Shown here piece by piece: positions 1-40,631 of a stretch of 40,631 bases of DNA. Numbering within the stretch: position 1 is the first letter of the stretch; the number at the start of each line of letters is the position of its first letter. A program made the position numbers and the translations under genes. Origin of the DNA: Phycisphaerales bacterium (lineage in GTDB: Bacteria > Planctomycetota > Phycisphaerae > Phycisphaerales > UBA1924); NCBI GenBank assembly GCA_029260475.1, contig JAJDDE010000008.1, forward strand, positions 1-40,631, written 5' to 3'. The notes beneath the pieces were generated by a model. It saw nothing but the letters and a program-made list of their open reading frames with translations. It was not told the origin of the DNA and searched no databases.

Positions 1-1
1 A

Positions 2-226
2 CTGGCGCCAGGGGGGCGGCTCGCCGTTCTCGTCGGGGATGTCCGTCGACAGGGGACGTATTACTGCATCGGTCATGAGGTGATGGCGCTCGCCGGACGA
101 ATCGGCGAGCTGAAGTCGGTCATCATCAAGGCTCAGCACAACTGCACGTCCGATGCGAAGCGATACGGCCGCATGGCGGATGTGCCCATCAAGCACGAGT
201 ACTGCATCGTGATGCGGAAGGAGTAG
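2..226 (+). CDS. DNA methyltransferase, C-terminal fragment (partial)
   Basis: The first frame is open from the window edge to a TAG at 224-226, giving 74 residues without a start. It reads LAPGGRLAVLVGDVRRQG, then an isoleucine/lysine-rich strand with KAQHNCTSD, and ends VPIKHEYCIVMRK. A GGR..VLVGD strand followed by a late HEY..V.RK strand is the usual ending of N4/N6-type DNA methylases (class I SAM-dependent fold), in which the catalytic motif lies further upstream and so outside this window. Such methylases are common next to conjugation genes and may protect transferred DNA. The assignment rests on the C-terminal pattern only; the target base and specificity cannot be read. Confidence 0.55.
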   Translation: MAPGGRLAVLVGDVRRQGTYYCIGHEVMALAGRIGELKSVIIKAQHNCTSDAKRYGRMADVPIKHEYCIVMRKE

Positions 227-232
227 AAACCG

Positions 233-252
233 GCCTCACAGCGATGTGAGGC
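233..252. terminator. 8-bp hairpin after the methylase gene
   Basis: GCCTCACA and TGTGAGGC form perfect 8-bp arms around a GCGA loop, starting 7 bp after the methylase stop codon. There is no T-tract, so it may end transcription weakly, stabilise the mRNA 3' end, or form part of an origin of transfer with the palindrome at 296-316. Confidence 0.4.
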
Positions 253-295
253 TTGGTAAGGATTTTGCTCCCCGCCCTGAGTACGACCCGCACCC

Positions 296-316
296 GCGTT
301 TCTGGCCCAGAAACGC
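296..316. other. Perfect 21-bp palindrome, candidate oriT
   Basis: Arms GCGTTTCTGG and CCAGAAACGC (10 bp each) surround a single C. It sits 88 bp upstream of the relaxase start in a stretch with no gene. MobF relaxases bind an inverted repeat next to the nic site, and oriT is often just upstream of the relaxase gene, so this is the best oriT candidate in the window. It could instead be an operator controlling the transfer genes. No nic sequence was recognised. Confidence 0.4.
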
Positions 317-403
317 ACCCCTCAGAACCGAATCGGAACTCAAAGCGAATAGGTCGGCTTGTGCCCTCGTTTTGATAGAGGCCATTCATCGGAGGCGTGC
401 CGC

Positions 404-3241
404 ATGCTCAGAATCTTCCCTCAGTACGGGGCCGCCACGGTGCGGCAGTATTTCACCGAGGCGTTGTGTCGTGACGACTACTACGAGCAGGGCACCGAGA
501 TGCCCGGGGTGTGGCGCGGGCACGGAACCGAGCTGCTCGGGCTCGAAGGCCGAGTCGAGCGGGAGCACTTCGCCCGGATGACCGACAACCTGCACCCGAC
601 GCAGGACGAGCGGCTCACCCCTCGGACCAAGGAGGGCCGGCGGGTCGGGTACGACATCAGCTTCGCGGTGCCCAAGTCGGTCTCCCTCGCCTACGCCATC
701 ACCGGCGACAAAGACATCTTGTGGGCGTTCTCCAAGTCTGTGTGGGACACCATGGCGGACATGGAGACGTCGATGTCGACGCGAGTCCGCAGGGACGGGG
801 CCGACGAGGACCGGTTGACCGGCAACATGGTCTCGGCGGAGTACCTGCACTTCACGACCAGACCCATCGACGGAGAGCCCGACCCGCACCTGCATACGCA
901 CTGCTTCACGTTCAACTGCACGCACGACCCCGTCGAGGAACGGTGGAAGGCCGGCCAGTTTGCGGAGCTCATACGCAACGCACCGTACTTCCAGACTGTC
1001 TTCTTTTCGCGGCTTGCGAAAAACCTGGTCTCGGTCGGCTACGAGGTCGAGCCGACCGAGTCCGCCTTCGAGCTCGCCCGCGTCCCCCGCGTCTGGGTCG
1101 AGCTGTACTCGCGGCGGACCATGCACCTGGAGTCCATCGCGAGCGAGCTCGGGTTCGAGCAGAAGCAGAAGGCCCGGCTCGGCGCCCTCACGCGTGAACG
1201 CAAGCGGGACGACCTGAGTCTCGACGAGCTCCGCACGCGTTGGCGAGACCGGCTCGCCGCCGAGGACATCGCGGTCATCGAGAACCTCAAGCACGCCGGA
1301 CCGCTGAAGCCCGAGGCCCAGCCGACACCCCGTGTGCTTGAGGACCGCGTGCTCGAAGCCAAAGCCGAGCACGAAGAACAACGAGAATCCCAGGCTGAGA
1401 CCAAAGCAGAGGTGGACACAAAGACAAAGCAGAAGCGAGCCCGGTCCTGGCACCCGCTCGTCTCGCTCTCGGCCAACAACGCCGTCAAGCATGCCATAAG
1501 CGAACTCTTTCAGACCGACGCCATCATCACCGAGCAGAAGCTGCTCGTGCGTTCGATGGAACGCAGCTACGGGAAAGCCGACCTGCACCAGCTTGTCGAT
1601 GCCATCGCCAAGCGGCCCGAGCTCATCCGCCGGACCGCGGACGGCGTGCGGTACCTCACGACCAAGGAAGCGGTCCGCGAAGAGCAAGAGCTCGTGCGGT
1701 TCGCAAAGCAGGGCCGCAACAGTCTTAAGCCGCTCGGCCGGAGCCCGCTCAGCCTGTCCGCGTGGAAGCTCGACCGCCGCGACACCGAGGTGCTCGACAA
1801 ACTGATGGCGTCGCCCGACCGGGTCACGCTCTTCAAGCACTCCGGTCCGAGCCGCAAGCCGGAGCTCAGCCGGGCCGCCATGACGGGCATCCAACAGAAG
1901 GGCTACGTGCTGCAGGTCGTGGCTGCCGATGCCGCCGCGGCTCGCCGTGCCGAGCGGGACTACGGACTTCAGGCGGTCCGCACCATCGGCTCGGTCCTCG
2001 CCGACGACGAGTACCAGAGCGTCGCCAAGAACATCGTGCCGAAGGCACGCAAGACCGTCTTCTGGATTGAGGACGCCGGTCGTCTGGGGACACGGACCGT
2101 CGCGGAGCTCGCCAAGGCCGCCGAGCGGTGCGGCGGACGCATTGTGCTCTCCGGTGACGGCGGACGTTCGAAGCGGTACGAGCGGGGCGACCCGTTCCGC
2201 CTGCTGCGAGAAGAGGCTCGGCTCACGACCGTTGAACGCCGTGTGATGCTCGACAAGCAGAACGGGATGGAGCGTGTGGTCGATGCGGTCCGCCACGATG
2301 CCCCGCGACGTGCTGTCGATACGCTCCGACAGCACGCTAAGCTGGTCATCGGCAACGACGTCGGTGGCACCCTCGCCGCCGCCGCATCGTTCTTCAAGGA
2401 GCAGCTCGACCAGGGCCGCTCGGTGCTGTTGGCGGGTCCGTCGCGGTACGCCGCCGGCTCACTGAACGCGTTGGCGCGCGAGCAGCTCCGAGACGCCGGC
2501 GTGCTCACCGGCAAAGACCGGAGCGTCGTGCAGCTGCAACAGGTGTGGATGTCGGCAAGCGAGCGTCGCGACCCAATGAGCTACAAGAAGGGCATGGTCG
2601 TTGACTTCTACCGGCCCACACGCGGGTTCGCGTCCGGGCAGCGGACCAAGGTGATTGCGAGCGGTCCGCTCGGGGTCTGGGTGTGGGGCAAGGCGATGAA
2701 CCCCGTGAAGCTCAACCTCGCCCACGAGGACCGATTCACCGTGTCGACCGTGGCACGCTCGCACCTGGCGGTGGGCGACCGCATCCGCATCAACCGCCAC
2801 ATCACGCCGCTCGTGGGCAAGCCCATCAAGAGCGGCACGGTGGTCACGGTGACAGGCTTCAACCCGTTCAAGCAGATCGTTGTCGACGGGATGAAGATCC
2901 TCCCAAGGACTTTCGGCCACTTCGAGCACGATTACGCGACGACCACTCACCGGATGCACGACCGCCGGGCCGATGCCGTCGCCTTCGTCGGCTTCGACGG
3001 CGGGTGGGCCAACGCCGACTCCAAGGACCTGACGGTCGCCGCCGAGGCGGCACGGAAGGAGTTCAAGGTCTTCGCCGACGACGATGAGGCCCTGGTCAGT
3101 GTCCTCGCCCGTGTCCGGCCAGAGCTCAACGCCACCGACCTTGAGACGGACCCGGAGTCGGTGGACCTCCAGTACCAGGACTATGAACGCCGGTTCGAGG
3201 GCATGCAGAACGACCAGCCGAGAGGACACAGCTATGGATGA
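404..3241 (+). CDS. MobF-family (TrwC/TraI-like) conjugative relaxase with degenerate helicase domain
   Basis: It nicks one strand at oriT and stays covalently bound to the 5' end during conjugative transfer. The start is the ATG at 404, preceded by GGAGG at 391-395; an upstream in-frame ATG at 359 has no ribosome site. The N-terminus shows the MobF pattern: catalytic tyrosine candidates at Y16 and Y26/Y27, then the metal-binding HUH cluster with H149 and PHLHTH at 161-166. The region around residues 340-400 is a lysine/glutamate-rich linker. The C-terminal half aligns by eye with RecD/TraI-type helicase: WIEDAG at 554-559 stands for Walker B, and an LSGD...ERGDPFRLL stretch follows. Where GxAGxGKT is expected there is only HSGPSRKPELSR (479-490), so ATP hydrolysis by this domain is doubtful. 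The 945-aa length suits the family. The stop overlaps the next gene by 8 bp. Confidence 0.9.
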   Translation: MLRIFPQYGAATVRQYFTEALCRDDYYEQGTEMPGVWRGHGTELLGLEGRVEREHFARMTDNLHPTQDERLTPRTKEGRRVGYDISFAVPKSVSLAYAITGDKDILWAFSKSVWDTMADMETSMSTRVRRDGADEDRLTGNMVSAEYLHFTTRPIDGEPDPHLHTHCFTFNCTHDPVEERWKAGQFAELIRNAPYFQTVFFSRLAKNLVSVGYEVEPTESAFELARVPRVWVELYSRRTMHLESIASELGFEQKQKARLGALTRERKRDDLSLDELRTRWRDRLAAEDIAVIENLKHAGPLKPEAQPTPRVLEDRVLEAKAEHEEQRESQAETKAEVDTKTKQKRARSWHPLVSLSANNAVKHAISELFQTDAIITEQKLLVRSMERSYGKADLHQLVDAIAKRPELIRRTADGVRYLTTKEAVREEQELVRFAKQGRNSLKPLGRSPLSLSAWKLDRRDTEVLDKLMASPDRVTLFKHSGPSRKPELSRAAMTGIQQKGYVLQVVAADAAAARRAERDYGLQAVRTIGSVLADDEYQSVAKNIVPKARKTVFWIEDAGRLGTRTVAELAKAAERCGGRIVLSGDGGRSKRYERGDPFRLLREEARLTTVERRVMLDKQNGMERVVDAVRHDAPRRAVDTLRQHAKLVIGNDVGGTLAAAASFFKEQLDQGRSVLLAGPSRYAAGSLNALAREQLRDAGVLTGKDRSVVQLQQVWMSASERRDPMSYKKGMVVDFYRPTRGFASGQRTKVIASGPLGVWVWGKAMNPVKLNLAHEDRFTVSTVARSHLAVGDRIRINRHITPLVGKPIKSGTVVTVTGFNPFKQIVVDGMKILPRTFGHFEHDYATTTHRMHDRRADAVAFVGFDGGWANADSKDLTVAAEAARKEFKVFADDDEALVSVLARVRPELNATDLETDPESVDLQYQDYERRFEGMQNDQPRGHSYG

Positions 3242-3617
3242 GCGGAGCCAGGAACTGCGACGGGCCATCCACGGGGATGAACACGCGTCGGTCGAGTCGA
3301 TGCCCCGGCCCATGATGCTCGACATCCGCCCGAGCAAGGGCCCCTGGGTCGCCCTGCCGTACATCGCCCTCCGACGGGTGGAGTACGACCCCGACCGCCG
3401 GCCCGCGGTGCTGATTGAGTTCAGCTCCCACACCATCGAGGTGCAGGGCAGAAACCTCGAAGGGTTGTACCTCGCTGTCGTCGGACAACGTGCCTCGGTG
3501 CTCTCGGAGGTCCAGGAGCTCTACATCGAGGAAGACAGGGAAGGGACCGCCTTCATCCAGAAGCTGACCATTACCAAGAAGACCAAGCGGGGTGAGGTGG
3601 CAGACGATGAGTCGTGA
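3234..3617 (+). CDS. Small conserved protein translationally coupled to the relaxase
   Basis: I do not recognise this 127-aa protein. Its ATG at 3234 overlaps the relaxase stop by 8 bp and has AGAGGA at 3221-3226, so it is probably coupled to the relaxase. The middle reads GPWVALPYIALRRVEY...VLIEFSSHTIEVQG, alternating hydrophobic strands that suggest a small beta-rich fold. The C-terminus is charged (KKTKRGEVADDES). There is no signal peptide or membrane segment. The position suggests an accessory role in relaxosome assembly or DNA processing, but this is inference from location only. Codon use resembles the relaxase gene. Confidence 0.7.
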   Translation: MDERSQELRRAIHGDEHASVESMPRPMMLDIRPSKGPWVALPYIALRRVEYDPDRRPAVLIEFSSHTIEVQGRNLEGLYLAVVGQRASVLSEVQELYIEEDREGTAFIQKLTITKKTKRGEVADDES

Positions 3618-3661
3618 GTCATGCCGTCTGAGCTGAGGGTCGAAATCGCGTCAGACGTCTC

Positions 3662-3681
3662 CCCTAAGCAGCCGCTTAGGG
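3662..3681. repeat. 8-bp stem-loop between relaxase and coupling-protein genes
   Basis: CCCTAAGC and GCTTAGGG are perfect arms around AGCC, in the 136-bp gap that separates the relaxase unit from the coupling-protein unit. There is no T-tract. It may be a weak terminator for the relaxase transcript or a protein-binding site. Confidence 0.4.
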
Positions 3682-3739
3682 CCCAGGGGCGTCATCTCGG
3701 TGGCCCAGTAGGGGGCCGACTCTCGGCGGTTCGGGACAT

Positions 3740-3745
3740 TATAAT
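3740..3745 (+). promoter_or_regulatory. Consensus -10 box just upstream of the coupling-protein gene
   Basis: A perfect TATAAT stands in GC-rich DNA with its last base 8 bp before the ATG at 3754. Transcription from it would start almost on the start codon, giving a leaderless or near-leaderless mRNA; no Shine-Dalgarno sequence is visible upstream of that ATG, which fits. No good -35 was found. Confidence 0.45.
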
Positions 3746-3753
3746 CGGGCCAC

Positions 3754-5265
3754 ATGACACCCTCTGATGGCCAGCCCGGAACCGCCCGCCGGCCGGGGCC
3801 GCGGTTCCCGCTGTCCTCGCCGCTGGTTCGGCTCACACGAGCCGACACCCTCACGCTGCGTGATGCGTTCGAGGGCATCCACATCTTCGGTGGACTCGGC
3901 AGCGGCAAGACGTCGGGGAGCGGGCAAACCCTCGCCCGGTCGTTCCTCAAGGCGGGCTTCGGTGGCATCGTGCTGACCGCCAAGCCGGATGAGCCGGCGA
4001 CCTGGGAGCGGTACTGCGAGGAGACCGGTCGGGCCAGTTCGATGATGAAGTTCGGGCCGGGGCACGGTCAACGCTTCAACTTCATCGATTACGAGATGCG
4101 GCGGGACGGCCGGGGTGCCGGCATCACCGGCAACCTTGTGTCGCTGCTGGAGGAAGTGCTGGAGGTCCAGCACCCCGGCAAGGTCCTTGGAGGCGACCCC
4201 TACTGGCGTGAGGCCCGGGGTCAGCTTCTGCGAAACGCGATCGACCTTGTCCGGCTGGGGACCGACCGGGTGACGTTCGATGAGGTCGCCGCGGTGATCC
4301 GGTCCGCTCCGCGGACGACCGCCGAGATCCGGGACCCCGAGTGGCGGGAGACCTCGCGGTGCTCGCAGCTGCTCCGCGAAGCGTTGCGGCGGGTCGAGGG
4401 CGACGCCCGCGGCGAGGCGGACCTGCAGACCATCACCCGGTACTTTTTCGACGAGTTCGCCCCGCTCGACCCCGAGCCTCGGTCGAGCATCGTGAGCATG
4501 GTCGGGGCCTTGACCGACACGCTGCTCCGCGGTGATGTCCGGGAGCTGCTCCTCACCGGGACCACCTTCGTGCCGGAGCTGATCGACCGGGGCGTGGTTC
4601 TCATCATCGACATGCCCGTCCACGAGTACCGCGATGCAGGTCGTTTCGTGCAGGTGCTGATGAAGACGGTCTTCCAGCGGATGGTCGAGCGGCGGGACGC
4701 GACCAAGGACACGACGCGGCCGGTCTTCCTGTGGGCCGATGAGGCCCAGCTCTTCTCGACGCCGTACGACCCGACCTTCCAGACCACCGCCCGTTCGACC
4801 AAGACGGCCACCGTCTACCTCACCCAGAACCTGCCGAACTACTACGACGCCTTCGGCGGAGACGCCGGTGGCAGGGACCGCACCAAGAAGCTGCTCGGGT
4901 CGTTTGGGCTCAAGGTCTTCCACGCCAACGGCGACCCGGAAACAAACCGGTACGCCGAGGAGCTCAGCGGGCGTGACCTGCAGTGGCGGAGGAGCGTCAA
5001 CACTTCGTATCCCAGCGGGTACGGCCCCGGCGACAACGCGTCGCCGATGTCAACGACGCACGGATCGAGCCAGATGATGGAGTCGCTGCTGCCCGCACGC
5101 GTCTTCACCGAGCTGCAAAGGGGCGGGTTCGAGCGGGGCTACACCGAGGCAATCGTGTTCCGTGCCGGGGAGCTCTGGAAAGAGACCGGGCGTGGGTTCG
5201 CACGCGTCCGATTCATGCAGAACCCGAGCACGCCGCGGCGACGCCGCGGGGGTGGGTACGGATGA
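3754..5265 (+). CDS. VirD4/TraG-type coupling ATPase (soluble form)
   Basis: Coupling proteins dock the relaxase-DNA complex onto the type IV secretion channel and use ATP to move it. Walker A is GGLGSGKT at residues 46-53. Walker B is VFLWADEAQ with D329-E330. Between them is the long TraD/VirD4 insert, followed by a conserved STKTATVYLTQN stretch after Walker B. At 503 aa it lacks the usual N-terminal pair of membrane helices: the protein begins with a proline/arginine-rich segment and reaches the P-loop within 50 residues. It is therefore probably cytosolic and may be tethered by the membrane protein encoded immediately downstream, whose ATG overlaps its stop (ATGA at 5262-5265). A role as a DNA-translocating or replication ATPase outside conjugation is possible but less likely next to a relaxase. 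Confidence 0.85.
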   Translation: MTPSDGQPGTARRPGPRFPLSSPLVRLTRADTLTLRDAFEGIHIFGGLGSGKTSGSGQTLARSFLKAGFGGIVLTAKPDEPATWERYCEETGRASSMMKFGPGHGQRFNFIDYEMRRDGRGAGITGNLVSLLEEVLEVQHPGKVLGGDPYWREARGQLLRNAIDLVRLGTDRVTFDEVAAVIRSAPRTTAEIRDPEWRETSRCSQLLREALRRVEGDARGEADLQTITRYFFDEFAPLDPEPRSSIVSMVGALTDTLLRGDVRELLLTGTTFVPELIDRGVVLIIDMPVHEYRDAGRFVQVLMKTVFQRMVERRDATKDTTRPVFLWADEAQLFSTPYDPTFQTTARSTKTATVYLTQNLPNYYDAFGGDAGGRDRTKKLLGSFGLKVFHANGDPETNRYAEELSGRDLQWRRSVNTSYPSGYGPGDNASPMSTTHGSSQMMESLLPARVFTELQRGGFERGYTEAIVFRAGELWKETGRGFARVRFMQNPSTPRRRRGGGYG

Positions 5266-6737
5266 TCAACTTCCCGCGGGCTTGCTTCAGTATCGTCGCC
5301 ATTCTTTGCCGTCAGTACGTTGGCGGGTTGAACGGTGGCTTCATCGCGTTGCTGCACGCCCTCTCGGCGTTGCTCCTCTACACGGTCGTCATGCTCTTCC
5401 TCCGCGGCTTCGTCGGTGGAAGTGAAGGCGGCGGGCTGCTCGATGTGCCGGTCCTGGTGCCAATGCTGCTCTTCGCGATCGGGCTGACTGCCATCTGGTG
5501 CGGACGCACGCTCGGGATGCTCAGGTACGCGGGGCCGCTGCACCTGCACGGCCCGAACAGGCATTTCACCGGTGCGGCCGGCGACTTTCTTCGCGGCCGC
5601 TTCAAGGCCGAGTACGAGTGGACCCTGCTCGAACGCCACGAACCCGCGGGGCTGTGTCTCGTTGGTGTTGCGTTGCTTGTGCTGCCATGGACCCGCGTGT
5701 TGGGGCTGTTCTTGATTGTGTTGTCTGTGGTCGCCTTGTGGCAGACGATGCGAGACCGGAGCGTGAACGAGTGGGACACCGAGGACTTTGAGGGCGTGGA
5801 ATCGCTCGGCGAGTTTGAGGGGATTGCCGCAGACGTCGCATCGTCCGTCGGTGCAGACGTCGGATCGGCCTACGAAGACCTCGGTTTGGCCGCGGACCTG
5901 CTCGATGACGGCGTGCTCGATGAGGTGCGGCGTCGCACCGAGTCTGCCCGAGCCACCGAGCAGGTCAGGCCCGATGAGGGAGAAGATGTTGGATTTGCCG
6001 AAGTAGTCGAGACGCTGAAGCCGCGTGGTCCGATGAGCGTCTGCCGGCGATCCGTCCCGACGCGGGTGGCCATGGTCGCTCTCGCGTTGCTCGTTGTGAA
6101 CTTCGCGACCGGCGACAAGCCAGGCCTCTACGGCAAAGCCCCTCAGCGGTGGGTCGCCGGTGTCGAGAGCCTGCAGTCCGCTGCTGTTCCGCTCGGGCTC
6201 GTCGCACCTGCAGATATGCATGGCCCCGGCGGCCTCGTCACGGCGTTCCTGCAACGCGTGGACACCGGCGAGCTGACGAAGCGGAAGCGTGCCGCGGCTC
6301 TCACCATCATCGAGCCCGCTCAGCAACAGGTCACGCTGGCGGTCGCGGCGACCGACGCGGTTCGCCGGGGCGTCACGGACGCGACCGGGCTCCCGCTCGC
6401 CGCATCGTCGTACTCCGCCGAACTCGACGAGCTCTTCCTGGTTCGCCCCAGCGTCGCCGAGGCGTGGGCCGCGTTGCTCAATGGCGTGACCCGGCTGGAC
6501 ACGCTGACGACCGACGCGAACGGTCGCTTGCAACGGGCGAGCTACTTTCCAGAGAAGGCGCCGCTGGATGACTTGGTTGCCCTGACAGACGAGGCTTCGA
6601 GTTGGGCAGAACAAGCCAACGGGTTGCAAGACCATGTCCAGCACATCCGCGTGATGCTTGGCAACCTGCGTCTGGAGAACGCACTGGATACTTCCCTCGA
6701 TGAACCACCACAGACCCCGCCGGCTGAAGGAGGCTGA
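5262..6737 (+). CDS. Multi-pass membrane protein of the transfer operon
   Basis: No family was recognised. The ATG overlaps the coupling-protein stop as ATGA, so the two are coupled. Hydrophobic segments lie at about residues 27-48, 60-79, 129-160 (two helices) and 268-283. An acidic segment (170-250) separates the third and fourth groups, and the last 200 residues are soluble and alanine-rich. A cysteine/histidine-rich loop (HLHGPNRHF) lies near residues 94-102. The 491-aa protein could be the membrane anchor that the soluble coupling ATPase lacks, which would explain the gene order. This is inference from context. It does not resemble VirB6, VirB8 or VirB10. Confidence 0.75.
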   Translation: MINFPRACFSIVAILCRQYVGGLNGGFIALLHALSALLLYTVVMLFLRGFVGGSEGGGLLDVPVLVPMLLFAIGLTAIWCGRTLGMLRYAGPLHLHGPNRHFTGAAGDFLRGRFKAEYEWTLLERHEPAGLCLVGVALLVLPWTRVLGLFLIVLSVVALWQTMRDRSVNEWDTEDFEGVESLGEFEGIAADVASSVGADVGSAYEDLGLAADLLDDGVLDEVRRRTESARATEQVRPDEGEDVGFAEVVETLKPRGPMSVCRRSVPTRVAMVALALLVVNFATGDKPGLYGKAPQRWVAGVESLQSAAVPLGLVAPADMHGPGGLVTAFLQRVDTGELTKRKRAAALTIIEPAQQQVTLAVAATDAVRRGVTDATGLPLAASSYSAELDELFLVRPSVAEAWAALLNGVTRLDTLTTDANGRLQRASYFPEKAPLDDLVALTDEASSWAEQANGLQDHVQHIRVMLGNLRLENALDTSLDEPPQTPPAEGG

Positions 6738-6738
6738 C

Positions 6739-8133
6739 ATGATGCACGCACCCATTCGATTGATGACCTTAATTCCATTTCTTGTGTTGGCGTTGTGCGT
6801 CGTCCCCGCGTCTGCCCAGGACGCACCGACTCCGGCGACCGCCGAGCAGCTCAAAGCCGAGGCGGAGCAGCGGAAACTCGCTCGCACGCAGGCCGCCGAG
6901 CAGGACCTGTGGACACGGCAGAACGTCACCCGTTTCGAGAATCGGGTGAAAGAAGCCTCCGACCTCTTCGCCGAACTCGAACGCCGGCACACGTCGTTGA
7001 CCGAATGGATGTCATCGTTGCTCACAAGCGACGACGGCAAGCGGCTCGGGCTCAACCCAACGGTGGCGATTCAGTTCGTGGCGTATCAGGAGCAGCCCGT
7101 GATGCGGCTGGCAGACTTTGACGCCAATCGTGGATACCTCGCGGAGCTGGAGAACTTCTTGAAGGAGTCGCAGGCGTCGCCCCAGGTCGGCTACGTCCCC
7201 GACGCCGAACGGGTCCGCGAGGCCGACGACGCGTACCTCTGGGCACGCGACCGTCTCGCCCGCGTCGCCGAGACCGAGGCGTGGCTCAAGACCTCGCTCG
7301 CGACCGCGGACCTTGACGCGGATGTCTCGGAGATGCCGACGCTCGAAGAGCTCATCCAGAACTACCTCGCCCGGCGGCATCAGCTCTGGGTCGAGAACAC
7401 GGTCGAGGGCAAGCGGATCGCGGCAGAGCAGGTCGCCCCGGAGATCAAGGAGAACGCACGGCAGGTCGAACTGGAGCGGGCGTTGTTCGAGACCGAGCAG
7501 CTGCTGCGTGAAGCCACGCAAGCGTTGGAGAAGCAGCGGCTCGACTTCGACCGCAAGCTCCGCGAGCAGGACGCGATCATAAAGGAGCGGGCCGCGGCTG
7601 CAGAGCGGGAGTACGCCGAACGCATCGCCGAGATCGACCGGCTGAACCGACTCGCTGAAGCGGCACGCAAGCAGCGAGACGTGGAGTCGATCATCGAAGC
7701 TCAGGAGATCGACGACGAGGCTCAGCGGATGCTGCTGGTGGCGAAGTGCCGCTCCGCGTCGGTGCAGCGTGACCTGCGGCCGTTCCTGGACGAGGGGACC
7801 TGGCAGCCGGGCGACAAGGGACCGAATGTACGGTTCGATGCCGAGCCGATCTCTCACAAGGCGTTGTTGGAGCTCGGGGCCTTGGAGGAGACCATCGATG
7901 GCGTCAAGAGGCTCCTCATCGTCGCGAATGCCAAGGGCGTCTCGGATTTGAATGGACTGCTGTACGGGATCAAGAGCGGCCGGGGCCATCCCGACAAAGA
8001 GCGGACCAAGTGGGGATACAACGTGTACTTCCACAAACTCACGCAAGACCAAGTGAACGAGGTCCGACGGATCCAGGCACAGTTGATTGAACTAGGCCCG
8101 ACGCTCGTCGAAGAGGGCATGCTCGCACCATGA
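6739..8133 (+). CDS. Exported coiled-coil protein of the transfer operon
   Basis: The start is the first of two ATGs at 6739, with AAGGAGG at 6727-6733 overlapping the end of the previous gene. A signal peptide of about 26-28 residues ends ASAQ, so the protein should be exported to the periplasm. Residues 30-80 and about 230-340 are rich in Glu, Lys, Arg and Ala in heptad-like patterns and predict long coiled coils. The C-terminal third is a globular region ending QAQLIELGPTLVEEGMLAP. At 464 aa with coiled coils and a signal peptide it has the look of a periplasmic transfer or cell-contact component, but no family was recognised. Confidence 0.7.
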   Translation: MMHAPIRLMTLIPFLVLALCVVPASAQDAPTPATAEQLKAEAEQRKLARTQAAEQDLWTRQNVTRFENRVKEASDLFAELERRHTSLTEWMSSLLTSDDGKRLGLNPTVAIQFVAYQEQPVMRLADFDANRGYLAELENFLKESQASPQVGYVPDAERVREADDAYLWARDRLARVAETEAWLKTSLATADLDADVSEMPTLEELIQNYLARRHQLWVENTVEGKRIAAEQVAPEIKENARQVELERALFETEQLLREATQALEKQRLDFDRKLREQDAIIKERAAAAEREYAERIAEIDRLNRLAEAARKQRDVESIIEAQEIDDEAQRMLLVAKCRSASVQRDLRPFLDEGTWQPGDKGPNVRFDAEPISHKALLELGALEETIDGVKRLLIVANAKGVSDLNGLLYGIKSGRGHPDKERTKWGYNVYFHKLTQDQVNEVRRIQAQLIELGPTLVEEGMLAP

Positions 8134-8159
8134 TTTCGGTCTAGAGCGAAAGGGATGCC

Positions 8160-9164
8160 ATGCATGACGCTATCTACTACCCGAGTATCTGCTGCACTAA
8201 CCGCGGACTGCTCTCCTCCGCGTTGTTCCTCTGGGACAGTCTCTCGTTCATCGTGCCCCACAAGAACATGGCGGGGAGCACTGGCGACGAAGAGGTAGAC
8301 GAAGCTCTTGAGCTTGTCGGGAAAGAGCTGATTCCATCAAGCCGAGCAAAGCAGGAAGCGACAAAGGAGATACGCCAGCTCCTCGAATCTGCCCGCGACA
8401 AGGGCAATGATCTGACACTCTCAAATCCTCATGCTTCGCAGACATACGCCATTTATCCTGGCAAGTTCGAGATAGCACTCTGGGACAGTCTTGTTGCCGA
8501 CGGTGCCACGGCATTCAACGCCGGACAGAACAACTTTATGGTCCAAGACACACTTGGCCTCTACATGATGTCGATGCTCGCCACTTCCTGCGGAGCCGGC
8601 CGAAAACGCCTCGTTACGGATCAGATTGCCGGTTACGAATCGCTATACCGTTCGCTTGCAGATATCTCACCGGCACGCGACCGCACGGACGACCAGTCCG
8701 GAACACCTCTGCTGACGGTCGCTCTTGGAGGTTTCGACTTCGACACAATCCCTCTTGGCCGGCTCATTCAGCTACGAAGAGATGAGACGGATCTGCAATG
8801 GTCTATGAGAAATGCTTATCTTGACGCGGTGGACCGTTGTGTACACGAAATCTCATCCCATGCCACACGGCCTGATGTCATTGATGAAATTGTCGGGCAG
8901 TTCACCGAGGATATGGAGAGAGACCTGAGGGAGCTGAAGAAGTACCTCGGGCGTGAAGCCGGGCAGATGATCTTGAGCAAGGAGTTTGGTGTCGCTGTTC
9001 TCGCGACGGCATGGTCGGCTATCGAACCTGTCAGTGGCACTGTCTTGTCAGCGGGTGCTTTAGGTCGTGGACTCATGCAGTACCAAGACCGCCGACGCAA
9101 GCTGTTGCAAAGCCATGCGTCTGCATGGCTCTATGAAACTCGCGGTGGAGTCAAACTCTATTGA
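8160..9164 (+). CDS. DUF6236-like protein of unknown function
   Basis: The N-terminus AIYYPSICCTNRGLLSSALFLWDSLSFIVPH matches what I remember of the DUF6236 opening pattern (YYP......WL...LLYWD....IVP). The remaining 300 residues are mostly helical with no catalytic motif that I can name. A weak purine-rich site (GAAAGGGA) lies 8 bp before the ATG. The gene follows the secreted coiled-coil gene by 26 bp. Its composition is less GC-biased than the conjugation genes, which suggests a separately acquired cargo gene. Proteins of this kind are found in accessory regions of many bacteria, but no function is established to my knowledge. Confidence 0.6.
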   Translation: MHDAIYYPSICCTNRGLLSSALFLWDSLSFIVPHKNMAGSTGDEEVDEALELVGKELIPSSRAKQEATKEIRQLLESARDKGNDLTLSNPHASQTYAIYPGKFEIALWDSLVADGATAFNAGQNNFMVQDTLGLYMMSMLATSCGAGRKRLVTDQIAGYESLYRSLADISPARDRTDDQSGTPLLTVALGGFDFDTIPLGRLIQLRRDETDLQWSMRNAYLDAVDRCVHEISSHATRPDVIDEIVGQFTEDMERDLRELKKYLGREAGQMILSKEFGVAVLATAWSAIEPVSGTVLSAGALGRGLMQYQDRRRKLLQSHASAWLYETRGGVKLY

Positions 9165-9475
9165 TGGTGGCATCCGCCGCGGCCCATCGAGTCGGGAGCG
9201 TATGCCTCGCTTCGCGAGGCCCTGCTCCCCGCCGCAATGGTCCGCGGCGAGGGCTGGCCGTGACGCGGGTGGCGTCACACTTGTGTTTGAAATCGTTGCG
9301 AAAGAAATGAGACCCCAGCAGGTGTTCGAGAGTGGCTGCCGGGGCCTCGGTCTGGAGAGACCATGAGCGTGACGAGAGTGGAGGCCGGGAGGGCGTCCAC
9401 GTACCGTTTCGCGATCAGGAACGTCCTGTCCGCGAAAACCTCATGTCGAGTTGCATCGAGTCGGTTCGAGTCTGA
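9165..9475. other. Intergenic stretch with four strong stem-loops
   Basis: This 311-bp gap between two facing genes holds no credible reading frame. It has perfect stem-loops at 9204-9220 (GCCTCGC/GCGAGGC), 9260-9278 (GTGACGC/GCGTCAC) and 9349-9362 (GGTCT/AGACC), plus CGCCGC/GCGGCG near 9230-9250. It could hold a bidirectional terminator, a small structured RNA or part of a transfer origin. No T-tract was seen. Confidence 0.4.
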
Positions 9476-9748
9476 TCAGTCGTCCGTGCGTGGTTTTCGC
9501 TCCTCGCCAAGGATGAACGAGTGTGCTTCATCAAGCACCTTGCGTGCCGTGAGCAGGTCGTCCCTTCCGAGGCTGTGCGTCTCTTGCCATTCGTCGTCCT
9601 TGTCCTTGTAGACACGGACGAGCGAGGTGTTGAACATCGAGCCGTTGCGGGTCTCGTTCTCCCAGACCACGGCCTTGAGGCCGTTGATCCTGAACTCCGC
9701 CGCGGGCTTGTTGCTGTCTGACGTTTCCATACGCTTTCTCCTGGTCAT
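9476..9748 (-). CDS. Small conserved cargo protein
   Basis: The protein has 90 residues from the ATG at 9748, or 84 from the ATG at 9730. The second start has the better spaced purine site (AGGAGA), while the first has AAAGGA. The sequence runs AEFRINGLKAVVWENE, then SLVRVYKDKDDEW, and ends GRDDLLTARKVLDEAHSFI. It reads as a short beta sheet followed by one helix. I recall similar short proteins in many bacterial accessory regions, but I cannot attach a function or a family number. It lies 107 bp downstream of the PIN toxin gene on the same strand. Confidence 0.65.
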   Translation of the reverse strand: MTRRKRMETSDSNKPAAEFRINGLKAVVWENETRNGSMFNTSLVRVYKDKDDEWQETHSLGRDDLLTARKVLDEAHSFILGEERKPRTDD

Positions 9749-9855
9749 GCGAGCCGTCCTTTCTGGGTTGAACCCTCTGGACGCCCTTCCCGGTTGCCAA
9801 GCGTTATGGAATCAGATGATCGTGCGTGCTCTATCTGTCGTAACCACGCGGGATC

Positions 9856-10428
9856 TCAGAGCAACTCTGCGAAGTCTTGGAGCACCGATACGCTCTCCGG
9901 AAGGCCTTGCTTCTGCAGCAGGTCGAGCAGCTCCTCGACGGTGCGCGGCGGCTTCTTGAGCCGTGCTCGCACGGTCTTCACCGCGTTGCACACGGCCCCC
10001 GTATCCAGGTCGAGCAGGTGTGTGATGAACTCATCCGGGTGCTGAGCTCGCACGCCGAGCGGTGCGAGTACCTCCGCGGGGAAGTCCTTCAGGTTTGTGG
10101 TCACGATGACGGCGGCGTGGCACCGGATGGCGGCCGCAAGCACATGCCTGTCGTCGGGATCCGGAAGCGTCAGTCCATCGACCAACGGTTCGTAGCCGGT
10201 GACAAGACAGTCTGGCACCGCGGCTTCCATCAACTCGCAGAGCTTGGCGACTTGTTCGCCGGTGATGTCCGGTTTGTCTTGAAGGAGATTCCGCGTCCAT
10301 TCTTCGCGAATGGCATCGGTCCACTTCGCTCGGAAGAGGCTCGTCGTCGCGAGCTGCATCAGCACGTTCCGGAGCGTCGCCGGATAGAGCACGCAAGCAT
10401 CAAGGATCACTGTGAAATGGCTGTGCAT
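9856..10428 (-). CDS. PIN-domain toxin (type II toxin-antitoxin)
   Basis: PIN toxins are Mg2+-dependent ribonucleases held in check by a partner antitoxin. The N-terminus VILDACVLYP carries the first metal-binding aspartate (D10). A second acidic patch, LPDPDDRHVLAAAI, and the TTNLKDFP strand supply the rest of the active-site pattern. The length of 190 aa exceeds the compact 130-aa VapC size and fits the PIN subfamily paired with excisionase-like antitoxins. The C-terminal 60 residues are helical and may bind the antitoxin. The gene starts 25 bp after the antitoxin stop on the same strand, so the two are co-transcribed. Confidence 0.85.
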   Translation of the reverse strand: MHSHFTVILDACVLYPATLRNVLMQLATTSLFRAKWTDAIREEWTRNLLQDKPDITGEQVAKLCELMEAAVPDCLVTGYEPLVDGLTLPDPDDRHVLAAAIRCHAAVIVTTNLKDFPAEVLAPLGVRAQHPDEFITHLLDLDTGAVCNAVKTVRARLKKPPRTVEELLDLLQKQGLPESVSVLQDFAELL

Positions 10429-10453
10429 CCTGCATCAGGATACCCGCTGGCAG

Positions 10454-10906
10454 TTACTCCAGCCCGAGCTCTTCATCGAGCTCGGAGAGCTCATCGAGTG
10501 CCTTCTGCCGGCTCGCGTCGGTTCGCTTCTTGTAGGCCATCAGGTGCTCGAAGAGAACGCGACGATGCGTTCCGACCTTCCGAGCCGGAAGTCGTCCATC
10601 CTCGATTTCCTTGACCACGAAGGGGCGAGACACACCGAGCAGATCAGCGACTCGCTGTGTCGTGAGCTCGGCGTGGATAGGGATCAGCGTCACGGCATTG
10701 CCCTTGGCCATCTCCGCGAGAAGGCGGACGAGGAGCTGGGCCGCCGACGCCGGGATCTCGACCGTCTTTGGCCCATCATCCTCGGTGGTGAACCGGAGGG
10801 AATGTCCCCGCGACACCACCCGGGAGAGCTGGCGGCTCGACTCCTGGGCCTGCAGCATCTCCGCATCCGTCGGCGTGGTTTCAGGGAGTGTCAGTTCAGC
10901 AAGCAT
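10454..10906 (-). CDS. HTH (excisionase-like) antitoxin partner of the PIN toxin
   Basis: The ATG at 10906 is preceded by GGAG at a good distance; a TTG at 10924 is the only earlier start. The N-terminal 65 residues are acidic and polar. Residues about 87-130 form a MerR/excisionase-type helix-turn-helix: LTTQRVADLLGVSRPFVVKEIEDGRLPARKVG, followed by HRRVLFEHLMAYK. The acidic end (DELSELDEELGLE) could be the part that wraps the toxin. Antitoxin first, toxin second and a short gap is the standard order. The protein probably represses its own promoter, where an inverted repeat and ACGAA repeats are found. Confidence 0.8.
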   Translation of the reverse strand: MLAELTLPETTPTDAEMLQAQESSRQLSRVVSRGHSLRFTTEDDGPKTVEIPASAAQLLVRLLAEMAKGNAVTLIPIHAELTTQRVADLLGVSRPFVVKEIEDGRLPARKVGTHRRVLFEHLMAYKKRTDASRQKALDELSELDEELGLE

Positions 10907-10926
10907 GGCCGGTCTCCAATCCAAAG

Positions 10927-10955
10927 AGTCTATCGCCTAAACGCAGTATCCGCAA
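10927..10955 (-). promoter_or_regulatory. Candidate promoter of the toxin-antitoxin operon
   Basis: On the minus strand TTGCGG (10950-10955) and TAGACT (10927-10932) are 17 bp apart, placing the start of transcription about 15 bp before the ATG at 10906. The match to the sigma-70 pattern is moderate. Confidence 0.35.
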
Positions 10956-10984
10956 TAAACGAAACGAACGAAACTGCTTTATTG
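10953..10984. promoter_or_regulatory. Inverted repeat with ACGAA repeats, candidate antitoxin operator
   Basis: CAATAAA (10953-10959) and TTTATTG (10978-10984) flank a run containing ACGAA, ACGAA and CGAAA. The site overlaps the -35 region of the toxin-antitoxin promoter and the stop codon of the 239-aa gene. It is AT-rich against its surroundings and suits an autoregulatory operator. Confidence 0.4.
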
Positions 10985-11698
10985 TTCGAGTCGAGGCCAC
11001 TGAATCGCCGTTTTTGCCCCTTCAGGAGCTCTGGTCCCGTTCCCAAGCGGATTCGGGAAGCTCCGAGAACCGTCCTCAAAGGCCCTGACGACCTGCCGCC
11101 GCGTACGGACGGCCTCAGCAGGCACCGCCTCCAATCCCAGGCTCTTCCGCGTGCGGTTCACCATCCGCAGCACGCTGAAGAGCTGTCGCACCACTGGGGC
11201 GTACGGCTCGAAGCGGAACCTCGCGAACTCCTCCTCGACCTCCTCGGTCGTCGCGTTCCTGGAGAACTGCACCATGAACTGCTTGAGCCAGCGGTACTCG
11301 TTGGGGTGGATGCGGACCGAGGCGTGCCACTTCAGGTCGCGGCCGCGTCGGTAGCCGATGCTGTAGCCGGCGAACGAGATGGGCTCGCGGCGGACGTCGC
11401 GGATGACCGCCCGCTCCCGCTCGAAGAACTCGTGCTTGCCGTGGGTCGCGATGAGCAGCCAGAACGAGCCGTACCGCAGGTACTGCATGCTGGCACGCCC
11501 CGTGAGACGCCGCCGGGCTCGTTGCCAGCGAGACATCGGCACGCCGTACTGGTCGAGCAGCTTGCGGTCGATGTCCTCGGGCCGCTTGCCCGGTGGTATG
11601 TGCCCGGCAACATAGAAGAAGTAGCCGCGTGCGATGTAGGCGACGGCGAGCTGTTGCACGAAGCCGGGGACGCTCGTCGGGAGGTAGTGGTAGGTCAT
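10979..11698 (-). CDS. Conserved 239-aa protein downstream of the structured-RNA region
   Basis: The ATG at 11698 has AAGGA 5 bp upstream. The protein opens TYHYLPTSVPGFVQQLAVAY, with a repeated pattern of aromatic strands. It has an arginine-rich middle (SRWQRARRRLTG), then RYGSFWLLIATHGKHEFFERE, a VRIHPNEYRWLKQFM segment and FEPYAPVVRQLFSVLRMVNRTRKSLG. The predicted charge is strongly positive, which fits nucleic-acid binding. I recall similar hypothetical proteins from planctomycetes and acidobacteria but no assigned function. It has no signal peptide and no transposase or nuclease motif that I can name. The minus-strand structured region ends just upstream, so the RNA and this protein may form one transcription unit. 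Confidence 0.75.
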   Translation of the reverse strand: MTYHYLPTSVPGFVQQLAVAYIARGYFFYVAGHIPPGKRPEDIDRKLLDQYGVPMSRWQRARRRLTGRASMQYLRYGSFWLLIATHGKHEFFERERAVIRDVRREPISFAGYSIGYRRGRDLKWHASVRIHPNEYRWLKQFMVQFSRNATTEEVEEEFARFRFEPYAPVVRQLFSVLRMVNRTRKSLGLEAVPAEAVRTRRQVVRAFEDGSRSFPNPLGNGTRAPEGAKTAIQWPRLEQ

Positions 11699-11727
11699 AT
11701 CGATCCTTGTTGTTGACAGTCAAAGTG

Positions 11728-11764
11728 GGGTGTCGTTTCGGCCTTTCGTCCTGGCACGACACCC
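11728..11764. promoter_or_regulatory. 9-bp inverted repeat in the leader of the 239-aa gene
   Basis: GGGTGTCGT (11728-11736) and ACGACACCC (11756-11764) are perfect arms with a 19-nt spacer, 30 bp upstream of the start codon at 11698. In a minus-strand transcript this would fold between the structured RNA region and the gene. It could be an operator, an RNA processing site or an attenuator. Confidence 0.45.
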
Positions 11765-11979
11765 AAAGCCCCTTTGCAAAACCTCTTCTACAACCCTGCT
11801 CGCCCGTTCATCTGCAGTGTCCCGGGCGGAAACCATCAGCCGCATCGGCGTGCGAACCACCTGCAGGCAGCTCGCGGCCATACGACCCAAACCTTCGCGG
11901 ACAGCCACGGCTCACCCATTGGCAAGCCGGTGCTGCACCGCTTCTCTAGATTCCATGTATTGCTGTTGCACAATCATGG

Positions 11980-13170
11980 ACGTTGCGGTGCTTCAGGCCA
12001 TTGGCCATCGGACCGCAACACTGCGAACGCCGCCGGCCGAGCAGGCGGAAGAACCGTTCCCGGTTCTTCTCGCCCACCCGCCGACCGCCTTGGAAACCGC
12101 CCATCACACGCTTCCGCGTGATGGGCCGGCATCCGCACACTGAAGTACGCGTCGCCGCTTTCGTCGTCGCTCCGAGCATCCACCACAGGCACCACCACGT
12201 GATGTTGCGATGCGTGAGCGAACGGGCCGCCACTGCCTTGCAGCGGTCACCGTTCGGACTCGGCCAGGCCGAATCCAACTGTCTACTTGCGGCACACTCC
12301 CAGTCTCAGGCGTTTGAATCACCGGGTTGACCGCTCTCATGCGAGAGCACACCCGGCACCGGTTCATCAGACCGGAAGCCCGAGACCTTCCCCTGTTAGC
12401 CATGCGTGTCACCGAGACGGTCACGTCGCTCGGCCATCTGTCGCACGCCGTGGATTCCTCCACCGCGAGGTTTGCACGAGAGCGGATGCTCGCGTGATTT
12501 CAGCCGGCAGAACCTAGAAGCTCCGGCTTACCCTTCGACAGACGGCTTTGTTACGCGGTTTGGCACCGTCTCCGTCTCGATTCACCGCCAAGCCCTCGCG
12601 GGCCTCTCATGGTTGAGCTCTTCATCGCCGGCTGTTTCGGCCGGTCGCCGGGCGTGGTCTACGCCCGGTCGTCCGCATCGCTGCGAACGAACTCCCCACG
12701 GCGGCACGGGTTGAGCGAGGTGCGGGTCCCGAAGGACAGCACCCCGAACCCCCCGCGACGGATTACGCGAAGCTCGGGCCGAAGCCCTCGCGTCGCCTCA
12801 CCGCTTCATGCATGACGGCTCGTGCCGTAGACCCTTGTACGGAATCCACGGACACGAGTCTGTCCAGGTCGCCCCGGTTCCGCAACGGTCGGGACATCGG
12901 ATAGAAGCTGCGGATTGTTCTCGTGGGTTGGTCCCGATGAGGCTTTACTCGCAGCAGCCTCCGTCGAGCCGGACAAGCGTGTCTCCACGCATCCGGCTCT
13001 ACGCGTCTCCGACGTCCACGGACCCATCTCTGGGTTGGTGGTCAGGGTGATGAGCCCTGCATCCCTTCGCTCGGCTGGTGAGGCCGAACTCCTGGGTGTC
13101 GGAGTCAGTGTGCGGATGCCGAGGCGGCTGGTGGCCGACTCGGCGTTCTGCAAACGCTGTTTGCGAGACA
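11980..13170 (-). ncRNA. Candidate large structured non-coding RNA
   Basis: About 1.2 kb has no coding-like frame but many perfect or nearly perfect stems. In minus-strand order they lie at 13147-13167, 13022-13035 (GAGA loop), 12966-12999 (8-bp plus 5-bp tiers, GAGA loop), 12939-12961, 12850-12865, 12815-12828 and 12648-12668. Further stems follow at 12450-12463 (GGAA loop), 12359-12375, 12322-12356 (6-bp plus 6-bp tiers), 12220-12255, 12099-12126 (GGAA loop, 2-nt bulge), 12044-12074 (GGAA loop) and 11982-12019. GGAA and GAGA are GNRA tetraloops only on the minus strand, which sets the orientation towards the 239-aa gene. No promoter was identified with confidence. Known large RNA classes could not be matched by eye. 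A decayed gene remains possible, though decay does not produce nested perfect stems. Confidence 0.55.
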
Positions 13171-13246
13171 GTGTTTGGGCCGAGATTAGCGCACTCTGCT
13201 GGACTACTCAATGGCACAAAGTTGAGGCTAGCGGACTCGCCGCCAT

Positions 13247-13267
13247 GTCTATCATGCTATGATAGAC
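13247..13267. promoter_or_regulatory. Perfect palindrome at the start of the HTH-ietAS operon
   Basis: GTCTATCAT and ATGATAGAC are 9-bp arms around GCT. The right arm ends 3 bp before the ATG at 13271 and contains an alternative ATG at 13259. It is AT-rich against its surroundings, contains TATCAT/TATGAT -10-like hexamers, and is well placed as the operator of the HTH protein encoded next. Confidence 0.55.
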
Positions 13268-13270
13268 TCC

Positions 13271-13591
13271 ATGGCCTCCATCCCGATTACCCCCAACATG
13301 CAGTACTCACGCCTTTTCACCATCGAGCAGAGACTCGACCGTCTCCTACAGCTCCTTCGAGAGGGTGGCCGGTCATCGCCCCAGCTTGCTGAAGCACTAG
13401 ACGTTTCAGTGCCGACAGTCGCGAGAGACGTCAAGGCACTCCGAGAGCAGGGGCACCAGATCGAAGCGACCCGTATTGGCCGCGGCTGGCAGTATTCTCT
13501 CTCGAACAATGCTCGGACGCCGATATCACAGCAAATTACTCGACGTTCTGAGTCTGAGAGCTCTCGGAGTGAAGCGGGAACGACACGATGA
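13271..13591 (+). CDS. HTH regulator leading the ietAS operon
   Basis: Residues about 17-75 form a winged helix-turn-helix of the HTH_11/DeoR-like type: TIEQRLDRLLQLLREGGRSSPQLAEALDVSVPTVARDVKALREQGHQIEATR. The last 30 residues are a serine/arginine-rich tail, with no ligand domain, so at about 106 aa it is a stand-alone DNA-binding protein. The start is uncertain: ATGs at 13259, 13271 and 13298 are all in frame with no clear ribosome site. I chose 13271 because the palindrome covers 13259. The TGA overlaps the ietA ATG (ATGA at 13588-13591), so the regulator is coupled to ietA and probably autoregulates the operon through the palindrome. Confidence 0.75.
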   Translation: MASIPITPNMQYSRLFTIEQRLDRLLQLLREGGRSSPQLAEALDVSVPTVARDVKALREQGHQIEATRIGRGWQYSLSNNARTPISQQITRRSESESSRSEAGTTR

Positions 13592-14586
13592 AAGCACAAC
13601 TACTCAAACGTCTCGTCCGAGCTATCGCCGAGGGTTCCCAGCGTGACCTTGATGAACTTGCCAAGCAGGTTGTCGAGTCTGAGAAGCAGACTGGGCACAC
13701 ACGCCTCGCGGCCCAGCTTGAAGGCATCCTCACCGAGACGACAAGAATCCAGCCGGCTAAGGCACGACCAACTCGCGGCACACGCGGACACCTGACCGAG
13801 CTGCCGCAAAGTCGCCGCCATGGTGAGGAACTACTCACCGTAATCGAACGCGATGACCTAGAGCACCACATGGTGCTTCCAGCCGATGTCGAGGCTCGTT
13901 TCGCCAGGATTGAGTGCGAGTTTGCGGCACGTGAACGACTCGACGCCTACGGCCTCAGGCCTCGAAAGACGATCTTGCTGCACGGTCAACCTGGGTGTGG
14001 AAAGACGCTGGGTGCGAAGAGACTTGCTTGGAACACCGGCCTCCCACTACTAAAAGTTCGCTTTGACGCGTTACTCTCCTCCTACTTTGGTGAGTCCGCA
14101 TCGAATCTACGATCAGTATTTGTGGCTGCGAAGGAGCACCCTTGTGTTCTGCTTCTTGACGAGTGTGATTTCATTGCTCGTTCACGAACTGGGCAAAGAG
14201 ATATTGGAGAAGCCAGTCGGATAGTCAACTCGCTTCTGCAATTGATGGAGGAGTACGACGCCCCTGGTCTCCTTGTAGCAACCACGAATGTTGAAGATTC
14301 GCTGGACGACGCTCTCTTTCGCCGTTTCGACGAAGTGCTTCTTGTTCCGCCTCCTGGCCGAGAAGAGATTGAAAGATTGCTTCGCATGACGCTCTCCTCT
14401 GTCGCCGTTGACGGAGCTCTCGAATGGCCGACAATCATTGAGCTCCTTTCGGGCACGTCGGCCGCGATGGTGGTCAAGGCTGCTCGCGACGCGGCAAAGG
14501 GTGCTGTCCTCTCCGGAAGAAAATTGATTCAACAGCAACACCTTGAAACTGCGATTGCAGAGCTTCGCCATACGAACACGGGATAA
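13588..14586 (+). CDS. ietA: IetA-like AAA+ ATPase
   Basis: In the IetAS pair, known from an Agrobacterium Ti plasmid as a stability and incompatibility module and later as an anti-phage system, the AAA+ ATPase counteracts or controls the protease. The 332-aa protein has a helical N-terminus of about 100 residues. Walker A is GQPGCGKT (133-140), and Walker B is VLLLDECDF with D191-E192. The sensor strand is LLVATTNVEDSLDDALFRRFDEVL, whose RRF holds the arginine finger. The layout resembles the FtsH/spastin AAA clade without a fused protease. Its ATG overlaps the HTH stop, and ietS starts 7 bp after its stop. The name is given by family and gene order. Confidence 0.85.
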   Translation: MKAQLLKRLVRAIAEGSQRDLDELAKQVVESEKQTGHTRLAAQLEGILTETTRIQPAKARPTRGTRGHLTELPQSRRHGEELLTVIERDDLEHHMVLPADVEARFARIECEFAARERLDAYGLRPRKTILLHGQPGCGKTLGAKRLAWNTGLPLLKVRFDALLSSYFGESASNLRSVFVAAKEHPCVLLLDECDFIARSRTGQRDIGEASRIVNSLLQLMEEYDAPGLLVATTNVEDSLDDALFRRFDEVLLVPPPGREEIERLLRMTLSSVAVDGALEWPTIIELLSGTSAAMVVKAARDAAKGAVLSGRKLIQQQHLETAIAELRHTNTG

Positions 14587-14592
14587 TTCGCG

Positions 14593-17211
14593 ATGGCCAA
14601 CTCTCATGGTTTTGCACACCTTCGACTACTCTTTCGAGAGCATGGCCCGGCCCGATTCTCGCCTGCACCCCAAGGGATTCCTGCTACCGACGAGGCCAGA
14701 CGTGACCGGCCGGAGCACTCAAGGAAGCTCAACCGGTCAGCTTCTGCGTTCGGGCAGCATTGGAGCACATCGCAAACGACCCGCCTCGTTGATGCGAGAC
14801 CGCCTCTGCCGGCCGGTGTCCCACTCCTGCTTCAGATCGACCCAGGACTCGACATCGACGAACTCACTGACAAGCTTGGTTTTGAGGTTGTCTCGGAAGA
14901 AGCAGATGGTTATGTAATCGTCGCATCAACGGATCTGGAGCTGACGACGTTTCTCCAGCGTCTGGACGAATTCTCAAAGGACGTTCGAGGTTCTGCGGTT
15001 GTTGCCGGTGTTCACGACTTGGACAACGACCCGAGCCAAGATGCTCGTCTCAAACGTATTCTCTCTGATGACCTCTACGACACTTGGTCAGCACTTGATG
15101 AAGAGCAAGTGTACGTATGCGACGTCGGGATCTCGTGCTCAGGGAACTGGCTCCCGCCAAAGAAGCCTCGTCGTAACCCCCGATGGAAACAGAGCACTTG
15201 GGCCAAGAAAGAAGCCGAGTGGGCCGCGAGAAGAAGTAAGGCCTACGACGATTGGGAAGTGCTCCAGACCGAGCGTCTCGATCTCATTCGGGAGTTCGTG
15301 AAAGCCTACACAGGAAGCATCGAGGGGATTGTCGAGGATGCTGGCTCCAACGGTGATGATGCAATTCCCGACAGCTTCACAGTTCGCGTTCGGATCGTTG
15401 GCCGCGGGCTAAAGGACCTCGTCCTGAACTGTGCGTATGTGTTTGAGGCGTTCGAACCAGACGACATCGAGACGCCGCAAGGCGTGGCACGTGCGGAAGC
15501 TGAAACGATGCAGGGCGTTGAGTTTCAACCGCCACCTTCGGATGCACCTTCTGTGTGCATCATCGACAGCGGAGTGCAAGAAGGACACTTTTGGCTCGCG
15601 GAGGCAATCGACGCTGATTCATCATCAACATTCGTCAATGAACCAGAAGCTACGGTTGCCGACAAAGTCTCGAACGGTGGGCACGGAACCCGAGTTGCCG
15701 GGGCAGTCCTCTATGGGGACGCAATCCCAGATAACGGTACTGTCGTCTTGCCGTTATGGCTTCAAAATGCCCGTGTCCTGGACCACGACTGCAGGCTGAG
15801 TGAGCACCTATTCCCGCCCGAGCTAATGCGGAGTATCGTCCTGATGTATTCTGGGGGGAAGCGTCGAACGAAGATCTTCAATCACTCGATCAATGCAGCG
15901 GGACCATCCAGGACTCGCCACATGTCAGCTTGGGCTTCCGAGATTGACCGACTGAGCTTCGAGCATGACATCCTCATCGTCCAGAGCATCGGGAACATCC
16001 CGATGGATGGCCCTCCGCCCATTTTGGGCATAGCTCAGCACCTCGCATCTAGCAAGGCATACCCGAGCTACCTCGATGAACGAGCGTGCCGACTCGCAAA
16101 CCCAAGCCAGAGCTTTCAAGCTCTGACGGTTGGTTCCGTTGCCGGGGAGATCTACTCATCCAATGGGTGGACAAGCCTTGCGACGCGAACTGGGATGCCG
16201 TCTGCTTTCACTCGCTCAGGACTTGGTATCTGGGGGTCTGTCAAGCCTGAGGTGGTCGAGTTTGGCGGCGACGCTCTATACGACACGGGTACACCACCAC
16301 GCGTTGCGACTCCCGATGTCGCAAACGGCTGCTACCCCAACCTTCTACGGTCCACGGCCGAGGGTGGACCTGCTGTCGCCAGAGATGGACGCGGTGTTGG
16401 CTCGTCTTTCTCCACGCCCAAGGTGTCGCGAGTTGCGGCGGCTGTGCAGGCGGTACTCCCTGAACAACCAGCCCTTCTCTATCGTGCTCTCATCGTTCAA
16501 TCAGCTCGCTGGCCTGATTGGTCGGACGCTCTAGGTGCTGACGATCGTGCCGCACTACTCCGTCGAATTGGCTTCGGAGTTCCTGACCTGGAACGAGCAA
16601 CAACCAATACGGACCACCGCACGACATTCATCACCGATGGTGACCGCGAAATCTGCCCGGGCGATTGCCACATCTATCAAGTGCGAATCCCCGAAGAGCT
16701 GCGACGAGCAGGCACCGACTTCGACATCAGGGTAGATGCCACGCTTTCATATGCTGCCGAACCCCGCAGAACACGCCGTCGACATCGCGGTTATCTGTCG
16801 GTGTGGGCAGACTGGATCAGCTCTCGGAAGGAAGAGAGTCTTGATGCGTTTCTCACGCGGGCGCTGAAAGCCGATGAGAAGGTTGACGAAGGGTCGAGCT
16901 TCGGATGGTCGCTGGAAGCTCGCGGGCAGTGGGGCTCGATTCCAGAAGCCCGCAGGAATGTTGGTACGGTCCAGAAGGACTGGGCAGTGGTCAAATCCAA
17001 TCAGCTTTCGAGCGATCTGTGCTTTGCTGTTCGCGGGCACAAAGGTTGGAGCAAGGACCCGGATGCCACTGCTCGATATGTCTTCGCGGTAACGATCGAG
17101 ATTGCTGGGCAAGAGATCCCCATCTACGAACCACTCCAGGTCGCAGTTGCAGAACTAGAAGCGGAGCTTGGGATCGAGACCGAGGTCGAAGTCGAGATCG
17201 ACGGCGATTGA
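14593..17211 (+). CDS. ietS: IetS-like subtilisin (S8) serine protease
   Basis: This is the protease partner of the AAA+ protein upstream and the toxic or effector half in IetAS. The S8 triad is visible: D325 in VCIIDSG, H364 in GGHGTRVAGA and S605 in GSSFSTP, with N430 of IFNHSIN as the oxyanion-hole asparagine. An N-terminal region of about 310 residues precedes the catalytic domain and ends with a strand resembling a subtilase prodomain. About 200 residues follow it, including a beta-sandwich-like segment. There is no signal peptide, so the protease works in the cytoplasm. The 872-aa length fits the large cytoplasmic subtilases paired with AAA+ ATPases. The start at 14593 is the first ATG after ietA; no strong ribosome site is visible, consistent with coupling. 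Confidence 0.88.
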   Translation: MANSHGFAHLRLLFREHGPARFSPAPQGIPATDEARRDRPEHSRKLNRSASAFGQHWSTSQTTRLVDARPPLPAGVPLLLQIDPGLDIDELTDKLGFEVVSEEADGYVIVASTDLELTTFLQRLDEFSKDVRGSAVVAGVHDLDNDPSQDARLKRILSDDLYDTWSALDEEQVYVCDVGISCSGNWLPPKKPRRNPRWKQSTWAKKEAEWAARRSKAYDDWEVLQTERLDLIREFVKAYTGSIEGIVEDAGSNGDDAIPDSFTVRVRIVGRGLKDLVLNCAYVFEAFEPDDIETPQGVARAEAETMQGVEFQPPPSDAPSVCIIDSGVQEGHFWLAEAIDADSSSTFVNEPEATVADKVSNGGHGTRVAGAVLYGDAIPDNGTVVLPLWLQNARVLDHDCRLSEHLFPPELMRSIVLMYSGGKRRTKIFNHSINAAGPSRTRHMSAWASEIDRLSFEHDILIVQSIGNIPMDGPPPILGIAQHLASSKAYPSYLDERACRLANPSQSFQALTVGSVAGEIYSSNGWTSLATRTGMPSAFTRSGLGIWGSVKPEVVEFGGDALYDTGTPPRVATPDVANGCYPNLLRSTAEGGPAVARDGRGVGSSFSTPKVSRVAAAVQAVLPEQPALLYRALIVQSARWPDWSDALGADDRAALLRRIGFGVPDLERATTNTDHRTTFITDGDREICPGDCHIYQVRIPEELRRAGTDFDIRVDATLSYAAEPRRTRRRHRGYLSVWADWISSRKEESLDAFLTRALKADEKVDEGSSFGWSLEARGQWGSIPEARRNVGTVQKDWAVVKSNQLSSDLCFAVRGHKGWSKDPDATARYVFAVTIEIAGQEIPIYEPLQVAVAELEAELGIETEVEVEIDGD

Positions 17212-17246
17212 TGGTGCCTCGTGCGACGCCAGTCTATTGAGAGGCC

Positions 17247-18557
17247 CTAATTGAGTCGCTTGCGAACCCACTCGACGACCTGGCGTTGTTCTGGCGAGAC
17301 TGGCTTCATGTATCGGTCGGCCATCTGGGAGCTTGCTGAGTGACCAAGCCACCGCTTCATCGCCGCGATCGAGCAGCCACGGCGTGACCCATACTCAGTT
17401 GCCCCGAGGTGACGGAGCACGTAGAAGCCGTCAAGCGACTCCTTGCTCTCACCTATGGCGAGTCGAAGCCGTCGCCACCACTGGAAGATCGAGTCGGACT
17501 TGGTGTGTACAAGCGGGTGCCCGGTCTCGGTCACGAAAAGCAACTCCCCATTATCGCGAGGTGTCTCCTCAAGGTATTCAGTGATCGCGGCCCACACTCG
17601 CGGTGGTGTCTCGCCGTACCGCTCGACGCCTGTCTTCCCGCGGCGGAGATCGTAGGACTTCTTGTCAATCTGACCGACGCGTACGTTGGCCAGATCGCTC
17701 TGCCCGAAGCCCAGGCCGATGCCCATCCAAATCAGAGCTCGGCCGCGGGCGTCGCACTGTTTGAGCATCGCCTCAAGCTGCTTCTTTGTCGGGAGCTTCT
17801 TTGCCTTCGTACCCTTGCCGGGGATGCGATCGAGCGAGTCCCAGTTCCACGGAAGTACCTGCTGGCCGTACTCGGGCCGTCCGGCCCGGTCGATGACCTT
17901 CTTGACCGCCTGCATCTTCCGGTTGAGCGTGTTCGCGGCGATTCCGGCCTCGACCATCTCTCGGTTGTAGCTCTCGACGTCGTCCATCGCGAGGTCTTCG
18001 AGCCGCATGCGGCCTGCCGCACCGACGCCGTGCCGCTCGTTGATGTGAGCGAGGAAGTCCTTGACCGCCTTCTTGCGATCGAGCAGCGTTCGGGGCGAGA
18101 TCGTCCCGGCCGCTCTTGAACCACCACCTTCGCGAGCTCGATCGGTCTCGTATCGGATGAGGCCCGAGCCGATGTGTGCGATTGAACCAGGGACTGCGGC
18201 GTCCTGTCCGTTCTTCCCCGCGTACTTCCGACGTGAGGCTTCGCTACGATTCCCACCGAGCGTTGCGTTCGACACCTTCTCTGCGGTCCGCTCGTCGTAC
18301 CCCAGGTACGCGGCGACCCACGTGTGATACGCCCGCTCCGCTTCTGCTTGAGAGACGTCACCGAAGCGGTGCTTCTTCGGCAAGCCGGTGGAAGGATCCC
18401 GGTACGAGACATGCCAGCCGATGCCTCGCAGCTCGGTGTACTTCAACTGAGGCACTCGTTTCTTCCGAGCCGGCTTCGCCACGTCGCGGTACTCTGTCGA
18501 GGTCGATGAAGAACTCGCCACGGTGGCGAGAAGCTGAAAATTGTAGTGAATCGCCAT
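17247..18557 (-). CDS. Tyrosine recombinase (integrase) of the element
   Basis: It integrates and excises the element by strand exchange at the tRNA-Gly att site, which starts 31 bp from its own start codon. Residues about 120-240 are the SAM-like core-binding domain and the C-terminal part is the catalytic domain. The nucleophile is Y416 (ADRYMK), with H406 in WLGH and R382 in YVLRHLG. Two positions differ from the usual pattern: the HxxR box reads Y379-V-L-R382, and the first catalytic arginine, normally in a TGLR-like motif, is replaced in GLGFGQSDLANV. I recall a similar GFGN form in other planctomycete integrases. The 436-aa length is normal, with a long N-terminal arm. It converges with ietS. 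Confidence 0.9.
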   Translation of the reverse strand: MAIHYNFQLLATVASSSSTSTEYRDVAKPARKKRVPQLKYTELRGIGWHVSYRDPSTGLPKKHRFGDVSQAEAERAYHTWVAAYLGYDERTAEKVSNATLGGNRSEASRRKYAGKNGQDAAVPGSIAHIGSGLIRYETDRAREGGGSRAAGTISPRTLLDRKKAVKDFLAHINERHGVGAAGRMRLEDLAMDDVESYNREMVEAGIAANTLNRKMQAVKKVIDRAGRPEYGQQVLPWNWDSLDRIPGKGTKAKKLPTKKQLEAMLKQCDARGRALIWMGIGLGFGQSDLANVRVGQIDKKSYDLRRGKTGVERYGETPPRVWAAITEYLEETPRDNGELLFVTETGHPLVHTKSDSIFQWWRRLRLAIGESKESLDGFYVLRHLGATEYGSRRGCSIAAMKRWLGHSASSQMADRYMKPVSPEQRQVVEWVRKRLN

Positions 18558-18579
18558 TTGCAGTGTGGAATCGCCGTTT
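18548..18579. repeat. Two direct repeats between integrase gene and att site
   Basis: GAATCGCCATTT (18548-18559) and GAATCGCCGTTT (18568-18579) are 20 bp apart, both followed by a GCAG motif. They cover the integrase start region and lie just inside the element end. Spaced direct repeats here suit integrase arm-type binding sites or an autoregulatory site. Confidence 0.4.
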
Positions 18580-18587
18580 CTGCAGCG

Positions 18588-18629
18588 TTCCCAAGCTGAA
18601 TGTCGCCGGTTCGAGTCCGGTCACCCGCT
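18588..18629 (+). other. attR: 3' remnant of tRNA-Gly(CCC)
   Basis: The remnant begins with the anticodon loop TTCCCAA (18588-18594; anticodon CCC). It continues with the anticodon-stem strand GCTGA, a five-base variable region, the T-arm GCCGG-TTCGAGT-CCGGT, the acceptor strand CACCCGC and discriminator T at 18629. The 5' half of a tRNA is absent upstream, where integrase DNA lies instead. This is the classic core of an element inserted into the 3' half of a tRNA gene, so 18629/18630 is the element-chromosome junction. Known tRNA-Gly genes carry the same TTCCCAAGCTGA stretch. CCA is not encoded. Confidence 0.85.
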
Positions 18630-19037
18630 TTGGCAACTCGTTCGGCAGCCCGCATCGACATGCCTTTGCCTCGCCACGGATCTGTTGCCGTTTCACAAAC
18701 CTCGCCATCCGCATCCTGCTCGGGCCCCATCGGCCAATCGAACAGCACCGCCGCCACCACATCTGCGGCTCGACGCGGGGGCACATCGCTCCCGCGACCG
18801 CTCTCCCAATTGGGCTCGTTGTCAGCCGCGGGCCTCGGTGAGCGGCGAGAGTCAGAGAGTCGTCAATCCGCTATCGGTGTCACTCTTTACAAACCACCCA
18901 CCGAGCCTTAGCGCAATCTGAAGGATCGGTCTTCACAGTCCATCCGGATGGCCCGCAGGATGAGAAGCGCGTCGGGAGTGCGTCACGGGTGATTCACGCA
19001 GCCCGCTGGGATATTCCCAATCCGCTTAAGGAGTTCG
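18630..19037. other. Intergenic region between att site and porin gene
   Basis: No gene-like frame or strong secondary structure is seen in these 408 bp. The region probably holds the promoter of the porin-pst run. No convincing Pho box was found, only a TGTCAC-like half at about 18,878. Confidence 0.4.
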
Positions 19038-20279
19038 ATGAATCGACAGGCCACACTCAAGACCGGTATCGCCGCAACCACGCTCATCATCGCCGCGGGC
19101 GCAAACGCTTCGGGAACGAGCGCCGACGAGGTCCGGGCGATCGTCGCTGAGATGTTCGCCGATGCGGAGACACGGACGAGTCTGCAGCAGAGCCCGGGGG
19201 CGGTTGGGCACGACGGCAAGTTCTTCGTTTCCTCGGCCGACGACCGTTACCGCCTCGAGATCAGCGGCCAGACCCAGTTCCGCTACATGGCGACCTTCCG
19301 CGATAACGACGCGGGGATTGACGACTCCGAGGCCGGCTTCCAACTGAGGCGCACAAAGCTCACCTTCGCCGGGCATGTGCTCGACGATCTCGAGTACGAG
19401 GTCACCGGCGCATTCAGCCGGGCGGTAGGCCTCTTCGTGCTCGAGAACGCGTTCGTCCGCACGAAGCTCGGGGACGACGGCTGGTTCATCAAATGGGGCC
19501 AGTTCAAAGAGGCGTTCCTCAGGGAACAATCCGTATCCAGCAAGCGACAGCTCATGGTCGATCGTTCCAACGTCAACAATCTCTTTGGCCAGGGATTCTC
19601 GCAGGCCGTCGAGCTTCAGTACAAGAACGACCAGATCAACGTCCTCGCCAACTTCTCAGACGGCTTCGGCTCGAGCAACACGGACTACAACACAGGCCCG
19701 GCGGAATACAGCATGACCGGGCGATTCGAGTGGCTCGCACTAGGCGAGTGGGAGCAGTTCAAGGACTTCACATCCCGCAGAGGGTCAGAAGACGCCCTCA
19801 TGCTGGCAGCCGCGCTGCACTTCGAGGAGTCGCAGAGGTTCCCGGGCATCAGTGACCAATTCGAGACGTTGAGCTACACCCTCGAGGCCTCGTGGGAGAG
19901 CGACGGTTGGAACGCGTTCGCCTATTTCGTCGGGCGCAGCATCGACACCCTCGGCGGCGTCTCAGACAACCCCATCGACACCTACGGCGCCGTGGTCCAG
20001 GGCGGCTGCTTCATCACCGAGGACTGGGAACTCATCGGTCGGTACGACCAGTTCTTCAATGACGACGACTTCGGCGACGACTTCACGACCGTCACCCTCG
20101 GCGCGAACTACTACATGAAGGGCCACGCCGCGAAGTTTACCTTCGATGTCCAGTGGTCCCTCGACGACATCGCGGGGACGGGCGGCCTCGTTCGCCGCAA
20201 CACCGGCATCGGCCTCTTGGGCAGCGGCGCGGAGGGCGATGAGATCACGTTCCGCGCGCAATTCCAGCTCCTGTTCTGA
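19038..20279 (+). CDS. OprP/OprO-type phosphate-selective porin
   Basis: Outer-membrane channels of this family let phosphate or polyphosphate into the periplasm. The ATG at 19038 has AAGGAG at 19028-19033. A signal peptide (TTLIIAAGANASG) is followed by a short helical segment. Then comes the porin barrel with the typical start YRLEISGQTQFRY and alternating aromatic strands (KWGQFKEAF, YNTGPAEYSMTGRFEW, VTLGANYYMKGHAAKF). The protein ends in phenylalanine (FQLLF), the outer-membrane assembly signal. The 413-aa length is normal. It lies 86 bp before pstS on the same strand, so the porin and the phosphate ABC transporter form one uptake route. Confidence 0.85.
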   Translation: MNRQATLKTGIAATTLIIAAGANASGTSADEVRAIVAEMFADAETRTSLQQSPGAVGHDGKFFVSSADDRYRLEISGQTQFRYMATFRDNDAGIDDSEAGFQLRRTKLTFAGHVLDDLEYEVTGAFSRAVGLFVLENAFVRTKLGDDGWFIKWGQFKEAFLREQSVSSKRQLMVDRSNVNNLFGQGFSQAVELQYKNDQINVLANFSDGFGSSNTDYNTGPAEYSMTGRFEWLALGEWEQFKDFTSRRGSEDALMLAAALHFEESQRFPGISDQFETLSYTLEASWESDGWNAFAYFVGRSIDTLGGVSDNPIDTYGAVVQGGCFITEDWELIGRYDQFFNDDDFGDDFTTVTLGANYYMKGHAAKFTFDVQWSLDDIAGTGGLVRRNTGIGLLGSGAEGDEITFRAQFQLLF

Positions 20280-20365
20280 ACGACGCATCACTCGAATCAC
20301 GGGCGCACCAACGCGTCCTCACACCTCCGGATACCACGGACCCCACCCTCACAAGGAGCCGCACC

Positions 20366-21373
20366 ATGAAGAAGTGGAACTCGATCTTCGGTATGAGCCT
20401 CGTTTCGGTCATCGCCGCCGGCGCCGCTCTGGCGAGCGTTGTGCAGGACTACGACCGCGCACTCCGTGGCGCGATCAGGATCGACGGCTCTTCAACCGTC
20501 TACCCAATCACTGAAGCGGTCGCCGAGGAGTTCGCGGGCGTCTGCCCGCGTGTCCGCGTCACGGTCGGTATCTCCGGCACCGGCGGCGGGTTCAAGCGAT
20601 TCTCAATGGGCGAGACCGACATCTCCGACGCCTCCCGTCCTATCAAGGGCAAGGAGCACAAGAACGCCAAAGAAAACGGCGTCGAATTCATCGAGATCCC
20701 CATCGCTTACGACGGACTCTCCATCGTCGTGAACAAGGCCAACACATGGGCCACCGAGCTCACCGTCGATGACCTCAAGACCATCTTCCTCGAGGACTCC
20801 GCCGCCAAGACCTGGAAGGACATCAACAGCGCCTGGCCCGCGACGCCCATCACCGTCTACGCGCCCGGAACCGATTCGGGCACTTTCGATTACTTCAAGG
20901 AAATCATCGCTGGGAAGACCGGCTCGATCCGCAGCGACATGAGCGTCTCCGAGGACGACAACGTCCTCGTCCGCGGCGTCGCGGGCGACAAGGGCGCCAT
21001 CGGCTTCTTCGGCTGCGCATACTACTTCGAGAACAAGGACAAGCTCCGCTCTGTCGCGATCGTCAACGACGATCTCGGCAAGGCCGTCCTCCCGACGCCC
21101 GAGTCCATCGAGAGCGGCGACTACGCCCCCTTCAGCCGCCCGCTCTTCATCTACCTCAGCAAAGAGTCGGCCCTGCGTCCAGAGGTGCGGGCCTTCGTGA
21201 AATTCTACTTCGAGTTCGGCCCCGAACTCGCTGAAGAAGTCGGTTATGTCCGATTGCCCAGCGAGGTCCGCGAGCGTGCCATGGCCCGTTTCGAGAACCT
21301 CGAAACCGGTACCAGCTACATCGACGCCAACGGCGAGAAAGTCTCCGGCCCCCTCGTCACCGTCTACCGATAA
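20366..21373 (+). CDS. pstS: Phosphate-binding protein PstS
   Basis: This periplasmic receptor delivers phosphate to the PstCAB transporter. AAGGAG lies 7 bp before the ATG. A signal peptide ([11 protein letters not shown]) is followed by the PstS core [46 protein letters not shown], and [15 protein letters not shown], which supply the phosphate-binding Ser/Thr/Arg/Asp residues. The 335-aa length fits the PstS family 2 form. The pstC gene follows after 128 bp, leaving room for a translation-level signal or an internal promoter. Confidence 0.95.
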
Positions 21374-21501
21374 GCCACAACCGCGTCATGCGATGGCGCC
21401 CTGTCGAGTGAGCGTGAGCGACTGCCGGCATCCGCAGAGACCGTGCTCCCCCGGCTGCGTGTCTCTAGCCCCGAATTCGGTTCACCCCTACGGAACTCCC
21501 A

Positions 21502-22440
21502 ATGCCAGAGCACCACGATGGGACAGTGAAACTCGTCAAGCGGTCCGAGGCGTTCCGCCGAGTCTCCGAACGCGGAATCATGTCGTCGCTGATCGCGTCG
21601 GCGGTCTTCACGACACTGATCACCGCGTCGATCATCGGTGTCCTGTCGTACCAGTCCTACAAGTTCTTCCGCCTCGAAGAGGTCTCCGTCGTGGAGTTCT
21701 TCACCGGGTTCGAGTGGAACCCGCTCCTGGGCTCCGAGAAGCACTTCGGCATCTGGCCGCTGATCTCGGGCACGCTGATGGTCACCCTCATCGCGATGCT
21801 CGTCGCCATCCCGCTGGGCCTCACGACGGCGCTCTACCTGAGTGAGTACGCGCCGCGCAAACTCCGCGCCGCGCTCAAGCCAGCGCTCGAGGTGCTCGCC
21901 GGTATCCCCACCGTCGTCTACGGCTTCTTCGCCCTCACCGTCATCACCCCCGTGCTGCAGGGCGTCTGCCCGGGCTTCGAGATCTACAACGTCACGAGCG
22001 CCGGCATCGCCGTCGGCATCATGTGCCTCCCCATCGTCTGCTCCATCTCCGAAGACTCACTCAGGGCGGTGCCCCGCAGCCTCCGTGAGGGCGCGTACGG
22101 CCTCGGGGCCACGCGCTTCGACGTCTCCTTCAAGATCGTGACGCCCGCTGCGCTCTCGGGCATCATCGCCGCATCGCTCCTGGCCATCGCGCGAGCGGTG
22201 GGTGAGACGATGATCGTCGCGCTCGCAGCGGGCAACCTCGCCCGGCTCGTCTGGAACCCGACCGAGCAGGGCCAGACGATGACCGCCTACATGGTGCAGA
22301 TCTTCCTGGGCGACGTCAGCAACTTCGGAGCCGAGTACCACTCGGCGTACGCCGTAGCCGCGGTGCTCTTCGCGATGACCTTCATCATCACCTACATCGG
22401 CCACCTCATCCGTGTCCGATTCCGGGAGGTGTACGAATGA
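21502..22440 (+). CDS. pstC: Phosphate ABC transporter permease PstC
   Basis: One of the two inner-membrane channel subunits of the phosphate importer. Six membrane segments can be followed from residue 28 onward. The permease EAA-like loop is [29 protein letters not shown], which docks on PstB, and it is followed by the [15 protein letters not shown] stretch shared by PstC proteins. The 312-aa length is typical. The stop overlaps the pstA start (ATGA at 22437-22440), so the two permeases are translated together. Confidence 0.95.
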
Positions 22441-23398
22441 GCCTCCCCGCGGACGCCGTCCATCGCAGCCTCGAAGCACGCCAGCGCAAGTCGCTGTTGT
22501 TCCACATCTTCTGCGCCGTCCTCGCGATGTCCAGCGTTCTGGTGCTCGGCGCACTCCTCGTGATTCTCATCGTTCAGGGCCTCGAGTACCTGGACCTGGG
22601 CTTCCTGAAGGGCACACCGTCGCGCAAGCCCGAGAAGGCGGGCTTCATGCCCGCGATGTGGGGCTCGGTGTGGATCTGCGCCGTGTGCGCCTTCACCGCG
22701 CTACCGATCGGCGTCTCCACCGCGATCATCCTCGAGGAGTTCAAGCCACGCCATCCGGTGCTCCGCCGCTTGCACGCCTTCATGCAGCTCAACATCTCGA
22801 ACCTCGCGGGCGTGCCCTCCATCGTGTACGGCATCATCGGGCTGACCGTCTTCGTCAACATGCTCGGCCTCTTCGGCAGCTTCAGCGACCCGGCGCTGCA
22901 GATCGGCGATCCATACGACGACTGGTACCGCTTCCAGATCCCCTTCGGCCGCAGCGCGCTCGCGGGCGGCCTCACACTGATGCTGGTGATCCTCCCCATA
23001 GTGATCGTCTCCTCGGTCGAGGCGCTCCGCGCGGTCCCCGGCTCGCTCCGCCAGGGCTCGCTCGCCTGCGGCGCGACCAAGTGGCAGACCATCCGGCGCG
23101 TCGTCCTCCCCGCCTCCATCCCCGGCATCATGACCGGCGCCATCCTCGCAATGAGCCGCGCGATCGGCGAGGCGGCGCCCATCCTCGTCATCGCGGGAAC
23201 GATCTTCATCCTCTACCGGCCCGACAACCTGATGAGCCAGTTCACCGCGATGCCCCTGCAGATCTACAACTGGGCCGGTCGCCCTCAGGAAGAGTTCCAC
23301 GCGGTCGCCGCCAGCGGCATCATCGTGCTGCTCGTCATCCTCCTCGCGTTCAACGCGCTCGCGGTCATCATCCGCCACAAGCTGCAGAAACCTCTCCA

Positions 23399-23402
<4 letters not shown>
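22437..23402 (+). CDS. pstA: Phosphate ABC transporter permease PstA
   Basis: Second channel subunit of the importer, paired with PstC. The ABC-permease docking loop is [32 protein letters not shown], followed by [15 protein letters not shown], which is specific to PstA. At 321 aa it is slightly longer than average because of an insert around residues 140-160 ([19 protein letters not shown]) in a periplasmic loop. Its ATG overlaps pstC and its TGA overlaps the first pstB ATG. Confidence 0.95.
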
Positions 23403-24301
<899 letters not shown>

Positions 24302-24411
24302 CGCCCGTCGGCCTTCTTCGGCCAAGATCTCGCCGGCGCCCGTCTATCCTCACTCCTGCCCCACGCGCCGCGGGCAGTTCGCTACCACCGCTTCGAAATT
24401 GAGGACTCGCA

Positions 24412-25080
24412 ATGCCAGTCGATCGCGCAGCCGAACTCGAAGAGATCCGCGCCTCGATCCTCGCCATGGGCTCGGAGGTCGAGCACCGCCTCAAGACGGT
24501 CGTCGCAGCCGTCTCACTCAACGACCCGCAGCCGCTGCGAGACGTGATGCTCGGGGACGACGCCATCGACGCGATGGAGGTCTCCATCGAGCATCAGGGC
24601 CTCCGCATCCTCGCTCTCACGCAGCCCGTCGCCTCGGACCTCCGGCGCGTGCTCGTCGCGATGCGCATCAGCGGCCACCTCGAACAGATCGGCGACCAGG
24701 TCAGCGGCGTCGCGAAGCGAGCCCTCGACCTGCACGAGCTGGACGTCAAAGCGGGTATCACCGAGCGCACACTCCCCGAGTCGCTCGTCTCCATGGCCAA
24801 GGTCGCCCTCGACATGCTGCAGAGCGCCAACCAGGCGCTCACGAACGAGTCCATCGGGACCGCCGCCCATGTGCGCCGCTCGAAGGACCGGATCAACGCC
24901 CTGCAGCGCGAAGTCTTCGTCTGGGCCACCCAGGAAAAGCCGGATCACAGCGAGCACACGGTCCTCGCAATCGACGCCCTCTCCATCGCACGCAAACTCG
25001 ACAGCATCGGCGGCCTCAGCGCGTGCATCGCCGAGGAGATCGTCTTCCTCGTCGAGGGCACGGTGATCCGGCATACCTGA
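24412..25080 (+). CDS. phoU: Phosphate signalling regulator PhoU
   Basis: PhoU links the Pst transporter to the PhoR/PhoB-type two-component system and restrains phosphate uptake. The 222-aa protein is all helical, with two PhoU repeats. Each carries the metal-binding pattern: the first around MLGDDAIDAMEVSIEHQGLRILALTQPVASDLRRVL, the second around RSKDRINALQREV...LAIDALSIARKLDSIG. It begins 110 bp after pstB and ends 9 bp before the convergent methyltransferase gene. No phoB or phoR is in the window. Confidence 0.93.
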   Translation: MPVDRAAELEEIRASILAMGSEVEHRLKTVVAAVSLNDPQPLRDVMLGDDAIDAMEVSIEHQGLRILALTQPVASDLRRVLVAMRISGHLEQIGDQVSGVAKRALDLHELDVKAGITERTLPESLVSMAKVALDMLQSANQALTNESIGTAAHVRRSKDRINALQREVFVWATQEKPDHSEHTVLAIDALSIARKLDSIGGLSACIAEEIVFLVEGTVIRHT

Positions 25081-25089
25081 GTGGGCGGG

Positions 25090-25905
25090 CTACAGCGGGC
25101 GTCGCCCCACACCCACAAGATTCCAGCTCAACGGCATCAGCAGTCCACGGAACAGACGCTCGCACACAGAATCAACTGCGCAGGCCAACGATGACAGCGG
25201 GCCGGTGACGGCCTGCGGATTCATCACGACCTCCGCGAACGGCGTCGAGAACAGTCCCTGCGGGACGACGCGGATCGACTCCAGACCGGCATCGGCAAAC
25301 ATCGTGCGGAACTCGCTCGGACGGATTTCACGCTGTTCATCCGAGTAATCATCGTCGTGCCCCTTCCGACGAGTGCGGAGGAAGTGCACGAGCGGGTTGA
25401 GTGGCTGCGGCTCGTTCGCAACGATCCAGCCCCCAGGCTTCACTTGCGACACCATCTGTGACATCGCCGCGTCCATGTCATCTACGTGGTGCAGGACACC
25501 GATCATGAAGACTACGTCGAAGGGGGCCTCCGGTTGATAGTCCTTGAGGTTCGCGGTTTCGAACGTGCAATTCGGCAGGTCGTTCTCACGCCTGGCGCAC
25601 TTGATCAGTTCATCTGAGTAATCGATGCCCACGAACGAGCCGTACCGACCCTTCAGATAATCCGCGGAATATCCGGCGCCACAACCGACCTCGAGCAGGC
25701 GTGCGTCGGTGCCCATCGAAACGGGGATGGCGTCCAGCGTGCGCAGAAGGCGCTGCTTGCGGGCCGCCCTGCTCGAGGCGGCGCGATCCTTCTTCGCCCA
25801 TTTCTCGGCGATCGCATCCCAGAGCGCGATGTCACGCTCTTCGAAGCCATCGGCGGCGGGAGGTGTGGTTGTTGTGTCTTTCGTGGGGCTTGTCATGGTG
25901 ATCAC
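25090..25905 (-). CDS. Class I SAM-dependent methyltransferase
   Basis: The Rossmann-type methyltransferase motifs are in order. Motif I is RLLEVGCGAGYSADYL, motif II ends in FVGIDYSDELI, the motif III-IV strand is FDVVFMIGVLHHVDD, and a post-motif loop reads PGGWIVANEPQPLNP. The last item suggests a small-molecule or lipid-sugar acceptor rather than DNA. The C-terminal 80 residues have two hydrophobic stretches that may attach it to the membrane. The GTG at 25905 overlaps the GtrA stop; an ATG at 25896 is the alternative. As last gene of the four-gene glycan operon it probably methylates a lipid-linked sugar or related acceptor; this is inference. Confidence 0.85.
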   Translation of the reverse strand: MITMTSPTKDTTTTPPAADGFEERDIALWDAIAEKWAKKDRAASSRAARKQRLLRTLDAIPVSMGTDARLLEVGCGAGYSADYLKGRYGSFVGIDYSDELIKCARRENDLPNCTFETANLKDYQPEAPFDVVFMIGVLHHVDDMDAAMSQMVSQVKPGGWIVANEPQPLNPLVHFLRTRRKGHDDDYSDEQREIRPSEFRTMFADAGLESIRVVPQGLFSTPFAEVVMNPQAVTGPLSSLACAVDSVCERLFRGLLMPLSWNLVGVGRRPL

Positions 25906-26384
25906 GCCGTGCGCTGGACTTTGTCTGAGAATGAATGGGACGGACTCGGCTCTTGTTCGTCTTGCTCCGGAACTGCGATCTTCGGATTGGATCGGAACAC
26001 GAATCGGCCCATGAACAGGTACTTGCTCACGAACGATGTGCTGAGTACCAGCACGAGTCCGATGAGATAGTGCAGGCCAATGACCCGGTAGAGCAGCGTG
26101 AACACCGCGAGTTCAACGAGACGGAACGCGATCACGGAAGAGACAAACTGCACCGCCTGCACGCGCATCGGTTTGTGGTCGCCCGGAAAAATATACCACC
26201 GATAGAGGCAGAAATTCACGGTAATCGTGATCGCGATCGCGACGGCATATGCGATATCGGCGGGTAGAAGCCCGGTCTCCTCGAACAGCGATGTGATCCC
26301 GATCATCAGCGCAAAGCTCACGCCAGAGGCGATCAGGAACCGTATGCGCTGGGCCGTGAACTGGGCTCGTACCTTCGTGATCAT
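25902..26384 (-). CDS. GtrA-family membrane protein
   Basis: GtrA-like proteins have four membrane helices and are thought to help move polyprenyl-phosphate-linked sugars across the inner membrane. The four helices run at about residues 12-32, 40-60, 75-98 and 104-126. The family pattern VNFCLYRWYIF after the second helix and SFVSKYLFMGRFVF at the end of the fourth are visible. The 160-aa protein has a polar acidic tail of 35 residues. The gene begins 3 bp after the GT2 stop and overlaps the methyltransferase start, so all three are translated together. Confidence 0.9.
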   Translation of the reverse strand: MITKVRAQFTAQRIRFLIASGVSFALMIGITSLFEETGLLPADIAYAVAIAITITVNFCLYRWYIFPGDHKPMRVQAVQFVSSVIAFRLVELAVFTLLYRVIGLHYLIGLVLVLSTSFVSKYLFMGRFVFRSNPKIAVPEQDEQEPSPSHSFSDKVQRTA

Positions 26385-26387
26385 GGT

Positions 26388-27317
26388 TCAGGAAGGGCTC
26401 CGCTTATCGATCATGTCCGCGATGAGCGCGAACAAGCCCGTGTTCATCGCAAAGAGCAGGAGGATTATCGTCTTATCTGTGAGGTCCCGGTTGTAGACGT
26501 CGAAGGCGGCGCTCGCCGCGAAGCCAAGGCTCAGTACGACCGAGAAGGGCATCAGAACGCGCAGCGGCGCGAAGTACATACCCGTGCGCAGGATGAGCTG
26601 CGTGAACCGAAGTGTGTCACGGATCGGCTTGATCTTCGAGTTACCGACACGGGCGTTGTATGTGATCGGGATATACTTCACGCGGTACCGGTTGCAGAGC
26701 ATGCACAGCGTGATCGTCGTCGTGAAGCTGAAGGTGTCGGGGAGCACCTTGAGGAACTTCAGGACCACCTCCCTGCGCAGTACGCGAAGTCCAGAGTTCA
26801 TATCCGGCACGTTCACGCCCGCGATCCACGACACCCATGCACGGAGGAAAATTTTCGGGATCTTGCGGATCTTCGAGTAGGTCACTCCCGGCCCCGTGCG
26901 AGAGCCCACGATCATGTCCGCGTCGTGTGCCTCCTCGACCAGCCCGGGGATGCGGTGGTTCGGATATGTCCCGTCCGCGTCGGTGATCACGATCAGCGGT
27001 GCATCGGAACGCCGGATGCCGGTCTTGAGAGCCGCCCCGTACCCGAGGTTTCGATCGTGATCGATCACGCGGATCACCGGATAGCCGGGCTTGGCCGCCA
27101 ACTCATGGAGAATCTCGCCCGTGCGATCAGAGGAACCGTCATTCACCATGAGGAGCTCGCACCCCTCAACATCCCCCAAGGCGGCACGGAGTTCATCGAT
27201 GGTCTCAGCCACCGCGCCCTCCTCGTTGTAGCAGGGCACGACAACGCTGAATCGCGGTGGCTCCTCGTGCACATCGTCATGATGGTGATTGGCGACCTTG
27301 GCGGCTGGGGTAGTCAT
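26388..27317 (-). CDS. Family 2 glycosyltransferase (polyprenyl-phosphate type)
   Basis: It probably transfers a sugar from a nucleotide donor to polyprenyl phosphate, the step before GtrA-type flipping. The GT-A motifs are clear: FSVVVPCYNEEGAVAETI at the N-terminus, LMVNDGSSDRTGEIL, GYGAALKTGI and the metal-binding VITDADGTYP. Two hydrophobic helices (about 230-255 and 275-300) close the protein, as in the dolichol-phosphate-mannose synthase and GtrB groups. The ATG at 27317 overlaps the GT87 stop (ATGA). The length of 309 aa is normal. Confidence 0.92.
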   Translation of the reverse strand: MTTPAAKVANHHHDDVHEEPPRFSVVVPCYNEEGAVAETIDELRAALGDVEGCELLMVNDGSSDRTGEILHELAAKPGYPVIRVIDHDRNLGYGAALKTGIRRSDAPLIVITDADGTYPNHRIPGLVEEAHDADMIVGSRTGPGVTYSKIRKIPKIFLRAWVSWIAGVNVPDMNSGLRVLRREVVLKFLKVLPDTFSFTTTITLCMLCNRYRVKYIPITYNARVGNSKIKPIRDTLRFTQLILRTGMYFAPLRVLMPFSVVLSLGFAASAAFDVYNRDLTDKTIILLLFAMNTGLFALIADMIDKRSPS

Positions 27318-28657
27318 GAAGCTTCGGACTCGTGCTGGTTCGTGGTGTTCAGGTCAGGCGTGGAATCTTCGAACAGGGTACCGCTTCCGCGTCGCAACAC
27401 AGCAGCGAGCACCGTAATAGTCGCAATGATCCACACAAGGTGACCTGCTGCGAAGAGGGCAGGTGTGTAGATGTCGTTGAATCGCGACGGCGCCTTCGGC
27501 ACCACGTTCGGCAGGATGAGTGTCAGAGCGAGAACAGTCGCAAGGACCGCATAAGTGCGAGAACGCTCGCGGTACGCGAGGAGGGAGAGCACGAGCAGCA
27601 ATGGCGTGAAGATCAGGTTGTCGAAGTAGTGATGGTAGGTCCAGAGCCTAGCACCCAAGGCGCAAACCGCCACCAGAACAAGACTCTCGCTCTTTCTAAT
27701 GAGCAGCAATGCCAGGGCGGTGAGAGTGACGACTCCCAGGAGGACGCCCTTGTACGCGAGTTCTCGATCGACACCCGCCGACATGAACGTCTGCACGAGT
27801 CCGACCCCCTTGCCCATAGTGATCGCAAGGTTGATATCACTGCACTGCTCAAGAAATACGTGCGGCGCCGTCCCAGTCTTGAACCACGTGAATCCAGTTG
27901 CGATCGCGCTGTAGACCGCGGCCACAACCAGAGAGCCCCAGCGGCCGCGAACCACAAAGATGCCCGCAAACGGCAAGGCAACGGTCGGCTTGACGCAGGC
28001 AATACCGAGGAGCAGGCCCGCGAGAATCCATCGCTTCCGATCGGACAGCGAGATCGACGCCAGGACGAGCGCGAACACCACGATCGGCAGGTTGCCCCAT
28101 CGGATTGCGCCGCCGTAGGCACTGAACGCGAGCACCGCGCTTAGTGTCAAGAATGCCCAGTCAACCGGAGCGCCAAATCTCCGCAGCGTGCGCCACGACC
28201 AGGAGGCGATATATACCAGCCCCGCTAACGAGAACAACGCGTAGAGAACCGTCGCGACCTTCAGGCTGGAGAAGCAGTAGGCGGTAAGAGTCATATGGGA
28301 CCACGGCGGATAGCTGCCCCCGCGGATAATGCCGATTTCGGGGTCGATCGGGACCGCTCCCTGCTCGAGGCCAGAGCCCATAGCATCAAGGCGATCGAAC
28401 ATCGCTTCCCGATCGATGCTGTTGAAAATCTCGGGCTTGCTCACTTCGAGGTTGGAAAGCAATACCTCGTTCGGGTTCACGCCTTTCAGAACGTACTGGG
28501 TCTCCTGCCACCGGTATTCGACATCGATCGCTCGCCCCTTCGCGAGGTACAGCAACCCCATCGAGAAGTACGCCACCGCGACCAGCAAGAGACAGGCACC
28601 CGCCAGCATGCGGACCCTCGGCCAAAGAGACACGTTGGAGGATGGCGTGGTGGTCAT
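27314..28657 (-). CDS. GT87-like multi-pass membrane glycosyltransferase
   Basis: I counted about ten hydrophobic segments across 447 residues. This matches the GT-C fold enzymes of the GT87 (DUF2029) type, which take sugar from polyprenyl-phosphate donors on the outer side of the membrane. The first periplasmic loop is rich in acidic residues (VDVEYRW, IDPEIGI), where the catalytic aspartate of these enzymes lies, and GNLPIVVFALVLASI is a typical helix. The start was set at the ATG at 28657; a longer reading to 28759 adds a proline-rich segment without hydrophobic content. It is the first gene of the operon whose GT2 and GtrA members would make and flip its donor. Confidence 0.75.
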   Translation of the reverse strand: MTTTPSSNVSLWPRVRMLAGACLLLVAVAYFSMGLLYLAKGRAIDVEYRWQETQYVLKGVNPNEVLLSNLEVSKPEIFNSIDREAMFDRLDAMGSGLEQGAVPIDPEIGIIRGGSYPPWSHMTLTAYCFSSLKVATVLYALFSLAGLVYIASWSWRTLRRFGAPVDWAFLTLSAVLAFSAYGGAIRWGNLPIVVFALVLASISLSDRKRWILAGLLLGIACVKPTVALPFAGIFVVRGRWGSLVVAAVYSAIATGFTWFKTGTAPHVFLEQCSDINLAITMGKGVGLVQTFMSAGVDRELAYKGVLLGVVTLTALALLLIRKSESLVLVAVCALGARLWTYHHYFDNLIFTPLLLVLSLLAYRERSRTYAVLATVLALTLILPNVVPKAPSRFNDIYTPALFAAGHLVWIIATITVLAAVLRRGSGTLFEDSTPDLNTTNQHESEAS

Positions 28658-28916
28658 GACAGGTCCGGGTACGGGGCTCGGCGAAGGAGGTTCGGAACAG
28701 GATTCAGGGTAACGGTAACAACGCCCTCCGAGAGACCCAGGAACGATGTCGAGGGGCAATCATCGGCAATCCAGACCCCTTCGAACGAGGAAGAGGGCGC
28801 ATTTCAGGGAGCACGAAGCTGACCCTAACGCGATCCTTGAGTGTCATCCGCCATGGTGAATTCAGGCGGCCCTCGTCGGATTTACGCAGCAGCAATCCTG
28901 TGCATTCAACGAGCCC

Positions 28917-28931
28917 GAGAAATATTTTCTC
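28917..28931. promoter_or_regulatory. AT-rich palindrome in the gap upstream of the glycan operon
   Basis: GAGAAA and TTTCTC flank TAT. The surrounding gap (28,658-29,041) has no gene I can support and contains this short AT-rich patch, so it probably holds the divergent promoters of the glycan operon and of the frame at 29,042. Confidence 0.3.
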
Positions 28932-29041
28932 TTGCATTCCTTCCGCACCTGCCAAGAAGAACGCTGACACGTCGTCAGGCATTTCAGGAGACCGTCTTCG
29001 AGTCTCACCGTATCGAAAGCCCGTCCCAAGACCACCCCGCG

Positions 29042-29529
29042 ATGGATAGGGAGCAGCGTAAAAAGAGCGACCAGCCTCAGGCTGCGGGGCCTCGCTGGGG
29101 CCACAACGCCCAGCTGGAGAGTGTGAGTCTGACCGTACTTCTCGTCGAAAGCGTGGGCAACAACGTCGCCGTGCCGCTCGTTGCCGCCCGCTCGGACTCC
29201 GTGGGCGGCATGCCCCGGCTCAACGCCGTGATTCGCTTTTCACGAGCAGCTTCATCGTCACGCTCGAAGGCAAGAACTGCGGACCGACCGAGCGTGCCGC
29301 AGATGCCTATGTCTTCTTCTCGTGCTTCAACTCGATCTACCAGCTCGGTCTCGCGAACGGAATGGGACGTGAAGGCGAGAGCGAAGGCGTCTTTACGGTG
29401 ACGCCGGTTCGAACCCCTGAGAACGAGACCTCGTCGAACACGATTCCGTGTCCCAGCACGACGAACGGCTGTCGCAACCTCACTCGAACCGTTCCGGTAC
29501 CCTCCACCAGCCAACGCTCCGAGGGGTGA
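29042..29529 (+). pseudogene. Probably frameshifted gene of unknown function
   Basis: Two adjoining frames look coding in turn. The first opens with an ATG at 29042 and keeps a GC-rich third position up to about 29,235 (WGHNAQLESVSLTVLLVE, SDSVGGMPRLNAV). The second, shifted by -1, takes over at about 29,236-29,242 (TSSFIVTLEGKNCGPTERAA, FNSIYQLGLANGMGREGES) and runs to a TGA at 29527-29529. The joined protein would be about 162 aa and I do not recognise it. The shift falls in a CTTTTC run, so it could be a real deletion, a sequence error or, less likely, programmed -1 slippage. No ribosome site is clear at the ATG. Confidence 0.4.
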
Positions 29530-29589
29530 GATCTCGAGCGTGCGACGCAGGGCGTCGCGCGCGCTGCACCACCGATCTCGGAGACGACT

Positions 29590-30777
29590 ATGCCACGCAC
29601 CACCGCCACCTCGACCACACGCCGCGGCTTTCTCGGCGCCGCCATCACCGCGAGCGCCGCCGCCGGGCTCTCGTCCCGCGCGATCGCCGCTTCGTTGACG
29701 CACCCCGACCCCACAAAGGCCTCGATGCCCTCCAAGCTCAAGATCCTCGTCCTGGGCGGCACGGGACAGACCGGGCCGCACTTCGTCCGTCGCGCCATCG
29801 CGCACGGGCACGACGTCACCCTGTTCAATCGCGGCAACCGCAACGACGAGCTCTTCCCGGGCGTTGAAGAGATTGTCGGCGACCGTTTCCCCGATCGGGA
29901 CAAGGGCCTCTCGGCGCTCGAAGCGGAGGTCAAGAACGGGCGCACCTGGGACGTGGTGCTTGACGTCTGGCCCCACCTGCCCTTCCTCGTCTCCGCGACC
30001 GCCGAGCTCCTCAAGGACAACGCCGAGCGGTACATGTACGTGTCGTCCATCTCCGCGTACGCCGACCACTCCGTGCGCAACGCCGACGAGACCGCCGAGG
30101 TGCTCACAGCCCCCGACGCCGACAATACCGAGTTCAACATGAGTCTCTACGGCAACTTCAAGGCCGAGTGCGAGAACCGCGTCCGTGCGCACTTCCCGGG
30201 CGATCGACACACCGTCTACCGCCCGGGCCTAATCGTCGGCCCGCGCGACTCCAGCTTCCGGGGCGGCTACTGGCCCGTGCGCGTGCGCAAGGGCGGTCGC
30301 GTCTTGGCGCCCAGCGACGGCTCCGACCAGGTCCAGATGATCGACGCGCGCGACCTCACCGAGTTCCAGCTCCACTGCATGGAGCGCGGTCATCACGGCA
30401 CCTACAACGTCACGGGCCCGCACCCGCGCCACCCGCTCACGATGAAGCGGATGCTCGAGGCGTGCAAGCGGGTGTCAGAGTCCGACGCCGAGTTCACGTG
30501 GGCCTCCGCGGAGTTCCTCGAAGAGCAGAACATCGGCGCATGGATGCAGATGCCCTGCTGGATCCCCGCGGGAGGTGAGTACGATGGCTTCGGCTACCGC
30601 AGCATCGACAAGGCGATCGCCGCGGGCCTCTGCATCCGCCCGCTCGCCGAGACGATCGAGGACACGCTCCAGTGGTTCGACAGTCTCGATGACGACGACA
30701 AAGCGGGCATCCAGCAACGCGCGGGTATCGACGAGGCGACCGAAACGCGCGTTTTGGAGGCGTGGGACGCTCGGTGA
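29590..30777 (+). CDS. Tat-exported NAD-dependent epimerase/dehydratase-like protein
   Basis: The N-terminus TTRRGFLGAAITASAAAG is a twin-arginine signal, so the folded protein should be exported with its cofactor. The mature part starts with the Rossmann motif ILVLGGTGQTGPHFVRRAI, followed by a YVSSISAYADH strand and SLYGNFKAECE, which matches the YxxxK catalytic pair of extended SDR enzymes. VYRPGLIVGPRD is the substrate-side loop. At 395 aa it is a complete extended SDR. The substrate is unknown; NDP-sugars are usual for the family, though a periplasmic location would be unusual for them. Confidence 0.85.
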   Translation: MPRTTATSTTRRGFLGAAITASAAAGLSSRAIAASLTHPDPTKASMPSKLKILVLGGTGQTGPHFVRRAIAHGHDVTLFNRGNRNDELFPGVEEIVGDRFPDRDKGLSALEAEVKNGRTWDVVLDVWPHLPFLVSATAELLKDNAERYMYVSSISAYADHSVRNADETAEVLTAPDADNTEFNMSLYGNFKAECENRVRAHFPGDRHTVYRPGLIVGPRDSSFRGGYWPVRVRKGGRVLAPSDGSDQVQMIDARDLTEFQLHCMERGHHGTYNVTGPHPRHPLTMKRMLEACKRVSESDAEFTWASAEFLEEQNIGAWMQMPCWIPAGGEYDGFGYRSIDKAIAAGLCIRPLAETIEDTLQWFDSLDDDDKAGIQQRAGIDEATETRVLEAWDAR

Positions 30778-30785
30778 GCGGTGGA

Positions 30786-31481
30786 TTACGTCGCCCGGAC
30801 GTTATGGATCGCGCCGCTCAGGATGTGGCGCTCCTGCCCGCCGACCAGCAGCCGCAGCGCCCCATCGGAGGCGACGCCGAGCACCTCGCCTTCCACACGG
30901 GTGCCGTCGGGCTGAACGCCTCCCACGCGGTCCCCTCGATAGGCGAGGCACCCGTTGAGTTCCTCGATCGTGCGCACGCTCTGAAGCCTCTGAAAAATCG
31001 ACTCGCTCATCAACGTAGGGTTCACCCGCTTCGTCAATGACGAACGCAGCGTCGTTGCGGGGATGCCCGCATCGAGCTCGAGCAGCGGCGCTTCGAAGTC
31101 CGCGTTCACGCCGATGCCAACCAACAGCACACCGTCGTGCGTGCGCTCGCAGAGCGTGCCGCTCACCTTTTTTCCGTCCAGGAGTAGATCGTTGGGCCAC
31201 TTCACCTCGAGGCGCTCGGGCTCAACGCCGCAGGCCTCGATGATGGCGTCGCGGACCGCGAGAGGAACCAGCACCGCGAATGGTGGGGGGGCAGGCGGCT
31301 CCTCGATCACCGCGGTGAGCCAGACGCCGCCGGTTGGCGAGTGCCATCGGGCCCCGCGTCGCCCGCGTCCCCCGGTCTGCTGACGCGCGGTGATCGCGAA
31401 CGGGGGTGAAACACCCGCCTCGAGCCGGGAGCGGGCTTCGTCCATCGTTGACACAACACTATCGAGGGGGATCACCTGCAC
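30786..31481 (-). CDS. birA: Biotin--protein ligase (BirA, catalytic domain only)
   Basis: It attaches biotin to the carboxyl-carrier protein of acetyl-CoA carboxylase. The ligase motifs are present: GGRGRRGARWHSPTGGVWLT (biotin and ATP binding), KWPNDLLLDGKKVSGTLCE with the catalytic lysine, and LVGIGVNAD, followed by an SH3-like C-terminal part ending GEVLGVASDGALRLLVGG. There is no N-terminal HTH, so it is a monofunctional class I ligase without repressor activity. The longest frame starts at 31676 but would overlap the divergent VWA gene. I chose the GTG at 31481, just before IPLDSVVSTMDEARSRL, where the family normally begins (231 aa). Confidence 0.88.
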   Translation of the reverse strand: MQVIPLDSVVSTMDEARSRLEAGVSPPFAITARQQTGGRGRRGARWHSPTGGVWLTAVIEEPPAPPPFAVLVPLAVRDAIIEACGVEPERLEVKWPNDLLLDGKKVSGTLCERTHDGVLLVGIGVNADFEAPLLELDAGIPATTLRSSLTKRVNPTLMSESIFQRLQSVRTIEELNGCLAYRGDRVGGVQPDGTRVEGEVLGVASDGALRLLVGGQERHILSGAIHNVRAT

Positions 31482-31532
31482 CTCAACAGGATACCTCTGC
31501 TGCGGCAAACCCCCGCGACCCTCTTCCACCCG

Positions 31533-32348
31533 ATGGAGCGTCTTGCTGAGAAGCTCCAGGCCGAGGACCTGGGCGCGTCCTACGACTTCATCGGGCGCAC
31601 CGCGATGGACGTCCCGAAGGCGATCGAGGTCAAAGCAGAGCTCGAAACGATCGATCGGCCGCTCGAGCAGTTCCACGAAGCCCTCAAGAACGCGAAGATC
31701 GTCGTCATCGACATGGAGGCCCTGAAGGACTTCCTAGACGACGCGAGCGTCGATCAGCTCTGGTCCTTCCAGGAGCAGGTCGAGGAGATCATCCGGCAGG
31801 AGTACCCGGGCGACGTGCTGCGGTTCTTCGAGGCCTACTCCATCGCGAAGCACGTGGACCCGGGGAGGGTCGTGGAGTTGATGCCAAAGCCCGTGACGAT
31901 CCGCGAACCGGTGGTGCGGCTCCGGGCCGATCTAAGCGATCCGAACGTGAGCGAGGCGATGATCCCGCCGCATTTCACGAACATCCAGCACGCGCTGCGC
32001 CTCGCCAGGCAGACACTGGTGGCGCAGGACACCCCGAATCGACAGGTGATGCTGATCACAGACGGCCTGCCGACCGCGCACTTCGAGGGCGAGCATCTGT
32101 ACCTCTTGTATCCGCCCGATCCGCTGACCGAGCGGGCGACGATGCGCGAGGCGATGGCGTGTCATCGGGAGGGGATCACCATCAACATCTTCCTGATCCC
32201 GAGCTGGAGCCAGACGAGCGAGGACGTGCAGTTCGCCCACCGGCTCGCGGAGACCACCAAGGGGCGAGTCTTCTTCACCGGCGGCGAGGATCTGGACCGC
32301 TTCGTGCTGTGGGACTACGTCTCACGCCGTCGGCGTGTGATAGGTTAA
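31533..32348 (+). CDS. VWA-like protein without a visible MIDAS site
   Basis: The C-terminal 120 residues match the end of a large bacterial VWA family: FTNIQHALRLARQTL, RQVMLITDGLPTAHF, YPPDPLTERATMREA, GITINIFLI and GRVFFTGGEDLDRFVLWDYV. These are the last strands of a Rossmann-like VWA fold. The first half of that fold, with the DxSxS metal site, is not seen. In its place are about 150 residues of charged helices (MERLAEKLQAEDLGASYDF, SVDQLWSFQEQVEEIIRQEY). The 271-aa protein may thus be a deletion derivative or a divergent member that binds no metal. The frame is open upstream to 31452 but has no ATG or GTG before 31533. It is transcribed divergently from birA. Confidence 0.65.
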   Translation: MERLAEKLQAEDLGASYDFIGRTAMDVPKAIEVKAELETIDRPLEQFHEALKNAKIVVIDMEALKDFLDDASVDQLWSFQEQVEEIIRQEYPGDVLRFFEAYSIAKHVDPGRVVELMPKPVTIREPVVRLRADLSDPNVSEAMIPPHFTNIQHALRLARQTLVAQDTPNRQVMLITDGLPTAHFEGEHLYLLYPPDPLTERATMREAMACHREGITINIFLIPSWSQTSEDVQFAHRLAETTKGRVFFTGGEDLDRFVLWDYVSRRRRVIG

Positions 32349-32627
32349 ACGTTTCACCACGTTCGATGCTTCGGCGATGACCCATACCACACGAAGAGGT
32401 TGAGGGAAATGCCAGCATCCGTGGGAAAAAAATCAACTCCAATTGATGTCCGAGAACTCGTACCTTCTGTTCTCGCCAAGAATCGGTAAACATCAGTTCC
32501 GCCTAGACTTATCGTTGAGAGCCGCTTCGCCGATAACCCGAACATATCACGTATAAACCGGGTTCGGTCCGGGATAAGTCCGCTTTGCGAGCTTGCAGGG
32601 CCTCCACGCATTGGGTAGTCTATTTAG

Positions 32628-32653
32628 CGGACGGGTTCGTTTGTGCCCGTCCG
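32628..32653 (+). promoter_or_regulatory. Leader hairpin upstream of the beta-helix protein
   Basis: CGGACGGG (32628-32635) and CCCGTCCG (32646-32653) are perfect 8-bp arms. A second hairpin, TGGGAA/TTCCCA, lies at 32722-32737, 24 bp before the start codon at 32761. The gap 32,349-32,760 holds no gene, so these belong to a leader of 100 nt or more and could control mRNA stability or translation. Confidence 0.4.
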
Positions 32654-32760
32654 GAGGAGAGATTGAACCAGGCAAAGTGGGAAAGCTTGGCAATCTAGTC
32701 AATCTAATCGTTTTGGGTATTTGGGAAGCGTTTCCCAGACTCGTTCACAGGAGAAGTGAG

Positions 32761-34356
32761 ATGAACCGTATTTTTGTTGCTGCTGGTCTGATCGCCTGCG
32801 CCGGTATTGCCGTCGCTGGTGACGATGACATGATGCCCGTTGAGCCGACCACCTGGAATGTTCCCGGTGATTTCGACACGATCCAGGAAGCCGTCGATGC
32901 CGCCGCCGAAGGCGACATCATTTGCCTCCTGGGCGCCGGCCCTTTCGCCCCCTTCACCGTTGACACTGATGGCCTGACCATCAAGGGCAACGACCTCCGT
33001 CCCGCGTCCCCCGAGGAGCCCGAGGGCTCTGACTTCAAGGTCAACAAGAAGGACCTGCAGGACAACTCCCGCCCCGCCTGCGAGGACCTCGCGTCCGTCG
33101 ACGGTGGCGGCGCTGCGGGTAGCCTGATCAACGCCAACGGCGTCACGATCGTCGGCATCTGCTTCACCAATGGTAAGGACAGCCACGACAACGGTGGTGC
33201 CCTCAAGATCGGTGACAACGCCTCGGCGACCCTGTCCTACGTCTACTTCAGCGACAACAAGGCCGACGAGGACGGCGGCGCCGTCTACGTTGGTCGCAAC
33301 GCTTCGCTGTGGATCAACAACGCCACCTTCGCCAACAACGAAGCCGAGTTCGGCGGCGCCATCCAGGCCGGTCAGAACTCCAACCTTCACCTCGTTGACG
33401 TTGACTTCATCGACAACGACGCGACCGGCTCCGGCGGCGCGATCGACATCCTGGCCGCTGCCGGCGTGACGATCGAGGCTTCCTGCTTCATCCGCAACGA
33501 CGCCGAGACCACGGTCGCCGGCTTCGGTGGTGCGATCTCCAACTTCCTCTCACCCGTCTCCATCAAGAACGCTGTCTTCTGCGACAACACCGCCATCCGT
33601 GGCGGCGGCGCGATCTACAACGAGGACGGCGACGTTGACGTTTGGTTCTCCACGTTCTGGAACAACACGTCCCTCTCCGGCGGCGGCATCGAGCAGCTCG
33701 CTTCGCCTTCGCTCGGTTCGGACCCCGTTTCCAAGACCGACCTCACCAACTCCATCATCGTCACCACTCGTCTGGTGAACAACGTCCGCGGCAACGTGGC
33801 CGATGCCGATGCGATCCGCATGGAGGTCTTCTACTCCTTCTACGACCGCGACTTCATGGGCGAGCCCCGTGTTCGCGACTCGGGCGGCAACCTCGGCCTC
33901 GCCGACCTCCCCTTCGAGACCACCCCCGCCGACATGTTTGTTGACGCCGCCAACTGCGACTTCAACCTCGTCTGCAACCCCTGCTACTCCGCCGTGGTCA
34001 TCGACGCCGGCGATTCCCGCGCTTGCGAGGATCTCTGCTTCGATAAGGACGACAAGGGTCGTGCCATGGACAAGGTCGATAACCCCTCCACCGGCCTCGT
34101 CAACGAGGGCATGGAGAACACCGGTGTCGATATCTGGCGCCGCAACCACACCTGCGACGCCGTTGACATGGGTGCCTACGAGTTCAAGCAGGATCCCTTC
34201 ACCGAGATCCTCGTCTCCTGCGAAGGCGACACCGACTTCGACGGCGACGTGGACATCGACGACATCTTCGTCGTGCTCCGCAAGTTCGGTTACCCCTGCG
34301 TGATCACTGATGGCTGCGAAGACATCGAGACCGATCCCGGTGCCGGCCACCGCTGA
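32761..34356 (+). CDS. Secreted right-handed beta-helix (POMP-repeat) protein with dockerin-like tail
   Basis: The ATG at 32761 follows GGAGAAG. A signal peptide ends AVAG. The body has repeated short strands with GGA[IL] and FxxN turns (NGGALKIGDNASATLSYVYFSDNKADEDGGAVYVG, FGGAIQAGQN, SGGAIDILAAAG), the mark of polymorphic outer-membrane (Chlamydia-type) repeats in a parallel beta helix. The C-terminus carries DTDFDGDVDIDDIF, a dockerin-like Ca2+ repeat that ends many planctomycete secreted proteins and may serve in sorting or anchoring. Many Asp/Asn and several Cys residues suggest metal binding or disulphides. At 531 aa it is complete, with its own terminator. Confidence 0.85.
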   Translation: MNRIFVAAGLIACAGIAVAGDDDMMPVEPTTWNVPGDFDTIQEAVDAAAEGDIICLLGAGPFAPFTVDTDGLTIKGNDLRPASPEEPEGSDFKVNKKDLQDNSRPACEDLASVDGGGAAGSLINANGVTIVGICFTNGKDSHDNGGALKIGDNASATLSYVYFSDNKADEDGGAVYVGRNASLWINNATFANNEAEFGGAIQAGQNSNLHLVDVDFIDNDATGSGGAIDILAAAGVTIEASCFIRNDAETTVAGFGGAISNFLSPVSIKNAVFCDNTAIRGGGAIYNEDGDVDVWFSTFWNNTSLSGGGIEQLASPSLGSDPVSKTDLTNSIIVTTRLVNNVRGNVADADAIRMEVFYSFYDRDFMGEPRVRDSGGNLGLADLPFETTPADMFVDAANCDFNLVCNPCYSAVVIDAGDSRACEDLCFDKDDKGRAMDKVDNPSTGLVNEGMENTGVDIWRRNHTCDAVDMGAYEFKQDPFTEILVSCEGDTDFDGDVDIDDIFVVLRKFGYPCVITDGCEDIETDPGAGHR

Positions 34357-34412
34357 ATCCGGCTCGAGTGAACACCCACGCTCGGTGAGAACCGGGCGCG
34401 ACTAGAACCTTC

Positions 34413-34448
34413 AAACGCCCCGCGAGAAATCGCGGGGCGTTTTCTTTG
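34413..34448 (+). terminator. Intrinsic terminator after the beta-helix gene
   Basis: AAACGCCCCGCG and CGCGGGGCGTTT are perfect 12-bp arms around AGAAAT, followed by a T-rich tract (TTCTTT). It is placed 57 bp after the stop codon. Confidence 0.92.
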
Positions 34449-34642
34449 TACCTGTCGGGCCCGTGATTCCCTCGTGGCCAGCTCGCTGGACCGGGAGCAC
34501 TTCTTCGGTCTGACGGCACCAGGCGAACGAGGGCACGCGGACCCGTGGTGAGCACCCGCGCAAGCCCGGTGGGCGACAGCGCTCGGCGCGGTGTGGTCAG
34601 CTCGCGCGGACACTCGTGTCGGCCGGCACACAATTGTCGCGA

Positions 34643-34656
34643 ATACCCGCGGGTAT
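34643..34656. promoter_or_regulatory. 14-bp palindrome upstream of the PEP-CTERM-like gene
   Basis: ATACCCGCGGGTAT is a perfect palindrome without a spacer. It lies 25 bp upstream of the possible promoter at 34681-34708 and may be an activator or repressor site. Confidence 0.35.
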
Positions 34657-34680
34657 CAGCGAAAAATCCGACATCGGCAC

Positions 34681-34708
34681 TTGTGTCGTCGGAATAGAGG
34701 TGTAGTAT
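34681..34708 (+). promoter_or_regulatory. Candidate promoter of the PEP-CTERM-like gene
   Basis: TTGTGT and TAGTAT are 16 bp apart. A start at about 34,715 would give a leader of about 220 nt before the ATG at 34935. Confidence 0.35.
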
Positions 34709-34934
34709 TGATCTGTCCGAGCGGCACAGGCTCGGTACAGTTTCCAAATCAGAGCATGACCCGTTGCGTGGAACTCACGCGCTGGTCTTCGGATCAATCG
34801 TGTACGCACAGAGCACGACCGATCCACCGGAAGCTATACCTGCGCTGTTGCTGTCTCGGGGAGTGATCGAGAGAGACGACACAGGGATGAGAGACGGTCC
34901 TTCGCACAGGGGACCATCCCGGAAAGGCAGAGAG

Positions 34935-35585
34935 ATGAACAACCACGTATTCGCGGCTGGCCTCGTATTGGCTATTGGATCCAACGCTATGGCGGGCGCC
35001 CTCTTCGGCTCCGCGTCCATCAACGTCGATGTCCTCGCGGTCAACGGCACGCCGGCGATGCCCACGGGCACCGTCAACACCGTTGGGGTCATGCCCGGTG
35101 ACACGATTCTGTTCGCGATCAACGCGACGATCGAATCGGTCGAAGCCGGTGATTTTATTCAGTTCGCGGCACTCCGCCTCGAAGCGGTCGGCCCCTTCGG
35201 TACCGTCGATCCCGACAGCATCACCATCGCCCCCGCCCTCCAGGGTTTCCTCCCGGGCCCGGACGGTTTGGTCAGCAACGACAACGGCCTGAACCTGACG
35301 ACGTTCCGCCTCCCTGGTAACCCTGACAACAGTCTCGGTACCGGTGGGCAACTCTTTACCTTCGAGTTTGTCGTGACGGCGATGGATGGCGAGTTCTCGT
35401 ACGACACCCTCGTGGTCCCGATGGGCAGTGAGCCGGACAACACGCTCCGCGCCGGCGGCCCCGATTTCAACAAGTATCTCATCGCCGAGATCACAGCGGA
35501 CACCATCGTGATCCCCGCGCCCTCCGCGCTCGCCGGCTTCGGCCTGCTCGCCGGCTTCGGTGCCGCTCGCCGCCGACGTGCCTGA
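34935..35585 (+). CDS. Secreted protein with PEP-CTERM-like sorting tail
   Basis: The start was set at the ATG at 34935, with an AAAGG-type site upstream, because a signal peptide follows directly (AAGLVLAIGSNAMAG). The 216-aa protein is rich in beta strands and Thr/Asn/Asp in its middle, with no catalytic motif. The C-terminus IPAPSALAGFGLLAGFGAARRRRA has all three parts of a PEP-CTERM-type signal: a short Pro-containing motif, a hydrophobic helix and a basic end. PEP-CTERM proteins are processed by exosortase and often attached to exopolysaccharide; no exosortase gene is in the window. Confidence 0.85.
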   Translation: MNNHVFAAGLVLAIGSNAMAGALFGSASINVDVLAVNGTPAMPTGTVNTVGVMPGDTILFAINATIESVEAGDFIQFAALRLEAVGPFGTVDPDSITIAPALQGFLPGPDGLVSNDNGLNLTTFRLPGNPDNSLGTGGQLFTFEFVVTAMDGEFSYDTLVVPMGSEPDNTLRAGGPDFNKYLIAEITADTIVIPAPSALAGFGLLAGFGAARRRRA

Positions 35586-35711
35586 GACATCTCTACTCGA
35601 GACGTAGCTTCGGCTAATCGTTCGATCGCTGTCACGCGTTGACCTGAGTCGGCCGACCACACCACCGCCACGTTCCCACGTCTCGGGAGCGCGTACTTAG
35701 CGTCAACCAAT

Positions 35712-35748
35712 CGGCTCGAGCTCCCCCGCTCGAGCCGGTTTTGCTTTT
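35712..35748 (+). terminator. Intrinsic terminator between convergent genes
   Basis: CGGCTCGAGC (35712-35721) and GCTCGAGCCG (35728-35737) form a perfect 10-bp stem around TCCCCC, followed by GTTTTGCTTTT. It ends the PEP-CTERM-like gene and lies 9 bp from the convergent fapA stop. Confidence 0.9.
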
Positions 35749-35756
35749 GCCCGACG

Positions 35757-37196
35757 TCAGGCCGCCCGACGCACGATCGCCTGCGTGTCGCACCAGTGCC
35801 CATCGAGGCGGTGCATCATGAGCCGTCGGTCCTTCGACCAGCCGAACGCGACCGGGCCCTTGATCGGAACCGGGACCGTCACGCTGTACGATTCTGTCTC
35901 GATGGTGACCCGCGGATAGATCGCGGTGCGTACCACCAGATCCACCCGTACACGTGATGCCTGCTGGTCTTCGAGTTCGGTGATGTGGTCGATAGCCGCG
36001 GTCAGGTGCAGTGTCGCCTCGGTGCGTTGCAATTCGACTGCCTTGCGGCGTTCGGTGAGCTGCGTCGACATGTCAGCGGGCATCGCCTTGAGCTTTTCTT
36101 CCTCGGCAATGAGGGAGGTCAGGGTGCGCTCGAGTTTGTGCGCATGATGTTTGGCTTCCTTGAGTTCGGCTTCCAGCATCAGGAGGCAGCCGACACGGAG
36201 CAGCGTTGGGGGTTCGGATGGAGAGCCGAGCTTGCCGATGTCGATCGAGCCGCCGACGCTCACGGAGCCGCCGATGATCGCGGAGCGTGGGCCGATCAGA
36301 TCGCCGCCGATCGTGACGGTGCAGGCCATAATCTCGCGTCTCACGAGCACGTTGCCGAGTACTTCCGCGGTGGTTTCACCCAGGAAACCGACCTCGAGGT
36401 TGCCAGCAACGCGAAGGGCCCCGATTTCGCGACCTGTCATGCCCTTGTGCAGGAGCGCATCGCCACCCGCTACCAGCGACGCCGCCTCCACCAGACCTCG
36501 GACCTCGATGTTCTTCGCCGCGGTCACGGTGAACCGGTCTTTGACATCTCCGGAAACCAAAACCGAACCCTGCGTGTCGATGTTGCCGGTGTGGAAGTCA
36601 ACGTTCCCTCGGACCTCGAGCACCTCATCGATCGCGTACGTCCCGTTGCCGCATCGAAGGACACCGTCCAGCAGGGCCACCCGTGTGCCGTCGATACCAC
36701 TCGAGAACGAGGCGGGATCGAACTCAATCGAACCGTCTTTGCAGCGCGGCACGGGGATGGTGTTGCCGAGCACGTCGCGCCCCTCGCGCTCGTCTTGGAG
36801 CTCATGGATCGTCGCAACGACATCACCGGCACGAACCAGCCGCAGCGAGTTCGTGATGTAATGGTCCACACCGTCCGCGGCCTCGACCGCCGGCTCGATG
36901 GCGGGATCGAAGCGTTCGTCCCAGACACAGGCCGGCTCGCCGCAAGACTCGGGGAGCGCCGCTTCCGCGAAAACGGCATCGACCTCGGAGGGATCGTCCT
37001 GATAGGCCACGCAGATCGCTTCGAGTCTCGCCAGTTCGGGCGCATCGATCACAACGCCCGCGGCGTGTGCCAATTCCGACAGGGCTTCGGTGCTGACGAG
37101 AGAGCGGTCGTACCCGGCGGGGATGAGCACCGATGCCGTGAGCCGATCGCTGGCGATCTGGACGGTGATTTCTGTATGTGCCGGTGCGTTCGCCAA
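35757..37196 (-). CDS. fapA: FapA family protein (DUF342)
   Basis: The family includes FapA (flagellar assembly protein A), often found with chemotaxis or polar-growth genes. The central part is a beta-helix-like stack of short repeats (NVDFHTGNIDTQGSVLVSGDVKD, ALRVAGNLEVG, IMACTVTIGGDLIG, SAIIGGSVSVGG), typical of the domain. A coiled coil of about 80 residues follows (ELKEAKHHAHKLERTLTSLI...). The longest frame begins at an ATG at 37277 inside cheY with no ribosome site. A TTG at 37196 has GGGAGGAAG close upstream and avoids the overlap, so I prefer it. It is the third gene after cheX and cheY. Confidence 0.82.
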   Translation of the reverse strand: MANAPAHTEITVQIASDRLTASVLIPAGYDRSLVSTEALSELAHAAGVVIDAPELARLEAICVAYQDDPSEVDAVFAEAALPESCGEPACVWDERFDPAIEPAVEAADGVDHYITNSLRLVRAGDVVATIHELQDEREGRDVLGNTIPVPRCKDGSIEFDPASFSSGIDGTRVALLDGVLRCGNGTYAIDEVLEVRGNVDFHTGNIDTQGSVLVSGDVKDRFTVTAAKNIEVRGLVEAASLVAGGDALLHKGMTGREIGALRVAGNLEVGFLGETTAEVLGNVLVRREIMACTVTIGGDLIGPRSAIIGGSVSVGGSIDIGKLGSPSEPPTLLRVGCLLMLEAELKEAKHHAHKLERTLTSLIAEEEKLKAMPADMSTQLTERRKAVELQRTEATLHLTAAIDHITELEDQQASRVRVDLVVRTAIYPRVTIETESYSVTVPVPIKGPVAFGWSKDRRLMMHRLDGHWCDTQAIVRRAA

Positions 37197-37233
37197 GGCC
37201 CTCTTCCTCCCGTACTCGGGATTCTCCGCTCCA

Positions 37234-37611
37234 TCAGGCTGCGGCTGCCTTGATCTTCTCGTACGCGGCTCGGACATGGTTCAGGAGCGCGTCGGGCGCG
37301 AAGGGCTTGACGACGTAGTCGTTGACACCCGCCCGGATCGCCTCGATGACGCGCGGCTTCTCCGCCTCGGTCGAGACCATGATCACCGGCGTCTTGGTGT
37401 TCTTGGCGCGGAACTTCTTGAGGAACTCGAGCCCGTTCATCTTGGGCATGTCCCAGTCGAGCAGGATCACATCCGGAGCGAAGACGAAGACCTTGCTCAG
37501 CGCATCCTCGCCGTCGCAGGCCGTTTCGGTCTCTACAGAGCCGAGCTGCTGGAGCGTGCCGCAGATGACGGTGCGGATGGTGCTGGAATCGTCGATGACC
37601 ATAATCTTCAC
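37234..37611 (-). CDS. cheY: CheY-type single-domain response regulator
   Basis: The receiver domain is complete in 125 residues: the KIMVIDDSSTIRT acidic pocket, the phosphorylation site D in PDVILLDWDMPKMNG, the conserved threonine/serine strand VIMVSTEAEK, and the lysine in NDYVVKPFAP. There is no output domain. A longer frame reaches 37758, but the GTG at 37611 starts exactly where CheY proteins begin and has GGAG 9 bp upstream. The gene lies 16 bp after cheX, so the two are co-expressed. Confidence 0.9.
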   Translation of the reverse strand: MKIMVIDDSSTIRTVICGTLQQLGSVETETACDGEDALSKVFVFAPDVILLDWDMPKMNGLEFLKKFRAKNTKTPVIMVSTEAEKPRVIEAIRAGVNDYVVKPFAPDALLNHVRAAYEKIKAAAA

Positions 37612-37627
37612 GGCGGTGTGCTCCGGT

Positions 37628-38107
37628 TCAAGCCGCAGCGGCGTTCGTGTTGGCGGGTTGCAGGCTGAGCAGCAGCACGAATTCGCCGAGCGCACTCGAG
37701 CACGGGATGCGAACGCAGGGAGCGGAGTTTGAGAGTGAAGCGGCGATGTCGTTACCACGAACGACCGAGGGGCAGCTCATGGAGATGCGCTTCCCGTGCA
37801 GCTGGCTCTTGGCGGAGCCGGCGATCATGTTCGCGAGTTCTCCGATCGCGTCGCATACGTCGTCCTCTTTCGGATCGTTATCGCTGCGGGTAAACGCCTT
37901 GACGCAGTTCTCAGCGGTGATCCAACGCATGCTGATCACGACGGATCCGACCATGTCACCGGTCAGGCCGATGATGCCCGAGATGTCGTACTCGGCGCCG
38001 CACGCCTGGTCCGAGTCGGGCTCCCCGAAGGTCAGCGCTGCACCAAGCATGGTGCGAAACGTGTTATGACCCGCTCGTTGAAGTACGGAGAACATGTCCT
38101 CGGTCAT
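37628..38107 (-). CDS. cheX: CheX-like CheY-P phosphatase
   Basis: The CheX/CheC/FliY phosphatase fold is suggested by IGELANMIAGSAKSQL, which carries the ExxN catalytic motif used to dephosphorylate CheY-P. The strands IGLTGDMVGSVVISM and PCSSALGEFVLLLSLQP fit the family. At 159 aa it has one ExxN site, as CheX does. The ATG at 38107 has GAGGAG 8 bp upstream. It is the first gene of the minus-strand cheX-cheY-fapA run and diverges from cheD. Confidence 0.88.
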   Translation of the reverse strand: MTEDMFSVLQRAGHNTFRTMLGAALTFGEPDSDQACGAEYDISGIIGLTGDMVGSVVISMRWITAENCVKAFTRSDNDPKEDDVCDAIGELANMIAGSAKSQLHGKRISMSCPSVVRGNDIAASLSNSAPCVRIPCSSALGEFVLLLSLQPANTNAAAA

Positions 38108-38555
38108 CGGTATCGCTCCTCACGGAATCCTGATCTCAACTCTGTTTATCGACTGGGTTTCGGCCGGTCGTCCGGTCAGAGCTCTGATTCTCAGCAGGAA
38201 CACCCCGCCCGCCTTCTGCTTGTGACGGGTGCGAAGGGGGGGAGAAACGACGAAGGCTCTCGCCCGGTGAGGGGGGTCTTGACGATGGAAGGTCATCGGC
38301 ACGACCAGCAGCGTGCTCGGCGCGGCTCCGTTGAAGATCCCGGGCATGCGTCCGGATCAGGCGTGGTGCAGTGTTCGAAGGCCCTCCGCGCAGGCGATCA
38401 ACCCGTGCGGCGGGTGACGCCCGGGTCACCAGCAGTCATCCCCGGCACCTGCCCGGCATCAGGGGTGGAAGGTCCGTGACGGGTGAAGTCGATGCACCGA
38501 ACGCCCGATTTGAGTTCCGATGATCCGTGTGATCACCGGCCCGGAGGAGCGATCG
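38108..38555. promoter_or_regulatory. Divergent intergenic region between cheX and cheD
   Basis: No gene-like frame is seen in these 448 bp. One stem-loop lies at 38413-38430 (GGTGAC/GTCACC). Promoters for both directions should be here, but none could be assigned with confidence. Confidence 0.35.
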
Positions 38556-39077
38556 ATGAGCGCCGTCGTGAAAGGACGAGCAACGCGTGAGGACGGCAAG
38601 GTCGTCGTCGGCGTCGCCGACTGCGCGGTATCGGACGATCCCGGCGCAGAGATCGTGACCTACGCGCTCGGTTCGTGCATCGGCGTCACCGCCTACGACC
38701 CCGTCGCCAGGATCGGCGGCATGCTGCATTTCATGCTCCCGACCACCATCGACACGCAGAGGGGCCAGGAGAAGCCGGCGATGTTCGGCGACACCGGCAT
38801 CCCGCTCCTGTTCCGATCGCTCTACGCGCTAGGTGCGGAGAAGCAGCGCCTGATCGTCTGCGCCGTCGGGGGTGCCGAGATGCTCGAAGACAGCAGCGAC
38901 TCCAGTGTCAGTGCGCGCAACCGCACGATCCTCCGCGAATTCCTGTGGACGAATGAGTTCCTGCTCAGCGCCGACGAGACCGGCGGCAGCATCTCCCGCA
39001 CGGTGCGCATCCGCCTCGAGGACGGGGCGATTTCGGTGCGCCACGGCAGCAAAGAGTGGCGGGTCTGGCCGAGCTGA
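38556..39077 (+). CDS. cheD: Chemoreceptor glutamine deamidase CheD
   Basis: CheD deamidates glutamines of chemoreceptors and, in many bacteria, works with CheC or CheX. The start was set at the ATG at 38556 because GGAGGA lies 7 bp upstream; the frame is open to an earlier ATG at 38520. The active-site pattern is intact: YALGSCIGVTAYD with the catalytic cysteine and GGMLHFMLP with the histidine. The 173-aa length is typical. It is transcribed divergently from cheX, and a minus-strand terminator follows its stop. Confidence 0.9.
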   Translation: MSAVVKGRATREDGKVVVGVADCAVSDDPGAEIVTYALGSCIGVTAYDPVARIGGMLHFMLPTTIDTQRGQEKPAMFGDTGIPLLFRSLYALGAEKQRLIVCAVGGAEMLEDSSDSSVSARNRTILREFLWTNEFLLSADETGGSISRTVRIRLEDGAISVRHGSKEWRVWPS

Positions 39078-39119
39078 GATTCGGGATCAACCACCCCGAT
39101 CACATCACCCGACGCCAAC

Positions 39120-39149
39120 AAAAAAAGCCGCCCGGGGATCCGGGCGGCT
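39120..39149 (-). terminator. Intrinsic terminator of the peroxidase gene (minus strand)
   Basis: The minus strand reads AGCCGCCCGG, ATCC, CCGGGCGGCT, then a run of seven T at 39126-39120. It is 46 bp downstream of the peroxidase stop and may also slow cheD read-through in the other direction. Confidence 0.9.
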
Positions 39150-39195
39150 CATGCGATTCATGGAATCACGGGGCTCTTGAGAGCGTGATACGGAC

Positions 39196-40631
39196 TCAGC
39201 CGCCCAGAGCAGCGCCCCACGCCTCGAGGAACGCGATCACGTCATCGATGTCGCTCGCGCCGTCACCGTTGACATCGCCGTTCCCGTTGCGCCAATCGGC
39301 GATGTAAGCCCGGATATCGAGGATGTTGACGCTGCCGTCATCGTTCCAGTCCGCGTCGATGCGCTCGGTGACTTTGAAGACATCGCGCGACAGTTCGACG
39401 CCGGCTTGTGTATTGCGCCGGATGATCGTGCCGAGCGTCTGGCGCTCGATCAGACGGGTCAGGTAGCGGGGGAGGTACGACTGGTACCAGAAGCGGTCGC
39501 CGTCACGCAGGCGCGTGAACTGGTCCGCGAGAACGGCGTGGAGCGTCTCGCCCACCAACGCGCCCTCCACGTGCGGCTCGGCGAGCAGGCCGACCCAGGG
39601 ATCGATCTGATCGACGCCACCCGTGTACACGCCTAGAGCAGCAACAACATCCGGATCGCTGTTCACCTCTTCGAACGTGGTGACTCGGTCGAGGCCGTAC
39701 GCCTCGCGGACGTCATTGTAGCTGCCGAGGCCGTGATCACGTCCGCGTTGAATGTTCAGCGACGCGAGGTCGAAGCCGCCCGCACCGGGAGGGCCAAAGA
39801 GGAAGTCCCGGATGTCATCGACCACGATCGCGTCGATGATCTGCGAACGCTGACCCGAGAGGCCACGCAGAATGGAGGTAATGCCGTTGTCGCTGATCTC
39901 GTCCGGGGCGAAGAAGGCGTCGCGGAGCGGGAGGTGCCCCTCGCTCGCCTCTTGCATGCTGGAGTCCAGACGCAGCACGCGTGCGGAGAGCATGGTGTGA
40001 CCAACGCGGTACGCCGCGGTCGCGAACATGTTGGTCATGCCCGGATCGATATCGACGTCGTACCCGTTGTACGCGGGGAGTCCGTTCACGCCCAAGAGCA
40101 GCGGCAAGAACTCGTTGTAGGTGATCGACTGCATCTCGGCCGCGATCACCGCACGAGCGTACTCGTAGATCTCATCACCCGAGAGACCCGGGAATTTTTG
40201 GCTGAACACATCGGCCCAGTAGTTGTGCTCACGCGCAAAGAGCGTGTGCATCGCGCAGAGAGCGGCCTGCTCGTTGACGCGAACGTCGCCCGCCAGGAAG
40301 AGCGTCGGATCGGGACCGCCAGCGTTGGGCATACCGGATGTGTTGAAGATCAGGAGATCCCCAGCCGTCATCTTGAGGCGGCCGGTTCCGTCGTTCGTCC
40401 GGAGCTCGTGGGCGCGTTCCTCATCGGAGCCGTACACGTTGGACGCATCGATGAACGCGGTGATCAGATTGATCTGCTGCCGTTCACCCTCGACAGTGAC
40501 GTACGACGAGCGGTCCAAGCCCATCACCTGCGTCCCGGTATCGAACGGATCAAAGGCGAGATCACCCAACGGGATATCGATGTGGAAGGGCTCGGCGGGG
40601 GTCGCGAGGGGGGTTTCCGTGATGTCGTGGT
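39196..40631 (-). CDS. Animal-type haem peroxidase with dockerin-like C-terminal repeat (partial)
   Basis: The window shows the C-terminal about 478 residues; the start is cut off at the right edge. It begins HDITETP, which holds the distal histidine of animal-type (peroxidasin) haem peroxidases. Family landmarks follow in order: AFIDASNVYGSDEERAHELR, REHNYWADVF, AEMQSITYNEFLP, AAYRVGHTMLS with the proximal histidine, and LNIQRGRDHGLGSYNDVREA. The tail contains DADWNDDGSVNILDI and DVNGDGASDIDDV, a pair of dockerin-like Ca2+-binding repeats common on planctomycete exported proteins. Activity is expected outside the cell, where haem peroxidases can form hypohalous acids or oxidise phenolics. 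Confidence 0.9.
   Translation of the reverse strand, partial: HDITETPLATPAEPFHIDIPLGDLAFDPFDTGTQVMGLDRSSYVTVEGERQQINLITAFIDASNVYGSDEERAHELRTNDGTGRLKMTAGDLLIFNTSGMPNAGGPDPTLFLAGDVRVNEQAALCAMHTLFAREHNYWADVFSQKFPGLSGDEIYEYARAVIAAEMQSITYNEFLPLLLGVNGLPAYNGYDVDIDPGMTNMFATAAYRVGHTMLSARVLRLDSSMQEASEGHLPLRDAFFAPDEISDNGITSILRGLSGQRSQIIDAIVVDDIRDFLFGPPGAGGFDLASLNIQRGRDHGLGSYNDVREAYGLDRVTTFEEVNSDPDVVAALGVYTGGVDQIDPWVGLLAEPHVEGALVGETLHAVLADQFTRLRDGDRFWYQSYLPRYLTRLIERQTLGTIIRRNTQAGVELSRDVFKVTERIDADWNDDGSVNILDIRAYIADWRNGNGDVNGDGASDIDDVIAFLEAWGAALGG

Follow-up and report, generated by a model that had tools for sequence, protein, structure and literature searches.

A circularly permuted group II ribozyme and its partner gene acpG, probably a degenerate maturase gene, on an integrative element of a Phycisphaerales bacterium

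From the evidence assembled here, the minus strand at 12127-13121 of the window (the whole stretch of 40,631 nucleotides analysed, from a Phycisphaerales bacterium) encodes a circularly permuted (CP) group II ribozyme that runs in the order D5-D6-21-nt linker-D1-D2-D3. The class of RNA is already known, though poorly understood, and the variant found here differs from its published members. We demonstrate the architecture of the RNA together with its linkage to the gene acpG and the family identity of the AcpG protein. In the reading that we prefer, held at a probability of roughly 0.8, a CP group II ribozyme opened in D4 is combined with an acpG product that is a shrunken relative of reverse transcriptase (RT)/maturases and would hold or fold the ribozyme.

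The sole Rfam match in the window was to group II D5/D6 (12896-13001, minus strand; 45.5 bits at a cut-off of 40), with RF00029 as the family matching domain 5 at 12966-12999. Since D5/D6 lie upstream and the remainder downstream, the reverse of the order in an ordinary intron, the RNA falls into the CP group II class and does not read as an intron; permuted domain order is the defining trait of that class in those parts of Roth et al. (2021; PMC8637638) on which we draw. The initial annotation had proposed a large structured non-coding RNA in minus-strand orientation, and both points are borne out. Folding of 12127-13122 gave z = -12.3 on the minus strand versus -6.2 on the plus strand, none of 20 shuffles being as good on either, the D5/D6 match is on the minus strand, and no open reading frame (ORF) was found inside the RNA, with no frame of 12124-13134 staying free of stops for more than 125 codons. 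The same annotation had found no match to a group I or II intron and had left the class unmatched, a view superseded by the group II ribozyme with permuted domains. Its limits of 11980-13170 do enclose the conserved RNA, whose ends lie instead at about 12127 and 13121. All five tetraloops that it quoted are present in the sequence: GAGA at 12982-12985 belongs to D5, its nested stem 12966-12999 being domain 5 itself, and GGAA at 12455-12458 to D1, whereas the loops at 12057-12060 and 12112-12115 lie beyond the conserved RNA, in the gap before the downstream gene. Of eight sequences compared, two have the hairpin at 13027-13030, namely the window's own and its 97% copy.

The covariation check that had been set for homologues was passed. 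Of 48 copies extracted, one duplicate and one cut copy were dropped, and a 97% identity filter reduced the remaining 46 to the 44 sequences of the final alignment (920 columns, mean identity 62%). In a G-test with APC that took 30 alignments simulated along the tree as its null, 37 base pairs scored above every simulated pair. The G-test is blind to pairing, and all 37 are complementary (wobble counted) in 86-100% of sequences; all 37 also lie inside the RNAalifold structure, an agreement that is partly circular because RNAalifold uses covariation as well. The covarying pairs mark D5, D6, the D1 base, D2, D3 and the 5' stem, plus the pair 13006-12147, and the permuted domain order is kept in the 46 aligned copies. 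RNAalifold pairs within the linker were broken in several sequences and were excluded from the covariance model.

Read on the minus strand from the 5' end at 13121, the RNA begins with the 5' arm of an end-closing helix (13105-13121, pairing with the 3' arm at 12127-12143). A 5' stem region of P1/P2-like character follows (13007-13104; stem 13104-13098:13013-13007, with two covarying pairs) and includes a P2-like loop (13052-13048). The strand just before D5 (13001-13006) pairs with the strand after D3 (12152-12147) at the position of an ordinary intron's D4 base, a D4-base-like stem present in the consensus structure and marked by the covarying pair 13006:12147. Then come domain 5 (12966-12999), capped by its GAGA tetraloop and with two covarying pairs, domain 6 (12898-12963), delineated by covariation and consensus structure, the linker (12875-12895), domain 1 (12390-12871), whose base helix 12867-12865:12395-12393 covaries, domain 2 (12302-12387), also backed by covariation, and domain 3 (12153-12294), with the covarying pairs 12292:12155 and 12290:12157.

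The linker separates the 3' from the 5' splice site, as placed by analogy with the parts of Roth et al. (PMC8637638) used here, and represents the predicted circle, 21 nt long in the window, with a median of 19 and a range of 12-100 among 41 measured; the length for the K2D plasmid is uncertain owing to its degenerate motif. On one side, D6 ends in GAT, conforming to AY, and its branch-site A at 12902, which the consensus leaves unpaired, is conserved in no fewer than 90% of the 46 sequences. On the other side, GGGCGAC (12868-12874) opens D1; it is GUGYG-like, one base off GUGYG, and identical to the motif of the pTT8 CP locus. EBS1, in a D1 hairpin loop (12510-12515), pairs with IBS1 within the linker (12880-12875, the six bases before GGGCGAC) at a mean of 4.95 of 6 positions across 39 sequences (the 44 minus three with GGGCGAT and two with a 5-nt EBS column), compared to 4.14 ± 0.12 in the permuted null and a maximum of 4.59 over 10,000 permutations. 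The P2-like loop and the D2 loop (12369-12365) form a pseudoknot whose 5-mers are perfectly paired in 31 of 42 sequences, in nine combinations; the mean of 4.50 against 4.00 ± 0.065 permuted lies above all 10,000 permutations, and the test on 6-mers gave p 0.03 from only 6 sequences. The longer end helix, 17 of 17 bp in the window, extends the D4-base-like stem, and its mean score of 12.6 over the 44 sequences compares with 7.8 ± 0.27 in 100 permutations. Because the RNA ends pair where the D4 base would lie, we read the group II wheel as opened inside D4. The end helix may be the counterpart of the P1-3' end pseudoknot, of narrower distribution, that is mentioned in Roth et al. (PMC8637638, in the parts drawn on).

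Distribution was assessed with a covariance model of D5-D6-linker-GGGCGAC, built from seven Planctomycete sequences, that recovers the published CP controls (pPNAP05, 33.7 bits, E 3.7e-8; pTT8 weakly, 17 bits, E 0.0096); loci were counted as CP from 50 bits, and matches of about 23-45 bits were not counted. The host genome holds one copy of the RNA, with no further D5/D6 matched in it. A DNA search matched 8 of 101 genomes, the host's own counted, and blastn of the whole RNA against plasmids and phages gave no match. Pattern scans returned at least 128 loci, at least 119 of them in genomes and nine viral; 20 among the pattern-scan loci listed exceed 50 bits, and none of the nine viral contigs reaches that score (best 17.7). 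The CP class is common in this bacterial class, with 66 matches of at least 50 bits in 49 of 397 genomes, and among 392 genomes drawn from the phylum nine have matches above 65 bits, four of these lying outside the class. Phycisphaerales metagenome-assembled genomes (MAGs), Tautonia sociabilis and an Isosphaeraceae MAG are carriers among the matches listed. Of 21 loci in the low-scoring range (L185-L205), 10 carry an ORF matching an RT profile and so look like canonical introns. One locus at 43.8 bits (G236:C71) lies under the 50-bit line, yet AcpG adjoins it. Another contig (G384:C428) holds two CP copies of equal score in opposite orientation (5994-6142, plus; 26161-26309, minus), each with its own acpG, which suggests a duplication of the unit or of its element.

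On the same strand, acpG (10979-11698, minus; 239 aa) is the first gene after the RNA, separated from its 3' end by 428 nt; the gene product gave no Pfam match. The AcpG family occurs within 6 kb of 54 of the 66 CP loci in the 397 genomes, in all 54 downstream and on the same strand, with 615-1815 nt separating it from the D5/D6 match. Counted per genome, 44 have both CP RNA and AcpG, five the RNA only, four AcpG only and 344 neither. Of the 12 loci without AcpG nearby, at least 4 reach the end of their contig. For 18 of the 72 AcpG matches, the surrounding 6 kb contain no CP match at the 50-bit level. Among 23 CP loci with wide flanks, AcpG is present at 21, being missing from L214, which is cut by a contig end, and from L221; beside the RNA at these loci we also find an HTH gene (10 of 23), an ImmA/IrrE-type peptidase gene (9 of 23) and a tyrosine integrase (7 of 23), as at L209-L215, L217, L220 and L222. 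Seven plasmid records matched AcpG, four of which were examined for the RNA: it lies beside AcpG in Leptolyngbya (82.7 bits), Planctomycetes K2D (92.9) and Planococcus (38.8), and was not significant at the AcpG-like locus of Gluconobacter (10.6 bits, E 0.12). Profile-profile comparison with Thermus AcpG (TTHC007) covered 179 columns at E 8.9e-10 when bridging sequences were included and gave E 7.9e-5 without them, which identifies the window gene product as AcpG; Thermus AcpG as a single query matched nothing in 101 relatives, and the profile route was needed. Some acpG copies contain in-frame stops, and in pPNAP05 and four Thermus plasmids acpG lies upstream in divergent orientation. In the parts of Roth et al. 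(2021; PMC8637638) cited here, AcpG is introduced as the partner protein of CP ribozymes, its origin and the need for a maturase are left open, and intron ORFs are said never to lie near CP ribozymes.

AcpG is probably a degenerate intron maturase, placed where an intron ORF would sit. An RT/maturase fold is supported by two AlphaFold models (pLDDT 88.6 and 90.3), in which an RT palm and thumb are predicted, and a loss of the catalytic residues by the profile register given below. For the first model, group II intron RTs fill the top eight rows against the PDB (among them 8h2h_D, Z 9.6, rmsd 4.0, 191 aligned; 8t2r_D, Z 9.4, rmsd 3.5, 177 aligned); after these come G2L4, DRT9 and chains of the spliceosome, and other polymerases rank below. 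The 50 rows of the second model consist entirely of group II/G2L4 RTs, DRT9 or spliceosome chains, the top row with a poor rmsd of 10.9 and the next being 8t2r_D (Z 9.7, rmsd 3.1, 176 aligned). We take the spliceosome chains to be Prp8, which one title names. Given that Z of 7-8 can reflect a common arrangement, the excess for AcpG is modest. Foldseek gave weak matches, with a retron RT first (E 1.2e-3) and a group II RT at rank 3, and many of its viral matches were RNA polymerases.

At the profile level, AcpG aligned weakly to 11 canonical Planctomycete group II RTs, with a score of 39.6 (hhalign; E 1.9e-4, probability 47%), the maximum of 299 column shuffles being 23.7; realigned automatically, it ranks first against RTs among 47 gene families of CP loci (28.6, the next 24.4). 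The register sets YxRxxxFFVLxAT of AcpG over FVRYADDFVVL, that is, RT motif 5, and in this register none of 27 members has a catalytic Asp at either position of YADD, so that AcpG is filed as an RT/maturase relative and not as a working RT. Within a small set, the AcpG HMM picks up one canonical group II RT at E 4.1e-5 (L195, 1166-2656, minus), which carries WQRAKLRRAG before RYADD and is the closest among the RTs compared; RTs of its type are a candidate ancestral clade. Searches of AcpG against Pfam, NCBIfam and PDB sequences returned no RT, neither RVT_1 nor GIIM nor any other RT family is among the weak matches of the 27 members, and Thermus AcpG alone did not match the RT profile (E 0.78). 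That profile found one weak match (L216, 14 bits, E 0.0014) among 1592 ORFs of the 23 CP loci. The host genome (97% complete) gave no RVT_1 or GIIM match, which leaves AcpG as the only maturase candidate found there. In a partial literature search, AcpG as an RT relative was not found, nor, with the species list of the 2021 supplement outside its scope, were CP group II RNAs in Planctomycetota.

The palm of AcpG could be a coincidence of fold, the protein serving the element otherwise (e.g., in regulation or replication) next to a genuine CP ribozyme. The weak sequence statistics, the missing family-model match and the occurrence of AcpG at times without a detected CP RNA speak for this; we consider it unlikely, as group II RTs rank first for both models, the register falls on RT motif 5 with a score that beats shuffles and other families, and the AcpG HMM finds a canonical RT. 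As for the RNA, an inactive relic carried along by a mobile element is improbable: compensatory changes are seen at catalytic and splice-site contacts in 44 diverged copies, and Roth et al. observed activity in vitro for the members of the class that they tested, as set against the broken state of some acpG copies and a class without known purpose (both statements on the class from parts of PMC8637638). The idea that it represents an entirely new class among large structured RNAs hardly merits consideration. No Rfam family spans the whole RNA and the match is confined to D5/D6, but that match and the covariation contradict such a class, the domains agree one by one with the published CP group II RNAs, and our covariance model detects two published CP loci.

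The carrier is an integrative element, consistent with the mobile element named at the outset by the initial annotation: the window encodes a TrwC relaxase (359-3241), a T4SS coupling protein (3754-5265) and an integrase-like protein (17247-18557). The slot between the integrase and the 5' end of the CP RNA is occupied by IetAS in the window (13259-17211) and, in three sister elements, by PDC-S06-like, SIR2-HerA and Lamassu-like genes (L206, 8745-11321; L207, 4887-8026; L208, 10380-12428), so that its defence-like cargo differs between elements. A 49-bp block upstream of the integrase (18583-18631), 98% conserved in L209 and 94% in L215, is a candidate attachment or control site.

For splicing in the host, the role of AcpG, the origin of the unit and any purpose, we infer the following from the CP ribozyme and maturase-relative reading. 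By analogy with tested class members, A12902 would use its 2'-OH to attack the 5' splice site at 12875/12874; the 3' end set free in this step would react at the 3' splice site (12896/12895), and the products would be a circle of 21 nt plus a T-shaped branched RNA. AcpG, predicted to retain palm and thumb without fingers and catalytic aspartates, might fold or hold the ribozyme as Prp8 does for the spliceosome, a cofactor role suggested by fold, linkage and the absence of another maturase. The simplest origin would be an ordinary intron present twice, head to tail, with only the middle of the pair retained, which would give D5-D6-exon-D1-D2-D3-D4-ORF and leave the ORF after D3/D4. If AcpG is the intron's own worn ORF beside D3/D4, one can read from it how the class arose, namely by permutation of the whole intron with its ORF included, and the ribozyme cofactor becomes testable; a degenerate maturase would account for where the partner protein comes from. 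More tentatively, and at slightly less than even odds, AcpG and the permuted ribozyme could constitute a bacterial equivalent of the spliceosome core with its Prp8, with self-mobility lost by permutation in D4, a polymerase-dead maturase kept as dedicated cofactor, tiny circles made, and the branched ribozyme perhaps acting in trans for the carrier element.

Compared to the CP group II RNAs of Roth et al. (PMC8637638, as far as drawn on here), the window RNA shares domain order, splice-site borders, the D6 branch A, the P2-D2 pseudoknot and the AcpG partner; it differs in its predicted circle of 21 nt, as opposed to 32-86 nt in the published tested members, and in having its ends joined by a D4-base-like stem, and the parts cited do not name Planctomycetota. 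The motif GGGCGAC..GGACA is identical to that of the pTT8 CP locus, whereas acpG, divergent in the Thermus loci, is here downstream on the same strand. With canonical group II introns carrying an RT/maturase ORF in D4, the unit has in common D1-D3, D5, D6, EBS1-IBS1 and the pairing of RNA with maturase; unlike them, its splice sites are reversed and internal, precluding self-excision, and its ORF is shrunken and lacks the catalytic aspartates. Prp8, with an RT-like palm and thumb devoid of polymerase residues, serves a group II-like RNA active site. The predicted AcpG structures match spliceosome chains, and AcpG is distinct from Prp8 in being bacterial and about a tenth of its size; a polymerase-dead maturase in the service of a non-excising group II ribozyme would then constitute an independent parallel to Prp8.
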